A DNA stretch of 64,000 nucleotides from Planktothricoides raciborskii GIHE-MW2 (GTDB lineage: Bacteria; Cyanobacteriota; Cyanobacteriia; Cyanobacteriales; Laspinemataceae). Positions 1 through 64,000 of this stretch are shown here, piece by piece. The number at the start of each line of letters is the position of its first letter. Within the stretch, counting starts at the first letter, position 1. Below the pieces are notes generated by a model that did no database searches, had not been told where the DNA came from, and saw only the letters and a program-made list of their open reading frames with translations. The stretch covers positions 3,335,001-3,399,000 of the forward strand of contig NZ_CP159837.1 of the NCBI RefSeq assembly GCF_040564635.1. The letters run 5' to 3'. Both the position numbers and the translations under genes were made by a program.

Positions 1-416
1 GCGGCTTTAATTAATGCCGCGAATCAGTCCAAAGAAGCGATCGCCCGTCAAGAATTACCCCCCGCCGATAGCTTAAACGGAATTAACATTAATACGGATA
101 TTCGTTTAGCCATTGCTGATGGTTTAGTCAATGCCCAAGCCCAGATTAATTCTGGCAAAGTCAACGCGGCTTTAAATACCACAGAAATTGATGTATTGTC
201 GTTGGTTGTTAAGAAACCGGGTTTCTTGGAGAAACCCGGTTTCTTGCCTGAGTTATTAGCTGACGTAAAATTACTGGTATTACAGGCAAATCTTTCCTCA
301 TCTTTAGCGGCTTTAATTAATGCCGCGAATCAGTCCAAAGAAGCGATCGCCCGTCAAGAATTACCCCCCGCCGATAGCTTAAACGGAATTAACATTAATA
401 CGGATATTCGTTTAGC
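1..416 (+). repeat. In-frame direct duplication inside tamB (offset 306 bp)
   Basis: Bases 1-110 and 307-416 are identical as far as I can read them, and the copies diverge immediately afterwards (111 versus 417). The 306-bp offset is exactly 102 codons, so the reading frame is kept. The left copy may extend outside the window. Perfect identity followed by abrupt divergence suggests recent duplication or gene conversion between repeat units. Confidence 0.9.
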
Positions 417-3400
417 GGTGGCTGATAGTTTAATTAACACTAAAGCCCAGTTAAATGCTGACGGAGTAAAAGTTCGCGGTAATGGAGAAAAAATTAATCT
501 CGCAGCATTTCTCCCTAATTTACCACTACCAGTAGGGGTAAATAGCTTACAATTTAACCTAGCCACCTCTTTACAATCGCTGTTATTATTGCCACAAACT
601 CAAGATTTTCGTGGGCTTGATGCCAATGTAAATATGGATTTAATCGTGGGCGATGGTCGCATCAACGTTGAAGGGCGATTAAATGCTGGTTCTTTATTGG
701 CGTCGGCAAAAAGTTCTGACCAAATTTATCTCCCTAAATTATCCCCACAACTGCCCATTCCTATCACTATATTTGCCAGTGGATTTACCCTGTCTGCTGG
801 AGTAAACCCGCTAATTTCCGCCGCCCAAAAAATAGCGATCGCAGGCATTGATGCCTTAAATCATGAAACCTTGCGAGATATCCAGGTAAATGGCAATGTG
901 GATATGGCGATCGCCCAAGGTCGGGTGAGTGCGATCGCTACCGTCAGGGAAAATCAATGGCAAACTGCCATCAATACGGTCAATATTCAACTATTAGAAT
1001 TTGCTGCCTTCTTACCCCCAACAGTATTAGAAAATCAGTTTTTAGAATTAAACCCCGATAAATTCCAGTTAAATAGTCAAGCAAATTTAGCCGGAAAAAT
1101 CGCCCCTTTATTCGCTTTCGGCGCTGAACCTGTAGCCATTGAATTGCAAAATGTATCGGCACAATTGGGCGATCAATCCTTAAAAGCTAAAGGGTCAATA
1201 GTATTGACCGATTTAATCACCAATCCTGATGTTTCCCAATTGCAATTAGAGTTAATGGTTCGGTCTAATTTAAATACCTTACCTGTGAATTTGCCCCCCC
1301 AAGTGGTCGCCCAAGGACAGATTTCGTTTGATGGCCGCTTAGAAGGTAAAAATTTAATTTCTGACCCGTTATCACCGGGAAATCTGCAATTTATCAGCGA
1401 TTTACGTTGGGAAAATGTAGCCGTAAATGAATTTAAATTAGACCCTATATTAGCCGGAAAGTTAAATATTCAGACGGGCAAAGAAGTGGCGATCGCCTTA
1501 AAAGGAAAAAGAGATATTTTATCTGCCCAATTAGCCGCTTGTAATCAGCCAGAATGCTTGCTGCCATATTTGCCGGTTGCCTTAGCAGTAAAACTAGGGT
1601 TAGACGCAGAAAATACCCTGATTATTAACGGCAACCGTGAAGGCGATCGCTTTAATCTGAACCTAGAAGAATTTTCCCTAGGGGTGTTAAATATAGCCCC
1701 CGCCATTGACTATGGAATTACGGGAACCGTTGGGGGGAATGTCAGCGCCAATTTAGGCATTAACTTATTTACCCTAGCCAGTTCGGGAAATTTGCGAATT
1801 ACTAAACCATCCGTAGGCTATATTCAAGCCGAAGAATTCGCCACCAACTTTGCTTATAAAGATGGTATTGGCCAAATTCCCCAAGGATATCTTAAATTGG
1901 GGCAAAGTCAATATGAATTTGAAGGGGGAGTCAATCTAAATACCAGGGCAATTAACGGTAAAATTACCACCAATGTTGCCCAAGTAGAAGATATCCTCAA
2001 CACCTTTAGCTGGTATCGCTTTGAAGACCTAATTAGAAATATCCAATCCCCCAATACTGACTCAAGAAATTTACAAACCGCCTCGCGAGGACTGCCCAAT
2101 GAATCACTGATCAATCAGCTACGTCGCTTTGCCGAAATTAATGCACTTTTGCAAAGAAATGCTGAAGATGCTAAATTAGCTTCGCCACCAAATTTAATCG
2201 ATATTCGCGGCGGTTATCAAGCGGATATCTTAATTGCGGGTACTGTAGAAAATCCCCAATTTGACTTAAAAGTAGCAGCCCAAAACCTAGAGTGGCGCAC
2301 CAAACCGCCAGTGGTTGAAGTGGGTGAAACAGGAATAAAAATCCAAGATTATAAAATTATTCCCATTGATAGAGTGATTGTTCAAGCAAATTTTAAAGAT
2401 GGGTTTTTTACGGTGCAGCCCATGCGTGTGGAGTTTGGGGACACGCTAATTTCTTTTGTGGGCAAATTAGGGCTAGAAAGCACCACGGGAAAATTTCAAA
2501 TGGAGAAACTTTCTCTGGATACTTTGCGTAATTTTGTCGAAATACCAGGGGTGAAAATTGATGGCAATATTAACGCAAATGCGGTATTAGCAGGAACGAT
2601 TAATAATCCGCAAATTCGGGGAGATATCTCTTTAACCGAAGGGGAGATTAATGATCAAGCAGTCGATCGGGTATTTGGCACTTTTTCCCTATCTAATCAA
2701 CGGTTACTTTTTGCCACGACTCAGCCGTCGTCATTACAAGTGTTTGGCAGTGTACCGGTTCCCCCTGTCCCCGGAAAAAACGACATGGTTTCGCTCAATT
2801 TGAATATCGGTACAGAGGCGATCGCGCTGTTAAATTTATTCACCCAAAGACAACTAGAATGGATATCTGGAGAAGGAGACATTAAACTCTCAGCCAAAGG
2901 TAAACTAGACTTAGAAAATAGAATCTTAAAACAGTTAGAAGCAACTGGGGCAATGACCTTTCAAAATGCTGTCCTCAAAACCGCTACCTTAGATGAAGCA
3001 TTAACTATCAATGGTCAAATTGCCTTTGACCAAGAACGGATCCGCATCGATCAATTTGCCGGGACATTTGCCAACAGTATTTTAACCGCCCAAGGAGTGT
3101 TACCCATCTTAGAACCCCTGAGTTCTGACGATCCAGACTTAGAGTATCCGATGACCATTTCCCTGAATGAGGGCAAAATTAATCTAGAAAATATTTATAA
3201 AGGAAAAGTAGGGGGTGAAGTGACGATCGCCGGAGCAATTTTTCGCCCGATCATTGGCGGTGAAATTCGGTTATATGATGGCAAAGCGTCTGTTCCCAAA
3301 CGAGACGAAACCACATCAGCAACTTTCACATTAGAGGAAAAAGAACCGCCTATTGTCCCCATCTTAGATAACTTTAGAATTATTTTAGGCAATAAATTTG

Positions 3401-4146
3401 AATTAGAGAACTGGCCGTTATTTGATTTTAGGATTACCGGGGATTTAACCGTCAATGGGTCCTTATATGACTTAAAGCCCGATGGCATAATTCAGTTAGT
3501 CCGGGGACAAATTAATTTATTTAGCAGTCAGTTTTTTGTGACTCGGAATTACGAGCAAATTGTCGAATTTTCCCCAGATTGGGGGTTAGATCCCAATTTG
3601 AATATTCAGTTAGGAACGGTGGTGTTAGAGAAATCTAGCGAACAACGTCTCCCCGATTCAGAATCAGAAATTGCGGATCCTTTAGTGTTTTCTGCCCGAC
3701 CAGATCAAATTAATGTGCAATTAACTATTAAAGGGCGATCTAGTGAACTTTTAGCCGCAATGGATAGTAACTCTCAACTGCTGGATTTGGTGGAACTCAC
3801 GAGTATTCCTAGTCGGAATAAGAGTGAAATTATTTCCCTGTTAGGCAATAAATTTTTAACCACCTTAGAAGAAATTCAACGACTTCCGGGAGATTTATCA
3901 AATCGATCCAGTCGAGAATGGTTAGAATTAGCGATTAATAACTTTATCGTTAAACCTTATGTCCAAGAGTTGCAGTTTACCTTGGAAGATATGGTGACAA
4001 AAAATGGTCGCAAGATTGGGTTAGAAGATTTACGAGTTTATCCCACAATTGAAGGAATTTATCAAATTAATGAACAATCGTTTTTGGGAATTTCTTATGA
4101 TTATAATTATCAACAGTTTGAGGTTGAGTATAAGATTCGATTTTAA
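1..4146 (+). CDS. tamB: TamB-like translocation and assembly module protein (5' end missing)
   Basis: The reading frame is open from the first base of the window, so the gene starts upstream; 1381 codons are visible. The protein is a long series of beta-rich, low-complexity strands and ends in the C-terminal DUF490/TamB domain, finishing with an aromatic residue (YKIRF) as beta-barrel-associated proteins often do. TamB family proteins span the periplasm between inner and outer membranes and help move phospholipid or assemble outer-membrane proteins; that role is inferred from the family. A TTG at 196 could be mistaken for the start, but homologous coding sequence continues upstream of it. The 5' visible part contains an in-frame duplication and a palindromic insert, listed separately. 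Confidence 0.85.
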   Translation, partial: AALINAANQSKEAIARQELPPADSLNGININTDIRLAIADGLVNAQAQINSGKVNAALNTTEIDVLSLVVKKPGFLEKPGFLPELLADVKLLVLQANLSSSLAALINAANQSKEAIARQELPPADSLNGININTDIRLAVADSLINTKAQLNADGVKVRGNGEKINLAAFLPNLPLPVGVNSLQFNLATSLQSLLLLPQTQDFRGLDANVNMDLIVGDGRINVEGRLNAGSLLASAKSSDQIYLPKLSPQLPIPITIFASGFTLSAGVNPLISAAQKIAIAGIDALNHETLRDIQVNGNVDMAIAQGRVSAIATVRENQWQTAINTVNIQLLEFAAFLPPTVLENQFLELNPDKFQLNSQANLAGKIAPLFAFGAEPVAIELQNVSAQLGDQSLKAKGSIVLTDLITNPDVSQLQLELMVRSNLNTLPVNLPPQVVAQGQISFDGRLEGKNLISDPLSPGNLQFISDLRWENVAVNEFKLDPILAGKLNIQTGKEVAIALKGKRDILSAQLAACNQPECLLPYLPVALAVKLGLDAENTLIINGNREGDRFNLNLEEFSLGVLNIAPAIDYGITGTVGGNVSANLGINLFTLASSGNLRITKPSVGYIQAEEFATNFAYKDGIGQIPQGYLKLGQSQYEFEGGVNLNTRAINGKITTNVAQVEDILNTFSWYRFEDLIRNIQSPNTDSRNLQTASRGLPNESLINQLRRFAEINALLQRNAEDAKLASPPNLIDIRGGYQADILIAGTVENPQFDLKVAAQNLEWRTKPPVVEVGETGIKIQDYKIIPIDRVIVQANFKDGFFTVQPMRVEFGDTLISFVGKLGLESTTGKFQMEKLSLDTLRNFVEIPGVKIDGNINANAVLAGTINNPQIRGDISLTEGEINDQAVDRVFGTFSLSNQRLLFATTQPSSLQVFGSVPVPPVPGKNDMVSLNLNIGTEAIALLNLFTQRQLEWISGEGDIKLSAKGKLDLENRILKQLEATGAMTFQNAVLKTATLDEALTINGQIAFDQERIRIDQFAGTFANSILTAQGVLPILEPLSSDDPDLEYPMTISLNEGKINLENIYKGKVGGEVTIAGAIFRPIIGGEIRLYDGKASVPKRDETTSATFTLEEKEPPIVPILDNFRIILGNKFELENWPLFDFRITGDLTVNGSLYDLKPDGIIQLVRGQINLFSSQFFVTRNYEQIVEFSPDWGLDPNLNIQLGTVVLEKSSEQRLPDSESEIADPLVFSARPDQINVQLTIKGRSSELLAAMDSNSQLLDLVELTSIPSRNKSEIISLLGNKFLTTLEEIQRLPGDLSNRSSREWLELAINNFIVKPYVQELQFTLEDMVTKNGRKIGLEDLRVYPTIEGIYQINEQSFLGISYDYNYQQFEVEYKIRF
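211..245 (+). repeat. Palindromic repeat inserted in the tamB reading frame
   Basis: Two adjacent near-palindromes of the type AAGAAACCGGGTTTCTT lie here and are translated as KKPGFL and EKPGFL. Related sequence occurs outside genes at 4188-4198 and as inverted arms at 63019-63088. It therefore looks like a small dispersed palindrome that landed in frame between the two duplicated tamB segments. Confidence 0.75.
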
Positions 4147-4212
4147 ACGGCGACCAAAACCTAGTTGCGGAACGGGAGACTCAGAAACCGGATTTCTTTT
4201 CTCGCTTACTAC

Positions 4213-4233
4213 GGGCGGGTTGGAAACCCGCCC
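4213..4233. terminator. Hairpin between convergent tamB and FAD oxidoreductase genes
   Basis: GGGCGGGTT, a GGA loop and AACCCGCCC form a perfect 9-bp stem with a 3-base loop in the 114-bp gap between two convergent genes. There is no clear T-run, so it is either a weak bidirectional terminator or one more dispersed palindrome. Confidence 0.5.
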
Positions 4234-4260
4234 CATGATTCACAGTTTCCGATCAGGCGA

Positions 4261-6330
4261 CTATCTCCAGTTTTCCCAAGAATTATTAAAAATGGAAGTA
4301 TCGGGGAAAATCACCGGATTACCATTCATTTCTAACCGCCGTTGTAATAATTCTAAATCCGGTTCTTTGCGGGGCAATTCATCCACCATTTCATAAGGTA
4401 AAATGCCCTTTTCCATCGCAAAATTGATCGTGGTTCCCGCCGCAGCGCCCACAGACCATTCAAAGGAATGCACCCGATAAGCGGCGGCGGCTACATGACT
4501 GGTGGCGATACTCTTGCCTGCAACCAGCATATTGTCAATTTTTTGGGGAATCATAGCACGCAAAGGCACTTCAAAAGGATAAGCGTTCCCTTGACCTTGG
4601 CGTTCGCCTTCCCGTTCCGTATTGCCTGGGGCTTCTGCTGGGGAGAAGCTCATGCAGGGATGAAAGTCGATCGCATAATGGCCAATACCCACCGTATCTG
4701 GGAAAATCGTCGATCGCGATCGCTTAGTAATTTCCGTCAGGGGTTTAGCGCCCCCAATAGCACCAGCCATTTCCAGACCAGCCAAAGCAATTTTTAACTG
4801 CCGGAACTGTTCTGGCAGCAAATTCACGCGATAAAACTCATTACTATAATCTTGGCGAGAAATATCAATTTCCCACAGAGTAAAGCCATCAGGATGACTC
4901 CAAGAAGGGCGACCAATAATCCGTCTGCCTTCGCGCATATAAGGATACTTTGACAAGCCATGCGCCGTAGCCATTGGGGAATCATAGCCACTCATATACC
5001 GATGATTAGGATAAGGCTTTTTCACCCCATCCCCTAACTGGGAGTCAGTAGTTCCAGTCACCAGCCAATAAAAATAACCTTTGGCGTGTTCTTCACCCGC
5101 TGCCAGGGTTTCCGTCCGCAGTCCCCCCAACCAGCCGCCCGGTTCAAGCTGACCTGTAGCTTCGAGTTGGTCGCGGGTATAAATTAAGTTATCTTGAGAC
5201 GTACCCGGTCGGTAGTCATTGCCCCAAGTCCAGTTTTGCATGGAAATATCCCCAGGATTAATCGGCCATTCCCGGACATTTGCGGGCAGATTTTTGTGAT
5301 GTTTGGCACTCCAAATCCGCCGATAAGTGTAAACCAGGTTAAAGTTGGCTAATCGAGGTAATTCATAACTGTAATAAGGGGCATAGCGTTCGTAAAAATC
5401 TGGCAATTTATGGTCTTGGGGGTCTTTGGTGGCTTGCATAGCAAAGGTATAAGTAAACCCTTGGGTGCAATAAGGATCGCCGTTGACACTAGAAGAAGAG
5501 GGTTCAAAGGCCGATCGCGGATCAATGCCTAAGCGGTACGGGACATCAGCTAGGGCAATCAGTTCCCCGGTTTCCGTGGCTTCCACCACATACCAGTCTG
5601 CGGGGCGAGGGGGTGGGGTTTGACCGCGTTTGACCTTGGGCGGTTGGGGGACAAAGCGGATAATGGTTTTATCGAATAGCCGGGAATTTTCGTAACGATA
5701 AGAGTCTTCAATGGTTTGGGAAAGGGGCAGAGTATTCAACGGTGGTGTACCCTGGGCTGGTCGGTGTTGAATGGCGATCGCGCTTCTAATCTGAGAATTA
5801 GCGATATCCAAATCTTTAATCACCGTGTTGGGATACCATTTCAGCTTGCCCTTGCCTTTTTTCTCTGCCTCTTTTAACACCCGCATCAGCAGCTTATGGC
5901 CATCCTCTGGCAGAAAACAAGATTCACTAACCCAGCATTGACCCGGATTAAGTTTGCCATAGTGTCGCTGAATGCGATCGCGCAACTTCAGATAACCGCG
6001 TTGATAATACAGCATTTGTCGTTGGGTCGGGCGTTCATCCAAAGCGGAAGTCCCCTGGGAAGAAATTTGACCCCCCACCCAATCAGTAATTTCCGTCATA
6101 CAAACAGTGTGACCGGCTAATAAGCCTTCATAAGCTGTAGCAGCCCCTGCTAGTCCCCCACCGACAACTAGAATTTCACAAGTTTCCTCTTTATCGGGGT
6201 TTCTCGGTGGAGTCGCCTTTGCCACCTCTGTGGGTAGTCCGAAAGAAGTGATGGTCAAACACACAGTTAAGCCCCATGAAATGCGGCTTTGATGACCCCT
6301 GAGTCTTTTAGCTGCGTCTTTTTGCTGCAT
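4261..6330 (-). CDS. FAD-dependent oxidoreductase, exported
   Basis: The 689-residue protein has a positively charged N-terminus and a hydrophobic segment at about residues 18-32, consistent with a signal peptide or anchor. A dinucleotide-binding motif follows (ILVVGGGLAGAATA, residues 53-66), with the acidic end of the second beta strand near residue 80. The C-terminal part carries a second FAD-contact region (NMLVAGKSIATSHVA). This matches the FAD_oxidored family (PF12831), whose members act on varied, mostly unknown substrates. The gene faces tamB and stands alone. No Shine-Dalgarno is obvious before the ATG at 6330, but the signal-peptide-like start supports it. The substrate cannot be inferred. 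Confidence 0.8.
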   Translation of the reverse strand: MQQKDAAKRLRGHQSRISWGLTVCLTITSFGLPTEVAKATPPRNPDKEETCEILVVGGGLAGAATAYEGLLAGHTVCMTEITDWVGGQISSQGTSALDERPTQRQMLYYQRGYLKLRDRIQRHYGKLNPGQCWVSESCFLPEDGHKLLMRVLKEAEKKGKGKLKWYPNTVIKDLDIANSQIRSAIAIQHRPAQGTPPLNTLPLSQTIEDSYRYENSRLFDKTIIRFVPQPPKVKRGQTPPPRPADWYVVEATETGELIALADVPYRLGIDPRSAFEPSSSSVNGDPYCTQGFTYTFAMQATKDPQDHKLPDFYERYAPYYSYELPRLANFNLVYTYRRIWSAKHHKNLPANVREWPINPGDISMQNWTWGNDYRPGTSQDNLIYTRDQLEATGQLEPGGWLGGLRTETLAAGEEHAKGYFYWLVTGTTDSQLGDGVKKPYPNHRYMSGYDSPMATAHGLSKYPYMREGRRIIGRPSWSHPDGFTLWEIDISRQDYSNEFYRVNLLPEQFRQLKIALAGLEMAGAIGGAKPLTEITKRSRSTIFPDTVGIGHYAIDFHPCMSFSPAEAPGNTEREGERQGQGNAYPFEVPLRAMIPQKIDNMLVAGKSIATSHVAAAAYRVHSFEWSVGAAAGTTINFAMEKGILPYEMVDELPRKEPDLELLQRRLEMNGNPVIFPDTSIFNNSWENWR

Positions 6331-6919
6331 AGTCTATCGGTAGTCTGAGAATTTTCTGAAATAGTCTGGTATCCAGGGCTAGACGCAACTTGTCGCCAAA
6401 TGTTCATAGGGTCAGCATTTCCACAACTATACCCATTAAACGCTATCTATATGGGTTGGCGGCGGGAATCCCACTCTACATTTGGGGTAAATCCGTCAGT
6501 CATATGTGTTTAATTTTTGCTTACAATAGCCCTAAGCAAGCATTGAAATTTCTAATTCTAACAATCAGGTGTAAAGAATGTCAGAACCGTTAAGCTAGAG
6601 TCAGTCATCAAGCAATCGTGCCGAGGTATTTTTCTGGTCTTTTTTAACCTGAGTTTTACCCCAAGGCGATCGCGATAGCGTTGCGAAGCAATCTCGCGAT
6701 AGCGTTGCGAAGCAATCTCGCGATAGCGTTGCGAAGCAATCTCGCGATAGCGTTACGAAGCAATCTCGCGATAGTGTTGCGAAGCAATCTCGCGATCAAA
6801 TGGCCGCAGAAAATTACCGCCTAATTATCAGCCTAATTTTCTACCTAATTTTCTGCCTAATTTAATTAATATTGAGTGTAAATTGAGTGTAAATATTAGT
6901 AGATTTCGGAGACTTAGCC
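6331..6919. other. Intergenic region between divergent FAD oxidoreductase and Hpt genes
   Basis: The gap between two divergently read genes holds the 24-bp tandem array at 6672-6791. After it come short direct repeats around CTAATTTTCTGCCTAATTT (6820-6865) and TTGAGTGTAAA (6873-6895). No credible gene is visible; a 67-codon ORF at 6390-6593 has no start signal or recognisable motif. Confidence 0.6.
6672..6791. repeat. Five tandem copies of a 24-bp repeat
   Basis: The unit begins GCGATAGCGTTGCGAAGC and is repeated at 6672, 6696, 6720, 6744 and 6768. Copies 4 and 5 each have one substitution. Each unit holds the palindrome TTGCGAAGCAA-like core, and the array abuts a HIP1-like GCGATCGCG. Units are contiguous with no spacers, so this is not a CRISPR array. 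Confidence 0.9.
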
Positions 6920-7813
6920 GTGGACGAAAGACAACAACAGATTATGATGTATTTCATCGAGGAAGCCAAAGAACACCTCGATACCTTGGAAAAAGGGTTA
7001 TTGGATTTAGACGCAACAATGCAAGATCCCGAAACCTTACAAGAATTATTTCGCGCTGCTCATTCGGTGAAAGGCGGTGCAGCAATGTTAGGATTTAGCA
7101 GCATTCAAAAAACAGCCCACCGCTTAGAGGATGCTTTTAAAATTCTCAAAGAAAACCCCATTGAGGCGAATCAAAAACTAGAAACGTTATTTTTAAAAGG
7201 ATTTGATACCCTGCGGGACTTACTCAATCACCTGGCGAGTCCTGAAGGGCTGAGTGACGAAGAAAGTAATAGGATTGTTAAAGAATCTGAACCGGCTTTT
7301 ATCGATTTAGAAAAATACCTGCATCAATTAATTGGTGTTCCTGAAGATGAAGAAATCGATCCAGAATTTGGAGAAAAAGCTGTGGAATTTTTGCGAGAAA
7401 TGCTGCAAATTTTTAAACAAACTGCCACTGATGCTAACCGGAAAAAATTGGGTTATTTATGTACAAAATTAGCGGAATTAGACAAGGAACTCGCTATCGA
7501 ACCTTGGCAAAAAATTGTCAAAGCAGCGAGTCAAGCGATCGCCAATCCAGATAACCTCTACCCCACCTTAGCCCCGGTAATCATCAAAGAACTAAAAATG
7601 GCCAGTGATTTAGTGGTTTTGGGTCAAACCAATGCGATCGGGCCTAGTCCCGTCCTCGTCCAACTAGCGGGTCCTGCCAAGGGCTTAGGCGAAAACCAAA
7701 TAGCGATCGACCTAGAACCCAAAGCTGCTGCGAAAGCCTTGTTAGGCGCATTTAAGAAAAAACAACTGGTAACGCTGGTCAAATTACTCGCGGAAGCGGT
7801 GAAAAGTATGTAA
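6920..7813 (+). CDS. Hpt-domain histidine phosphotransfer protein
   Basis: The 297-residue protein starts at GTG 6920, preceded by a GGAGAC ribosome site. Residues 5-105 form an Hpt four-helix domain with the phosphorylatable His48 in AAHSVKGGA, the classic Hpt signature. The rest (about 110-297) is helical, without a kinase, CheW or receiver domain, so the protein would act as a phosphate carrier between other two-component proteins. Its partner is not encoded next to it. The end overlaps nothing, and a repeat-rich spacer follows. Confidence 0.85.
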   Translation: MDERQQQIMMYFIEEAKEHLDTLEKGLLDLDATMQDPETLQELFRAAHSVKGGAAMLGFSSIQKTAHRLEDAFKILKENPIEANQKLETLFLKGFDTLRDLLNHLASPEGLSDEESNRIVKESEPAFIDLEKYLHQLIGVPEDEEIDPEFGEKAVEFLREMLQIFKQTATDANRKKLGYLCTKLAELDKELAIEPWQKIVKAASQAIANPDNLYPTLAPVIIKELKMASDLVVLGQTNAIGPSPVLVQLAGPAKGLGENQIAIDLEPKAAAKALLGAFKKKQLVTLVKLLAEAVKSM

Positions 7814-8381
7814 GAGGTTGTTGGTTGTTGGGTAGGGATTCTTTGGGTAGGGATTCTTTGGTTGTTGGGTGTGGGGGAAGAAAGTGAAAAGTGAAAAGTG
7901 GTAGGGGCGAATGGCAATTCGCCCGTACAAAAGAAATATCACTATTCACTATTCACTATTCACTATTTACTATTCACTATTCACTATTCACTATTCACTC
8001 TTCCCCTACACCCTACACCCTACACCCTACACCCTACACGACGGCGGCTTCCCCCTACACCCTCTTTCCTCTTCCCCCTACACCCTACACCCCACACCCT
8101 ACACCCTACACGACGGCGGCTTCCCCCTACACCCCACACCCCACACCCTACACCCTCTCTGCCCCTCCACTCCTCTGCACCTTGGAGAGAACATCCTATC
8201 AATAACTCTGAAAAAAATAGATTTTCCTATTGACAATTTACCCAAATTCTGCGAAAATACTCTTATAAAAATATAATGAGAATCTGTGTCGCCCTACGAT
8301 ATAATTGGCAATTAACAACCAACAACCAACAACAACCAACAACAACCAACCAACAACCAACAATTATCTTGCTGTCCTGCC
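7814..8381. repeat. Low-complexity intergenic repeats before radC
   Basis: The spacer is built from several simple repeats: GGGTAGGGATTCTTT twice near 7840, a palindrome GGGGCGAATGGCAATTCGCCC near 7904-7924, heptamers of CACTATT (7938-8000), blocks of ACCCTAC/CACCCTACA (8003-8160) and ACCAACAACA (8318-8365). A block containing ACGACGGCGGCTTCCCCC occurs twice (8038 and 8110). The ORFs crossing this region in all frames are by-products of the repeats. The GGGATTCTTT repeat recurs in reverse complement near 41688-41717. Confidence 0.85.
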
Positions 8382-9113
8382 ATGACCTATAGCCTCAGAA
8401 TTGCAGATTTACCGCTTAGTGAAAGACCGCGAGAACGCTTAATGGCTTATGGCCCAAAAATTTTATCCACCGCTGAATTAATTGCCATTCTCTTACGCAC
8501 GGGTCAAGGGCAAGGAAAATTATCGGCGGTAGGTTTAGGACAGCATATTTTACAGAAATTAAGCGAAAACCAACGCGACCCCCTGGAACTTCTCCGGGAT
8601 ATGACGGTGCAAGAATTAACCGAAATTCCCGGACTCGGCCCTGCTAAAGCCACCACAATTTTAGCGGCAGTGGAACTGGGCAAACGAGTGTTTTATTCTC
8701 GTCCTCCAGAACGACAAATTATTGATGACCCAGATAAAGCAGCAGCAGCATTAGCCCATGATTTAATGTGGCAAGCCCAAGAAAAGTTTGCGGTGTTATT
8801 GTTGGATGTAAAAAATCGTCTAATTGGCACAAAAGTAATGACTATTGGGACAGCAACGGAAACCCTGGCCCATCCGCGAGAAATTTTCCGGGAAGTGTTG
8901 CGTCAAGGGGCTTCGCGAATCATTATTGCCCATAATCATCCTTCGGGAAATTTAGAACCCAGTCCCGAAGATATTGACCTAACCAGTCATTTGTTACAAG
9001 GGGGGCAATATTTACAAGTACCGATTTTGGATCATTTGATTTTAGGTCAGGGAAATTATCAAAGTTTGCGGCTGATTTGTGATTTATGGGAACAATATCC
9101 CCAAGGGGAATAG
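8382..9113 (+). CDS. radC: RadC family JAB-domain protein
   Basis: The 243-residue protein has the UPF0758/RadC layout. An N-terminal helix-hairpin-helix-like region contains [12 protein letters not shown] (about residues 79-90), and a JAB1/MPN metalloprotease-like domain follows. The metal-binding motif is intact: His184 and His186 in AHNHPSG, and Asp197 in SPEDIDLT. RadC proteins were linked to DNA repair historically, but the biochemical role is unsettled. The start ATG at 8382 follows a repeat-rich spacer, and the length is normal for the family. Confidence 0.92.
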
Positions 9114-9144
9114 AGCACCGGGAAGTTCTACCATTTTTAATTAA

Positions 9145-9390
9145 AAATATCTGTAGGGGCGAAGCATTCCGGCAGACAAATTATTGATCAAAATATTGTA
9201 AGGGCGAAGCATTCCGGCAGACAAATTATTGCTAAAAATATTAATCTGATTACCGGAATGCTTCGCCCCTACCGGAATGCTTCGCCCTACCGTGGTTCAG
9301 TAAGAAAGAAAACCTCTGTAAACCACAAAGGCACAAAGAACACGAAGAGATAATTAAGACCTTTGTGTCCTTTGTGTCTTTGTGGTGAAT
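9145..9390. repeat. Dispersed palindromic repeats after radC
   Basis: GGGGCGAAGCATTCCGGCAGACAAATTATT occurs in two near copies (around 9157 and 9202), and its reverse complement follows at 9250-9290. Next to the TIR gene, AAACCACAAAGGCACAAAGAAC (9320-9340) pairs with GTGTCTTTGTGGTG (9374-9387). The first family recurs at 17812-18000. Both could form large hairpins between the convergent radC and TIR genes. Confidence 0.8.
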
Positions 9391-9393
9391 TAA

Positions 9394-12300
9394 TCACTCC
9401 TCTAACAACTCCTGCAACACCTCCTCTGTAAACGGATTCTTCCCCTTCTTCAAGGCATCCACCCAACCCTGACGCTGTGCTTTGCTCTCATCATTATTAG
9501 TCCACTTAATAAATGCCTCCAAATCTGAAATTGCCCCCGCATAATCCCCAGTTAAAGCCCGGGCTACCCCGCGACTATCCCGAATACCTCCATTATTGGG
9601 ATTGCGTTTCACCGCCATTTCGCAAGCACTCATCACCTCAGCCCCATAACCCCGCAAACTGCCATAGCGACACAAGTTATTTAAATCCGATATATCTGAT
9701 TGTTTTAATTGAGCATCTAGCTTTTGTGCTTCCTTATACTTAGCTAATGCTTCAGTAGCATGATCTTCTTTGATTAACTCGGCTGCCTGATTCACTAAAG
9801 CAGGCACCACCAATGATTTTGCCTTCGCTTCCGGGTCAAAATCCCAGGAAGAATCCAGGGTTTTAGCTTCCTGGAACTTGGCGATGCTTTCTTGTAACTT
9901 GCCTTCTTTTCCTAATTTTTCCCCTTCAGAAACTAAAACCGAGGCTCTTAGTTCTTTCGCTTTAATCTGTGGGTCATATCCTAAAGACTGATAAAACTTT
10001 GGCTCCAACTGTTTGGCTTGCTCAAACTTCTCGTTCGCGGCGGCAAAATCTCCAGTCAACCGCGCTACAGCCAAACCTTGCCTGACCCAAAACTCGGCTT
10101 TTTCCTGGTTATTCCATATACTTTCACCATTTTCTTTAATCCCTTTTTCACAAGTTTCCACAGCTTCACTGGCTATTTGCAAGTCTTCCCCATCTCCCGA
10201 AAGCCCCCCGATGATCGGGGGGTTGGGGGGATCATCTTCTCTTAGCCCCCCTTTTGAAACGGAATCATCTCCTAGCCCCCCGATGATCGGGGGGTTGGGG
10301 GGATCGTTTTCTAGCCCCCCGATGATCGGGGGGTTGGGGGGATCACCCGCCTCCACAAACACCGGATGCAACCGCAGCTTGTCACACCCAGCATCCAACC
10401 AACCCTGCCAAGTTCCTAACCACAGCCGAACCGTCCCGTCCCTACTCCCAGAAACAATCTTTGACCCATCAGGGGAAAATGCTACTGAGTAGACAAAATC
10501 CTCATGGCCTTTGAAAACGGCTAATTCTGACCTGGAGTTGATATCCCACAAACGAATAGTCCTGTCCGCACTCCCAGACACAATTCTGTCACCATCTGGG
10601 GAAAATGCTACGGAAAATACAGAATACTCATGGCCTTTTAAGACGGCTAATCCTGATCGAGACTTGACATCCCACAGTCGAATTGTGTTGTCCACACTCC
10701 CAGAAACAATCTTTGACCCATCCGGGGAATATGCTACTGAGTAAACAGTAGAGTCAAGATTAAAGACACCTAATTCTAACCTGGAGTTGACATCCCACAG
10801 GCGAATCGTGTTGTCATAACTCTCAGAAACAATCTTTGACCCATCCGGGGAAAATGCTACTGAAAACACAAAAGACTCATGGCCTTTGAAAACGGCTAAT
10901 TCTGACTGAGACTTGACATCCCACAGGCGAATCGTGTTGTCATGACTCCCAGAAACAATCTTTGACCCATCCGGGGAAAATGCTACTGACCTGACCCAAT
11001 CCTCATGTCCCTTGAAGATGGCTAATTTTGATCCGGACTTGACATCCCACAGGCGAATCGTGTTGTCCCTACTCCCAGAAGCAATCTTTGACCCATCCGG
11101 GGAAAATGCTACTGAAAACACAAAAGACTCATGGCCATTGAATACGGCTAATTCTGAACCGGACTGAATATCCCACAGCCGAATCGTCTTGTCCTTACTC
11201 CCAGAAGCAATCTTTGACCTATCCGGGGAAAATGCTACTGACCTGACCACATCCTCATGGCCTTTGAAGGAGGAGAATTCTGACCCGGAGTTGATATCCC
11301 ACAGGCGAATCGTGTTGTCCCTACTCCCAGAAACAATCTTTGACCCATCCGGGGAAAATGCTACTGACCTGACCCAATCCTCATGTCCCTTGAAGACAGC
11401 TAATTCTGACCCGGACTTAATATCCCACAGGCGAATCGTTCCGTCACTACTCCCAGAAACAATTTTTGACCCATCCGCGGAAAATGCTACTGAACTGACA
11501 GAATCTTTATGTCCCTTGAATACAGCTAATTCTGACTCAGAGTTGACATCCCACAGGCGAATCGTGTTGTCCATACTTCCAGAAACAATTTTTGACCCAT
11601 CCGGGGAAAATGCTACTGATTGGACAGAATCTTTATGTCCCTTGAATACAGCTAATTCTGACTCAGAGTTGATATCCCACAGGCGAATCGTCTGATCCCC
11701 ACTTCCAGAAACAATTTTTGACCCATCCGGGGAAAATGCCACTGAGGAGATATAATCCTCATGGCCTTTGAAGACAGCTAATTCTGACCGGGACTTAATA
11801 TCCCACAGGCGAATCGTTCCGTCCCCACTTCCAGAAACAATCTTTGACCCATCGGGGGAAAATGCTACTGAGAAGACATAATCGTTATGTCCCTTGAAGA
11901 CAGCTAATTCTGACCCAGAGTTGACATCCCACAGCCGAATCGTTCCGTCCCCACTCCCAGAAACAATTTTTGACCCATCCGGGGAAAATGCTACTGACAA
12001 GACATAATCGTTATGTCCCTTGAAGACAGCTAATTCTGACCCAGAGTTGACATCCCACAGCCGAATCGTTCCGTCCCCACTCCCAGAAACAATTTTTGAC
12101 CCATCCGGGGAAAATGCTACTGAGAAGACAGAATCCTCATGGCCTTTGAAAACGTTGCGTTCGTGTGTCACCTGCAATGCTGCTAATAAACTAGATTGCA
12201 CGAGAGGCAAAACTTGACCCAAGTCTTTTTTACTTCTGCCGGTGACTTGAATCGCACGAATTAAAGCGTCTACTGGGTCAGAGTCCACTAAACTTTTGGC

Positions 12301-14310
12301 GAACAAAGCATCTGCTTTAATATTGGCTTCTGTTGCTAATTGATTAGCTTTTTGTTCTTGTTCTTTCGCTTGTAAGCCAAATAACACGGCAATCACCGCC
12401 GCCCCACTGACCAATATAATAAACGCTGCTACTGACCCAATTTGTAAGAGTCGATTATTCCGGTTTTGTTGCCGACTTTTAGCAATAAATTTCTTTTGTA
12501 AATCGGTGGCTGGTGGTTGCTTATTTTCTGCCTCACTTTCCCGCAACCAACTCTCAGCCACATTTAACTCACTGCCCCGCAATAATAAATCCTTAGTTTG
12601 AGATTTTTCCTCCCATTCTAAAGCCCGTTGCGACCATAAGGTATGACTCTGCACATGGTCTCTGTCTGTGTCTAAGGTTCTGACTAATTCGCTAAAATTT
12701 GCATAAAAATCTCCTTCATGCTGGGTAAAATCAATCCATTGCACTTTGGCCAAAGCCGGATGTAATGTTTTTGGCTCAACTTGACGATATAATATGGTGA
12801 CAAATCGCTTGTTTAATTTTTCGGCATATTCCACCTCATCGCTACAATAAGCAGAAGATACGGAGTTTGGGGATATAATAAATAGGAAGTTATCAGAGTT
12901 TTCTATGCCCCGGTATATTTCTTGCTGAAAATCTGTGCCAGCCGCGATACTTTCCTGGTCAAACCAGGTGGTTTTTCCCTGAAATTGTAAGGCATCATTG
13001 AGTTTTCGGGCTAAGTCAGAATCCGTCCGGGAATAGGATATAAATACTTCTAAAGATTTGGCTTGATGCTGACTGCTGGCTGTTAGAAATTCTTTTTGTA
13101 AATCCGTTGGCGGATGGTCATGGGTTTCTGCTATTTTCAGCCATGCCTGAAAATGTTGTAGGTTATATCCCCGAAACAAAATGCTAGGGTTATGATTTTG
13201 CTCTTGCCATTTCAGGGCTTGCACTAATAAAATCTTATGCTGATGATAATATAGTTCGTCATCTTTAATTTGTTTGATTAACTCATTTGTCTGATATTCA
13301 TAACTAAATTCTGGCAGGGCCTCGCTTTCTTTATTCGGGACGATGAAACATATTATTCGCTTGTGATAATATAAGGCTAAATCTATTTCGGTTTGGCAAT
13401 AGTCAGCGGTGAGAGACTCTGGGGAAACTAAGTAAACAAAATTATCCGCGATCGCGATACCCCGATGCAGTTTTTCCTGGAAACTCATCCGTTTTTTGAT
13501 GTCGCTTCTCTCAGTCCAAATGGTGATTTTTTCTCGCTGCAATGTTCGAGTGAGTTTTTCCATTACTTCTCGGTCTGGTTCCGCATAGCGGATAAACACC
13601 TGAGTCAATAAATTATTGGCATTTTTAATGCTTTCACAGATATATTCACAATGTAAATCCGACGGCTGACAGGGGGCTTGTTCTTCTTTAAACCGAATAT
13701 CTAACCATGCTTCGGCGGCTTGGCGTTCTTGCCCAATTAATAAATAACGACTGGGCTTTTTATTTTGCTCCCATTCCCGGGCTTTGGCTAATATTTCTGT
13801 ATGCTGTCTCACATAATCTTCATGGCTGTGGAATACTTCGATAAGTCCCGCCAAAGATGTGTCAAAATTATCCGCATTTTCCCGGAAATATACCCAGTTA
13901 ATTTTGCCGATTTTTGGCGGCATATTGGTCAAAGAAGAATCCAAACCTTTTGCTTGATATGCTTCCCAGTCTTCCTTTGTCCCTTGGGGATTTCGTTCTT
14001 GCCAAATTTCCTGGGTAATTTGCTCAATATGGAGTAAGGGAATAATGCGCTTATTGTATTTTAATGCCCGATTAATTTCCTTCTGGCAATAGGGCGAATT
14101 CACCGCATGGGGGGCAATAATAAAGAGGAAATTATCCGCTTTGGCAATGCCATCATCGATTTGATTTTGGAAATCTACCCCCAAGGGAATATCGTTTTGG
14201 TCAAACCAAATGTTAAAACCGGCGCTGGTGAGGCAATTGTAAAGTTTTGTAGCAAATTCTTTGCTATCGGCGCGGCCATAGGAAATGAAGGCGTTGTAGA
14301 ATTTTGTCAT
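9394..14310 (-). CDS. Three-TIR, membrane-anchored, 14-blade WD40 repeat protein
   Basis: The 1638-residue protein has TIR domains at about residues 1-150, 233-370 and 418-560. Each has an FISY/FIRY start and a Glu in CQKEI, CQTEI or CSDEV, the position of the catalytic glutamate in NAD-hydrolysing TIR domains. A membrane helix follows at about 623-645, then 14 WD40 repeats of about 42 residues (about 720-1305), enough for two seven-bladed propellers. The C-terminal 330 residues are helical and TPR-like. Most blades share VAFSPDGSKIVSGS and TIRLWD almost unchanged. Similar cyanobacterial TIR/WD40 proteins are thought to be sensors in signalling or cell-death/defence; the propellers probably bind the trigger and the TIRs act on the cytosolic side. 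The function is inferred, and NADase activity is untested. Three palindromic repeats inserted in frame interrupt the C-terminal part. Confidence 0.85.
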   Translation of the reverse strand: MTKFYNAFISYGRADSKEFATKLYNCLTSAGFNIWFDQNDIPLGVDFQNQIDDGIAKADNFLFIIAPHAVNSPYCQKEINRALKYNKRIIPLLHIEQITQEIWQERNPQGTKEDWEAYQAKGLDSSLTNMPPKIGKINWVYFRENADNFDTSLAGLIEVFHSHEDYVRQHTEILAKAREWEQNKKPSRYLLIGQERQAAEAWLDIRFKEEQAPCQPSDLHCEYICESIKNANNLLTQVFIRYAEPDREVMEKLTRTLQREKITIWTERSDIKKRMSFQEKLHRGIAIADNFVYLVSPESLTADYCQTEIDLALYYHKRIICFIVPNKESEALPEFSYEYQTNELIKQIKDDELYYHQHKILLVQALKWQEQNHNPSILFRGYNLQHFQAWLKIAETHDHPPTDLQKEFLTASSQHQAKSLEVFISYSRTDSDLARKLNDALQFQGKTTWFDQESIAAGTDFQQEIYRGIENSDNFLFIISPNSVSSAYCSDEVEYAEKLNKRFVTILYRQVEPKTLHPALAKVQWIDFTQHEGDFYANFSELVRTLDTDRDHVQSHTLWSQRALEWEEKSQTKDLLLRGSELNVAESWLRESEAENKQPPATDLQKKFIAKSRQQNRNNRLLQIGSVAAFIILVSGAAVIAVLFGLQAKEQEQKANQLATEANIKADALFAKSLVDSDPVDALIRAIQVTGRSKKDLGQVLPLVQSSLLAALQVTHERNVFKGHEDSVFSVAFSPDGSKIVSGSGDGTIRLWDVNSGSELAVFKGHNDYVLSVAFSPDGSKIVSGSGDGTIRLWDVNSGSELAVFKGHNDYVFSVAFSPDGSKIVSGSGDGTIRLWDIKSRSELAVFKGHEDYISSVAFSPDGSKIVSGSGDQTIRLWDINSESELAVFKGHKDSVQSVAFSPDGSKIVSGSMDNTIRLWDVNSESELAVFKGHKDSVSSVAFSADGSKIVSGSSDGTIRLWDIKSGSELAVFKGHEDWVRSVAFSPDGSKIVSGSRDNTIRLWDINSGSEFSSFKGHEDVVRSVAFSPDRSKIASGSKDKTIRLWDIQSGSELAVFNGHESFVFSVAFSPDGSKIASGSRDNTIRLWDVKSGSKLAIFKGHEDWVRSVAFSPDGSKIVSGSHDNTIRLWDVKSQSELAVFKGHESFVFSVAFSPDGSKIVSESYDNTIRLWDVNSRLELGVFNLDSTVYSVAYSPDGSKIVSGSVDNTIRLWDVKSRSGLAVLKGHEYSVFSVAFSPDGDRIVSGSADRTIRLWDINSRSELAVFKGHEDFVYSVAFSPDGSKIVSGSRDGTVRLWLGTWQGWLDAGCDKLRLHPVFVEAGDPPNPPIIGGLENDPPNPPIIGGLGDDSVSKGGLREDDPPNPPIIGGLSGDGEDLQIASEAVETCEKGIKENGESIWNNQEKAEFWVRQGLAVARLTGDFAAANEKFEQAKQLEPKFYQSLGYDPQIKAKELRASVLVSEGEKLGKEGKLQESIAKFQEAKTLDSSWDFDPEAKAKSLVVPALVNQAAELIKEDHATEALAKYKEAQKLDAQLKQSDISDLNNLCRYGSLRGYGAEVMSACEMAVKRNPNNGGIRDSRGVARALTGDYAGAISDLEAFIKWTNNDESKAQRQGWVDALKKGKNPFTEEVLQELLEE
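10202..10344. repeat. Three 32-bp palindromic repeats inside the TIR-WD40 gene
   Basis: Near-identical 32-bp units lie at 10202-10233, 10274-10305 and 10313-10344, each around the core CCCCCCGATGATCGGGGGG. On the coding strand they are translated as DPPNPPIIGGL three times, just after the last WD40 blade. The spacing keeps the frame. They behave like small dispersed palindromes tolerated in a linker. Confidence 0.9.
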
Positions 14311-14394
14311 AAGCTAATAAGCGGTTTTATACTAAGTAAACCACAGCCTTCGGGGAATGAATTCCCTGGCGGTTAATTTGGTTTATTTATATAG

Positions 14395-14479
14395 GACTTA
14401 CGCAACAACTTTATATATTGTTTATTGGTGCGTTATAGCTCGGAACGGGCACCCTACCGATCTCGTTAATGTGTAAGTC
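14395..14479. mobile_element. MITE-like element, 85 bp
   Basis: The ends GACTTACGCA (14395-14404) and TGTGTAAGTC (14470-14479) are inverted repeats matching at 9 of 10 positions. They enclose a short AT-rich segment with no coding capacity in the spacer upstream of the TIR-WD40 gene. The ends resemble those of small non-autonomous elements in cyanobacteria; no transposase is in reach. The remainder of 14311-14702 shows no gene. Confidence 0.5.
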
Positions 14480-14702
14480 TTATTACAGATAATTCTAGCA
14501 AAATACCGTTTTGGGGTGGATTTCCCCAACTCCCCCAACTCCTCTGAAAAAGCTCATCTTGTATGGGTTTGGAAAAGCTGTCTTCACAAATATTTATGTA
14601 TCGTTATTTCCTGTAGGGGCGCGGCGAAAAGCGCCCCAAGAATTTCTCTGATTGTCGCCCGATGATTGGAAACATTATTTGAGACGGGGATGAGGCTGAG
14701 TT

Positions 14703-15290
14703 TTAAGCCGATCGCATCTTAGCCGCAGAACAGTGTTGCTGAAGTTGATACATATGATTAAATAACCGCCAGCAATACTGTTCCGGGAGTCCGCAAGTAA
14801 CGGCACCCCGTAATACGGTGTTGAGATACCAGTCATTAGGGGCTAATTCTTCCGATAACTTGTCAATCACTGAGTAGGTGCGAACATTCTGATAGCGTTT
14901 CCCCTGACTGACCAGTTCTACTATTTCATAACGATAACCCACTTCTCGTCGATCTAGGGCGTCACTTAATCTCATGGGAAGTTGATATAACACTCCTTCA
15001 ACAGAAGCATTTGGCTGTTTAATCACATCCAATACGCCACAGTTGCGTAAATCCGAATAGCCATAAAATGCCAGTCGATAGTCTGATAATGTCGCGGGGC
15101 CAATCACATATTGGTGCGTATTTTCACCGAGCGATCGCTTCAAATCTACCGGGCACATACAAGAACCGTAAGCAAAATAGTAAAACTTATGTTCACTGCT
15201 TTGGTTTACCAGTTCCAGATGTGCGGTGAACCGGCGATCGTGTAAAGGTTTTGCGTGATTTGAGTGAAACTGTCCAGGTTGAACTGTCAT
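14703..15290 (-). CDS. Gamma-glutamylcyclotransferase-like protein
   Basis: The 195-residue protein carries the GGCT/AIG2-like fold signature YFAYGSCM (residues 38-45) and a DRREVGYRYE segment that includes the expected catalytic glutamate. Family enzymes cyclise gamma-glutamyl amino groups to 5-oxoproline. The first 35 residues are an extension without recognisable motif, so a later start is possible, but no better-placed start is evident. It is monocistronic between a MITE-like element and a long spacer. The substrate is not predictable. Confidence 0.75.
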   Translation of the reverse strand: MTVQPGQFHSNHAKPLHDRRFTAHLELVNQSSEHKFYYFAYGSCMCPVDLKRSLGENTHQYVIGPATLSDYRLAFYGYSDLRNCGVLDVIKQPNASVEGVLYQLPMRLSDALDRREVGYRYEIVELVSQGKRYQNVRTYSVIDKLSEELAPNDWYLNTVLRGAVTCGLPEQYCWRLFNHMYQLQQHCSAAKMRSA

Positions 15291-15892
15291 ATATGGCTAT
15301 TAACTTTAATTTCTATGATGATTTCTGTGTTGATCTACATTTTACTCAAATTTTCCCAAAAAACAACATAATCCCGACCGAGTAACCGTAGATTAAAGAA
15401 TTCTTAACAATTTGTGCCGATGGCCGGGGGGCGATTTTCCGGTTGGGGAAATCGTTGCACCAGGGATAAAAAATAATTACTAATCGATCCTGAATTTTCC
15501 GTAAATATTTCCGTAATATTTTTTAACATTTGATTAGAAATTTTATTAGACAGTCTTGGCATCGTTCAGCATCGATTCCGCCAAATACCTCTGGAAAAAT
15601 AGTTAAAAATAGGAGAAAAATAGGGCAAAAATAAGGCAAAAATAGGGCAAAAATAGAGCTTTTTTTCATCAATGAATTATGGCCTATTTTTCATCAAACT
15701 TAATCAAACTTAATCAAAAATTCAATTTCGGGGGCGATCGCGGAGATATTCGCGGGGATATTCGGGGGGAGACGAACAACCTCGCGATCGCCGCGATCGC
15801 GCTTCCCGATCTTGGTTAAAGTGATTTGTTAAAGTTAGATTAGATTTGCTAAAAATAATCCAGAAGCCGGACTCAAGACTCCCAACCCGAAG
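15291..15892. other. Intergenic region upstream of the Ser/Thr kinase
   Basis: The gap is AT-rich and holds four direct copies of an 11-bp motif around AGGGCAAAAAT (15617-15655). A cluster of overlapping HIP1 octamers lies near 15734-15800. No gene or RNA was recognised. It should contain divergent promoters for the cyclotransferase-like gene and the kinase. Confidence 0.5.
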
Positions 15893-17770
15893 ATGCTTTA
15901 CTGCCCTCAAGGACATAAAAATCCCCCTGGTAATCGCTTTTGCCAAGTCTGTGGCCAAGAAATTCAGCAACCTGTCACCGAGAAACTTGGTATAGAAGCA
16001 TCCCTTTTACAGAAACTACTAGGCGATCGCTATCGGATTATTCAACAACTGGGACAGGGGGGCTTTGGGCGAACTTACCTGGCCCAAGATATTAATCGTT
16101 TTAACGAACGATGCGTGCTCAAAGAATTTGCCCCGAAACTCCAAGGGGCTTCTGCCTTAAAAAAAGCTGAGGAACTGTTTAACCGTGAAGCGGGAGTGAT
16201 GTACAAGTTGCAACACCCGCAAATTCCCAGATTTCGGGAAATTTGCCGCTGTCAAGTAGGTTCAGAAACCGGTCTATTTTTAGTTCAAGATTATGTAGAG
16301 GGTCAAACTTATCGAGATTTATTGATTCATCGCCAAAGTCAAGGATATCGATTTAGTGAAGCGGAGGGGATGGAACTGTTACGGCAAATTCTGCCGGTGT
16401 TGGATTATATCCATTCTCAAGGGGTGATTCATCGGGATATTTCCCCAGACAATTTAATTTTACGCAGTAGCGACCAACTGCCGATTCTGATTGATTTTGG
16501 CGGGGTTAAACAAGTAGCGGCCACCATTGAACAGTCGGGGAATGAGTCGAATGAGTCGAGTTCTGGATCGACAGGAAAGCATGGACAAACACCACAGAAA
16601 ACACCTCCGTTAATCACGCGAATTGGCAAACTGGGTTATGCCCCAGAAGAACAGATGGTATTGGGGGTGGTTCATCCTCACAGTGATTTATATTCTTTGG
16701 CGGTGACGGTGCTGGTATTGTTAACTGGCAAAGAACCATCGGCATTGTTTGATACCCATCAAATGTGTTGGGCTTGGGAACAGTTTGTCTCCCTGAGTCC
16801 CCGGTTAACCCAGGTGCTGAATAAGATGCTGTCGCGACCACAAGGCGATCGCTTTCAATCAGCGAGAGAAGTCCTGCAAGCCCTAGGTTTCTGGGCTGGT
16901 CTGACTCCAACACCGGCTGTTATGTCTGCCAACCTGCCTGCCAACCAATCCAACTCCCCCACGGAATTGCCCCCAGAGTTGAAGGCTGCATCAGGGTGGG
17001 CGCCATCATCTCCTCACCTAGACCCTGGTAAATCCACCGCTGTCTCCCTGCCACCCAGGTTGCCGGATACCCAGTTAACGGGTTTTCCCGATAGTCAGAT
17101 GCCCTATAACGCTTCAACCACAACCCTGAAACCGTCTTTTGCTCAAAGATTTTGGGGATTTTGGGGAAAAATTCTCTTATTATTATTAGTGGGATTCGGT
17201 GCCGGTCATGCCGGTTGGAGGGTGGCGAATTATTGGCTACAATCTCGCGGGGATCAAAATCCTGCTAATGAAAATAGATTATTTGAATCCGGCGATAAAA
17301 ATTTATCGGAGTTTGAGAATAAGACTGAGGCCGAATTGAAAGCTGAATTGCAAGAAAGGCGAGCAGCTTTGGGGATTAACGAGCGGTTTTTTATGCGTTT
17401 AGTAGATCAATTATTTTATCTGCAATATCCCGAACAAGAAAATAAAACTTTGACCATGAAGCCAGAGGATGAAATTTGGCGATCGCGCTGGCATATTGTC
17501 GGAATTCAACTATTAGTAAAGCTGGAATCGTTAAGCGAACCAGCCAGAAAAAAACTGGGTAAATATAGAACCTCTGATTTAAACAAATGGCAAGATGTTT
17601 TAGCTGACAGTAATCTAAATAGTTCCGCCCTATTTGAAGAGACGGATGCTAAATTTTTTGCTTTGTTTCCTAATGTCCAAGATGAGGATTTTATTAACCA
17701 GCCCATTGGTCAAGTTTGGTATGCGATCGCCTTCGATCAATTTACTATGTTACAAAATCAATATCAATAG
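15893..17770 (+). CDS. Membrane-anchored Ser/Thr protein kinase with N-terminal zinc ribbon
   Basis: The 625-residue protein starts with a four-cysteine-type zinc ribbon (MLYCPQGHKN, FCQVCGQ). A eukaryotic-type kinase domain follows at about residues 45-325, with glycine loop LGQGGFGRTYLA, catalytic Asp182 in HRDISPDN and DFGGVK for the metal-binding loop. A proline-rich linker leads to one membrane helix at about 430-450 and a 170-residue extracytoplasmic region of unknown fold. This is the common cyanobacterial Hanks-type kinase layout. The catalytic residues look intact, so it should be active. An acidic/Ser-rich insertion after DFG (about residues 215-240) is unusual. Its substrates are unknown. 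Confidence 0.88.
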   Translation: MLYCPQGHKNPPGNRFCQVCGQEIQQPVTEKLGIEASLLQKLLGDRYRIIQQLGQGGFGRTYLAQDINRFNERCVLKEFAPKLQGASALKKAEELFNREAGVMYKLQHPQIPRFREICRCQVGSETGLFLVQDYVEGQTYRDLLIHRQSQGYRFSEAEGMELLRQILPVLDYIHSQGVIHRDISPDNLILRSSDQLPILIDFGGVKQVAATIEQSGNESNESSSGSTGKHGQTPQKTPPLITRIGKLGYAPEEQMVLGVVHPHSDLYSLAVTVLVLLTGKEPSALFDTHQMCWAWEQFVSLSPRLTQVLNKMLSRPQGDRFQSAREVLQALGFWAGLTPTPAVMSANLPANQSNSPTELPPELKAASGWAPSSPHLDPGKSTAVSLPPRLPDTQLTGFPDSQMPYNASTTTLKPSFAQRFWGFWGKILLLLLVGFGAGHAGWRVANYWLQSRGDQNPANENRLFESGDKNLSEFENKTEAELKAELQERRAALGINERFFMRLVDQLFYLQYPEQENKTLTMKPEDEIWRSRWHIVGIQLLVKLESLSEPARKKLGKYRTSDLNKWQDVLADSNLNSSALFEETDAKFFALFPNVQDEDFINQPIGQVWYAIAFDQFTMLQNQYQ

Positions 17771-17811
17771 GGATTACCGCGTTTTTCAGATTAATAAACT
17801 ACAATAATTTG

Positions 17812-18080
17812 TATGGGCGAAGCATTCCGGCAGATAAATTATTGCTGACAATATTGTAAGGGCGAAGCATTCCGGTAGGGGCGTGATCTTTCCGGCAGTC
17901 CATTTAATATTTTCAGCAGTAGGGGCGAATGGCCATTCGCCCCTACACTGCCGGAAAGATCACGCCCCTACTACCGGAATGCTTCGCCCGATCCTGGTTT
18001 AGTATTATATTGTAGGGTGGGCAAAAATTCACCATCATATATGGTAGGGTAGGGTGGGTAAAATTTTTTGTCCACCCTAC
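17812..18080. repeat. Dispersed palindromic repeats before the patatin gene
   Basis: GGGCGAAGCATTCCGG occurs in direct and inverted copies (17817, 17861, 17974), with a palindrome GGGGCGAATGGCCATTCGCCCC (17923-17944) and GGGGCGTGATCTTTCCGGCAG with its inverse. A second family, TGTAGGGTGGGCAAA and GTCCACCCTAC, lies at 18010-18080. The same families occur at 9145-9290, 32087-32122 and 42941-43080. Confidence 0.8.
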
Positions 18081-18229
18081 GAATGTTAGGGGCTGTTGCA
18101 TTAATTTTTGTTAATTTTTATTAAAAAATGATTAAAAATTTAGGAAACATTCCGTAAACAGGTCTTCTGGATATAGACTAAGAAGCATTGGTTTATTCAT
18201 CGCCGCGAATCCTTACCATTGGTTATACT

Positions 18230-19909
18230 ATGAACAATAATCAAAAACCTTTCGGCAGTATTGCGATCGGACTTTCTGGTGGCGGCTATCGCGCCACTGC
18301 GTTTCACCTCGGAACCTTGGACTTCCTCGAATATGTGGGAATTCTCCAGGATGTGACGATGATATCAACGGTATCAGGGGGAACTTTTACCGGCGCCAGA
18401 TATGCACTATCCCAGGCTGATGGTAAAAGTTTTCCAGAATTCTTTCAAGGATTTTACCAGGATCTCGCATCCACTCATCTTCCCTCCCTTTGGTTAGAAG
18501 AACTCAACGCCCAGAGAGAAAGCGGAACTGGTGAAATTAAATTAATTAAAGCCGCTGCGAATGTCTACAACCAACGGCTGTTTAACGGATCTAAATTCGG
18601 CCAGTTATTTGATGCCGCCCCTAATATTCATCTCAAAGAAATCATCTTTAACGCCACCGAGTTTGACAATGGCTTAGTCTTCCGATTTCAACGCAGTAAC
18701 GGGGGGCTGATTGGTAACAACAAAATTTCTATTCCTCCAGAAGTCGCCAAACAAATCCGCATTGCCGATATTGTGGCAAGTTCCTCTTGTTTTCCTGGTG
18801 GCTTTGAACCAATGGTCTTTCCTGATGACTATTTCTCGGAAACTGAATATGAAAAAATCAAAGAAAAACTGCCGGAAAATTTGAAATCAACACTGCCAGT
18901 AGCTTTGATGGATGGGGGCGTTGATGATAATCAGGGGGTGCAAAGCCTCATGCTTGCCAATGACAGAATTCGTCGTCAGATTAAACAAGGTAAAACCCCG
19001 GAAACGGCAGAAATTGGCCTACTAATTGTCTCAGATACGGATAACATTCAGCCCAGTACCGAAGATATTTTTCAACCATCTTCTTATGTGAATCCCGAAA
19101 GTCAAGCTAAAACCAACCAAAGAATTTTAAGTAATGTAACTTTGGAAAATCTGGTTTTGATGAGTCGGTTTGCTCGCGGATTTATCTATCTAATTCCATT
19201 CCTGTTATTAGCTCAAGCCATTAGCGATCTGGTCAATCAAAAGTTTGAACCAATGGAGCTTTTATTGGTAGGAGTGCCATTTTTATTAAGTTTGAGTGTG
19301 GCGGGATTTATCGGTCTTTTATTCCAAGAATTTCGAGGAAATTTATTGCCCAATGTTCAAGAAAATTTACAGAAAGAACTTGGAGTATCTCTTTGGGATA
19401 ACACGCGAACTTTGACCGTTGATGAAGTATTAAAATTGGTAGAAATTCGCGTTGGTTCTATGTTAGTCTTGCCCACGGTTTTTATGAAACGAATTCGTAG
19501 TTTAGTCTCTCGCGAAGTTTACTCTAAGGATAAAGATGGCAACTTTAACACCTATGGCAATATCGTCATTGCTAACTATATCTACGATTTAGAAAAAAAA
19601 CAGGGTAAAAAATTTACCGATCCGAATTTAAAAAACCCTTCGGAGAAAATGCAACAAATAGCCACAGCATCTACCAATATGGCAACGACTCTATGGTTTA
19701 AATGGGGAGAAGAAAAGCAAGGTTTAAACCAAGTGATTTCCTGTGGTCAAGTTACTATGTGCTTTAATTTATTAGAGTATATCCTGGAACAGAAAGCTGA
19801 TAAAATTGGCCAAGATCCAGTAGTGACAGAAGTCTGGAACAAAAGTAAAGAAGCCTGGGAACTGATGCAAAATGACCCAGAAGCTTTAATTAAGCGATAT
19901 CAGCTTTAG
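18230..19909 (+). CDS. Patatin-like phospholipase with membrane segments
   Basis: From ATG 18230 the protein has 559 residues; a TTG at 18188 would add 14. The patatin core is clear: oxyanion loop SGGGYR (residues 16-21), nucleophile Ser49 in STVSGG, and the catalytic Asp228 in DGG. The residue before the nucleophile block is Thr where GxSxG has Gly. Two hydrophobic stretches at about residues 315-360 interrupt the domain and probably anchor it to a membrane. Family members hydrolyse acyl chains from phospholipids. It stands alone and ends at a strong bidirectional terminator. Confidence 0.85.
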   Translation: MNNNQKPFGSIAIGLSGGGYRATAFHLGTLDFLEYVGILQDVTMISTVSGGTFTGARYALSQADGKSFPEFFQGFYQDLASTHLPSLWLEELNAQRESGTGEIKLIKAAANVYNQRLFNGSKFGQLFDAAPNIHLKEIIFNATEFDNGLVFRFQRSNGGLIGNNKISIPPEVAKQIRIADIVASSSCFPGGFEPMVFPDDYFSETEYEKIKEKLPENLKSTLPVALMDGGVDDNQGVQSLMLANDRIRRQIKQGKTPETAEIGLLIVSDTDNIQPSTEDIFQPSSYVNPESQAKTNQRILSNVTLENLVLMSRFARGFIYLIPFLLLAQAISDLVNQKFEPMELLLVGVPFLLSLSVAGFIGLLFQEFRGNLLPNVQENLQKELGVSLWDNTRTLTVDEVLKLVEIRVGSMLVLPTVFMKRIRSLVSREVYSKDKDGNFNTYGNIVIANYIYDLEKKQGKKFTDPNLKNPSEKMQQIATASTNMATTLWFKWGEEKQGLNQVISCGQVTMCFNLLEYILEQKADKIGQDPVVTEVWNKSKEAWELMQNDPEALIKRYQL

Positions 19910-20004
19910 AGAATTTTCTGTCATGCTCAATCGGAAACCTAGGGAAGCATCTGGGCAGACGGCGAGATGCTTGGGATCATCCTAATGGGTAATTCTTAAA
20001 ACAT

Positions 20005-20037
20005 TAAAAAAGCTTCTGATATCAGAAGCTTTTTTTT
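20005..20037. terminator. Bidirectional terminator between patatin gene and pnp
   Basis: AGCTTCTGAT and ATCAGAAGCT form a perfect 10-bp palindrome (20011-20030), with an A-run on the left and a T-run on the right. It can end transcription of both convergent genes. Confidence 0.92.
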
Positions 20038-20073
20038 GCATCAACGGATTAATTTTGGTTTAAGCCGTGAATT

Positions 20074-22227
20074 TTATTGCATCCCGGCAGCAGCTTTAGC
20101 AGCAGCGGCTTCGTCGGGATGAATATTTAACCGAGTCAGGTTAATCCGACCTTTGTTATCAATTTCGCGGACTTTAATAATCACGCGATCGCCGACACTC
20201 AGTTCATCTTCTACCTTACCCACACGGTAGTCAGCAATTTGGGAAATATGAACCATCCCTTCTTTACCGGGGAGGAATTCCACAAAGGCACCAATGGGAA
20301 TAATCCGAGTCACCCGACCCACATAAACATCCCCAGCGGAAATCTTGCGGGTCATATTTTGAATAATGGTAATTGCCCGTTGGGCTCGGACATTATCCAT
20401 TGCGGAAACGGTGACAGTGCCATCATCTTCAATATCGATTTTGGCGCCGGTTTCCTCGGTAATACCTTTAATGGTCTTACCACCAGGTCCAATCACCATG
20501 CCAATGAGATCCGGATCGATCTTAATGGTCAACAACCGAGGAGCATAAGGAGAGATTTCTGACCGAGGTTGATCGATGGTGGCCAGCATTTTCTCCAAAA
20601 TATGCAGTCGGGCCGGTTTAGCTTGGTGGATAGCTTTGGCGACGGTTTCCAAGGATAGCCCGGTGATTTTCATGTCCATTTGTAAGGCAGTAATCCCCGC
20701 GTCTGTCCCCGCAACCTTAAAGTCCATATCCCCTAAGAAATCTTCAATCCCTTGAATATCCGTGAGGATGCGTACTTCGTCCCCTTCTTTAATTAACCCC
20801 ATTGCCGCACCAGATACGGGTTTAGAAATTGGCACCCCGGCATCCATCAAGGATAGGGTGGAACCGCAGACCGAACCCATTGAGGTAGAACCGTTGGAGG
20901 ATAAGACTTCGGAAACTACTCGAATCACATAAGGGAATTGTTCTTGGGGCGGCAACACTGGCACTAAGGCGCGTTCGGCTAATGCCCCATGTCCAATTTC
21001 CCGGCGTCCCGGCGATCGCATGGGTTTGGTTTCCCCCACGGAAAAAGGCGGGAAGTTGTAGTGATGCAGATAGCGTTTTTCGGTTTCCGGGTTGAGGTCG
21101 TCCGCGAGTTCTTGGGCATCTCCGGGAGTTCCCAAGGTGACAACGGACAGCACTTGAGTTAAGCCCCGTTGGAACAAACCCGTCCCGTGAACTCGTGACG
21201 GCAGCAGACCCACTCGACAGGAAATTGGCCGGACTTCATCAAGCTTACGACCATCGACGCGCACCCCTTCTTCCAGGATTTGTTTCCGCATCATTTGTTT
21301 GGTGACGTTCTTGAAGAAATTCCCCACCGCTTTACCATTTTCCGTGGCGGCGACTAACACGGGGTCTTCTTCCGGCAAACTCTCGATTTCTTGAGCGATT
21401 TCATCTTTAATGGCATCAAGAGCCGCATCCCGTTCCATTTTGTTCAGGTCATGGTTCTTGAGCACCACTTGGATTTTCTCTGTGGAGCGATCGCGAATAA
21501 AACTCTCCAAGACTTCATCTTCTGGGGGCGGTTCATCGATAACGATCTTCAGTCCGAGTTCCTCGATCATTTCCTGCTGGGCTTTAATCAAATCGCAGGC
21601 GGCTTCATAGCCAAAATCGATCGCTTCAATAATATCTTGTTCTGGGAGTTGATTGGCTCCGGCTTCCACCATAATCACCCCATCGGGGGATCCTGCGACG
21701 ACCAGATCGAGATCGCCTTCTTTAATTTCCTTATAGGTGGGATTAATAATAAAATCATCTCCCACCAAACCGACGCGCACGGCGGCCATTGGGCCATAAA
21801 AAGGTAACTCCGCCAACAGAACCGCCACCGATGCCCCAGTCACCGCCAACACATCTGGGGGAACTTGTTCATCCATTGACAGAGTTGTGGCCACAATTTG
21901 GATATCATCGCGCAACCAGTGAGGGAACAAGGGTCGCAGCGGACGGTCGATCAAACGGCTGGTCAGCGTCACCTTCTCTGGTGGACGCCCTTCTCGGCGC
22001 AAAAATCCACCGGGAATCTTGCCCCCCGCATAGAGTCGTTCTTCGTAATCTACTAACAGGGGGAGAAAATCAATCCCTTCTCGGCCCTGAGCTCGTGTGG
22101 CCGTGACAAAAACCGCAGTATCTCCTGACTGAATTAACACGGCACCCCCTGCTTGAGGTGCCAACAGTCCTACATTCAGTCGAATATCTCTTCCGTCAAA
22201 AGATATCGACTTAGAAATCTCTTTCAT
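20074..22227 (-). CDS. pnp: Polyribonucleotide nucleotidyltransferase (PNPase)
   Basis: The 717-residue protein has the full PNPase order: two RNase PH domains (about 1-210 and 310-535) separated by a helical domain, then a KH domain around [16 protein letters not shown] (about 565-580), then an S1 domain ([19 protein letters not shown], about 630-650). It degrades RNA 3' to 5' by phosphorolysis and may add tails in cyanobacteria. The length is normal. The ATG at 22227 has an AGGATAA ribosome site upstream. It ends at the shared terminator with the patatin gene. Confidence 0.97.
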
Positions 22228-23411
22228 CTAGTTATTTATCCTTCTATATTCACTCGCTATCCTTTGGCAAGGCGATCTTCAGGGGGTTAGCTTTGGCGAT
22301 TCTCAAGCTTAAACGTTCTATGTTGACTATTCACTCCGGGCAATTGCAGCACTGTTTTCAAATATTCGAAGTTTTGCTGGGGCGAGGAACCAACTGGGGG
22401 AGGGGGGTAATCGCTATCCTACTTTAGGATGTTCATGCTTTAGCTATCTTACTCATCAAGAGAGACACAAAGCTTTCCAACATGATTGGCGAGGGGGCAA
22501 GCATTGCGCCCCTACAGTGGTGTTTCTCCAGGAAGAAAGTTTTTTCCCCCTGTAATTTCTCATTTGTTCCGCTTCTGGCCACTGTTCCACGGCTTCCACT
22601 CGGTCTGGCAGTGGTATAATATCGCCCGATGTCACTCCAGCTACATTTTCTGCCTCCCCAGAGCTTTTAGTTTTCAGGAGAACCGACGGCTTGGCTAACT
22701 CGATATGACGATCGCTCAAGAGTGCTATTCCAGTCTTACCTTTTAGGATCAACTATGTATGATAACCCACTCAGGTGACAAATGCTCTTTAAATTAGAAC
22801 TGAGGCATCCACTCTGGTATGTTCGGCGGCCAGTGGCCGGGGATTCCCCAGATACAGGATTTCAATTCAGACAAAGGATAAGCTCTTGAACATTTTCAAC
22901 CCGATAGTTAAAAATACTGGAGAGGGAAGCGACTAATTTTTCCCTGCTGGCGGAAAATTGGCTCTGTTTCTGAGTATTTCTAGCGATAAAATATGCTTTG
23001 GCGTGATGATTTATTCTTCGATAAATCTCCCTCTTGCTTGTTTGGTCGAGCGGCGTCACTCAAAATAATTTTCTGAAAATGTTTGAATTTTGAGACGTAT
23101 TTTCACCGCTCTATGTTAACCAGGTTAACTGGCTAGGATAGATTGGTGGCAGTCAGATGATCGCTCTAAGAATCGTCACAGATAATTATTATACATAATT
23201 AGCGGATAATTAGCAAATAATCCACCCCAATCAAAAAAATATAAAAAATATAAAAAATATAAAAACTTAGTAAAGTTGCGGTAAATTAATCAGGTTTTCG
23301 TGATATTATGGCAAATATAGAGTCAAAAAAATCTGACTAAATTTTAAAAAAGCTGTCAACGAACGAGATCGCATAAACTGTAAAAGAGATTTTTGAGGCA
23401 ACGGAATCAGT
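22228..23411. other. Long intergenic region between divergent pnp and SNF2 genes
   Basis: This 1.2-kb stretch lies between divergent genes and should hold both promoters. Two minus-strand reading frames exist (22456-22752, 98 codons; 22862-23059, 65 codons), but neither has a recognisable domain, and the first ends in repeat-derived sequence (GGGGCAAGCATTGCGCCCC palindrome near 22495-22514). ATATAAAAAATATAAAAA direct repeats lie at 23237-23262. I see no confident gene. Confidence 0.5.
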
Positions 23412-26400
23412 ATGGGAATTTTACATGGTAGCTGGAAACTGGAAAAACAGGGCAGTTATCTATTTATTTGGGGAGAAACTTGGCGGAAAATAACCGATGG
23501 AGAGAACAATCCCGCTAGTGAGATCGCCCCACATCCTCTGGGGATGAGTGGAGCAGAATTCACGGATTTTCTCACGTCACTTCAGCAAAGTAACCGGATT
23601 AAGTGGGAAATCCCCGTGGAGAAGCCCCCAGAAAAAGCAAAAAGCAAACAGCGATCGCGATTTTACCAGGCGAATCTTCAACCAAATACCTCTGAGTATG
23701 TCTCTGAATGGGGCATAGAGGCGATCGCCCTGCCAACTCAAATTCTGGAAACTGGCAGCCCCATTCCCCTGCATTCCGGTGCCACCATTCCCGCCAAAAC
23801 CGATCCCAATTACTCATCCCTTTCCCTCTATCCTTGGCAAGTCGAAGGCATTCGCCTAGGCACTGTAGACGCTTTAAAATTTTTACAAGCCTTACCCCTA
23901 GGGGGCGTCACCGAAGAGCAAAACTGGTTAGGGGCTGACCTGCGCTTTTGGTCTCATGTGACCCGATGGACCTTAGATTTACTAGCGCGGGGCAAATATC
24001 TCCCCGGACTCGCCCCACAAGGGGAGCGGATGGTGGCAAGTTGGCAACCTCTTCTGGACAGCGCCACAGACCAAAGCCGCTTTAACAACTTTGTCCACCT
24101 GATGCCCCTGGCCTGTCGGACTTATCAGGGAGAACCAGAAGCCGCAGCCGCCCCAGACCAACCGCCAGGGGAAGGCGAACCAGAAGCCCAGGAAGCCAAG
24201 ATTGGTCTGTGCGTAGATTTATTCATCCCCCGGCGAGTCTTGCTGCGATCGGTTTTACACCATTTAATTGACCTTCAAATTCGCCAAGCCCTCACGGGGC
24301 AGTCTCAGCCCCAAATCACCTCGGTTCCTCTACGCCAATGGTTAGAAAAGTTAGCGGCGCCACAACCGCAGAAAATGGCTCCAGCGGTCGCCGAAAAAAT
24401 TAGCGCTATTTGGGAAACTTGGACGGGGCCGGTGAAACATCATCTGGCGGGGCAACAAAAGTTTCGCGCCTGTTTTGAACTCATGCCCCCCTGTTACGGC
24501 GACCCCCATTGGACATTACATTATTTCTTACAAGCGGTTGATAATCCTCACTGTTTGGTGAAAGCCCGCACGATTTGGCAAAATCCTGTAGATGAATTCA
24601 TTTATCAGGGGCGAAAAATTAAAAATCCCCAGGAAACTTTGCTGGCCGGTTTGGGGTTAGCTTCGCGAATTTATCCCCCCATTGAAGCGAGTTTAAACCA
24701 GAAATCTCCTCAGTCTTGTGCCTTAAATCCCCAAGAAGCTTATCAGTTTATTAAAGCTGCTGCTTGGCGCTTTGAGGATAGCGGTTTAGGGGTGATTATG
24801 CCGGAAAGTTTGTCTAATACCGGCGGCTGGGCTAGTAAGTTGGGCTTGAGTATTCGGGCGGAAACCCCCAAAGTCCGTCAAGGTGGTTTAGGGTTACAAA
24901 GTTTGTTGAATTTTCAATGGGAATTAAGCATTGGGGGACAAACTTTAACTAAGGCAGAATTTGAAAAACTGGTGGCGCTGAATTCTCCTTTGGTAGAAAT
25001 TAATGGGGAATGGGTGGAATTGCGATCGCCGGATATTAAAGCGGCACAAGAATTTTTCCAATCCCGCAAAGAGCAAATGTCTTTATCCTTAGAAGATGCT
25101 TTACGGTTGGCCACCGGGGATACTCAAACCATTCAAAAATTACCCGTAGTTAACTTTAGCGCCGGGGGACAACTGGAGGAATTACTTAATACTTTAACCA
25201 ATAATCAAGCCCTCAAAGATATTGAACCGCCAGCTACTTTAAAAGGCACTTTGCGACCATATCAATTACGCGGGGCTAGTTGGTTAAATTTCTTACAAAA
25301 TTGGGGTCTGGGGGCTTGTTTGGCGGACGATATGGGTTTGGGTAAATCTGTAGAAACCATCGCCTTTTTACTTCATATGCAAGCACAAAATAATTTATTG
25401 TCCCCGGTTTTATTAGTTTGTCCCACCTCGGTGTTAGGCAACTGGGAACGAGAACTGAAGCGATTTGGCCCTAGTTTAAAAGTGATGGTGCATCATGGGG
25501 ATAAACGGTATAAAAGCCACCAATTCGCGATCGCCGTTCAGCGGAAAAATGTAGTTCTGACCAGTTATCCTCTGTTATACCGAGATGAGGCGACGTTTAA
25601 AGGGGTGAAGTGGCAAGGGATTATTTTAGATGAAGCCCAAAATATTAAAAATCCCCTGGCGAAACAATCCCAAGCAGTGCGAAATTTAGAGGCATCTTTC
25701 CGCATTGCCCTGACGGGGACTCCGGTAGAAAATAAACTCCAAGAACTCTGGTCTATTTTAGAATTTCTCAATCCAGGTTATTTGGGCAGCAAGCAATTTT
25801 TTCAGCGCCGCTTTGCGGTTCCCATTCAAAAATATGGCGACACGGAATCATTGCAAACTCTGCGATCGCTGGTTCGTCCCTTTATTCTCCGTCGCACCAA
25901 AACCGACAAAACCATTATTCAAGATTTACCGGAAAAACAAGAAATGCCGGTATTTTGTGGACTCTCCAACGAACAGGCGAGTTTATATCAAAAATTGGTG
26001 GATGAATCTCTGGCGGAAGTGGAGTCAGCGGAAGGCATCCAACGTCATGGCATTATTTTAGCATTACTCACTAAGCTGAAACAAATTTGCAATCATCCGG
26101 CGCAATTTCTGAAGGAACAAACCCTGGAGAAAGGCCATCGTTCGGCGAAATTAATGCGATTAGAGGAAATGATTGAAGAATTAATTTCTGAAGGCGATCG
26201 CGCCTTAATCTTCACCCAGTTTGCAGAATGGGGAAAACTGCTGAAACCTTATTTAGAACAACAACTGGGACGAGAAGTTTTATTTCTCTATGGGGCGACG
26301 CGGAAAAATCAACGAGAAGAAATGATCGATCGCTTCCAAGAAGACCCCCAAGGGCCACCGATTATGATTCTTTCCTTAAAAGCCGGTGGCGTTGGGTTAA

Positions 26401-26693
26401 ACTTAACTCGTGCTAACCACGTTTTTCACTTCGATCGCTGGTGGAACCCTGCCGTAGAAAATCAAGCCACTGACCGAGTATTTAGAATTGGGCAAACCCG
26501 CAACGTGCAAGTGCATAAATTTGTTTGTAGTGGTACGCTAGAAGAGAAAATTCACGACTTAATCGAAAGTAAGCAAGCCTTAGCAGAACAAGTGGTTGGT
26601 TCTGGAGAAAATTGGCTCACTGATTTGGATACAGACCAATTGCGAAACTTGCTGATTCTTGACCGCAATGCGGTGATTGATGAAGATGAATAA
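23412..26693 (+). CDS. SNF2-family DEAD/DEAH-box helicase-like ATPase
   Basis: The 1093-residue protein has a long N-terminal region (about 1-590, cyanobacterial SNF2-associated) and a complete SNF2 motor. Visible motifs are ADDMGLGKSVET (Walker A, Lys645), DEAQ at about 740-743 (motif II), LTGTPVEN (motif III), LSLKAGGVGLNLT (motif V) and QATDRVFRIGQ (motif VI). Such ATPases translocate on DNA and remodel protein-DNA complexes; the bacterial role is poorly known. These genes often neighbour a SWIM-zinc-finger gene, which is absent here; the next gene encodes a J-domain protein. Confidence 0.92.
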   Translation: MGILHGSWKLEKQGSYLFIWGETWRKITDGENNPASEIAPHPLGMSGAEFTDFLTSLQQSNRIKWEIPVEKPPEKAKSKQRSRFYQANLQPNTSEYVSEWGIEAIALPTQILETGSPIPLHSGATIPAKTDPNYSSLSLYPWQVEGIRLGTVDALKFLQALPLGGVTEEQNWLGADLRFWSHVTRWTLDLLARGKYLPGLAPQGERMVASWQPLLDSATDQSRFNNFVHLMPLACRTYQGEPEAAAAPDQPPGEGEPEAQEAKIGLCVDLFIPRRVLLRSVLHHLIDLQIRQALTGQSQPQITSVPLRQWLEKLAAPQPQKMAPAVAEKISAIWETWTGPVKHHLAGQQKFRACFELMPPCYGDPHWTLHYFLQAVDNPHCLVKARTIWQNPVDEFIYQGRKIKNPQETLLAGLGLASRIYPPIEASLNQKSPQSCALNPQEAYQFIKAAAWRFEDSGLGVIMPESLSNTGGWASKLGLSIRAETPKVRQGGLGLQSLLNFQWELSIGGQTLTKAEFEKLVALNSPLVEINGEWVELRSPDIKAAQEFFQSRKEQMSLSLEDALRLATGDTQTIQKLPVVNFSAGGQLEELLNTLTNNQALKDIEPPATLKGTLRPYQLRGASWLNFLQNWGLGACLADDMGLGKSVETIAFLLHMQAQNNLLSPVLLVCPTSVLGNWERELKRFGPSLKVMVHHGDKRYKSHQFAIAVQRKNVVLTSYPLLYRDEATFKGVKWQGIILDEAQNIKNPLAKQSQAVRNLEASFRIALTGTPVENKLQELWSILEFLNPGYLGSKQFFQRRFAVPIQKYGDTESLQTLRSLVRPFILRRTKTDKTIIQDLPEKQEMPVFCGLSNEQASLYQKLVDESLAEVESAEGIQRHGIILALLTKLKQICNHPAQFLKEQTLEKGHRSAKLMRLEEMIEELISEGDRALIFTQFAEWGKLLKPYLEQQLGREVLFLYGATRKNQREEMIDRFQEDPQGPPIMILSLKAGGVGLNLTRANHVFHFDRWWNPAVENQATDRVFRIGQTRNVQVHKFVCSGTLEEKIHDLIESKQALAEQVVGSGENWLTDLDTDQLRNLLILDRNAVIDEDE

Positions 26694-26799
26694 GTTTTGC
26701 ATTTATAGCACTTGGCAGAGTTATGAAGTACAAAAAAACCTGTCATTCCCGCGCGGGAATCCAGAACAACTCTGTACTTCATCGGGATCATAACCGCTA

Positions 26800-26912
26800 T
26801 AATGGTTATTAGTTGTTGCTTATTGGTTGTTGGTTATTAGTTATTGGTTATTTGGGGGTTTTTCCGAATCACGAATAACCAATAACTAATAACTAAATCA
26901 ACCAGTAACTAA
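26800..26912. repeat. Long AT-rich inverted repeat after the SNF2 gene
   Basis: Simple TTGGTTATTAG-type repeats on the left (26806-26851) are mirrored by AATAACCAATAACTAATAAC (26873-26892) on the right, around GGGGGTTTTTCCG. The arms can form a long hairpin between two same-direction genes. Similar TTGTTGATTG/CAACCACCAACC arms occur at 29620-29775. Confidence 0.75.
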
Positions 26913-26967
26913 ATGATTAATTTGCCGATTAACTCAATGTAATTAACCTAATTAACTGCCGCAAAAC

Positions 26968-28050
26968 ATGGCCAAAAAAAAGACAAAAACCGCTCCGCAG
27001 CCGAATACAGATTTAGCCCTGTCTTCCTTTCATTTGCGCTTTGATGAATTACAAAAAGACCATCAATGGCTGCTGAAGCAAATTCAAAAAAAACGTAAAG
27101 AATTAAATAATTTTCTGGAGCAAATGCAAAAAATTGCGGTTGAGATTATCCAACAAACTCAGCCGTTTCATAAAGAACTGATCGAACTCGATCAAGAAAT
27201 TCATGCTTTATTTGCGGAGATTTTTGAAACTCGTAAATTGGGGAAAAAAACTCAAAAAGAAGTCAAAGGAATTTATCGCAGGCTTCAGATGTTAGGGATA
27301 ATTAGTCCGAAAAAAATGCATAATTCAAATGATGAAGATGAAGCGGAGGATAAAAACGCCGATAAATCTGCCAAAGATGACGAAGATGATGATTTTAATT
27401 TCGGCTTCGATGGGGATTATTTTAACCAGGAAAATAATCCGCCACCAGACCATGACAAGTCTAAAGCAAGTGGAGACTTAAAGCAAATGCGCCGGACTTT
27501 TCTCCGGTTGGCAGAAGTCTTTCATCCTGATAAGGTGAATAACCAAGAAAATCAGGAACATTACACGGAGGTGATGAAAGAAATTAACCGCGCTTATGAG
27601 GAAGGAGATTTAGCTCGATTGTTGGAAATTGAGCGCCAGTATCAGGTGGGTCAATCTATTGACTTGGCGAATGCTTCTAGTAGCGAAATTGAACGACAGT
27701 GCGATCGCCTGGAACAGGATAATCAATTACTGGAAAATCAATATGAAAACTTAAAATCTGAACTACGCTGGATGCGAGCTACTCCAGAAGGGGAGATGGT
27801 GAAAAGCTATCGGGCAATTAAGAAAGAAGGGTTAAACCCGATTGACTACATGGTGGCCGATGCGAAAAGGCACATTGAAGAATTGGCAAACGTCAGAACA
27901 TTTGTGAAAGATTTTCGCGATAAAAAAATCACCATTAAAGAGTTTTTAGATGGGCCGGTTTCCGCACGGGATAATGCTGAGGATGATCTGGATGCGATGA
28001 TTCAGCAAGCTTTGCAAGAGTTAGGGATAACAGTTATCAGAAGGCGTTGA
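26968..28050 (+). CDS. Coiled-coil J-domain protein
   Basis: The 360-residue protein has charged coiled-coil segments (about 15-95 and 225-260), an acidic low-complexity stretch (about 112-150) and a J-domain-like segment with HPDK at residues 186-189 inside RLAEVFHPDKVN. J domains stimulate the ATPase of Hsp70 (DnaK). It lacks the Gly/Phe and zinc regions of DnaJ, so it is a specialised co-chaperone at most. Its function is otherwise unknown. Confidence 0.75.
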   Translation: MAKKKTKTAPQPNTDLALSSFHLRFDELQKDHQWLLKQIQKKRKELNNFLEQMQKIAVEIIQQTQPFHKELIELDQEIHALFAEIFETRKLGKKTQKEVKGIYRRLQMLGIISPKKMHNSNDEDEAEDKNADKSAKDDEDDDFNFGFDGDYFNQENNPPPDHDKSKASGDLKQMRRTFLRLAEVFHPDKVNNQENQEHYTEVMKEINRAYEEGDLARLLEIERQYQVGQSIDLANASSSEIERQCDRLEQDNQLLENQYENLKSELRWMRATPEGEMVKSYRAIKKEGLNPIDYMVADAKRHIEELANVRTFVKDFRDKKITIKEFLDGPVSARDNAEDDLDAMIQQALQELGITVIRRR

Positions 28051-28137
28051 ATTCGGGAGCGGAATTATTCGATCGCGGGTTTGATTTTGCTGTCTCAGCT
28101 AAAATTCCGGTGCATTCAGCGATCAGGTGATTTTTGT

Positions 28138-28187
28138 CCGGTATTTTGTCCGGTATTTTGCCCGGTATTTTGCCCGGTATTTTGCCC
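28138..28187. repeat. Four 12-bp tandem repeats
   Basis: CCGGTATTTTGT/C is repeated at 28138, 28150, 28162 and 28174 in the 354-bp spacer before the site-2 protease gene. The rest of 28051-28404 is AT-rich with no gene seen. Confidence 0.9.
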
Positions 28188-28404
28188 ATCAGCAGTAGAG
28201 ACGGCAGGTGAAACCATCTCTATTGCTTTCCCGAATATTTAAAAATAAATCAGTAAATCAGATTATTAATTTTTAGTTAAATTTTCCCAAATTTAGCCCG
28301 GTATCAATTAACGAGGCTCAAATTATCTACAATAGGGGAAACAGGATTAAACAAAGGGTCTTCTCCTATTGGAAAAGTCCGGCTAACAAGGAAGGGAAAG
28401 GGTT

Positions 28405-29601
28405 ATGCAGGCAGGTTGGCGCATCGGATCTATATTTGGCATTCCTCTATATATAGATTCTTCTTGGTTAATTATTATTACATTGATGACTTTGGCGAAT
28501 GGGTTAGAATTTGCTAACCGATGGCAACCCGTTCTGGCTTGGAGTGCGGGCTTGGCAATGGCGCTGTTGTTATTTGGTTCTGTATTGCTGCATGAGTTGG
28601 GGCATAGTCTGGCGGCGCGGTCGCAAGGCATCCAAGTTAACTCGATTACTTTGTTTATTTTTGGGGGCATTGCGGCGATTGACCGAGAGTCCAAAACTCC
28701 CGAAGAAGCGTTTCAAGTGGCGATCGCAGGTCCTGCGGTGAGTTTTATTTTATTTGTGCTGCTGGCAGTGGTGGGCAAATTTTTGCCAGACAAGTCCTTA
28801 CTTCAATCTCTGGTTGCCGATTTATCCAGAATTAACTTAGTTTTGGGCTTGTTTAATCTGATTCCTGGTTTACCCCTGGATGGGGGTCAGGTACTCAAAG
28901 CAGCGGTGTGGAAACTCACGGGCGATCGCTTTGCCGGGGTGCATTGGGCAGCGAAAACCGGCAAAGCTTTGGGTATGACCGCGATCGCCCTGGGGCTATT
29001 TCTGGTCTTTTTAGCCGATGATTTCAGTGGTTTATGGATTTCCCTAATTGGCTGGTTTGCCTTTCAGAATGCCACTGCATATGATCGCTTTACCAATTTA
29101 CAAGAAGCCTTACTAAATATCCATGCGGAAGATGCCATGACTCGTGCTTTTCGCGTGGTCAATGCCGACATGACCCTCCGTACCTTTGCCGATGAATATA
29201 TCCTGTCTGACGATCGCTATTCGATCTATTTTGCCGCCGCTCATGGTCGGTATCGCGGCCTAGTTCAGCCCAACGATCTGCGGATGATTTCTCGCAGCGA
29301 CTGGGACAATCAAACCTTAAATAGCATTGTCCATCCCTTGCCAGAATTAATCAGCGTCGGCGAACGGTCGTCCCTGGTAGAAGTGATTAAGCTGATGGAA
29401 GCCAAGAATTTACCCTGGATTACGGTACTGTCTCCAGCGGGTGCGGTTTCCGGTGTGATCGATCGCGGGGATATTGTGGCGGCTTTAGGGAAAAAGCTGA
29501 ATATTCCCATTTCTTCGGCGGAGATTAAGCGAATCAAAGAAGAAGGCAAGTATCCCCCCGGTTTTCAATTAGGGGCGATCGCTGATGCTACCGAAGAATA
29601 A
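28405..29601 (+). CDS. Site-2 protease family metalloprotease with CBS domain
   Basis: The 398-residue protein is a polytopic M50 peptidase. The zinc site HELGH is at residues 63-67 within a membrane helix, and the third ligand Asp159 sits in NLIPGLPLDGGQ. About six hydrophobic segments span residues 10-230. A CBS-domain pair (about 240-365) follows, which usually senses adenine nucleotides. Members cut membrane-bound regulators within the bilayer. A strong AAGGGAAAGGG ribosome site precedes the ATG. The substrate is not evident; no anti-sigma gene is adjacent. Confidence 0.9.
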   Translation: MQAGWRIGSIFGIPLYIDSSWLIIITLMTLANGLEFANRWQPVLAWSAGLAMALLLFGSVLLHELGHSLAARSQGIQVNSITLFIFGGIAAIDRESKTPEEAFQVAIAGPAVSFILFVLLAVVGKFLPDKSLLQSLVADLSRINLVLGLFNLIPGLPLDGGQVLKAAVWKLTGDRFAGVHWAAKTGKALGMTAIALGLFLVFLADDFSGLWISLIGWFAFQNATAYDRFTNLQEALLNIHAEDAMTRAFRVVNADMTLRTFADEYILSDDRYSIYFAAAHGRYRGLVQPNDLRMISRSDWDNQTLNSIVHPLPELISVGERSSLVEVIKLMEAKNLPWITVLSPAGAVSGVIDRGDIVAALGKKLNIPISSAEIKRIKEEGKYPPGFQLGAIADATEE

Positions 29602-29614
29602 TTAATCGCTAAAA

Positions 29615-29775
29615 CCAACAATATTGTTGATTGTTGATTGTTGGTTGTTGTTTGTTCATTGTTGATTGTTGATTGTTGGTGGTTGTTTGTTCATTGTTGT
29701 TTGACCAGCGAATAACCACCAACCAACAACAAACAACAAACAACCACCAACCACCAACCACCAACTAACAACCAA
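29615..29775. repeat. Inverted simple repeats between convergent genes
   Basis: TTGTTGATTG/GTTGGTTGTTG units on the left (29620-29702) are mirrored by ACCACCAACCAACAAC units on the right (29717-29775). They form a long imperfect hairpin that reaches into the last codons of the lipoate ligase gene. Confidence 0.8.
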
Positions 29776-30601
29776 TTTCTGCCCATTCCGCCTCAGTGAG
29801 TGGCTGGGTGTAGAACTTAACCCCCCAACAATCTTGGGCCGCTTGAACTAAGGCGTTAATCAAGATCGGCATTAGGGAGGCGCGATCGCGGGGCAAAGAC
29901 GGGGGAAAGCGATCGCTGCGGCCAATTTTGGCCAATGCCTCTGCCCCAAAAACCTGACAAAACAGATCCGGATCTGGTTGTAGTTGAATCGACCCATGCT
30001 GTAAGTAGTAGGTTTGTTGCCCGTCCCGCGAACGCAGTTGGGCGCTGCCAATCAACTTAGCGCCGTCGGGCAACACTAAATCTGCTACGGTGGCGGTGCC
30101 AAAACAATTCACATTTTCCTTGGGGGGTTTGGTTCTTTCCACCTGTCTGCTAGTGCCATAGTCCAGGTGAATTCCCAGGGACAGAAACCCTTGAATCAAA
30201 AACTGACAAATCTCTTGATAGGCTTGCAGGCGATTCCCGAAACGGGGATTCCTTGGGGCATCGCCTTTCACTTCGCCGGTTACATCCCCTGTCACCTCGG
30301 AAGTAACCACCATATAGGTTAAATCCCCTTGGTGCAGCACCGCCCGACCCCCAGAAGGGCGTCTGACCAAATCCACGGGCTGACCAAGATAGGTCAAATT
30401 TTCCCAAGACTTGGGCCAATGTCGTTGATGATAGCCCAAAGAAATCGCCACCGGCGACCAGGTATAAAACCTTAAAGCCGGTGGATGTTTACCCAGTCGG
30501 TGTTGTTGTAACAGCCACCGATCGATCGCCATCAGTTGCTCCCCGGTGGCTTCCATTGGGGGAATTAGACGCCAAGGGGCAGAACTGGCTGGATTCTTCA
30601 T
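29765..30601 (-). CDS. Lipoate-protein ligase A family protein
   Basis: The 278-residue protein matches the biotin/lipoate ligase (BPL_LplA_LipB) fold. It has RRPSGGRAVLHQGDLTY at about residues 80-96 (the RRxSGG ligand loop) and KLIGSAQ at about 180-186, with the catalytic lysine. Family enzymes attach lipoate or octanoate to the E2 and H subunits. The C-terminus is partly made of repeat-like DNA. The start overlaps the stop of the upstream yбjN-like gene by 4 bp (ATGA), so the two are translationally coupled. Confidence 0.82.
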   Translation of the reverse strand: MKNPASSAPWRLIPPMEATGEQLMAIDRWLLQQHRLGKHPPALRFYTWSPVAISLGYHQRHWPKSWENLTYLGQPVDLVRRPSGGRAVLHQGDLTYMVVTSEVTGDVTGEVKGDAPRNPRFGNRLQAYQEICQFLIQGFLSLGIHLDYGTSRQVERTKPPKENVNCFGTATVADLVLPDGAKLIGSAQLRSRDGQQTYYLQHGSIQLQPDPDLFCQVFGAEALAKIGRSDRFPPSLPRDRASLMPILINALVQAAQDCWGVKFYTQPLTEAEWAEIGC

Positions 30602-31077
30602 GCGATACCGAATTCTTCCATCAGGGGTTCATCACTATCATCCGCGATCGTGGCCACAATCGTAATAGCGCGAGAAATTTCTACCGGAGAGAGATCCTCC
30701 ACGGTGCGACTAGCTAACACAACCACTTGGTTGTCCACGATCGCATAACGGGCTTCAAACGTCCCAGACCAGTTCATCTCTAGCAGCAGCCGCATCAGTT
30801 TGGCTTCATCCTTGGCAGGCAATGACAGCACCGAAGACCAAACGGTGAACATATCCTCGTCGGATGTCCCAGTTAGTTGCACAAAGATATCAACACTGCC
30901 GTACTTAAATTTCCACTGATAGCCCGCCTCATTTTGGCCTACCATCACTTTTTGGTCTTCGGCCATTCCCGCAATGACCGTTTCAATTTCTTCGACATAG
31001 TTAATGGATGTGGAATTGTTCAGCAAGTCTGGGCTGGATAACTCTTGAGTGGTCTCTGGTTGGATCTGTGTAGTCAT
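30598..31077 (-). CDS. YbjN domain-containing protein
   Basis: The 159-residue protein matches the YbjN family, which has a fold like type III secretion chaperones. An AAGGA ribosome site lies before the ATG at 31077. In cyanobacteria these proteins are widespread and of unknown molecular function. It overlaps the lipoate ligase start by 4 bp, forming a two-gene operon. Confidence 0.8.
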   Translation of the reverse strand: MTTQIQPETTQELSSPDLLNNSTSINYVEEIETVIAGMAEDQKVMVGQNEAGYQWKFKYGSVDIFVQLTGTSDEDMFTVWSSVLSLPAKDEAKLMRLLLEMNWSGTFEARYAIVDNQVVVLASRTVEDLSPVEISRAITIVATIADDSDEPLMEEFGIA

Positions 31078-31289
31078 AAAAAGCTTTCCTTAAAGTTGCT
31101 TTTTTCAGTCTAGGAGATGTTTGACGGATGATGTTAGTCAGAAATTTTGATAGTTGGGAAAGATCGAGATTTCGGCAAGCGCACTCTTTTAGATATGATA
31201 ACTTACAGCAGAAGGGCGATCTCTGGGGGCTTTTCCGCCGCGCCCCTACACGATTCCTTGTCCGATACCATAAAATCCATACCATTACT

Positions 31290-31487
31290 ATGAACGAATT
31301 CTTCCAAAACGTCTCCCGCTATGCCAGCTACTTTGTCACGGTGATGCTGGGGATTTTCTTTTTCACCTTTGGTTGGCTGAAGCCCTTGCTACAAAAACCA
31401 GCAACGGCGATCGCGCTGATTGGCTTTTTCGTCGCTGGCCTTTTCTTTATTTCCTTCACCCTCCGGGCGATGCTAGGTCTGGCATGA
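31290..31487 (+). CDS. DUF751 (Ycf33-like) small membrane protein
   Basis: The 65-residue protein starts MNEFFQNVSRY and has two hydrophobic helices (about 13-30 and 38-58), ending FTLRAMLGLA, which is typical of DUF751/Ycf33 proteins of cyanobacteria and plastids. The frame is open upstream, but the ATG at 31290 matches the family start. Function unknown; probably thylakoid or plasma membrane. Confidence 0.85.
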   Translation: MNEFFQNVSRYASYFVTVMLGIFFFTFGWLKPLLQKPATAIALIGFFVAGLFFISFTLRAMLGLA

Positions 31488-31669
31488 TAGTTCTATGGCC
31501 AGCCTAAAAACTGCCGCGAGCGATCGCTACCAGGGCTTCCATAAGATTTTAGTTATTTGGCAATGGGATAGCAATTAGCCTACTGCCAGTCTAGACTATA
31601 TAAATATATTGCAATCCTACAGATTGCCAAAGTCTACAACGATCAAGTAAGTAAGGGAGCGAAATAGTT

Positions 31670-32080
31670 ATGGCTACGGAACGTAGAGTTTCCCGTGTGG
31701 CCTCCCTGATTAAACGGGAGATCAGCCAAATGTTGCTCCATGATATCAAAGATGAACGAGTGGGCGCTGGGATGGTCAGCGTCACGGATGTGGAAGTTGC
31801 AGGCGACCTCCAACACGCCAAAATCTTTGTGAGTATCTATGGCACAGAAGAAGCCCGCCGTGAAACCATGAAAGGGTTAAAATCTGCCACTGGCTATGTC
31901 CGCAGTGAACTGGGTCATCGAGTTCGGCTGCGTCGTACCCCAGAAATTGTCTTTGTTGAGGATATTTCCATCGAACGTGGCAGTCGGGTTTTATCGCTGA
32001 TTAATCAACTGAATCATCACCCTACAGATTCTACCGAGGCCGATGATGACAGTATGGATGATTTAGGCGCTGAGGAATAA
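31670..32080 (+). CDS. rbfA: Ribosome-binding factor A
   Basis: The 136-residue protein has the KH-like RbfA fold: [18 protein letters not shown] at the start, and [18 protein letters not shown] near residues 81-98. RbfA matures the 30S subunit by acting on the 16S rRNA 5' end. The C-terminal tail is acidic. It lies downstream of the DUF751 gene by 182 bp, possibly in the same transcript. Confidence 0.95.
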
Positions 32081-32086
32081 GCATTT

Positions 32087-32122
32087 GTAGGGTGGGCAAA
32101 GCAAAATGCAAGCCCACCCTAC
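32087..32122. terminator. Palindrome between convergent rbfA and ABC permease genes
   Basis: GTAGGGTGGGC (32087-32097) and GCCCACCCTAC (32112-32122) form an 11-bp perfect stem. It belongs to the dispersed GTAGGGTGGGC family and may serve as a terminator for both genes, although it lacks a T-run. Confidence 0.55.
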
Positions 32123-32129
32123 TAGGTAA

Positions 32130-32918
32130 TTAAGCCCCCATACCGGAATAGTGTCGCAAACCCCGTCGCCATAACCAGCGATTTAGCAGAAAAATCACGA
32201 CAGTCCAACTCAAGATGACTAATAAACAACGGACGATATCCACGGGCAATCCGATTAATAAAGAAGCCGGGATATAAAGCATATAAGGAAAAGGTGTCCA
32301 AAGAATAATTTCTCGCAGTTGATCCGGGAAGACGGCTAAGGGGGCAATTAACCCGGAAGTAAAGATATAAGGTAAATGCCATACCTGCTCTAATGCCGAT
32401 ACTCTTTCGAGCCAAAAGCCAAAGAGTGCTAAGGTATATTGAATTAAAAAGCGCAAGATAAAGGCCAGGGAAATTAAGAGTAAAACTAATAAAACATTGC
32501 CCAAACTAGGAATCCAAATGGCCTGGGGATAGAGCGTAAAGCATAGTAACATTAAGCCAATTACAAAGGGCATTCGAGCTAATCTTTCCGCCAGATGTCC
32601 GGCGATATGGTGCCACACTGGGTCAACAGGTTGTAAGAGTTTTGGTGATAGTTTTCCTTGGACGATTTGGGTTTCAAATTCCCAAATTACCCAGACTACA
32701 TTCAGTTGTCTGACTAAGAATACTGCCAGAAAATAGCGAGCGAATTCGATGGAATTCATGGCAAAGTTTCCTCGATCGCCTGCTTCCATCCACACCCCCA
32801 TTAAAATGATGGGTAAGGAGTTGGATAAAGACCATAATATGAGTTCGGCGCGGTATTCTACCATATAAGAGTAGTAAACCGCTAAAAATGTTTTTGCTAG
32901 GCGAAAAAATCGATACAT
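32130..32918 (-). CDS. ABC-2 type transporter permease
   Basis: From the ATG at 32918 the protein has 262 residues and six hydrophobic segments, matching the ABC-2 (DUF990-like) permease family. A longer version from 33017 would overlap the ATPase gene by 47 bp and begin with an atypical sequence, so the MYRFFRLAKTF start is preferred. It lies downstream of its ATPase with 52 bp between. These exporters commonly have two permeases; only one is present here, so it may homodimerise or have a partner elsewhere. Confidence 0.8.
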   Translation of the reverse strand: MYRFFRLAKTFLAVYYSYMVEYRAELILWSLSNSLPIILMGVWMEAGDRGNFAMNSIEFARYFLAVFLVRQLNVVWVIWEFETQIVQGKLSPKLLQPVDPVWHHIAGHLAERLARMPFVIGLMLLCFTLYPQAIWIPSLGNVLLVLLLISLAFILRFLIQYTLALFGFWLERVSALEQVWHLPYIFTSGLIAPLAVFPDQLREIILWTPFPYMLYIPASLLIGLPVDIVRCLLVILSWTVVIFLLNRWLWRRGLRHYSGMGA

Positions 32919-32970
32919 AGAAGGTAATTTAAAAGGCGATTTTTCAGTTATTTTAAGTGGAAAAAGCCTA

Positions 32971-33978
32971 TTAATCAAGACTGCCGTTTTGGAAGACTCG
33001 ACCAATGACGGCTTCAATGGGTGGGTCGGTAATGGTTAAGTCTAAGATATCTAACTTTTCCAGGATTTTGGCGATCGCCCCGGTTAATTCTTGGCGATCA
33101 ACCAACAGGCGAACCGACTGCCCTTCCACGGATTCAATTTCTCCAAATTGCTGTAAAATATTTAACAATTCGGGGTCATCTTCCTCTTTGGGTAATGGAT
33201 GAGCTAGTTCTATTTGCACTTCTCGGTAAGGGGCAAACCGCTCAAGTAACTGATCTAAACTGCCATCATAAATTAATTCACCGCCATAAATAACAATGAC
33301 GCGATCGCACAATTCCGTAATATCCGCCATATAATGACTGGTTAACAGAATCGTCGCCCCCGTGCGTTGATTATAATCTCGGAGAAAATTCCGCACTGCG
33401 GCTTGAGCATTCACATCTAAACCCAGGGTTGGTTCATCTAAAAATAAAATTTTCGGTTGATGTAATAAAGCCGCCATTAACTCCGCTTTCATCCGTTCTC
33501 CCAGGGAAAGTTTTCGCACAGGTTGGGTAAGCTTTCCTTCTAGTCCCAGCATCTCAGTTAGCTCATCAATGGTGCGCCGTAATTCGGTCTGAGGAATACC
33601 ATAAACAGCCCCATTAATCTTCAGGGAATCTATGGCGGGTAAATCCCAAATTAACTGCTGTTTTTGCCCCATGATTAGGGTAATTTTTTTCAGAAATTCT
33701 TCCTGACGGCGGAATGGTACGTGACCGGCCACCGTGACCACACCACTCGAAGGATGAATTAAGCCCGTGAGCATTTTTAAGGTGGTGGTTTTTCCCGCGC
33801 CATTTGGCCCTAGAAATCCGACAACTTCTCCGGGTTCTATGTGAAAGGACACATCTTTTACGGCAGAAATCATCAGGTAGTTGCGGCGAAAAAAATGCTG
33901 CAAACTTCCTTTGATTCCGGGACTTTTATTGGCTACAGGATAAACTTTTCTTAAAGACTGTACATCAATTGTTAACAT
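32971..33978 (-). CDS. ABC-2 exporter ATP-binding protein
   Basis: The 335-residue ATPase has Walker A GPNGAGKT (residues 57-64), the signature LSLGERMKAEL, Walker B ILFLDEP and a switch His in LLTSHY. The C-terminal part (about 255-335) resembles the accessory domain of ABC-2 exporter ATPases. It is first in an operon with the permease gene. The exported substrate is unknown. Confidence 0.9.
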   Translation of the reverse strand: MLTIDVQSLRKVYPVANKSPGIKGSLQHFFRRNYLMISAVKDVSFHIEPGEVVGFLGPNGAGKTTTLKMLTGLIHPSSGVVTVAGHVPFRRQEEFLKKITLIMGQKQQLIWDLPAIDSLKINGAVYGIPQTELRRTIDELTEMLGLEGKLTQPVRKLSLGERMKAELMAALLHQPKILFLDEPTLGLDVNAQAAVRNFLRDYNQRTGATILLTSHYMADITELCDRVIVIYGGELIYDGSLDQLLERFAPYREVQIELAHPLPKEEDDPELLNILQQFGEIESVEGQSVRLLVDRQELTGAIAKILEKLDILDLTITDPPIEAVIGRVFQNGSLD

Positions 33979-34407
33979 TTTTTTATGATTTGACTAGATA
34001 TTCTGATTAAATATCATAGCGGATTATTTTCTCAAACTAAACCCCCGCTTGATAAAATAAATCTTTGGCAAACCTTCAGGGGTGATTTTTTATGTTTTAA
34101 CAAATTCTGCCGAAACCAGTAGTAAAATATAAACAGGTGTGAGAAAGAATTCATAAAATCTCACCGGATCTGATCTGCCGCGAACTGGCGAATTTATAGG
34201 GATCCAGCCACTCCCCCAAGCCCCCAAGATGACTCCTCAACAATTTTTTCCCTAGCTTTTGATAAATCAAGACGGCACAGGGGGCTGATACTCTAAAGGT
34301 AAATTCAATATCTGGGGAATTGGTGGTCAATGCCCACCAGACATTAATGCTTGATGCTTCAGTAGATAAAAATCATTCTTCTTTAATTTCGTAGGAGCCA
34401 CTCACCG
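33979..34407. other. Intergenic region upstream of the hybrid kinase operon
   Basis: The gap is between divergent genes. A GTAGGAG ribosome site precedes the kinase ATG. No gene, repeat array or RNA was recognised. Confidence 0.5.
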
Positions 34408-37400
34408 ATGAATGGTGCTATGTTCCGCGTATTATTCGTGAATTTTGACGAAGCTGACTATAAACAAGTTGGTAATTTGCTCGATAAAATTCAGACATTT
34501 CAATGCCAGCGATATAGATGGTCTCAGGGCGACAATCTCAACACGATGCCGCCTGCCGGATACGATGGTTATGTGATTGATGGGCATTTTTCCCAGGAGT
34601 TTTCCAATTTGGCCTATTGGATGACGGGATTACGTCCAGTCCCAGTGATTTGGTTGGTAGACAGATCGGCAGAGGGGATGGAGTTGTTGACCGCAGGTGC
34701 CGCTGATTATTGGGTGCGGGATCAAATCTGTGCGCCGATAGTCGAGCGATCGCTTAGATTAACTATCGCTTATCCCCGGCAGCTTCAAGCAAAACCTACC
34801 CAGGTGCTGACCAGGAAAACCCCTGATTTTTTGCACAAATTACTCGATACTATTCCGGTGCTGGTCTATGTTTATGATTTGACCCAGGAAAGCCCCGTCT
34901 ATGTGAACCGAGAAATTAGCCAATGGCTAACTTATATCCCAGACCCAAATATGCCAAACCCAAAGGGAACGGGGGATCCGTTAGCCCTCACCGCAGAGCA
35001 AGTTCAACAGTGGCACACCGTTGCCGATGGGAAAATTTGCCATCGAGAAATTCGACTGAAAGATATCTGGGGCAGCGATCGCTATCTCGACTGTCAAGAA
35101 ACTGTCTTTTCTCGAACTGCCGACGGTCGAGTCCAACAGATCCTTGGGGTTGCCTTAGACAGCACGGCCTACAAACAGATTGCCGCCCAACGGCAACAGC
35201 GGCAACTGCTGATGGAAAATATGCTCAACAGTTTGCCGCAATTGGTCTATATCTACGATCTAAAAAGCGGTCAGAATCTCTATTTTAATCAACAAATTAC
35301 TCAGATATTGGGTTACAGCCAGCCGGAAATTCAGCAAGGTGGCTGGAATTTTTTATGCCAACGAGTGCATCCCAATGATACGTTTATCTTTCAGCAGCTT
35401 TTTTCTGACCGCTTTCCAACTCTGGGGGATGGAGAAGCGATTTCTACGGAATATCGACTGAAACATCAGAATGGTTCTTGGCGCTGGTTGAGTTGTCAGC
35501 ATTTGGTTTTTACCAGAGATGCTGACGGGATCCCCGTGCAAATTCTGGGGACGGCGATCGATATTACCAACAATCAATTGATTTGGCAGCAACTCAGCCA
35601 AAACGAAGCCCAGTTATATAATATGTTGACCAATAGTATTGAAGGTCTGCTGATTGTAGATCCCCAGGGAGTGATTAGATTTGCGAATCTCGCAGCGGCC
35701 AAATTATTTAATCAACCCCTAGAAGACCTGCTAGAGGCCGAGTTGCAGTGGCCAATGGCCGTTGGTCAAACCACCGAGTTAGAAATTATGCAATCTTCGG
35801 GACAAATTCGGATTGGGGAAATGCTGGTCGCGCCCTCTCAATTCCCCGGAGAATCCCTTTATGTGGTGTCCTTGCGAGATATTACGGAACACCGCCAAGC
35901 CCAGTCTGCCCTGCGAGAAAGCGAAGAACGCTTTCGCCAGTTAGCGGACAATATTGAGGATGTGTTTTGGCTGTTGACCTTGGTGCCTCTGAAGATTTTA
36001 TATGTCAGTCCAGCGTATGAAAAGATTTGGGGCAAAACTTGCGACAGTCTCTATGAAAATCCTTTAAATCTCTTTGACAGTATTTATACAGAGGATCGCG
36101 AGCGGTTTCGGATGAATTTGCATCGCCAAACCCTAGGCTCATCGACTTCTTTAGAATATCGGATTGTGCGCGGTGACGGGGAAATTCGCTGGATTTACGA
36201 GCGGAGTTTTCCCGTACTGGATCGACGAGGAAAAGTGATGAGAATTGCCGGTATTTCTGAAGATGTCACCGAGCGCAAGAAAAATACGGAAGCTTTCCAA
36301 GTGACTCATCAGCAATTAGAATTCCATCTAGAAAATTCTCCGTTGGGTTTTATTGAATGGACTCAGGATTATCGCGTGTCTCAATGGTCGGGTACGGCAG
36401 AAAAAATTTTTGGTTGGTTATCTTCTGAGGCGATCGGTAAACGTTACGACGACTGGGGATTTATTTACGAGGAATCCTGGGAAAATTTTGCCGAAGTTCT
36501 GGATCGGATGAAAAATAAAAAACAACCTCGAATGATTTTTGAAACGATTAATTTTACGAAAAATGGCACTCATTTATATTGTCAGTGGTATAACTCGATT
36601 TTGTTAAATAATCAAGGGGAGTTTTTGTCGCTGTTTTCCTTCGTGTTAGATGTGAGCGATCGCCACCGGGCAGAATTAGCCTTGAAAGAAAGTGAAGAAC
36701 GCTTTCGCGCCATTTTTGAACAAGCAGCGGTGGGCATGAGTATTTGTACTTTAAATGGCCAATTTTTCCGGGGAAATCAAAAGTTATGTGATATTGTTGG
36801 TTATGCTCGTGAAGAACTCTTAGAACGAACGTTTCAAAATCTTACTATTGTCAAAGATCGGCGCGAAAGTGAAGAGTATATCAGTCAGTTGTTACGTGGG
36901 ACGATTTCTCACTATTCAATGGAAAAACGCTATATCTCTAAAAAGGGCGAAATTGTTTGGGTGAATGTGATGGTGTCTTTGATGCGCGATAGCTTCGCTA
37001 ACCCGTCAGCGAATCCACTGAATCAACCCAAGTATTTTATTTATGCGGTAGAAGATATTAGCGATCGCAAACGATCGGAAATAGCCTTAATCAATAGCGA
37101 ACAAAGATTCAGAGTTATTTTTCAACAAGCAGCCGTGGGGATATTTAGAAGAAGTATTTCTGGGAAATTTCTGCAATTAAATCAAAGGTTTTGTGAAATA
37201 TTGGGATACGATGAAGCTGAATTATTAAATCAAAAATTTCAAAATTATATCCATCCAGAAGATTTAGATAAGCATTTGAATTATTTAAATCAAGTTGTAA
37301 ATAACCAAATAAGAACTTATGAACTAGAAGAAAGATATATTAGAAAGCATGGTCAAATTCACTGGGTGAAAATTGTGGTGTCTGTGGTTTATGAAGCGGA

Positions 37401-39990
37401 GGAAAAACCCAAATACCTAATTGGTATTGTGGAGGATATCCAAGAACGCAAAACTACTGAGATTAAATTGCAATACCGCCTCGCAGTGGAAAGCGCTGTT
37501 GCCCAAGTTTCTCGACAGTTAGTCACCAGCCAGAGTCGCGAGATTAAGGAAGTGTTAAAAACCATTGGTCTGGCGGTGGGAGCGAATCGGGTTTTTGTTA
37601 ACTATTTTACGGAAAACTGTAGGAAGATAGCGGTGATTGCTGAATGGCACAACGGCGATGGATTTGGGGAGCGATTTGAGAATTTTCCGGCAGTTAAATA
37701 TTTAGCCGCCGAAAATTTTCCTTGGTGGATGCAGCAGTTAAATGCCAATCAAAATATTATCGTTTCTCATATTGATAGTTTGCCAGTCAACGCGAACATT
37801 GAAAGACAATATTTTCAATCTAGGAACGTGAGGTCTGTGTTAGCTGTGCCAATTTTTAACCACGATCTGAGTCACAGCGGGGAAAACCCTGAAGCCGATC
37901 GCGATCGCCTTTTCCCGGTCGATTCCGTGGGTAATTTATGGGGCAGCATTGACCTGCATAGTTATGAAATGAATCAGGATTGGTCTAATGAAGATGCTCA
38001 AATGTTGCGCCTGGTAGGAGAAATGATTTATAGTTATTTTTCTCGCTTGCAAATGGAAGCAGAACTCCGAGACTCGGAAGCCCTGTATGCAGGGATTTTC
38101 GATCATTCGGCGGAGAGTATTTTTCTGCTGGATATCCAAGACAATGGAGAGTTAATTTATAAAACGATTAATCCCACAAATGAACAGTTATTTCATATGA
38201 GTCGATTGGCTGTGGTCGGCAAGAGCTTGTCGGCAGTGGGATCGCCGCAATACACCACCAATTTTAGGCAAAAATTTCAGGAATGTCTGAATACTCAAAA
38301 ACCGATTAACTATGAGGAAACCATTGATCTACCCCAGGGAAATCGCCACCTCCTCACCACCTTAGTTCCCATTGCCGATAGCACGGGAAAAGTTATCAAA
38401 ATTCAAGGTTCTTCCCGGGATATTACCACTCAAAAACAAGTGGAAGCTGCCTTACAAGAAGCTAAAGAAGCGGCCGATGCCGCTAACCGGGCGAAAAGTA
38501 TCTTTTTAGCCAATATGAGCCATGAACTAAGAACTCCCCTGAATGCAATTCTGGGTTTTACTCAACTGCTGGTACGAAATTCGCAAATAAAATCAGAACA
38601 GCGAGAACAGTTAGAAATTATTCTGCGATCGGGAGAGCATCTACTTGCCTTGATCAATGAGATATTGGATCTTTCCAAAATTGAAGCTGGTCGGATTACC
38701 CAGAATGTGGAAATTTTTAATTTAGATCGGATGCTTGATAATCTTTATGATATGCTAGAGATCCGATCTGAAATCAAAGGTTTGAAGTTCAATATTATCC
38801 GAAGTAAGCAGCTTCCTAAATATATTAAAGCAGATCAAAATAAACTGCGTCAAATATTAATTAATCTCCTGAGTAATGCCATTAAATTTACCAAGTCTGG
38901 CAGCGTCACCCTGGAAGTAACAACATCTTCAAAATCCTCAGCGATCCACAGCCCGGAAGATTACCAGAGCGATTTCGCACAGCGGATCGCTAAAGCGAAT
39001 CAATTCAATGCAAAGCCCTCAGACCCACTACACCGCGATCGGTTAATTTTTGCCGTAACCGATACGGGACCGGGAATTGCCCGAGAAGAACTGCAAAGCT
39101 TGTTTGATGCCTTTTTTCAAAGTCAAAGCGGCAAACAATCCAATGAAGGAACCGGTCTGGGTTTGGCCATTAGTCAACAATTTGTTAAGTTAATGGGTGG
39201 GCAGATCGCGGTTGAGAGTACCCTAGGAAAGGGAAGTGTTTTTAAATTTGACATACAGTTTCAACCTGTAGCAGCGGATGAGTTGGAAGACTTACTCGCC
39301 CAGAGTGAAATTGAAGTGTCTACCGCCCGATCGATGGTGATTGGGCTGGCACCAAATCAACCTCATTACCGCATTTTAGTGGTTGAAGATATTTGGGCTT
39401 CCCGTAAACTTTTGGTGAAATTGTTAGAACAAATTGGCTTTGAGGTACAGCAAGCCAGTCATGGAGAAGAAGCGGTGTCTCTGTGGCATAGTTGGCAGCC
39501 GCACTTAATTTTTATGGATATTCGGATGCCGGTGATGGATGGGTATCAAGCTACTAAAGAAATTCGGGCATCAGTTAATGGTGAAGCACCCATCATTATT
39601 GCTTTAACGGCTAGTGCTTTTGAGTCGGAACGGGCTGCCATCATCTCAGCGGGATGTAATGACTTTCTGCCGAAACCCTTTCCAGAAAATTTGCTCCTTG
39701 AGAAAATTTCTTTTTATCTCGGTGTAAAGTATATATATCAGGAATCATGTTCAATTTCCGCAGATGCACCAGCAATTCCTCAAATAAAAATGACCCCTGA
39801 AGATTTGGCGGTCATGCCGAGTGAGTGGATTTCCCAACTCCATTTTGCTGCCCTCAGTGCCCGAGGTAAAATGATTCAACAATTGATTCAAAAAATACCC
39901 CCGGAAAATCAATGGCTGATTCAGGGTTTAACGGAGTTATTTGACAATCTTGATTTTGATACACTCGTTTTTTTAAGTAAGAATGAATAA
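34408..39990 (+). CDS. Hybrid sensor histidine kinase with eight PAS domains and a GAF domain
   Basis: The 1860-residue protein begins with a receiver-like domain (about 5-125) that keeps YVIDG but has YWVRD where receivers have a conserved Lys. Seven PAS domains follow (about 145-1025), then a GAF domain (about 1030-1215), an eighth PAS (about 1225-1345), HisKA with His1372 in SHELRTPLN, HATPase_c (about 1480-1625), and a C-terminal receiver with Asp1704 in FMDIRMPVMDG. No membrane segment is evident, so it is probably cytosolic. The 3-bp gap to the next gene makes them an operon. The signal is unknown; none of the PAS domains shows an unmistakable flavin cysteine motif. Confidence 0.88.
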   Translation: MNGAMFRVLFVNFDEADYKQVGNLLDKIQTFQCQRYRWSQGDNLNTMPPAGYDGYVIDGHFSQEFSNLAYWMTGLRPVPVIWLVDRSAEGMELLTAGAADYWVRDQICAPIVERSLRLTIAYPRQLQAKPTQVLTRKTPDFLHKLLDTIPVLVYVYDLTQESPVYVNREISQWLTYIPDPNMPNPKGTGDPLALTAEQVQQWHTVADGKICHREIRLKDIWGSDRYLDCQETVFSRTADGRVQQILGVALDSTAYKQIAAQRQQRQLLMENMLNSLPQLVYIYDLKSGQNLYFNQQITQILGYSQPEIQQGGWNFLCQRVHPNDTFIFQQLFSDRFPTLGDGEAISTEYRLKHQNGSWRWLSCQHLVFTRDADGIPVQILGTAIDITNNQLIWQQLSQNEAQLYNMLTNSIEGLLIVDPQGVIRFANLAAAKLFNQPLEDLLEAELQWPMAVGQTTELEIMQSSGQIRIGEMLVAPSQFPGESLYVVSLRDITEHRQAQSALRESEERFRQLADNIEDVFWLLTLVPLKILYVSPAYEKIWGKTCDSLYENPLNLFDSIYTEDRERFRMNLHRQTLGSSTSLEYRIVRGDGEIRWIYERSFPVLDRRGKVMRIAGISEDVTERKKNTEAFQVTHQQLEFHLENSPLGFIEWTQDYRVSQWSGTAEKIFGWLSSEAIGKRYDDWGFIYEESWENFAEVLDRMKNKKQPRMIFETINFTKNGTHLYCQWYNSILLNNQGEFLSLFSFVLDVSDRHRAELALKESEERFRAIFEQAAVGMSICTLNGQFFRGNQKLCDIVGYAREELLERTFQNLTIVKDRRESEEYISQLLRGTISHYSMEKRYISKKGEIVWVNVMVSLMRDSFANPSANPLNQPKYFIYAVEDISDRKRSEIALINSEQRFRVIFQQAAVGIFRRSISGKFLQLNQRFCEILGYDEAELLNQKFQNYIHPEDLDKHLNYLNQVVNNQIRTYELEERYIRKHGQIHWVKIVVSVVYEAEEKPKYLIGIVEDIQERKTTEIKLQYRLAVESAVAQVSRQLVTSQSREIKEVLKTIGLAVGANRVFVNYFTENCRKIAVIAEWHNGDGFGERFENFPAVKYLAAENFPWWMQQLNANQNIIVSHIDSLPVNANIERQYFQSRNVRSVLAVPIFNHDLSHSGENPEADRDRLFPVDSVGNLWGSIDLHSYEMNQDWSNEDAQMLRLVGEMIYSYFSRLQMEAELRDSEALYAGIFDHSAESIFLLDIQDNGELIYKTINPTNEQLFHMSRLAVVGKSLSAVGSPQYTTNFRQKFQECLNTQKPINYEETIDLPQGNRHLLTTLVPIADSTGKVIKIQGSSRDITTQKQVEAALQEAKEAADAANRAKSIFLANMSHELRTPLNAILGFTQLLVRNSQIKSEQREQLEIILRSGEHLLALINEILDLSKIEAGRITQNVEIFNLDRMLDNLYDMLEIRSEIKGLKFNIIRSKQLPKYIKADQNKLRQILINLLSNAIKFTKSGSVTLEVTTSSKSSAIHSPEDYQSDFAQRIAKANQFNAKPSDPLHRDRLIFAVTDTGPGIAREELQSLFDAFFQSQSGKQSNEGTGLGLAISQQFVKLMGGQIAVESTLGKGSVFKFDIQFQPVAADELEDLLAQSEIEVSTARSMVIGLAPNQPHYRILVVEDIWASRKLLVKLLEQIGFEVQQASHGEEAVSLWHSWQPHLIFMDIRMPVMDGYQATKEIRASVNGEAPIIIALTASAFESERAAIISAGCNDFLPKPFPENLLLEKISFYLGVKYIYQESCSISADAPAIPQIKMTPEDLAVMPSEWISQLHFAALSARGKMIQQLIQKIPPENQWLIQGLTELFDNLDFDTLVFLSKNE

Positions 39991-39993
39991 ACC

Positions 39994-41304
39994 ATGAATA
40001 CAGAGCAATTTTTTCAAAAAAATGGAGATATTTTAGTTGTTGACGATCGCTTAGAAAATGCCGCACTGTTGTTTAGTATTCTCACGGAAAATGGCTATGA
40101 AGTGCGTCAGGTCATCAACGGTAAACAAGCACTTAATGCTGCCTATTACGATCCCCCTGACATAATTCTCCTGGATATTATGATGCCGGAAATGGATGGC
40201 TATGAAGTCTGTAGGCAACTCAAAGAATCAGAAAAAACCGCCCAAATACCCATTATTTTTTTAAGTGCTTTGGATGGGGAAATCGATAAGGTTAAAGCCT
40301 TTGAGTTGGGAGGAGTAGACTATATTACTAAACCTTTTCATGTGAAGGAGGTTTTAGCCCGCGTTGAACATCAACTGATCATTCAACGGCAACGCAAGAT
40401 TATTGCCGCACAAAATCTGCAATTGACGGAGCAAAATAAAAACTTGGCGGATTTAAATAGCAAGCTGGCGGAATCTAATCAAGAATTGGAACAATTTGCT
40501 TATATTGTTTCTCACGATTTACAGTCTCCGTTGCAAACGACGATGGGGTTTGCTCGCTTATTAGGCAAAAAATACGAATCGATGCTTGATGAAAAAGCCA
40601 GCCATTATATTGATCGCATTGTCGAGGGGTCGAATCGGATGAACCATCTGATTAAGGATTTGTTGGAATATTCTCGGATTCAAACTCAGGCTAAATCCTT
40701 TGAACCGATTGATTTAAACTCAGCTTTTCAAGAAGTTTTATGTTCCTTAGAATGGTCGATTAAAAAAACTGAGGCAGAAATTATATGCCAGCAACCACTA
40801 CCCACAGTGATGGGTGATCGAACCCAATTACAACAACTTTGGCAAAACTTGTTGATTAATGCGATTAAATTTCAACATCCGGGGATTCAGCCAAAAATTA
40901 AAGTCTCTGCAGAGATTTTCCCCAATGGACTAGAAAGTAAAAACGGGTTCAAACCGACTGCTAATAGTCATCAGCCAACGGTTTCATCGGCTGCGAAATG
41001 GTTGATGCAGATGACAGAACGTAAACCGGATCGGACTCAAGGGAGTGAATGGCTGATTGCCATTGAAGATAATGGCATCGGCATCCCAGATAGAGAGTTT
41101 GAACATATTTTTCAGATCTTTCAACGTTTACATACCGATCGCGAATATCCCGGTACAGGGATTGGTTTGACGATTTGTAAGAAAATTGTGGAACGTCACG
41201 GGGGAAAAATTTGGCTAAAATCTGAAGTCGATGTCGGCACAACTTTTTATTTTACATTACCCATGCTACCCGAATCAGAAATTAGTAAACGTAGGGTGTG
41301 TTAG
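39994..41304 (+). CDS. Response regulator-histidine kinase
   Basis: The 436-residue protein has an N-terminal receiver with Asp61 in ILLDIMMPEMDGYE, a coiled coil (about 130-168), HisKA with His174 in SHDLQSPL (bacteriophytochrome-like subtype) and HATPase_c ending in GTGIGLTICKKIVERHGG. A roughly 40-residue insertion rich in Lys, Ser and Asn (about 310-350) splits the HATPase domain before the N/G1 boxes (IAIEDNGIGIP). The gene starts 3 bp after the hybrid kinase stop, so the two should form a phosphorelay in which this protein is downstream. Confidence 0.88.
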   Translation: MNTEQFFQKNGDILVVDDRLENAALLFSILTENGYEVRQVINGKQALNAAYYDPPDIILLDIMMPEMDGYEVCRQLKESEKTAQIPIIFLSALDGEIDKVKAFELGGVDYITKPFHVKEVLARVEHQLIIQRQRKIIAAQNLQLTEQNKNLADLNSKLAESNQELEQFAYIVSHDLQSPLQTTMGFARLLGKKYESMLDEKASHYIDRIVEGSNRMNHLIKDLLEYSRIQTQAKSFEPIDLNSAFQEVLCSLEWSIKKTEAEIICQQPLPTVMGDRTQLQQLWQNLLINAIKFQHPGIQPKIKVSAEIFPNGLESKNGFKPTANSHQPTVSSAAKWLMQMTERKPDRTQGSEWLIAIEDNGIGIPDREFEHIFQIFQRLHTDREYPGTGIGLTICKKIVERHGGKIWLKSEVDVGTTFYFTLPMLPESEISKRRVC

Positions 41305-41785
41305 GTTGGCAATTATTTGAGGGAAAAACAATTAACCTTAATTCCAGCCGTAACGCACCAGTAGTAAATGTAGTAAACGTAGGGTGTGTTCGCGGAAATT
41401 TGAGGGAAAAAAAATTAACCTTAATTCCAGCCGTAACCCACCCATTAACTACATCGTAATAGTAAATGTAGGGTGTGTTCGCGGAAATTTGAGGGAAAAA
41501 CAATTAACCTTAATTCCATCCGTCCGTAACCCACCCATTAACTACATCGCAATAGTAAGCGGATTAGTGTGAGGATGGTAGGGGCAATTCCTTTTTTTTG
41601 CGGTGGTTGCCCCGAATGTGGCAACGGATGAGGCTTTTTATAATGAAAGCAAAGCATTCTTGTCTAACGGATAACAAACAACAAACAAAGAATCCCTACC
41701 CAAAGAATCCCTACCCAACAAATAACAACCAACAAATAACAACCAACAAATAACAACCAACAAATAACAACCAACAGATAATTGA
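41290..41785. repeat. Tandem and simple repeats between the kinase operon and recF
   Basis: A unit of about 80-90 bp with CGTAGGGTGTGTT, TTTGAGGGAAAAA and AATTAACCTTAATTCCA occurs three times (near 41290, 41379 and 41468). AAAGAATCCCTACCC occurs twice (41688-41717), followed by AACAAATAACAACC repeats up to the recF stop. Inverse forms of the second family occur at 7830-7865. No gene is visible in 41305-41790. Confidence 0.85.
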
Positions 41786-41790
41786 AATTA

Positions 41791-42924
41791 TCAGAAAATT
41801 TGACCGCTTTTGACGGTGAAAATTTGGGCGGCGTCGATCCACTGTTGGGCGAATTGGTCAAGGTGGGTGGTGGTGATCAGGGTTTGAAAGCGATCGCCAA
41901 GGGTATGAAATAGTTGGTTTTGCCTTTTGGGGTCGAGTTCGGCGAGGACATCATCCAGGAGGAGTACCGGGGGTTCGCCGACGACTTCTTCGATGAGTTT
42001 GAGTTCGGCGAGTTTGAGAGATAAGACTAGGGTGCGTTGTTGTCCGTGGGAGGCAAATTGCCGGACAGGTTGCTGGTTGAGAAAAAAGGCAATTTCGTCA
42101 CGGTGTGGCCCGACTAAGCTGGTGCCTTGGTGTTGTTCGGCGATCGCCCGACTTTGGATTTTTGCCAAGAAAGCCAGTTCAGCTTTTTGGGCAGACTCCC
42201 GGACTGTGGGGTCTTGCATGGCTTCGATGTTGGGTAAATATTTAATTTCTAAGGTTTCGCTGTGACCGCTGATGGCATGATGTCCGGTTTCGGCAATGGG
42301 GGCGAGTCGCTGTAAAGCCCGCGATCGCCTGACGGTGACTCGGGCGCCTAGGGTGGCTAATTGGGCATCCCATAAAGCCAATTGTGATTTTTGGGAGTTT
42401 AAGATATGCTCTTGTTTTTTTAATTCTTTTAACAGGGCATTTCTTTGGCGCAAGACTTTATTATATTGTTGTAAAATATGGGCGTAAATTGGTTCAAGTT
42501 GGATTAATAATTCATCCAACCAATTGCGCCGTTGTTCCGGGCCTCCCCGGACTAAATCTAAGTCTAAGCTGGAAAATTGGACAATATTTAATAGGCCGAT
42601 AAAATCCATCTGCCTGCGCGAACCTTCGCCATTAATGGTACAGGTGCGTTGTCCGCTATGGCGTAGGGTGATGGCTAATTCAATGGGGGCGGTTTCCCGG
42701 TTAATGGTGCTGGCAATTTGGCTGATATTTTCTCCGTGCAAAATCAGGTCGCGATCGCGTCTAGCCCGGTTGGTTTTTAAGGTAGAGAGCAACCCTACCG
42801 CTTCGAGTAAATTTGTTTTTCCTTGGGCATTTTCTCCCAGTAAAATATTTTTTACGGAAGAAAATTCTAAGGGTTGTTCTTGATAGTTGCGAAAATGTTT
42901 TAAGTAGATATTTTTAATATACAT
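41791..42924 (-). CDS. recF: DNA replication and repair protein RecF
   Basis: The 377-residue SMC-like ATPase has Walker A GENAQGKT (residues 30-37), the RecF signature around SHGQQRTLVLSLKLAEL (about 285-301) and Walker B VLLLDDVLAELD (about 318-329). RecF helps load RecA at gaps. Its length is normal. It is not adjacent to dnaN or gyrB, as is usual in cyanobacteria. Confidence 0.96.
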   Translation of the reverse strand: MYIKNIYLKHFRNYQEQPLEFSSVKNILLGENAQGKTNLLEAVGLLSTLKTNRARRDRDLILHGENISQIASTINRETAPIELAITLRHSGQRTCTINGEGSRRQMDFIGLLNIVQFSSLDLDLVRGGPEQRRNWLDELLIQLEPIYAHILQQYNKVLRQRNALLKELKKQEHILNSQKSQLALWDAQLATLGARVTVRRSRALQRLAPIAETGHHAISGHSETLEIKYLPNIEAMQDPTVRESAQKAELAFLAKIQSRAIAEQHQGTSLVGPHRDEIAFFLNQQPVRQFASHGQQRTLVLSLKLAELKLIEEVVGEPPVLLLDDVLAELDPKRQNQLFHTLGDRFQTLITTTHLDQFAQQWIDAAQIFTVKSGQIF

Positions 42925-42940
42925 TCTTGAAAATAGTAGC

Positions 42941-43080
42941 TTTTGCGTAGGGTGGGCAATTTTTTGCCCACCCTACCTGTATCAGTTTTACTTTTGCGTA
43001 AGGTGGGCAAAAAATTGCCCACCCTACCTGTATCAGTTTTACTTTTGCGTAAGGTGGGCAAAAAATTGCCCACCCTACAT
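42941..43080. repeat. 51-bp tandem palindromic repeat
   Basis: TTTTGCGTA(A/G)GGTGGGCAA starts units at 42941, 42992 and 43043, an exact 51-bp period. Each unit contains GGTGGGCAA...TTGCCCACC as a perfect hairpin with CTGTATCAGTTTTAC between units. It lies between same-strand recF and the ATPase gene, and any hairpin could act as terminator. Confidence 0.92.
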
Positions 43081-43149
43081 AATTACAAAAAATTTTTCAG
43101 TCCAAATTTTGCCCACCCTGCTACATAATTAATTTTGCTGAGATTTATC

Positions 43150-45966
43150 CTAAGCCTTTTTCCGGGATTTATACCAGCGGACAAAGAGTTTTTCCAACTC
43201 AATCCAGACAAACATTAAAACACTAAATCCGAGGCAAACGAGTAACTCTAATCCATCGATCACTTGAGTGCCAAAGAAATTCCGCAAGGGTTCGACATAA
43301 ATTAGCATTAATTGAAGAATGGTGGTAATCACCACCGCCCCCAATACATAAGGATTAGAAAAGGGGTTGACTTCGATGGTTAAGCGAGTTTTAGAACGAA
43401 CCGCGATCGCGTGTCCCATTTGGGCAATACACAGAGTTGTAAAGACCATTGTTTTCCACCGATCCGGCTGAAGAATCTCATTGTAATTCTTGGTGGCATG
43501 GTCATAAGACCAACCCATTAGGGTAATGGTCAAAATAGCAAAAATAATCCCAATTCGCACCATATAGAGTCCCAATCCTCTGGCAAAGATACTCTCCCGG
43601 GGACTATTCGGTGGAGTTTTCATTACATCCGGTTCGGGGGGTTCCACGGCGAGGGCAAGGGCGGGAAAGCCGTCGGTGACTAAGTTCATCCAGAGAATTT
43701 GCAATGGAGTCAGGGGGACATCCGCCACGGGTAGCAATAAGGGGGCAGAGGCAATGGTGAGCACTTCGCCAATATTGGAACCGAGAATATATTTAATGAA
43801 TCGGCGAATGTTGCTGTAGACTACTCGCCCTTCTTCGGTAGCGGCCACAATGGTGGCAAAGTTATCATCCAGGAGCACCATATCACTGGCTTCTTTGCTG
43901 ACATCGGTGCCCGTGATGCCCATCGCAATACCAATATCTGCTTGTTTCAAGGCGGGGGCGTCGTTGACCCCATCCCCGGTCATGGCCACGAATTGACCGC
44001 GACTTTGCAGGGCTTTGACAATGCGTAGTTTATGTTCTGGGGATACTCGCGCATAGACGCTGACTCGCTCAACTTGCTGTTCTAGTTCCGGTTGACTGAG
44101 TTGTTCTAATTCTTGACCAATTAGGACGCGATCGCCGCTTTGGGCAATGCCCAGGTCAGAGGCGATCGCCTTAGCGGTCAGGGGGTGATCTCCGGTAATC
44201 ATCACCGGACGAATTCCCGCTTGGCGACATTTGGCGACAGCGGCGCGAACTTCGGGACGGGGGGCATCCAGCATCCCGACTAAGCCCAGCCAGACTAACT
44301 GTTGTTCCGCCTCCTGTTGGCTGGTGTCAGCGGGAAATACATCGGTGAGAGGCTTGTAGGCAAATCCCAAGACCCGCAACCCTTGCGCCGCCATCAGATC
44401 GTTCTGATTTAAAATTTCCTTTCGTTTTTCCGCCGTCAGGGGTTTAATTTCTGCCCCTTGCTGAATTTGCGTGCAGCGGTTAATGGTCAACTCTGGGGAG
44501 CCTTTGGTGTACATGGCATAAGCACCCTCGGAAGATGGCTGCTGACAAATGGTGCTCATGCGCTTAGTTTCCGAGGAGAAAGGAAACTCCCCGACCCTGG
44601 GCATTTGACGGGTTAATTTTTTTTGCTCTAATTGGCCTTTGGCTGCTAGGGCTAAGAGGGCGCCTTCGGTGGGGTCGCCGAGAATTGTCCATTGCTGCTT
44701 TTCTTCCTGCAACTGAGCATCATTACAGAGGACGCAAGTGAGGAGAAGCGATCGCACTTCTGGATCGTTTTGTAGCTGTTCGCTGGCTATTCCGGGGGCG
44801 TGACCGTTGCCAGAGGGAGAGGGATTTTCTATTTTAAATTCCCCCAAAGGTTCATAGCCCTCTCCCGTGACCCGTAAGCTGTAACTAGCGGTTTGCACCC
44901 GTTGCACCACCATTTTATTTTGGGTTAGGGTGCCGGTTTTGTCGGAACAAATGGTAGAAACAGAACCCAAGGTTTCCACGGCGGGGAGTTTGCGAATCAA
45001 GGCATTCCGCTTGACCATTCTTTGCGTCCCCAAGGCCAAAGTCACGGTAATCACCGCTGGCAAACCTTCGGGAACCACCGCCACGGCCATACTTAGGGAA
45101 ATTTCTAATAAGTCCCGAAAAGCACTTTGGTTCACCAGGGTGCCACCAATCACCACAAAGGCCACTAAAATCAGAGAACCTGTGACCAGCACATTCCCTA
45201 GTTGAGTCATCCGCTGTTGCAGGGGGGTGGGTTCGCTTTCTACTCCCTGAATCATGGCGGCAATGCGCCCCAGTTCGGTGTTCATGCCAGTTTTGGTGAC
45301 TACCACTTTGGCGCGACCCAAGATTACTTCGGTGCCTTGATAGACCAAATTCAGGCGATCGCCTAAGCTGGTGTTTTCTGGTAGGGTGAGTGTCACCTGT
45401 TTGGTGACAGCGTTAGATTCTCCGGTGAGGGCAGCTTCGCGGATTTGTAAGCTAGATGCTTCAATAACTCGGCCATCAGCACTCACTTGCACCCCGGCTT
45501 CCAGCAGCATCACATCTCCGGGCACCAATTCTTTGGCGGCTATTTCCTGGGTTTTGCCGTCGCGGATGACTCGCACTAAGGGCGATGCCATGTTTTTTAA
45601 GGCGGCTAAGGCTTTTTCGGCACGGCTTTCTTGCAGATAACCCAGTACCCCGTTGAGAATCACAATTAGGAATATGGCGATCGCGTCTTTGGGAAAGTCC
45701 CCATCTTGGATATCTAAAATTCCTGACACAAATGCCACCGCGATCAGCATTAATAGCATCACGTTAGTGAACTGGTCAATTAAAATTTCTAAAGGGGTGC
45801 GACCACCGGTTTCTTGAATTTCATTAGGGCCGAATTGAGCTTGTCTGGCGGATACCTGCTGTAAAGTTAAACCGATCTGGGCATTGGTTTCTAAACGTTC
45901 AAGCGTCTGAGGCACTGCCAAAGTATGCCAAGCAAATTGAGAATCTAGCTGAGAATGGTCATTCAT
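43150..45966 (-). CDS. P2A-type calcium-transporting ATPase
   Basis: From ATG 45966 (MNDHSQ) the protein has 938 residues; an upstream in-frame ATG would add six. It has cation ATPase N-terminal, E1-E2, hydrolase and C-terminal domains. Asp342 in SDKTGTLTQ is the phosphorylation site and [12 protein letters not shown] is the hinge. Ion-site motifs VPEGLPA (M4), GSNIGEVL (M5) and [12 protein letters not shown] (M6) match SERCA/PacL-type calcium pumps. It should export Ca2+ (or related divalent cation) across the plasma membrane. Confidence 0.92.
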
Positions 45967-46164
45967 ACAATCTGGTGAGTACAATTTGGTGAATCCACAA
46001 CGGGTTAAACAGCGATATCGCCATCACGTTATCACGACTTTCAAGGGTGATGCTGATTTATTTAGTCAGAGAATGCTCTGAAGTCTCCGAAAACATTGAT
46101 CAATCTGAAATTGTTGGGCTTGACGATCGCATTACTTTTCTGGCGATTATTTTAGGCGATCATT

Positions 46165-46770
46165 TTAACAGCTTAAAGCCACTAAGTTATCTACCCCTAA
46201 GTCAATCCCCGCAATTCTTTCATTGCTTTCTTTTTTTGAAGGCTCTTCGACCTCATACACCGCTTCAATCAAATAGCCGCCATTTTTCGGGGCGATTCTA
46301 GCTTGAATTGGTTTTTTAGCTTGGTACATTTTTATCTTGATGCCACTCTGAGATAGGTGACAAATTACCTCGGCTAGAGGTCTTTTGTAGATGGCATCAG
46401 ACCCTTTATAGAGAACGGAATAACGTCCCTTCAAGTTGTCTATGTACTTGGGTATTTTTGGTTCGGATATATACTTATCAGGGTGAATTTCCCAGTCCTT
46501 GTGGGCTTTAAAGTACCCAGTCCAAGCTTGGCAAACCTGCCTAATTAAAGAGCAAGCTATTTTGGTCTAAGGCATTTGTTTATAGGCATCATTATCAGCT
46601 ACTAAGTGATACAATTTGGCGTTAGACCAGACCTTGCCCGTCTTAAAGAATCGCTGCCTCATATAGTAGTTACAGAGATTGTAAAGATTCTTGGCTTTAA
46701 AGCACAAGGTATCACACTCTTGCCAATACTTATGAGTCTTCTTGTAATGGTGTCTTTCGACTAGCTGCAT
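46165..46770 (-). pseudogene. Truncated tnpB (IS200/IS605 family) remnant
   Basis: The N-terminal part of TnpB is readable from MQLVERHHYKKT through QVCQAWTGYFKAHKDWE to GIDLGVDNLVALS. A single in-frame amber codon (46567-46569) splits it, with the frame unchanged on both sides. The sequence stops right after the first RuvC motif, so the Glu and second Asp are lost. No tnpA is next to it. It cannot encode an active nuclease. Confidence 0.85.
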
Positions 46771-47513
46771 CTTGTTTTCTCTTTATGACGTTCCATTGTT
46801 CATCACCTACCTACCTCCGTAGGATAACATTTTTCAATATTTGTCAAATGCCTGTCTATGGATGTCTATATTTTTATTAAACTATTCAAAGCCCATTGGC
46901 CTAGGAAAAAATCTTTGACAGATGTGGGGGTTAACATTCGCGGGGTTCGGCTATTGGTCAGGGGCGATCGCAACAGTCCGAGCAACGGCATCGGTTTTCG
47001 CCGACTCCAGTCCCCTGGAAGCGATCGCCATTCCACATAAACACATAAAGTAGAAATTGCAGGAATTGCAGCCGCGATCGTCACCGCTTAGAATCCCCGC
47101 TCTAGAGGGATATCTAGACCGATGATCCCAGAAATGCCTGATACCGTTAAAATTTAAATCTAGCGATCCAACTATCTGCAAATTAAAATTTTTTTCATGG
47201 GGTGCTTCCCGAAGCGCCCCTACTTCCCGAAGCGCCCCTACACCGCATTTTCTAGATTGAAATCTGATATCTGGGGCTGGGTGCCATCACCCACGGGATC
47301 TCAAACCGCTGTCTCTTCATCTTTGCACCGCCAATCCTCTAAGTGCCATCCATCGGTTTAGAATGTCCATCATTCAACATAGTGGCGGCGCTTGGCTCTG
47401 ACTGTTGTGCCAAGTGTTGTGCCAAAATCTTAAAAACATTAGATGCGCTCCCTTGATTAACCGTTAAAAAAAGAAAATTCAATTTATCCCAATTTATAGC
47501 CATAAAAAAACCT
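46771..47513. other. Non-coding degenerate stretch
   Basis: Short ORFs here lack domains or start signals. A repeat TTCCCGAAGCGCCCCTAC occurs twice (47206-47242). I find nothing else recognisable. Confidence 0.4.
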
Positions 47514-48172
47514 ATGAAAGCAGAGATTTTAATCGTTGATGATAGCCTGTAAAATTCTCAAATTTTTCAGGATATTTTATCAAGCCATCAATCCTGCCAG
47601 CGCCTCTAATTCAACCCAAGCAAACTCATCTAATTTTATATCAAAAGGCCAGAAATGTCTGGCTATGTCCTTTGTGAAAAATAAAAAAAAACTCCAAGGC
47701 AATATCCCAGTATTTTTTATTATTATATTAGATTAAATAGCTGATTAGATAAAAATATTTACTAAGTAAATATTTTTATCATAAAATATGTTTTACTGCG
47801 ATATTTTATTATTTTAATTTTAAAGCATAAATTAAACTTAAAATATTTACAATAACAAAACCATTGCCTAACTATAAAAATAGAACAAAAACTCGCAGCA
47901 AAAACCGCTGAACTCGAATATAAACTTCAGGAATCCCTGGATTTAAATAGACAAATCAACCTGGCACAGCAGCAGCTAAAACAAGAAATTATCCAGCGGG
48001 AAAAAGCCCAAGAAGAACTTTTATATATGGCTTTCCACCATCCCCTGACTTGCTTGCCCAATCGCGCTTGGTTTATGAACAAATTAACCGAAGCTATTGC
48101 ACGTAACCACCAAGCATCTCACCAAGCATCCCACCAAGCATCCCCCAATCTATTTGCGGTCTTGTTTGTTTA
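47514..48172 (+). pseudogene. Relic of a receiver-GGDEF response regulator
   Basis: ATG 47514 begins a receiver start (KAEILIVDDSL) that meets TAA and then continues in the same frame (QIFQDILSSHQ). About 290 bp of unrelated AT-rich sequence follows. From about 47878 a coiled coil (EQKLAAKTAELEYKLQ) runs into a GGDEF N-terminus, HHPLTCLPNRAWF, and ends at LFAVLFV just before the usual DLDRFK. Three 12-bp repeats encode HQAS. Both the receiver core and the GGDEF catalytic part are missing. Confidence 0.78.
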
Positions 48173-48190
48173 GGGTCAAAAAACCAAAAA

Positions 48191-48246
48191 AAAGAACGGA
48201 TCCTCTGTTTAGGCTGACAAGCACCTTAAAAAAGGATCCGTTCTTT
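48191..48246. terminator. 13-bp inverted repeat downstream of the frameshifted gene
   Basis: AAAGAACGGATCC (48191-48203) and GGATCCGTTCTTT (48234-48246) are perfect inverted repeats with a 30-base spacer. They lie just downstream of the minus-strand gene and at the truncation edge of the GGDEF relic, so they are either a terminator or the end of an inserted element. Confidence 0.5.
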
Positions 48247-48260
48247 CTCAGAATAGCAGA

Positions 48261-48741
48261 CTATGCCTTGGGATAAATCTCATCCACCAAAGCTTGCCAC
48301 AGCATTTCAACGCACTTCGCAGCGACGCGAGAATTTATTAACCGCTGCCACTTCTTCTTGGCTTGGTTAGACGTAGGATTTTTAACTTTTGTCTCTTTTG
48401 CTTTTCCTCGGACAATTTCCTCAATTTGAGCCATATCTTCTTTTGATAGCTTTGCTCCCATTTGGCTTTTTATCTCCGGCATGAGTTTGTCTTTTTCTTC
48501 TTGTTCCTGCTTCTCTTTAATCGCCTCTGGGCTGCCACACCACTTTTTCACCGTAAAATTGTAATAATCTAAAATCTTGTTTTGATAGTGATTTTTCGGA
48601 ACCCAGTTTTTAGAATTACCGCAACTTCGCGAGATTAAGTGATGGTTGAATTAATGGAATACACTCTTTTTGGCCTAAAATTGTGCATTCACAAGCCTTG
48701 AATGCGGCCATGTCAACCTTGCTGTCGGAAAATTCGGACAT
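48261..48741 (-). pseudogene. Frameshifted gene of unknown function
   Basis: A good GGAG ribosome site and ATG at 48741 start a 41-codon frame (MSEFSDSKVDMAAF...) that ends at 48616. A second frame, readable from about 48660 (FNHHLISRSCGNSKNW), continues through GTG 48551 to a stop at 48261 with lysine/glutamate-rich helices and ends ALVDEIYPKA. The overlap of two open frames suggests one gene broken by a frameshift near 48630-48660. I do not recognise the family; the second frame alone might still be translated. Confidence 0.45.
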
Positions 48742-49091
48742 AGAAACTCCTGCCCTCTGCAAAAGCGAGGGAAATCACAACAATTCGGAGAATAGAACTA
48801 AGAAACTCGCAGGAAAAGCTACGGCGCCCTAGCCCATGTTTCAAAGCCGCGATAAGTCAAAGAATGGTTAGGTATTGGTTGGGAGAAAATCCCGCACATA
48901 CCCCTTATAGTTTGGCCATTTATGCTTAGAAAATTGTTGGAATATCGGGAGTAAATTGCTGCTTCAATTTTTAATAAAATACCCGTTTTATTGATAAATA
49001 AGTAAATTTAATTAATCGCAAAAATGGTGCTTTTTTAGGCGTTTTTGGTCTGGGATGATGAACAGCGATCGCGGAAAATTTCTGGCTATCT
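48742..49091. other. Non-coding spacer in the decayed region
   Basis: I see no gene, repeat or RNA structure that I can support in this 350-bp gap. Confidence 0.4.
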
Positions 49092-49727
49092 GTGGCAAGA
49101 AATGCTATGATGCAATCATCACAGAACAAATCCTGCGATTGTCCAGGTCGCGCAAGTCGCTGTGTTGCCGGATGCTTCTTAATGCCCCGATTCGCAACCC
49201 CGCCGTCAGGCAGCCCAAAGCGACTCACACTGGACTTTTCCGGCACTACAGAAAAAAATGCCGGTGGCCGCCACACAGCTTCTCCGCGTCTGGAGATGAT
49301 CCAGCAACTAAAATGGCAACAAAAAGAACAGCTAGTTTGCAAAAAGTTCAATGGCAAGCGGGACAAAAAAGGATGGTTAGCGCCCCAATACAAATATTTT
49401 GATGAGTGTGGGCGATCTCACACCATTACCGACCTCTCCCATTCGCCCGCTGCCAAAATTTACAGCCCCTATTGGACTTATAGATGGTTCCAACCGGGCA
49501 AACTGAACGACGGAAATCTGTACTTAGGAGCAATCAGTAGCAAAAAATTCCAACACTTTTCTGTAGTGTGGCAACAATGTGACCCGGATCATAGGTGCGA
49601 TTCTGAAACTGTCCACCAGCACCAGACATCCTCAGAGATCATCGCTATACCTAAAAGTAATAGAAAGTCATACGCCACTCACCCAGGTGCTGGATGCCAG
49701 TTTGGATCAAAGAGTTGGCAAAAATAG
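49092..49727 (+). CDS. Hypothetical protein, possibly degraded
   Basis: The 211-codon frame has a central part (about residues 69-140) with a protein-like pattern: KRDKKGWLAPQYKYF, then SPYWTYRWFQPGKL. This resembles small cyanobacterial proteins with a GPYW-Y-W pattern. The first 68 residues look like chance translation, so the true start may be near ATG 49296. The C-terminus is low quality. No ribosome site is clear. It may be a partial or decayed gene. Confidence 0.3.
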   Translation: MARNAMMQSSQNKSCDCPGRASRCVAGCFLMPRFATPPSGSPKRLTLDFSGTTEKNAGGRHTASPRLEMIQQLKWQQKEQLVCKKFNGKRDKKGWLAPQYKYFDECGRSHTITDLSHSPAAKIYSPYWTYRWFQPGKLNDGNLYLGAISSKKFQHFSVVWQQCDPDHRCDSETVHQHQTSSEIIAIPKSNRKSYATHPGAGCQFGSKSWQK

Positions 49728-49939
49728 TTGGCAATCTGTTCGACTGCATGATAACATCTGTGATTCAGAAGTAGACCCGAGTCTGAGGTCGCTCTGATAG
49801 ACCGATTCAGGATATCTCCAAAAAAAGAGATGAAAAGAGACTAAAATATCTAGTTCTGTCCTGACCTGACTCGTGACCAGATGTAATACAAAGTCATTAG
49901 CGATCGCTGAAACTTGAGGTTCAACCCTGGAGGCTAAAA

Positions 49940-50263
49940 ATGTATTACCTAATTCTCAACGACAAAAATCCTGAACTGCAAGAACTCTTTCCCCAAGGAG
50001 TTCCTACGGATAGCGAAAACCCTGAAGAGTTTGTGGAAGTTTATGACGAATTTGGCGAGTTTGTGGATATTGAAATGGCTTATAGCGTGAACCTTAGAGG
50101 GTTGACGCAGCACGAAGAGTTAAGATTATTTCAAAATTATGCCACCACCAATAATGCCAGTCTAGTTAGAGGCGCTTTTCAGATGCTTGATGATCTGAAA
50201 ATTTCCCCAGATCAAGTAGAAAAAGTAGTCTGGCGTCAACCTCAACCTGTGTTAGTCGGATAA
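49940..50263 (+). CDS. Hypothetical protein, 107 aa
   Basis: A good ribosome site (TGGAGG, 8 bases before the ATG) supports this gene. The protein is acidic, starts MYYLILNDKNPELQ and has no recognisable domain, signal or membrane segment. The composition and start signal suggest a genuine small gene inside the decayed region. Function unknown. Confidence 0.6.
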   Translation: MYYLILNDKNPELQELFPQGVPTDSENPEEFVEVYDEFGEFVDIEMAYSVNLRGLTQHEELRLFQNYATTNNASLVRGAFQMLDDLKISPDQVEKVVWRQPQPVLVG

Positions 50264-50770
50264 AAAAGTCATAAAAAGTTATAAAAAGTTATAAAAAGTT
50301 ATAAAAAATCGGAAAAATTCGGAAAAAGTCGAGTCGATTGTCCAATGGTTGAATGTCTCTCCCCGCTTCATTCATCGGTCTCATCCATCGGTGATGGCAT
50401 TTCATATCCCTCGCTTTTTCTAGGTTCAACGGTCATCGCCAAAATGCCGATGATTGATCCGGCATTAATCCTGCTAGGGGTTAGGAATTGATCCTTAAAC
50501 ATTAAAAAAACTTAAAAAATTAGGCGTTGCACATTGTTGGTATGCTATGGAGACAGGGTTTCCAGTGGCTCGCCAGAGTTAGTCAATGGAATAGGTACAG
50601 TTTTATGCCTTACATAATAAATAACTAATCTTACTGATAGTTTCAACATTAAGCGAGATTTAGAATAACTTAGAATAACAAAAATTTTTTCTATGTAATC
50701 GATCTCTATGTAATCGATCTAAGTAATGTCTTAATCTTGTATTTTCCCCTTCAACACGATTCATTTATAG
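50264..50770. other. Non-coding stretch with short direct repeats
   Basis: AGTTATAAAA is repeated several times at 50276-50307, followed by GGAAAAATTCGGAAAAAG. Otherwise I see no gene. Confidence 0.45.
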
Positions 50771-51285
50771 GTAGGGTCGATAGGGGAATCGCTTCCCCTA
50801 CCTCCCATTCAGAACGGAACGTGCCACTTTCACAGCCCAGCCGCTCCTAGCAGCGCCTTGCTTTAATCTCACATCCTAATCAGAAAGCTGTTAGTCTTCC
50901 TGTTCGGCATAACCTTCAGATTTAACCTACCCCCACGAAGGCTATTCTTACACTTAAATCAATACTCCATTGCTGGAGAGCCAACGTGGGGTTACTTCGT
51001 CGCCAAGAGAAGGTTATTTTGCTTTTAGGCTGTCCATCTATCCGGATACTTTTGGGACTTCGTAACGGATGAATCAATTATTTCTCCGTCTTTTTCCTAG
51101 TGAATTCCTAGGATTTCTCCAGTCACTTTTTGTGCGCGGCGTATCAAGCAGTTTCGCCACTTAGTTATTAGGAGGATTCAAGACGATGGTTCCCATAACT
51201 CTATCCATGAGCAATTGACTCAGATGCCGACTTTTTTGACCATCTGCTTAGGTCTTATCGGCTTCGGGAGAGCTCGCTTCACAAG
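50771..51285 (-). mobile_element. Group II intron relic (3' part)
   Basis: Read on the minus strand, 50846-50811 forms a domain V-like hairpin (GAGCGG...CCGTTC, with the AGC triad), followed by a domain VI-like stem (GGTAGGGGAAGCGATTCCCC) to about 50771. The same 80 bases, with few changes, occur at 56603-56681 on the plus strand. Upstream sequence to 51285 shares TGTGAAGCG with the other copy. I see no intact reverse transcriptase motif, so this is a remnant. Confidence 0.7.
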
Positions 51286-51360
51286 ATTGATAGCTATTCC
51301 GTTCCGTGGGGCTGATGTCGATGTCGATGACAAAAGTGGATTGCTCCAACGAATCGCACC

Positions 51361-51473
51361 TTTGAATTAACTATAGCCGCGATCGCCTTCAAACTTTGCA
51401 CTTCTTCTTGCAAATTCTTCACTTGTTAGAGTAACCTTTGATTGGATTCTATCAAAGAAACCGCTTGGCTACT
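51361..51473 (-). pseudogene. gvpJ: Severed 3' part of gvpJ
   Basis: Directly after the TA at the IS630 left end, the minus strand reads SSQAVSLIESNQRLL, a TAA, then QVKNLQEEVQSLKAIAA. This continues GvpJ's DPYL in frame across the insertion and has the coiled-coil character expected of a cyanobacterial GvpJ tail. The TAA is an extra nonsense mutation, which shows decay after the insertion. Confidence 0.78.
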
Positions 51474-52496
51474 TACAGCGGTTTTCAAATGAATAAACCA
51501 CAATGCTCAAACCAATTAAAAACATCAGATTCCGTAATTTTACTGAAAGCTTCATTAATTGCTATATCTAAAGCTTCTTTAGTTCTAGCTTTACTAGAAC
51601 GAAGAAATTCTTTAAAGACCAACATAATTCTATCGGGGATAAATCTGGAGAATAGGTAAAAATACAAGCTTATCGCCAATTCTATAGCTTTTCTGACTTT
51701 GACATTTTCATAAACAATTATCCATTAACACCAACGCTCCTGGCAATAAATTAGGCACTAATACTGACTCAAAATATGTTTGAAACACTGCCGAATCTGT
51801 ACTCCTTTCTATAGTCATTGAAGCAATTAAACCATTTCTTCACTTACTGCACCGATTACGCTAATATTTTTCCCTTTATTTCTTGGACATAGTTCAACCA
51901 CCCAGTCCCCAATTTTTCCTCGTCCATACAAACGAGTCATCCCTAAATTTACTGCCGATTCATCCACAAATACCATATTATTAATATCTATCTTGTCTAG
52001 CCATTTTCGATAATCATAACAGTCCTATTGAATATCGCCTCTTTCTTGATCCGAGGCGTAAAGACTTTTTTTTTGCGAGTTAAGCGATTTTTTATTAAGA
52101 ACCGATACATGGTAGATTGACTAACTTTAATTCCTGTTTTTTACTCCACATAATCGCACAACTCTTTAATCAGTATATCTCGTTGTTTCTCAATTTTTGA
52201 TAATATTAAATCCCCGATATACTCAGGGATTTTGGGTGAACGACCCCTAGTATATTGTTTGGGGGTGATTGTTCCGGTTATTCTATAGTGTCGTAATAAA
52301 TTTCTCACAAAAGTTAAACTTACGTCAAATCTCCTCGCCATCTCACGTTGAGACCCTAATTGATTTTGGTAAGCATCTCGGAATCGACTGCGTAAATCGG
52401 TAGAATATGCGGCTGGCATGATCAGAAATAGATAGGGAGCTTAAAAATTCATTATATTATACATGATTGTGGTTCACTAATTTGAAAAACGCTGTA
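51474..52496 (-). mobile_element. IS630-family element, degenerate
   Basis: Imperfect 31-bp inverted repeats bound the element: TACAGCGGTTTTCAAAT (from 51474) and its counterpart ending at 52496. TA is present at both ends, the classic IS630/Tc1 target. Inside lies a broken transposase on the minus strand. The element sits within gvpJ. Confidence 0.88.
51485..52419 (-). pseudogene. IS630-family transposase, frameshifted
   Basis: The N-terminal helix-turn-helix is intact as a 92-codon frame (52419-52141: SQREMARRFDVSLTFVRNLL). Other parts lie in different frames: GIKVSQSTMYRFL, FVDESAVNLGMTRLYGRG (first DDE Asp), VLMDNC (second Asp) and a C-terminus ending NWFEHCGLFI. Several frameshifts and stops separate these parts, so the transposase is inactive. 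Confidence 0.85.
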
Positions 52497-52731
52497 AATA
52501 AGGATCGCTTTCCCACCAGTTAATCCCAATTTCTTTGGCTTTATCCACGGAAGCAATTAACAAACGGATCCGACTCGTTAGCAATTCCGTTGAACCCACA
52601 GATACGGAAATATCACCAGCAATCACAATTCCTTTATCTAACACCCGTTCGAGAATATCTGCCAAGGTACTTCCGGGGGTTGATGTGGTAATTTGATCGC
52701 GTTTTGGACTGTTAATAGAACTTTGTGTCAT
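52477..52731 (-). pseudogene. gvpJ: Gas vesicle protein GvpJ, truncated by IS630
   Basis: The 84-codon frame starts 2 bp after the gvpN stop and has the GvpA/J core (LADILERVLDKGIVIAGDISVSVG...) through NWWESDPYL. The last five codons (QRFSN) are IS630 terminal sequence, not gvpJ. GvpJ is a minor shell protein related to GvpA, thought to act in nucleation or cone tips. The conserved core is whole, so a shortened protein might retain some function; the coiled-coil tail is cut off and lies at 51361-51473. Translation is probably coupled to gvpN. Confidence 0.88.
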
Positions 52732-52733
52732 CG

Positions 52734-54179
52734 TTAAGATAATTTATCCTGTGAAGCAACATAGAGGCGATCGTCTCGTTGAATGAGCAGACCCTTTTTC
52801 AGCAGCGATCGCAGGGCATCAATAGTTTGAAATCGATTCAATCCCAGGGCTTGAGAAATTTGCGAAACGCGCATTCCTTCAGATTTCTGCAAATAGTGAT
52901 AGACTTTTTGTTCAGCTTGTTCAGCTTGTGCAGCTTGTGCAGCTTGTGCAGCTTGTGCAGCTTGTGCGGCTTGTGCAGGATTTAATCCTGTTTCGGCAAG
53001 CGATCGCTTGCCGAAAGCGGAATTTTCTGACTGCGGGGAATTGGACTTTCCATTCAGCAGTGCTTTGCCATTTTTAAAACTTTCCGAACCCAGGGAAATG
53101 TGTAATTTATGACCATTCTCATCATAATTCGGTGCTTCAACAATTAAAGGTTCTGAGGGATTCACCTCAGCCGGGTTTGGCGTTGTTGACGGGTTCTCAA
53201 CTCGCTGATTAGGCAAGCCATCTCTCAGGGGCAAATTATTAACTTTGGCTAGAGAAACCGGGGTAATTCGAGACTCGAAAAACTGATCCAAAATTGCCTG
53301 GGCTTTTGCCCACTCTAAATTAGTCCGTGACAGCAGCACATCAGTACAAACGTCTCGAAAATCCGGGTTATTTTCCTGCACCATCAGATTATGTTCTTTG
53401 CTGACTTTTGCAATCATCAAACAAGAACGTAAAGGCGAAGAATGTTTAGCCCTTTTTGCGTGATGAGATGTTTCCGGGAGACTTTGTTTCACCGTGTCCC
53501 GAAATGCTTTGACAATTTGCACAATTCGCAGGGCAGACTCCGGATCGATCTTGGTTTTTTGTACCAAAATTGCTTGTTGGGTCTGATCATCCGGATCAGG
53601 CATACTAATCGTCACCAATCGGTCTAATAGCGCGTCTTGAGTGCCATGCACTCCGCAAGATTCTTCGGGGTTAGAGGTAAAAATTGCCCGAAAATGGGGA
53701 TTAACCCGAATATATTCTGATTGCCCTTCCCCCGAAGGCAAAATTAACAGTTTTTCTTCTAATGCCGAGAGAAAAACATTATTCACTTCCGGGCGAGATC
53801 GGTTAAATTCGTCATAAACTAAAGTAAACCCTTCTTTACAGGCTAAAGTCAACCGCTCCTCATTCCAATTTTGTGTTAATTCATCTTCAATCTTGACCAC
53901 GCTATGAATAAAATTATCCACCACTTTTCGGCGATTATAACCATTTTTATTGCCAATTAAATCCGAATAGTTTAACTCGCGATCGCCAAAAATGATCATC
54001 ATGGGACGCCCTACTAAGTTGGCTAAATGCAGCGCCAGAGTAGTTTTACCCGTCCCCGCTGGGCCGCGTAGGTGGATGGAAAAGCCGGAGTTTAAATATC
54101 TCAGGGTTCGCTTGGCAAGGCGTTCAACCGCTGGTGTATTAACAAATTGTCTTGGACGTGCTTGGATGACAGTAGCCAT
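52734..54179 (-). CDS. gvpN: Gas vesicle ATPase GvpN with C-terminal winged-helix-like extension
   Basis: Residues 1-330 are a MoxR-type AAA+ ATPase: Walker A GPAGTGKT (39-46), Walker B TLVYDE (119-124), sensor region IFTSNPEE. GvpN enlarges gas vesicles beyond the initial cones. The protein has 481 residues, well above the roughly 330-350 I expect for the family. The extra part has a disordered segment (about 310-395), an AQA repeat and a C-terminal 53-residue domain (423-475) resembling the one at the end of GvpC. The neighbours are gvpC 283 bp upstream and gvpJ 2 bp downstream. Confidence 0.92.
52908..52979. repeat. Eight 9-bp repeats in gvpN encoding an AQA linker
   Basis: TTG(T/G)(T/G)CAGC-type 9-mers repeat eight times on the plus strand, encoding (QAA/QAE) units before the GvpN C-terminal domain. 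Being a multiple of three, gain or loss of units would change linker length without frameshift. Confidence 0.92.
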
Positions 54180-54462
54180 TTTGGTTCCGAACGGTGATGA
54201 TTGGTTAACTGTTATTGGTTGACAGTTTACAGTAATTAGTGAATCAATTTTTGCTAGTAATCTGTGAATTAACTGTTTTATTGTTTGCTACTTTTGACGG
54301 TTGATTTTTTCTCACCCCGCGTCTCAGGAGCAATCAATCAATAACCGAATGATTTGGGCAAATTTAAGTGTTATCTAAGGGTTATAGATATCCATAAAAT
54401 TTGGTGGGCATTGCCCACCCTACATAATTGAATAAATTTTTCCCCCTTGAGTTTACACAAGT

Positions 54463-55731
54463 TTACACAATCAGATAGTCCCGATTATTTTGGGTAATTA
54501 ATCCTTGATCGATCAGGGATTGGAGGATATCAACGGTTTGAATGCGGTTGATCTGTAACCGTTCTTCAATATCTTTAATTCGCGCCGATTTTACTTGCTT
54601 CAGGTAATCATAGACTGCTTGCTGCATAGGGTCGGCGATCGCGGTCGTACTTGGGGTGGCAACGGATGGCGCGGGGGTTGCCAATAGTCCGGGGGCCGGG
54701 GGCGCCGCAGAAAGGGAGATCGGTGGCGCGATCACCTTTGGTGAGTCGGTTTGTGGGGTCTCCGGAGGGGCGATCGGTGGCCAGTCTGCCTTTGGTGGGA
54801 CCGTTTCTGGGTCTTTTGGTGGGGTCTCTGGTTGTGGGGTTTGTGTCCTGGGGGTTGGGGACACTGCTGATGGAGGTTTCGTCACGGGTGCAGAGGCGAT
54901 CGCTGGTGCAGTAGGCGCAGTAACTCGACTAGGGACGGGTTGAGCAAACGGGATCGATTTCGTAGGGGCGTCCCCTCTGTGGTCGCCCCCAGGATCGCCC
55001 CCTGGAGATTGTACCTGGGTTGGTGTCGGCATATAGCCCCAAACCTGATTAGACAAATTGACGCGATATTCTTTAACATTGCCCCACATTTCCGCTTGTA
55101 AAGTGGCGATTTCTTGTTGCCGCTGCCAACGTAAATTAGCAAAGCTATCGTATAAAGTTTGCAGAGTTTGCGATCGCTGCTGACGCTCGGCCAGGAAAGT
55201 TTCCTGTAACTCTTGGGCAACTTGTTGTTGTTGCCAATCAAACTCTTGCAAATAAGCGGCCACATCTGACGACAGTTGGTGCATAAACTGCTCCAAATAT
55301 TCAGTCAATTCAGCTTTCATATCCATTCGCTGATAATGACATTCTTGGAGAAACTGGATCGCATAACGGTTGAGATGATAGTGAAAAGCCTGCAATACTT
55401 TTGTTTGGTCTTGAGCCATTGTCGAGCGTTCTTGGGCTATATTACTGAGAAACTGCCTAGTTTCTGCCGCCAAAATATTGGCAAACTCATCTAATGCCTG
55501 CATAAATCGCTGACTATTTTGATAGCGCTGCTCTCGACAATTGTTTAAAAATTGTTCCGTTTGCACCTGGATCTGGCTGTAATAATCACTGAGGGATTGG
55601 CGCATTTCTCGACTCATATTGACCCGGTTTTCTCGCCAAACTGCCAAATCCTCACTCACTTGTTTTTGGCGAGCCCGTAACTCTTGCTGACGCTGCTGTC
55701 TTTGGGCTTGCCATTCATTAAAAAGAGCCAT
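54463..55731 (-). CDS. gvpC: Gas vesicle protein GvpC with C-terminal winged-helix-like domain
   Basis: Residues 1-235 are Gln/Glu/Arg-rich amphipathic helices with degenerate 33-residue-type GvpC repeats (for example QFLNNCREQRYQNSQRFMQALDEF). GvpC lies on the outside of the gas vesicle and strengthens it against pressure. A Pro/Ala/Ser-rich linker (about 238-366) is followed by a 53-residue domain (370-422) homologous by eye to the GvpN C-terminus. At 422 residues it is longer than classical Anabaena-type GvpC. The gene follows gvpA after 119 bp that include a terminator-like hairpin, and a GAGG ribosome site precedes its start. Confidence 0.88.
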   Translation of the reverse strand: MALFNEWQAQRQQRQQELRARQKQVSEDLAVWRENRVNMSREMRQSLSDYYSQIQVQTEQFLNNCREQRYQNSQRFMQALDEFANILAAETRQFLSNIAQERSTMAQDQTKVLQAFHYHLNRYAIQFLQECHYQRMDMKAELTEYLEQFMHQLSSDVAAYLQEFDWQQQQVAQELQETFLAERQQRSQTLQTLYDSFANLRWQRQQEIATLQAEMWGNVKEYRVNLSNQVWGYMPTPTQVQSPGGDPGGDHRGDAPTKSIPFAQPVPSRVTAPTAPAIASAPVTKPPSAVSPTPRTQTPQPETPPKDPETVPPKADWPPIAPPETPQTDSPKVIAPPISLSAAPPAPGLLATPAPSVATPSTTAIADPMQQAVYDYLKQVKSARIKDIEERLQINRIQTVDILQSLIDQGLITQNNRDYLIV

Positions 55732-55838
55732 AATTCCCGCCTCATAATGATTTGTCCTGGGTCCGAAAGTCTCTTGTTCTTGGTTCTTTGTCTTTTGTCA
55801 GCAATAAGCAATGACTAAGGACAAATGACCAAATAAGC

Positions 55839-55869
55839 AAAAAATTGCCGTTAGTTGGCTGGAACGGCA
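55839..55869 (-). terminator. Attenuator-like hairpin at the gvpA stop codon
   Basis: On the minus strand, TGCCGTT and AACGGCA pair over a 10-base loop (55869-55846), and the T-run lies at 55844-55839. The left arm is inside the last gvpA codons (Ala-Val), and the loop and right arm include the stop TAA. It could end most transcripts after gvpA and let few continue into gvpC-N-J. Confidence 0.72.
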
Positions 55870-56069
55870 GATTGAGACGTCAAACCCACTGCCTCAGCAT
55901 ACTTCAAGTAAGTTTCGACGGAAGCGATGACAACCCGTGCTTCGATCGATAACAACTCGATACCGACGAGAAATACCCGTACCCAAGCATCGACCACCAC
56001 CCCTTTATCAAGGATGCGATCAACAACTTCTGCCAAGCTTGAGGAAGAATTCATTTTTTCAACAGCCAT
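55851..56069 (-). CDS. gvpA: Major gas vesicle structural protein GvpA
   Basis: The 72-residue protein starts [19 protein letters not shown] and has the strongly conserved GvpA core ([42 protein letters not shown]). It forms the ribs of the gas vesicle wall, the gas-filled buoyancy organelle. The longer frame to 56138 is not used: a GGAG ribosome site fits the ATG at 56069, and the protein start is typical. It is the first gene of gvpA-C-N-J; one gvpA copy is seen. Confidence 0.96.
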
Positions 56070-56367
56070 GATGTTATCTCCTAAATAATCAAATTTTGAG
56101 GGTTGATTTGGCTGAATTGACTCAGCAGTGAAGACCAACTGACTGGTAAAGCCGTGATTCGTTGGCGATCTTTAAAGCTTCAGATCAGTTTTGAGTTTTT
56201 CACTGAAGACCAGTTTAGACGAAATATCCCCAGGGTTTGCACGCTCCGAGCAAAATCTTTGTTAGTGGAACTAACTCTGGGGATATACTCGCTCTCGGAG
56301 GATAGATACACTATATATATATGCGTGAGATTCGGAAGAGCGCAAAAGCAGAGGCCAATAGGCTGAA
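56070..56367 (-). promoter_or_regulatory. gvpA upstream region with nested inverted repeats
   Basis: Between gvpA and the intron relic lie ATATCCCCAG (56224-56233) and CTGGGGATAT (56277-56286), perfect 10-bp arms. They enclose the hairpin GTTAGT-GGA-ACTAAC (56261-56275), and CTCCGAG (56243-56249) can pair with CTCGGAG (56294-56300). TATATATATA (56312-56321) could supply a -10 region for the minus strand. The arms might bind a regulator or fold in the leader mRNA; the promoter itself is not certain. Confidence 0.45.
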
Positions 56368-56681
56368 GTGTGGCAGGGGTAAGGGTTTCAGGGGTTCCAT
56401 TAGCCCCAGCCCGAATAACTGTGGTGAAAGTTGTCCATCAAGGAGGACAATTACCCGGATTTCCTGGGAACAACCCCAGGGCTAGTTAGGCAGTAGCTCC
56501 ACCCGGAGACTCACTATCTACAGTGTGAAGCGGGCTTATTGGTGGTAACTCTTAACCAGATAGGGAATCCCCGAAGAGCCAATTGAGTCAGCGTAGGTCA
56601 GCGTAGGTAGGAGCGGCAGGGCTGTGAAAGTGGCACGTTCCGTTCTGAATTGGAGGTAGGAGAGGTGACTCTCCTATCGAC
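56368..56681 (+). mobile_element. Group II intron relic, short and ORF-less
   Basis: The 314-base segment begins GTGTG, the group II intron 5' consensus. It contains a TAGTTAGGCAGTAGCTCC-type domain I segment, a domain V hairpin at 56611-56646 (GAGCGG...CCGTTC with AGC triad) and a domain VI-like stem (GGTAGGAGAGG TGAC TCTCCTATC) ending about 56681. No reverse transcriptase ORF is present, and the size is too small for a complete ribozyme, so it is deleted. It faces opposite to the related copy at 50771-51285. Confidence 0.72.
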
Positions 56682-56740
56682 CCCTAATAAATTTCCCAAA
56701 AATTTAACCAAAAATTTAACCATTGATCGCCTAGGGCATC

Positions 56741-57217
56741 TTAAACATAACCTTTGGGTTTAATCAAATAAGTCCCCCAAATGGGTTGATCGTTCTTGCC
56801 GCTGGATTTTTGGATCGCCAGACGCCAACTTTTCGCCTCTTTTTGCAATTGCAAATAAATATCAAAAGGATTACCCCGGTCAGTGATGCGACCATCGGGC
56901 AACTTAAAGGTCAAATTATAAGTGCCGCGAATATGATAGGCAATTAAATCTTGAATCACCACAGGTTCTTCATTCAGAATCACCACGCGATTAATCTCAT
57001 AATCCGGGTGCTGCTTCCGGTCAAGATTGTGTTGTTTGAGATGCTCATCCAGTTCAGCTTTAGTGAGATTTAATTGCATTGTAATTGCTTGTTGCACAAT
57101 TAATCTGGTCGGTTGAAATCCCCCCAGGCTGATTTGAATATTACAAGCAGAAAGCCAGCCAACTAAAACCATACTAATGATGATTTTGACGATGGATTTA
57201 ACTGGCATTAAAACCAT
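56741..57217 (-). CDS. Hypothetical lipoprotein
   Basis: The 158-residue protein has a signal peptide with a lipobox LSAC and Cys25 as likely lipidation site. The rest is a small alpha/beta domain without a family I recognise. A GGAG ribosome site precedes the ATG at 57217. It lies 47 bp downstream of the PP2C gene, on the same strand, so it could be cotranscribed. It should be attached to a membrane face in the periplasm; function unknown. Confidence 0.7.
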   Translation of the reverse strand: MVLMPVKSIVKIIISMVLVGWLSACNIQISLGGFQPTRLIVQQAITMQLNLTKAELDEHLKQHNLDRKQHPDYEINRVVILNEEPVVIQDLIAYHIRGTYNLTFKLPDGRITDRGNPFDIYLQLQKEAKSWRLAIQKSSGKNDQPIWGTYLIKPKGYV

Positions 57218-57264
57218 AGAAATTTCTCCGTTTATGTTCGCTGTAAATTGCTTGGGTAAATTAT

Positions 57265-59244
57265 TTAATAATCTGAATTTTCAGCCGGTGTTTCTTCTGG
57301 TTGAGATGATGGAAATAGTTTTTGTTGCCAATCCTTAAAGACTTCGGGATTTAATTGCCAAAATCCCACCAAAGCAATGCCGCATCCCACCAAGACGATC
57401 AAAAAGAAAGTGGCGATCGCCAACCAAAGATTAGAACCATTGCGCTGGGCTTGGCTCACAGTCGAGGCAGGATTTACCTCTGCTGCCTCCGTATCATAAA
57501 GCAAAACCTTAGAAGCATCAGACATTTCGCCTTCTACCACCGTTTTATTCGGTAATTTATTCGTCTCAAAAAGCACCAGTTTTTCTGGAGAAATCCGACA
57601 ACGCATCACCACAATCGAAGTATTATCATGGCCATTTTTTTGATTCGCAAAATCAATCCAAGCTTTCAGACCATCTTCAATCGATACCCGCTCATCTAAT
57701 ATGGGGGTGGCATATTCTGGCCAAGATTTTTCAACCCAACCATTATCACTCAAACCATCAGAACAGAGCATCAACAAGCCATCTTCTTCAATAATAAATC
57801 GTTGAATATTCGGCTTAATTAAATTACCATCTTTCGTGCCCAGTGCTTGAATCAAAGCACCCGCATCTCGACGTTGTTTAATTTGTCGATAAAAACCGCG
57901 CCCCAGGCAAACTTCTCTGGTGGTCAAATCATCATCCACCGTGAGTTGCTGGCAGTAATTTTCCGTAATCCAATAAGCGCGAGAATCCCCCACATTCACC
58001 ACATATAATTCATGGCTATTCGCGAATTCTGACCCATCTGCCCTGGGTACTTTTTGGCCTAACTGCAATCCCATCACCAAAGTCGTTCCCATCCTTTGTC
58101 GGTAAGCCCGACCCTGAGCATCATTTTGGCTGGCAATGGTATTATTTACCACGCGGATCAAAGCCGCCATTTCTTCAGAGACTAAATTGGGCGGGCTAAT
58201 ATCAGGTTGGGCGGAAATTTCTTTGAGCAAAGTTGGGAGGGCTAATTTCAATGAATTAACCGCTAATTGACTGGCGACCTCACCCCCGTCATGGCCACCT
58301 ACCCCGTCACAAACCATCACCAGGTTAGACACCAGAGAATTTGGGTTGGGCTTCGTCCCCGGTTTGGGTAAATCAGCCCTAGTGGGATAGTAGGCATCTT
58401 CATTGTGCGATCGCTCTGGTCCGGAGTCAGTGGCGCCTGCCGATCGCAATCTTAAAGGCAATTGACCGGCTAATTCTAGCAACAGTTGATTCAGTTGACG
58501 ACGAATCCCATTAACTTCAGCATGGGGAGCCCGCATCAGTTTGCCTATTTCCTTGAGACGGTCAACATAATTGCCCGTAAAGTTTTGGCCGTCGGAAAGG
58601 GAAATTTTCCCGGTCCAAGTCAACCAGTGATAGCCCAAATCCTGTAAATCTGGTTTAGTCACCGAGGACTGATCCCCATAGAGTTCCAATAGCCAGACGC
58701 GCCAACCTTGGACGCGAATGTTTTTCGGTTGAAACAAACTGGTAGTCAAACCCAACTCCAATAAAGGCGTCCAGAGTTGCAGTATTTGCCAAAACCAATA
58801 AACGTGACGCACTGGGGCAGCATTGGCAAATGATTCGATCATGGTGGGGTAGAGTTGGCCTGTTTTCGGATCTACCGGCACATTTTCCAGAAGTAGCACT
58901 TGCCAATCCTGCTCTTTGACAGGACAAAACCCATAGACTTGAGGAATATGCAAGGAATGCCGATACAATTTTAGGTAAGGTAAGATCGCCTCGGGAATCT
59001 CTTGGGGCAATGTCGGGGGTTTCCCAGGGGTGGTATCTAACCAAATTTGCGGGCTGACCACATAGTAGCGATCGCCAATCGGTGAAGCTGGGGGGAATTG
59101 GGCTGCCTGGGAACCCACCGCCCACAAATACCGATAAGTCAAGGGATTTTGACAAGATGCACAATACTTTTGCCCCAAATCGTTAGCTGGGTGGGTACAA
59201 GCAGGATTGGGACAATCAATTTGCGGGCGGCTGGAACTGGTCAT
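57265..59244 (-). CDS. Zinc-ribbon pseudokinase-PP2C phosphatase, membrane-anchored
   Basis: From ATG 59244 the protein has 659 residues. An N-terminal zinc ribbon (CPNPACTH, YCASCQ) is followed by a kinase-like region (about 55-265) where GDRYYVV aligns with the kinase start but HRD and DFG are absent, so it looks like a pseudokinase. A PP2C phosphatase domain follows (about 275-560) with metal-binding Asp in NEDAYYP, CDGVGGHDGG and CSDGLSDNG. A single membrane helix (about 615-635) lies near the C-terminus. It should remove phosphate from Ser/Thr. A partner could be a similarly built kinase such as that at 15893-17770. Confidence 0.83.
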   Translation of the reverse strand: MTSSSRPQIDCPNPACTHPANDLGQKYCASCQNPLTYRYLWAVGSQAAQFPPASPIGDRYYVVSPQIWLDTTPGKPPTLPQEIPEAILPYLKLYRHSLHIPQVYGFCPVKEQDWQVLLLENVPVDPKTGQLYPTMIESFANAAPVRHVYWFWQILQLWTPLLELGLTTSLFQPKNIRVQGWRVWLLELYGDQSSVTKPDLQDLGYHWLTWTGKISLSDGQNFTGNYVDRLKEIGKLMRAPHAEVNGIRRQLNQLLLELAGQLPLRLRSAGATDSGPERSHNEDAYYPTRADLPKPGTKPNPNSLVSNLVMVCDGVGGHDGGEVASQLAVNSLKLALPTLLKEISAQPDISPPNLVSEEMAALIRVVNNTIASQNDAQGRAYRQRMGTTLVMGLQLGQKVPRADGSEFANSHELYVVNVGDSRAYWITENYCQQLTVDDDLTTREVCLGRGFYRQIKQRRDAGALIQALGTKDGNLIKPNIQRFIIEEDGLLMLCSDGLSDNGWVEKSWPEYATPILDERVSIEDGLKAWIDFANQKNGHDNTSIVVMRCRISPEKLVLFETNKLPNKTVVEGEMSDASKVLLYDTEAAEVNPASTVSQAQRNGSNLWLAIATFFLIVLVGCGIALVGFWQLNPEVFKDWQQKLFPSSQPEETPAENSDY

Positions 59245-59253
59245 AAGCAGCAA

Positions 59254-59565
59254 AAAGTAATCACAGTAAAATTAAGACGCATCACATAAACCCGGAGGCA
59301 CTCATTGCTCACAGCCAGCTTAAACTGGTGGTAGCCTTCTCTATTTTGTGCAGAAGAGTTCAGGAAAATCAACGAATTTGGCATATGTAGAACCCCAAAA
59401 AAATCGCTGCTCTGTAAAATAGAGGAAGATTCAAGATAATTTTAGCCTTTAGATGCTCTAATCAATGAATTCGGCATCTTTTGGTTAAGATTGGACAATG
59501 AGAGTGATTCAGAGATAAATATGCAAGTAATGCAAGTAATTTATGATCCATTGTAGTTTCTCGCC
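59254..59565. other. Intergenic region between divergent PP2C and NfeD genes
   Basis: The region holds promoters for both directions. A short direct repeat ATGCAAGTA occurs twice near 59520-59538. I see no gene or RNA. Confidence 0.45.
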
Positions 59566-60015
59566 ATGAATTTTCCCTTACTGGCTATGAGTCCTAGTGT
59601 CATTTGGTTAATTGTTGGCTTAATTTTGTGTGGGTTTGAGTTGATGTTGCCCAATGCCTTTGTGTCTATGATGATGGGTGTCAGTGCCTTGATCATGGCT
59701 GGGTTGGCGTTGGTGTTGCCAAACTTGGGCTTACAAGTGTTGGTCTGGATGGGTTTATCTGGGGTCTTGGTGTTCCGAGGTCGTCAATTCTTCATGTCTC
59801 GGCAGAAATTCGATTTGCTGGCTGACGCAAATGAGGCGGAAACTTTAACGGAAATTCCCCCAGGCAAAGTGGGTCGAGTGTTGTTTGAAGGCAATTCTTG
59901 GCAAGCACGATGTGCCGATGACCATCAGGCGATCGCGCCGAATCAAAAAGTTTATGTCATTAGTCGAGAAGGCACTACCTTGATCGTGATGCCAGAACAC
60001 CTTTTGAATTCTTAA
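59566..60015 (+). CDS. NfeD-like membrane protein
   Basis: The 149-residue protein has two or three hydrophobic helices (about 10-65) and a C-terminal OB-fold domain (about 95-148) with GKVGRVLFEGNSWQARC, typical of NfeD proteins. These work with SPFH proteins in membrane microdomains. An SPFH gene lies 154 bp downstream, a standard pairing, so the two probably form one functional unit. Confidence 0.85.
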   Translation: MNFPLLAMSPSVIWLIVGLILCGFELMLPNAFVSMMMGVSALIMAGLALVLPNLGLQVLVWMGLSGVLVFRGRQFFMSRQKFDLLADANEAETLTEIPPGKVGRVLFEGNSWQARCADDHQAIAPNQKVYVISREGTTLIVMPEHLLNS

Positions 60016-60169
60016 CCTCAATGGCATATGGTATCTCTCTTTCTGGTCTAGTCCTTAATTTATCCTTAATTTATCCTTGATTTATTCTGGGTTAAATTAA
60101 ATTAAATTGAATTGAATTGAATCAATTGTTTCTGATGTTTTTTCAAAATAATGACTTGAGAGGTTTAAT

Positions 60170-61162
60170 ATGGATATAGCACCAATTTTTTTGGCCTTCG
60201 TCATTTTTAGCGGCACGTTTCTGTTTCGGGGTTTGAAATTTATCGATCAAGGGAATGAATCTCTGGTGCAAAGCTTAGGCAAGTATAAAAGCAAACTCAC
60301 TCCTGGGATGCACTGGATTAACCCTTTTTTCGATAAAATTGTTTATACGGAAACCATCCGGGAAAAAGTATTAGATATCCCCAAACAAACTTGTATCACC
60401 CGCGATAACGTTTCCATCAGCGTAGATGCAGTAGTTTATTGGCGAATTGTGGATATGGCGAGAGCCTATTACAAAGTAGAAAATTTGCTGCTGGCTATGC
60501 AGAATTTAGTTTTAACTCAAATTCGCGCCGAAATGGGTAAACTAGAATTAGATGAAACCTTTACTGCGCGTTCTGAAGTCAATGAAACCTTACTGCGAGA
60601 ATTGGATTTAGCGACTGATCCTTGGGGAATAAAAGTCACTCGCGTGGAACTGCGGGATATTTTTCCCTCCAAAGCGGTACAAGACTCGATGGAATTGCAG
60701 ATGACCGCCGAACGCAAACGTCGGGCAGCGATTCTCACTTCTGAGGGGGAACGGGATTCCGCGATTAACTCGGCGAAAGGAAAAGCCGAAGCCCAAGTTC
60801 TAGAAGCCGAATCTCGTAAAAAAGCCGCAATTTTAGCCGCTGAAGCGGAACAACAGGCACTCATTTTGAAAGCCGAAGCGGAACGGCAGCAACAAATTCT
60901 CAAAGCTAAAGCCACGGCGGAAGCCTTACAAATTGTGGCGCAAAAACTGGAAAATGAACCCAATGCCCGGGAGTCGCTTCAGTTTTTACTGGCGCAACAA
61001 TATCTAGAAATGGGGATGAAAATTGGCAGCAGCGATAGTAGTAAGGTGATGTTTATGGATCCCCGAAGTATTCCCGCCACCTTTGAAGGACTGCGATCGA
61101 TTGTTAGCGAAGAACCTTCTGACAGTGAAACGGAAATCTTTAAAAAACTGGGAAATCGTTAG
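60170..61162 (+). CDS. SPFH/band 7 (stomatin-like) protein
   Basis: The 330-residue protein has an N-terminal membrane segment (about 1-18), an SPFH domain (about 20-175) and a long Ala/Glu/Lys-rich coiled coil (about 175-265), the layout of paraslipin/stomatin-like proteins. It forms oligomers in membrane domains and pairs with the upstream NfeD protein. A GAGG ribosome site lies before the ATG. Confidence 0.92.
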
Positions 61163-61746
61163 CTAGAATTTAACTATCGATCGAGATTTCGGGTTCAGGC
61201 AAACGCCGATTTACGGCTGAAATATCCAGTCAGCCTTTAGCGGTCTAATGATTGGTGTCTAAAGGGATGAGGATGGATGCGATCGCCACTCGTCTTCGAG
61301 GTAATCGATCTATTGCCCCGAAGACGAGATTAATCCCTTAAATTTTGAGCGATTTTCCGCCCAGGGATGAATTGTGTGCCGCAAGATTTGTATCACTATA
61401 AACGCTCAATGCCAACGATCGCAGGAGGTTTCGCGGGTGATGAATATTAATAGATCCCTTGACCTAGGTCACTTATCTAGGAAGCATCAATCTCTATACT
61501 AACGATAGGTGCTGATGGTTCATCAGCATTTCTCTGTCACGCAGATGCGCTAAAAAGAGCGGTCATCTCTTTTACCTGGGCAATTGATTGCCACAACTGC
61601 GAGAAATTTTGCTTCATACTGAGAGAGTAAAGTTCTGTAACAGAATACCGAGAAATGTCCATTTACTCAATCGATAGTGGGGATAATCAAAAGAAGCATC
61701 TGCCAACCGACCATCTTTGTCACCGGGAGTAATTGATACTTAGCTT
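61163..61746. promoter_or_regulatory. Long leader/intergenic region before the sigma factor gene
   Basis: The 584-bp gap contains a nested inverted repeat: outer arms AAGGGAT (61262-61268) and ATCCCTT (61333-61339), inner arms CTCGTCTTCG (61289-61298) and CGAAGACGAG (61319-61328). This may be a terminator for the SPFH gene. A second perfect hairpin, GCTGATG-GTT-CATCAGC, lies at 61511-61527. No ORF is convincing. The sigma factor promoter(s) should lie here. Confidence 0.5.
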
Positions 61747-62991
61747 ATGCAAAACACCTCTTTTTATTCTGGAGAAGATGACGAGCAACGAGATGCCGCC
61801 AATGTTGAGGTGGAAGATATCGATAGTTTATCTCTGGAATTTGACGAAAACTCAACGGAGTTAGAACAAGATGTCAGTAGCAATACCTTGCAACCGGCAG
61901 TTCGTTCTCGGAGCCAGGATTTAGTTCGCTTATATCTACAGGAAATTGGTCGGGTTCCCCTGTTGAGTCGAGATGAAGAAGTTGCCGAAGCCCAAAGAGT
62001 GCAACGTTATATGCAGTTGCTGGAGTTGCGGACCCAAGCAGCGCAGACAAAAGACGGCATCATGCGTCAATATGTGGAGTTGATGGATTTGCGCGATCGC
62101 CTTGCCGCCAAATTAGGGCATCAACCGCCTTTAGCGAGATGGGCTAGGGATGCCAAGCTTCAGGAAGCAGAACTGAAAAAGCTAATTGCCGTAGGCAAAG
62201 CAGCTTGGGCAAAAATTGCCGATTTAACCGTAGAGGAACTGGATCGGATCCAAACCCAAGGCATTCGGGCGAAAGAGCACATGATCAAGGCCAACCTGCG
62301 TTTAGTGGTGTCCGTAGCCAAAAAGTATCAAAATCGCGGCTTAGAACTGCTCGATTTAGTTCAGGAAGGCACCTTGGGCTTAGAACGCTCCGTAGACAAG
62401 TTTGACCCGACCAAAGGATATCGATTTAGCACCTATGCTTACTGGTGGATTCGTCAAGGGATTACTAGAGCGATCGCCACCCAAAGCCGAACGATTAGAC
62501 TACCCGTTCACATTACGGAAAAACTCAACAAAATTAAAAAAGCGCAAAGGAAACTTTCTCAAGAAAAAGGCCGAACTCCCAGTATTGATGACATTGCTCG
62601 CGAATTAGGCAACAAGCCCTCAGAAGTGAGGGAAGTCTTGTTGCGTGTTCCTCGGTCGGTTTCTTTGGAAACGAAAGTGGGTAAAGAAAAAGACACCGAA
62701 CTAGGAGATTTACTAGAAACCGATGAAATTTCTCCCGAAGACCTCCTCGTCCGAGAATCTTTACAGCGGGACTTAAAAGAACTCTTAGCGGATTTAAGCA
62801 TTCGCGAGCGAGAGGTCATTGAAATGAGATTTGGGTTGTTAGATGGTCATCCCTATTCTCTCTCGGATGTAGGCAAGGCTTTAGAATTATCTCGCGAGCG
62901 GGTGCGTCAAATTGAAGCCAAGGCATTACAAAAATTACGCCAACCGAAGCGGCGAAATCGCGTTCGGGACTATCTGGAGTCATTAACTTGA
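61747..62991 (+). CDS. rpoD: Principal RNA polymerase sigma factor (sigma-70 group 1-like)
   Basis: The 414-residue protein has region 1.2 (DLVRLYLQEIGRVPLL), regions 2.1-2.4 (ANLRLVVSVAKKY, YRFSTYAYWWIRQ, TRAIA), region 3 and region 4.2 with helix-turn-helix (LSLSRERVRQIEAKALQKLR-type, EALQKLR end). The intact region 1.2 and 4.2 and its length match cyanobacterial SigA/RpoD1 or a close group 2 paralogue. The N-terminus is acidic. It directs RNA polymerase to housekeeping promoters. Confidence 0.92.
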   Translation: MQNTSFYSGEDDEQRDAANVEVEDIDSLSLEFDENSTELEQDVSSNTLQPAVRSRSQDLVRLYLQEIGRVPLLSRDEEVAEAQRVQRYMQLLELRTQAAQTKDGIMRQYVELMDLRDRLAAKLGHQPPLARWARDAKLQEAELKKLIAVGKAAWAKIADLTVEELDRIQTQGIRAKEHMIKANLRLVVSVAKKYQNRGLELLDLVQEGTLGLERSVDKFDPTKGYRFSTYAYWWIRQGITRAIATQSRTIRLPVHITEKLNKIKKAQRKLSQEKGRTPSIDDIARELGNKPSEVREVLLRVPRSVSLETKVGKEKDTELGDLLETDEISPEDLLVRESLQRDLKELLADLSIREREVIEMRFGLLDGHPYSLSDVGKALELSRERVRQIEAKALQKLRQPKRRNRVRDYLESLT

Positions 62992-63018
62992 ATCCGGGCA
63001 ACAACCATTCAGGGGCTG

Positions 63019-63088
63019 GAGAAACCGGGTAAATCCATTGATGTTTGGCCAATCTTCTGGGAAAACAATCCGAAAACACCCGGTTTCT
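63019..63088. repeat. Inverted AGAAACCGGGT arms after rpoD
   Basis: AGAAACCGGGT (63020-63030) and ACCCGGTTTCT (63078-63088) are perfect 11-bp inverted arms 47 bases apart, from the same family as the tamB insert at 211-245. They could terminate rpoD transcription. Confidence 0.75.
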
Positions 63089-63174
63089 TGGACTTTTTGA
63101 CAATTCTTTAGGGATATTATCGGCGATTTCGCCTCGTCAGACGGGGAAATTTACCCGTCAATAAGCGGAAATTG

Positions 63175-63229
63175 TTGCAACTTTACAAATAAACAGGTAT
63201 TATTCTCAATAAATATATTTTATTGAGAA
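63175..63229 (+). promoter_or_regulatory. furA promoter with Fur-box-like operator
   Basis: TTGCAA (63175-63180) and TATTAT (63198-63203) are spaced by 17 bp and fit a sigma-70 promoter. A perfect palindrome TTCTCAATAAA-TATAT-TTTATTGAGAA (63203-63229) overlaps the start-site region 15 bp before the ATG. An AT-rich palindrome at this position fits autorepression by the downstream Fur-family protein. Confidence 0.72.
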
Positions 63230-63244
63230 CTTGAGAGCGTTACT

Positions 63245-63700
63245 ATGTCTTTTTATACAGCAAGTTCCCTGAAAGCTGAACTCAACGAGCGCGGATGGAG
63301 AATGACTCCACAGCGAGAACAGATTTTACAGGTCTTTCAGAACTTGAACAAGGGTCATCATCTCAGTGCTGAGGATTTATACCGGCTACTCCAGAGTGAA
63401 AATCAGCATATTAGTTTATCGACGATTTACCGAACCCTCAAGTTAATGGCACGGATGGGAATTCTGCGGGAACTCGAACTGGCAGAAGGACATAAGCATT
63501 ATGAACTCAATCAACCTTATCCTTATCATCACCATCACCTGATTTGTGTCCGCTGTAATAAAACTATTGAGTTCAAAAGTGATTCTATTTTAAAAGTCGG
63601 CAGCAAAACGGCAAAAAAAGAAGGATATCACTTATTAGATTGTCAATTAACGATTCATGCGATTTGTCCCACTTGTCAGAGAGCTTTAATGCCTCTTTGA
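63245..63700 (+). CDS. furA: Ferric uptake regulator FurA
   Basis: The 151-residue protein has an N-terminal winged helix (TPQREQILQVF, STIYRTLKLMARMGIL) and a metal-binding C-terminus with HHHH (about 95-98), CVRC and CPTC. The length and sequence are very close to Anabaena FurA as I recall it. It represses iron-acquisition genes when iron is sufficient. The palindrome just upstream suggests autoregulation. Confidence 0.93.
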   Translation: MSFYTASSLKAELNERGWRMTPQREQILQVFQNLNKGHHLSAEDLYRLLQSENQHISLSTIYRTLKLMARMGILRELELAEGHKHYELNQPYPYHHHHLICVRCNKTIEFKSDSILKVGSKTAKKEGYHLLDCQLTIHAICPTCQRALMPL

Positions 63701-63702
63701 TA

Positions 63703-63810
63703 ATTGATAATGGATAATTGATAATTGATGGTTGATGAGTAGGAAATTATCCATTGTCCATTGTCCATTGTCCATTGTCCATTGTCCATTGTCCATTATC
63801 AATTATCGAT
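63703..63810. repeat. Heptamer tandem repeats after furA
   Basis: ATAATTGATAATGG-type repeats precede about seven copies of the heptamer TTGTCCA (63744-63788), then TTATCAATTATCGAT. The ends are inverse to each other, so a long hairpin is possible. These are the short tandemly repeated heptamers common in filamentous cyanobacteria. Confidence 0.88.
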
Positions 63811-63823
63811 TGGTTTGCAGATT

Positions 63824-64000
63824 TTAAAGATAAGCAACCCGAGCGTCAATGATCCCGCTTTGTTGTAAAAATTTCACTCGTGTTTTGGCAATGTCGTAAT
63901 TGGGATAAGAACCTGCGTGAATATAGGTGCCTAATTGAGAAGGAGCCTCAAATGCGGTGGGGAAAATTTGCTGGACTTGAGCCAGAGTGATGTTACTTCT
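63824..64000 (-). CDS. C-terminal end of a SPOR-like protein (5' end missing)
   Basis: The last 58 codons are visible. The sequence (GTYIHAGSYPNYDIAKTRV, then KFLQQSGIIDARVAYL) resembles the end of a SPOR/sporulation-related repeat, which in other proteins binds peptidoglycan. Too little is visible to name the protein; its 5' end lies beyond the window. It converges with furA across the heptamer repeats. Confidence 0.55.
   Translation of the reverse strand, partial: RSNITLAQVQQIFPTAFEAPSQLGTYIHAGSYPNYDIAKTRVKFLQQSGIIDARVAYL

Follow-up and report, generated by a model that had tools for sequence, protein, structure and literature searches.

The DNA analysed in this study, referred to as the window, is a stretch of 64,000 nucleotides from the cyanobacterium Planktothricoides raciborskii GIHE-MW2 that harbors four gas vesicle genes on its minus strand. 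The first, gvpA (55851..56138), is identified by its match to Pfam Gas_vesicle (E 1.6e-15) and to NF006874 (130.6 bits), and its open reading frame was called from an upstream TTG, with the usual GvpA start MAVEKMN located internally. The adjacent gvpC (54463..55731) encodes a protein of 422 residues that consists of an N-terminal region (residues ~1–233), a proline-rich linker of low complexity (residues 234–366; 54634..55032) and a C-terminal winged-helix module (residues 370–422; 54466..54624), the latter delineated by alignment, an AF2 model and Pfam TrmB. It is followed by gvpN (52734..54179), whose product of 481 residues comprises an AAA+ region (12–285), a linker (307–400; 52980..53261), an Ala/Gln repeat (401–422) and, directly after this repeat, a winged-helix module of its own (423–475; 52755..52913), located by alignment, Pfam TrmB and the full-length model. 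The last gene (52477..52731) also matches Gas_vesicle (E 9.5e-15) and is described here as gvpJ-like, since its best NCBIfam match, GvpJ, was found at 57.6 bits, below the cut-off of 125. Just past it, a short open reading frame (52141-52419) with a match to HTH_28 under the cut-off (E 0.0014) resembles, by eye, the remnant of a transposase.

The identity of GvpN is secured by TIGR02640 (362.7 bits compared to a cut-off of 266.8, E 1.1e-108), whose match ends at residue 285 and leaves the module outside the AAA+ part, as had been claimed in a first-pass annotation made from the sequence alone. GvpC, which at 15.9 bits falls below the 18.8 cut-off of TIGR02641 for the 33-residue repeat, was assigned from the location of its gene between gvpA and gvpN and the likeness of its N-terminus to other such genes rather than by the repeat model, and its classification as type I (see below) relies on an N-terminal profile that was itself made from module-bearing reading frames.

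The window cluster is confined to gvpA, gvpC, gvpN and gvpJ. Matches to GvpK and GvpF/L are located elsewhere in the genome, and the cluster may depend on accessory proteins of two others (L005 and L006; G000:C1:6086000-6104000 and 6222000-6241000), where GvpC is short and of a different kind. Two further GvpN genes of the same genome also end in the module, and the GvpC-like gene of 128 codons upstream of each is devoid of it. In L005, a single reading frame (6995-7468) matches first GvpK and then Gas_vesicle (of the GvpA/J type) and represents a fusion that is equally found in L006; the latter shows no Gas_vesicle match at 8283-8845, where the near-identical L005 has gvpJ (with seven matches genome-wide).

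Likeness and fold of the terminal modules

Residues 423–475 of GvpN align with residues 370–422 of GvpC without gaps and with 19 identities in 53 positions, which renders exact the count of 19 in about 50 that the first-pass annotation had given. This pair attains a BLOSUM62 local score of 105, whereas 2000 shuffles averaged 23.6 and never exceeded 49 (z 17.7), and the best local alignment of the entire proteins falls on the same region. The two modules are homologous, and each is attached C-terminally via a linker. The low complexity noticed earlier in both linkers is evident from the 36 prolines among the 133 residues at 234–366 of GvpC, and in GvpN from a pLDDT below 50 over residues 307–399 together with the Ala/Gln repeat.

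A winged-helix-like fold had been proposed for the shared region, and structure prediction, Pfam and Foldseek agree on it, with no sign of unrelated folds in the two proteins. An AlphaFold model of the GvpC module, based on 17 sequences, reached a pLDDT of 94.1 and shows the canonical order of elements (helices 7–19, 24–31 and 35–47, strands 51–54 and 57–60). The same order is found for the GvpN module in a full-length model, with block pLDDT values of 70–91 over the module; as a whole this model is poor (mean pLDDT 59.7, 9 sequences), and the packing of the module on the AAA+ region is not readable from it. Pfam TrmB (PF01978) matches residues 421–470 of GvpN above its cut-off of 25.6 bits (26.7 bits, E 4.9e-6) and residues 373–417 of the entire GvpC below it (16.8 bits, E 0.0062; E 1.8e-4 for the module alone). 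It recognizes 34 of 38 module rows at E 0.01, and the Pfam matches of the modules fall to TrmB, MarR and HTH_27. Among the best 50 matches listed in a Foldseek search of the PDB, the probability was 1.0 and the query TM-score up to 0.89, with no E-value at or below 1e-3, and the neighbors listed are winged helices, including OhrR, FtsK gamma, Z-DNA-binding domains, CadC, AspA and Cul1 WHB. The predictions thus support the assignment of the module as a small winged-helix domain of a kind that is usual in transcription regulators.

Distribution, origin and constraint

The occurrence of the module was investigated at several taxonomic levels. At the order level, 194 genomes were sampled, of which 46 contain GvpN above the cut-off, and all 55 such places, the window included, were examined. 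A profile built from GvpN modules alone covers 32 of these 55 GvpN proteins and detects 22 further reading frames (E 7e-22 to 4e-14), which are GvpC-like or, in one case (L056), a piece of gvpC; the GvpC of the window was found by this profile at E 5.6e-17. In a class-level sample, in which scoring extended to at most 16 candidates of each genome and matches were placed in the genomes selected for closer analysis, the module was detected at E 0.001 in 121 of 388 genomes, twice in 89 of them, once in 29, three times in two and four times only in the genome described here. Third matches were observed in G199 and G231, and one match in G490 is located about 6 kb away from its gvpN. Of the module-bearing genomes, 118 also belong to the 179 in which GvpN was found; in the other three (G041, G316 and G452), which have no GvpN match, the module match is weak (E 2e-4 to 7e-4). 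Within the samples searched, genomes that carry the module thus nearly always have GvpN, which ties it to gas vesicles.

We have combined the order-level places with 80 further regions of the class, picked by hand as one or two per genus out of 170 genomes above the cut-off. In this set, the module is present on 86 of 134 GvpN reading frames and on 82 others, as judged by a profile built from the order-level rows, which consequently match by construction, whereas those of the class do not. With one exception (L190, where the piece examined contains no gvpN frame), the non-GvpN carriers all share the strand of gvpN and are located upstream of it at a distance of at most 440 bp (81/82). Among the 80 clusters in which a type I GvpC bears the module, gvpC and gvpN overlap by 4 bases in 32. 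The presence of the module on both proteins in relatives is therefore strongly supported, and its confinement to only one of them in all relatives, envisaged earlier as a possible outcome, was not observed. For the survey of co-occurrence that had been proposed, Oscillatoriales proved too narrow a frame, since many families of the class have matches.

In 98 genomes of a phylum-level sample, matches outside of the class were weak (E 1.5e-7 at best, within open frames of 134–202 residues) and are taken as ordinary wHTH proteins. A plasmid search yielded one confirmed carrier, a gvpN of Nostoc sphaeroides, and six weak unannotated matches in Ensifer (E 0.03-0.05), and 33 pattern matches on viral contigs contained none that was confirmed as module. 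It is also absent from GvpN of one Halobacterium and one Octadecabacter plasmid, and from GvpC of that Halobacterium.

In phylogenetic trees, the modules of GvpC and GvpN mostly group apart. A tree of 133 modules, drawn from 168 module-bearing frames after removal of short matches and near-copies within a kind, requires 5 changes of the GvpC label compared to 44 in shuffles. In a 95-row tree, from which further near-copies were dropped along with seven rows that were long or odd, enforcing GvpC modules as a single clade gave a log-likelihood 13 above that of the free search (AU p 0.73). These trees rest on 59 columns with most forks unsupported; a single origin of the GvpC modules fits them without being proven. 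The two copies were likely split by one old duplication between the neighbors gvpC and gvpN and subsequently inherited as two kinds. The 19 identities in the window, shared between neighboring genes, could alternatively reflect a recent gene conversion, and in the free 95-row tree the row nearest to the GvpC module of the window is indeed a GvpN module. However, the low number of label changes and the result for the constrained tree disfavor such an event, which we consider extremely improbable.

Conservation was quantified in 67 of the 68 clusters that carry both modules. For GvpC, the mean pairwise identity is 0.52 in the module, 0.33 in the N-terminus and 0.28 in the linker, whereas for GvpN it amounts to 0.74 in the AAA+ region, 0.38 in the module and 0.20 in the linker. 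In clusters with both copies, the module is thus the best-conserved part of GvpC, and it is more constrained than the part supposed to hold this protein on the shell. Correlated change between the two modules is low, with a partial correlation of their distances of 0.11 given the AAA+ region (67 pairs; maximum of 500 permutations 0.20) and of 0.18, 0.28 and 0.21 given the distances of GvpK, GvpJ or GvpF, values that are in the latter three cases the lowest or second lowest among six pairs of parts. A proposed coevolution between the GvpC module and the AAA+ region (partial r 0.58) was dropped, since the N-terminus of GvpC correlates about equally.

The relationship between the modules was further analysed with respect to the type of GvpC, where type I and type II are labels of this analysis that refer to profiles of N-termini, the former obtained from 68 of the 80 module-bearing frames and the latter from 7 frames chosen by eye. 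Among 105 clusters with a type I GvpC, 68 contain both modules, 7 only that of GvpN, 12 only that of GvpC and 18 neither. Type II, which we take to be the Anabaena type, is without module in all of its 21 clusters, 9 of which carry one on GvpN and 12 on neither protein; in 8 clusters, GvpC was recognized by neither profile. The raw association in type I clusters is pronounced (odds ratio 14.6, p 1.9e-7); counted by independent events, in a test that omitted clusters with other GvpC types and L148, whose gvpC is probably frame-shifted, it reduces to two to three well-supported independent pairs with no direction. As each module occurs without the other, they do not strictly depend on each other, and an obligate pair is not supported in light of the occurrence of all four combinations, the lack of backing by independent events and the weak coupling of distances.

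In several lineages, the module is missing. Within one genus, two clusters encode a GvpC of 39.9 and 39.6 kDa with module (L081 and L085) and two others one of 28.6 kDa without it (L083 and L084), in which tblastn with the long GvpC finds no trace. In size, these pairs match the non-planktic and planktic strains of Planktothrix (PMC5259702), to which they likely correspond, with the genus assigned from these sizes alone. Moreover, 10 of the 12 clusters with the module only on GvpC belong to one family (f56), where GvpN instead ends in a tail of 55–139 residues rich in Asp and Glu. Both observations would be accounted for if the module were a tail aiding solubility or folding, or a passenger without binding partner. 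That the conservation of the GvpC module in 67 clusters exceeds that of all other parts of the protein, and that it contains nearly fixed residues on its third helix, argues against such a role, which we consider very unlikely. In Arthrospira sp. PCC 9108 (L094), a frame of 61 residues (6685-6870) starts a GvpC-type module, stops after DALR and sits upstream of an intact module-bearing GvpN; its gvpC may be damaged.

Candidate functions

The kind of fold raises the question of a role in DNA binding, where GvpC, GvpN or both would feed back on the transcription of gvpA. Such a role would be in line with the properties of the DNA-binding regulators that share the fold, as reflected in the broad TrmB matches and the presence of OhrR, CadC, FtsK gamma and AspA among the listed Foldseek neighbors, with the net charge of +4 of the GvpN module in the window and with a 14-nt inverted repeat upstream of gvpA (56224-56286, arms 35 nt apart). 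However, when searched with up to two mismatches per arm, this repeat recurs among the loci compared only in the same species (L082), and no operator conserved beyond this species was found. The third helix, which in known wHTH proteins faces the DNA, has a consensus of about N-R-[F/V/I]-Q-[A/T]-V-D-A-L-R-S-L, and at the usual DNA-facing positions, placed from the alignment and from known wHTH proteins, the residues in 64 rows of GvpC modules are mostly Val (97%) and Asp (83%) instead of basic ones. The mean net charge is -0.1 in GvpC modules (0 in that of the window) and 0.0 in type I GvpN modules. Counting against this argument from charge are, besides the window GvpN, eight modules of type II GvpN, which average +2.5, and a smaller set of modules with flanks, in which GvpN gave a mean of +1.7. 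GvpC is, in addition, known from the literature as a shell protein, and the near-confinement of the module to genomes with GvpN connects it to gas vesicles, although the latter does not speak against DNA as such. Binding of nucleic acids is consequently disfavored and appears unlikely, and the character of helix 3 in GvpC, the near-zero mean charges and the restriction of the repeat to one species instead favor docking to protein, more firmly for GvpC than for GvpN.

We thus propose, with a probability of about 0.45, that the winged helix has been reused as a protein-docking domain, which might attach GvpN to GvpC or bring the two proteins to a common site. This reading draws on the homology and predicted fold of the modules, the adjacency of gvpC and gvpN, the conservation of the GvpC module, the residues of its helix 3 and a parallel in Halobacterium, where GvpN binds the C-terminal part of GvpC as judged from split-GFP and pulldown experiments, and where GvpC self-associates via this part and GvpN pulls down its monomeric form (PMC9372576). 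As halobacterial GvpC and GvpN are both without the module, this binding is relevant as analogy. GvpN of Anabaena sp. PCC 7120 is described as an active ATPase (PMC7204071), and in other organisms the protein is needed for growth past the bicone stage (PMC11445434). In the proposed mechanism, the N-terminal helices of GvpC would hold it on the shell, such that its tethered module would offer a landing site at the vesicle surface, to which GvpN would be brought by its own copy, either by pairing of modules or because both compete for a common site provided by the AAA+ ring or by another Gvp protein. The motor, once brought to the growing rib, might then load, strip or rearrange GvpC. Counting against this proposal are the 12 GvpC-only and 7 GvpN-only clusters of type I, the 9 GvpN-only clusters of type II, the few independent events behind the association and the weak correlation of distances between the modules.

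Clusters with one module of two would be accounted for if both proteins docked separately on a common third Gvp, such as a shell protein, GvpJ, GvpK or GvpF/L, without ever touching, in which case the duplication would have spread an address tag. In Halobacterium, the C-terminal part of GvpC has GvpF, GvpH, GvpI and GvpL as further binding partners, and GvpL is also bound by GvpN (PMC9372576). The data do not separate this possibility, against which the odds appear to stand, from the preferred docking of GvpN to GvpC or of both to one site, which likewise allows a shared site. A more specific and rather unlikely version of the preferred docking assumes that the GvpN module mimics that of GvpC, with both fitting a single site on the AAA+ ring of GvpN or fitting one another. 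At the vesicle surface, the motor would then switch between binding itself and binding GvpC. If this were true, GvpC would be a direct substrate of the gas vesicle ATPase where two or more module matches are present, as in 92 of the 179 sampled genomes with GvpN, or roughly half, and would have no such role in clusters with a type II GvpC.

Collectively, the module is real, widespread and conserved, and we infer its function by analogy. A homologous, widespread domain on both proteins provides a concrete handle on the action of GvpN and the loading of GvpC onto the growing shell. The published interaction data considered here come from Halobacterium, whose proteins do not contain it. With about 55 residues each, the two domains lend themselves to expression, mixing and mutation. 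Docking of GvpN on GvpC by way of the module, if it occurs, would make a main step of vesicle growth testable and offer engineered vesicles a natural point of attachment on GvpC.

Comparison with known systems

With regulators of the TrmB, MarR and ArsR type (PF01978 and others), the modules share the fold and the order of elements, and GvpN even exceeds the TrmB cut-off. TrmB proteins carry an N-terminal wHTH domain followed by an effector-binding domain, an arrangement found for neither module, since both are C-terminal on a linker with no domain after them. GvpC moreover stays below the cut-off and, unlike in these families, its helix 3 is hydrophobic and acidic. Among the Foldseek matches listed, FtsK gamma is a small C-terminal winged helix of a ring-shaped motor, although the family of this motor differs from that of GvpN. 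According to its PDB title, it was solved bound to the DNA site KOPS.

A likeness between both proteins has received partial prior notice in one genus, without explanation, in a 2017 paper on GvpC40 and GvpN of Planktothrix, which we take to be that of Pancrace et al. In its accessible text, a 28-residue stretch at the C-terminus of GvpC40 is 64% identical to Planktothrix GvpN, 60 residues of this C-terminus resemble GvpC of Geitlerinema, and the long GvpC is restricted to non-planktic strains (PMC5259702). The statement of the first-pass annotation that the pair had not been described thus does not hold for the likeness as such, whereas no fold is named in that part of the paper; compared to it, the winged-helix fold, the survey beyond Planktothrix and Geitlerinema, the origin and the proposed function are added here. 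Other published gas vesicle work, in the parts available, concerns Anabaena and a pNL29 cluster, presumably that of Bacillus megaterium. In the open literature, no title or abstract was found that describes the module on GvpN or GvpC; subscription papers and preprints were outside of this search, and an earlier notice there is possible.

The layout of GvpC finds a counterpart in Halobacterium, whose GvpC (L206 1667-2815) ends, after an acidic linker, in a ROS_MUCR-like domain (Pfam, E 1.9e-6). Both proteins combine helical repeats with a low-complexity linker and a small regulator-type domain at the C-terminus, although the domain belongs to another family. This design hence occurs twice with different domains, a ROS_MUCR-like one in Halobacterium and a winged helix in cyanobacteria.
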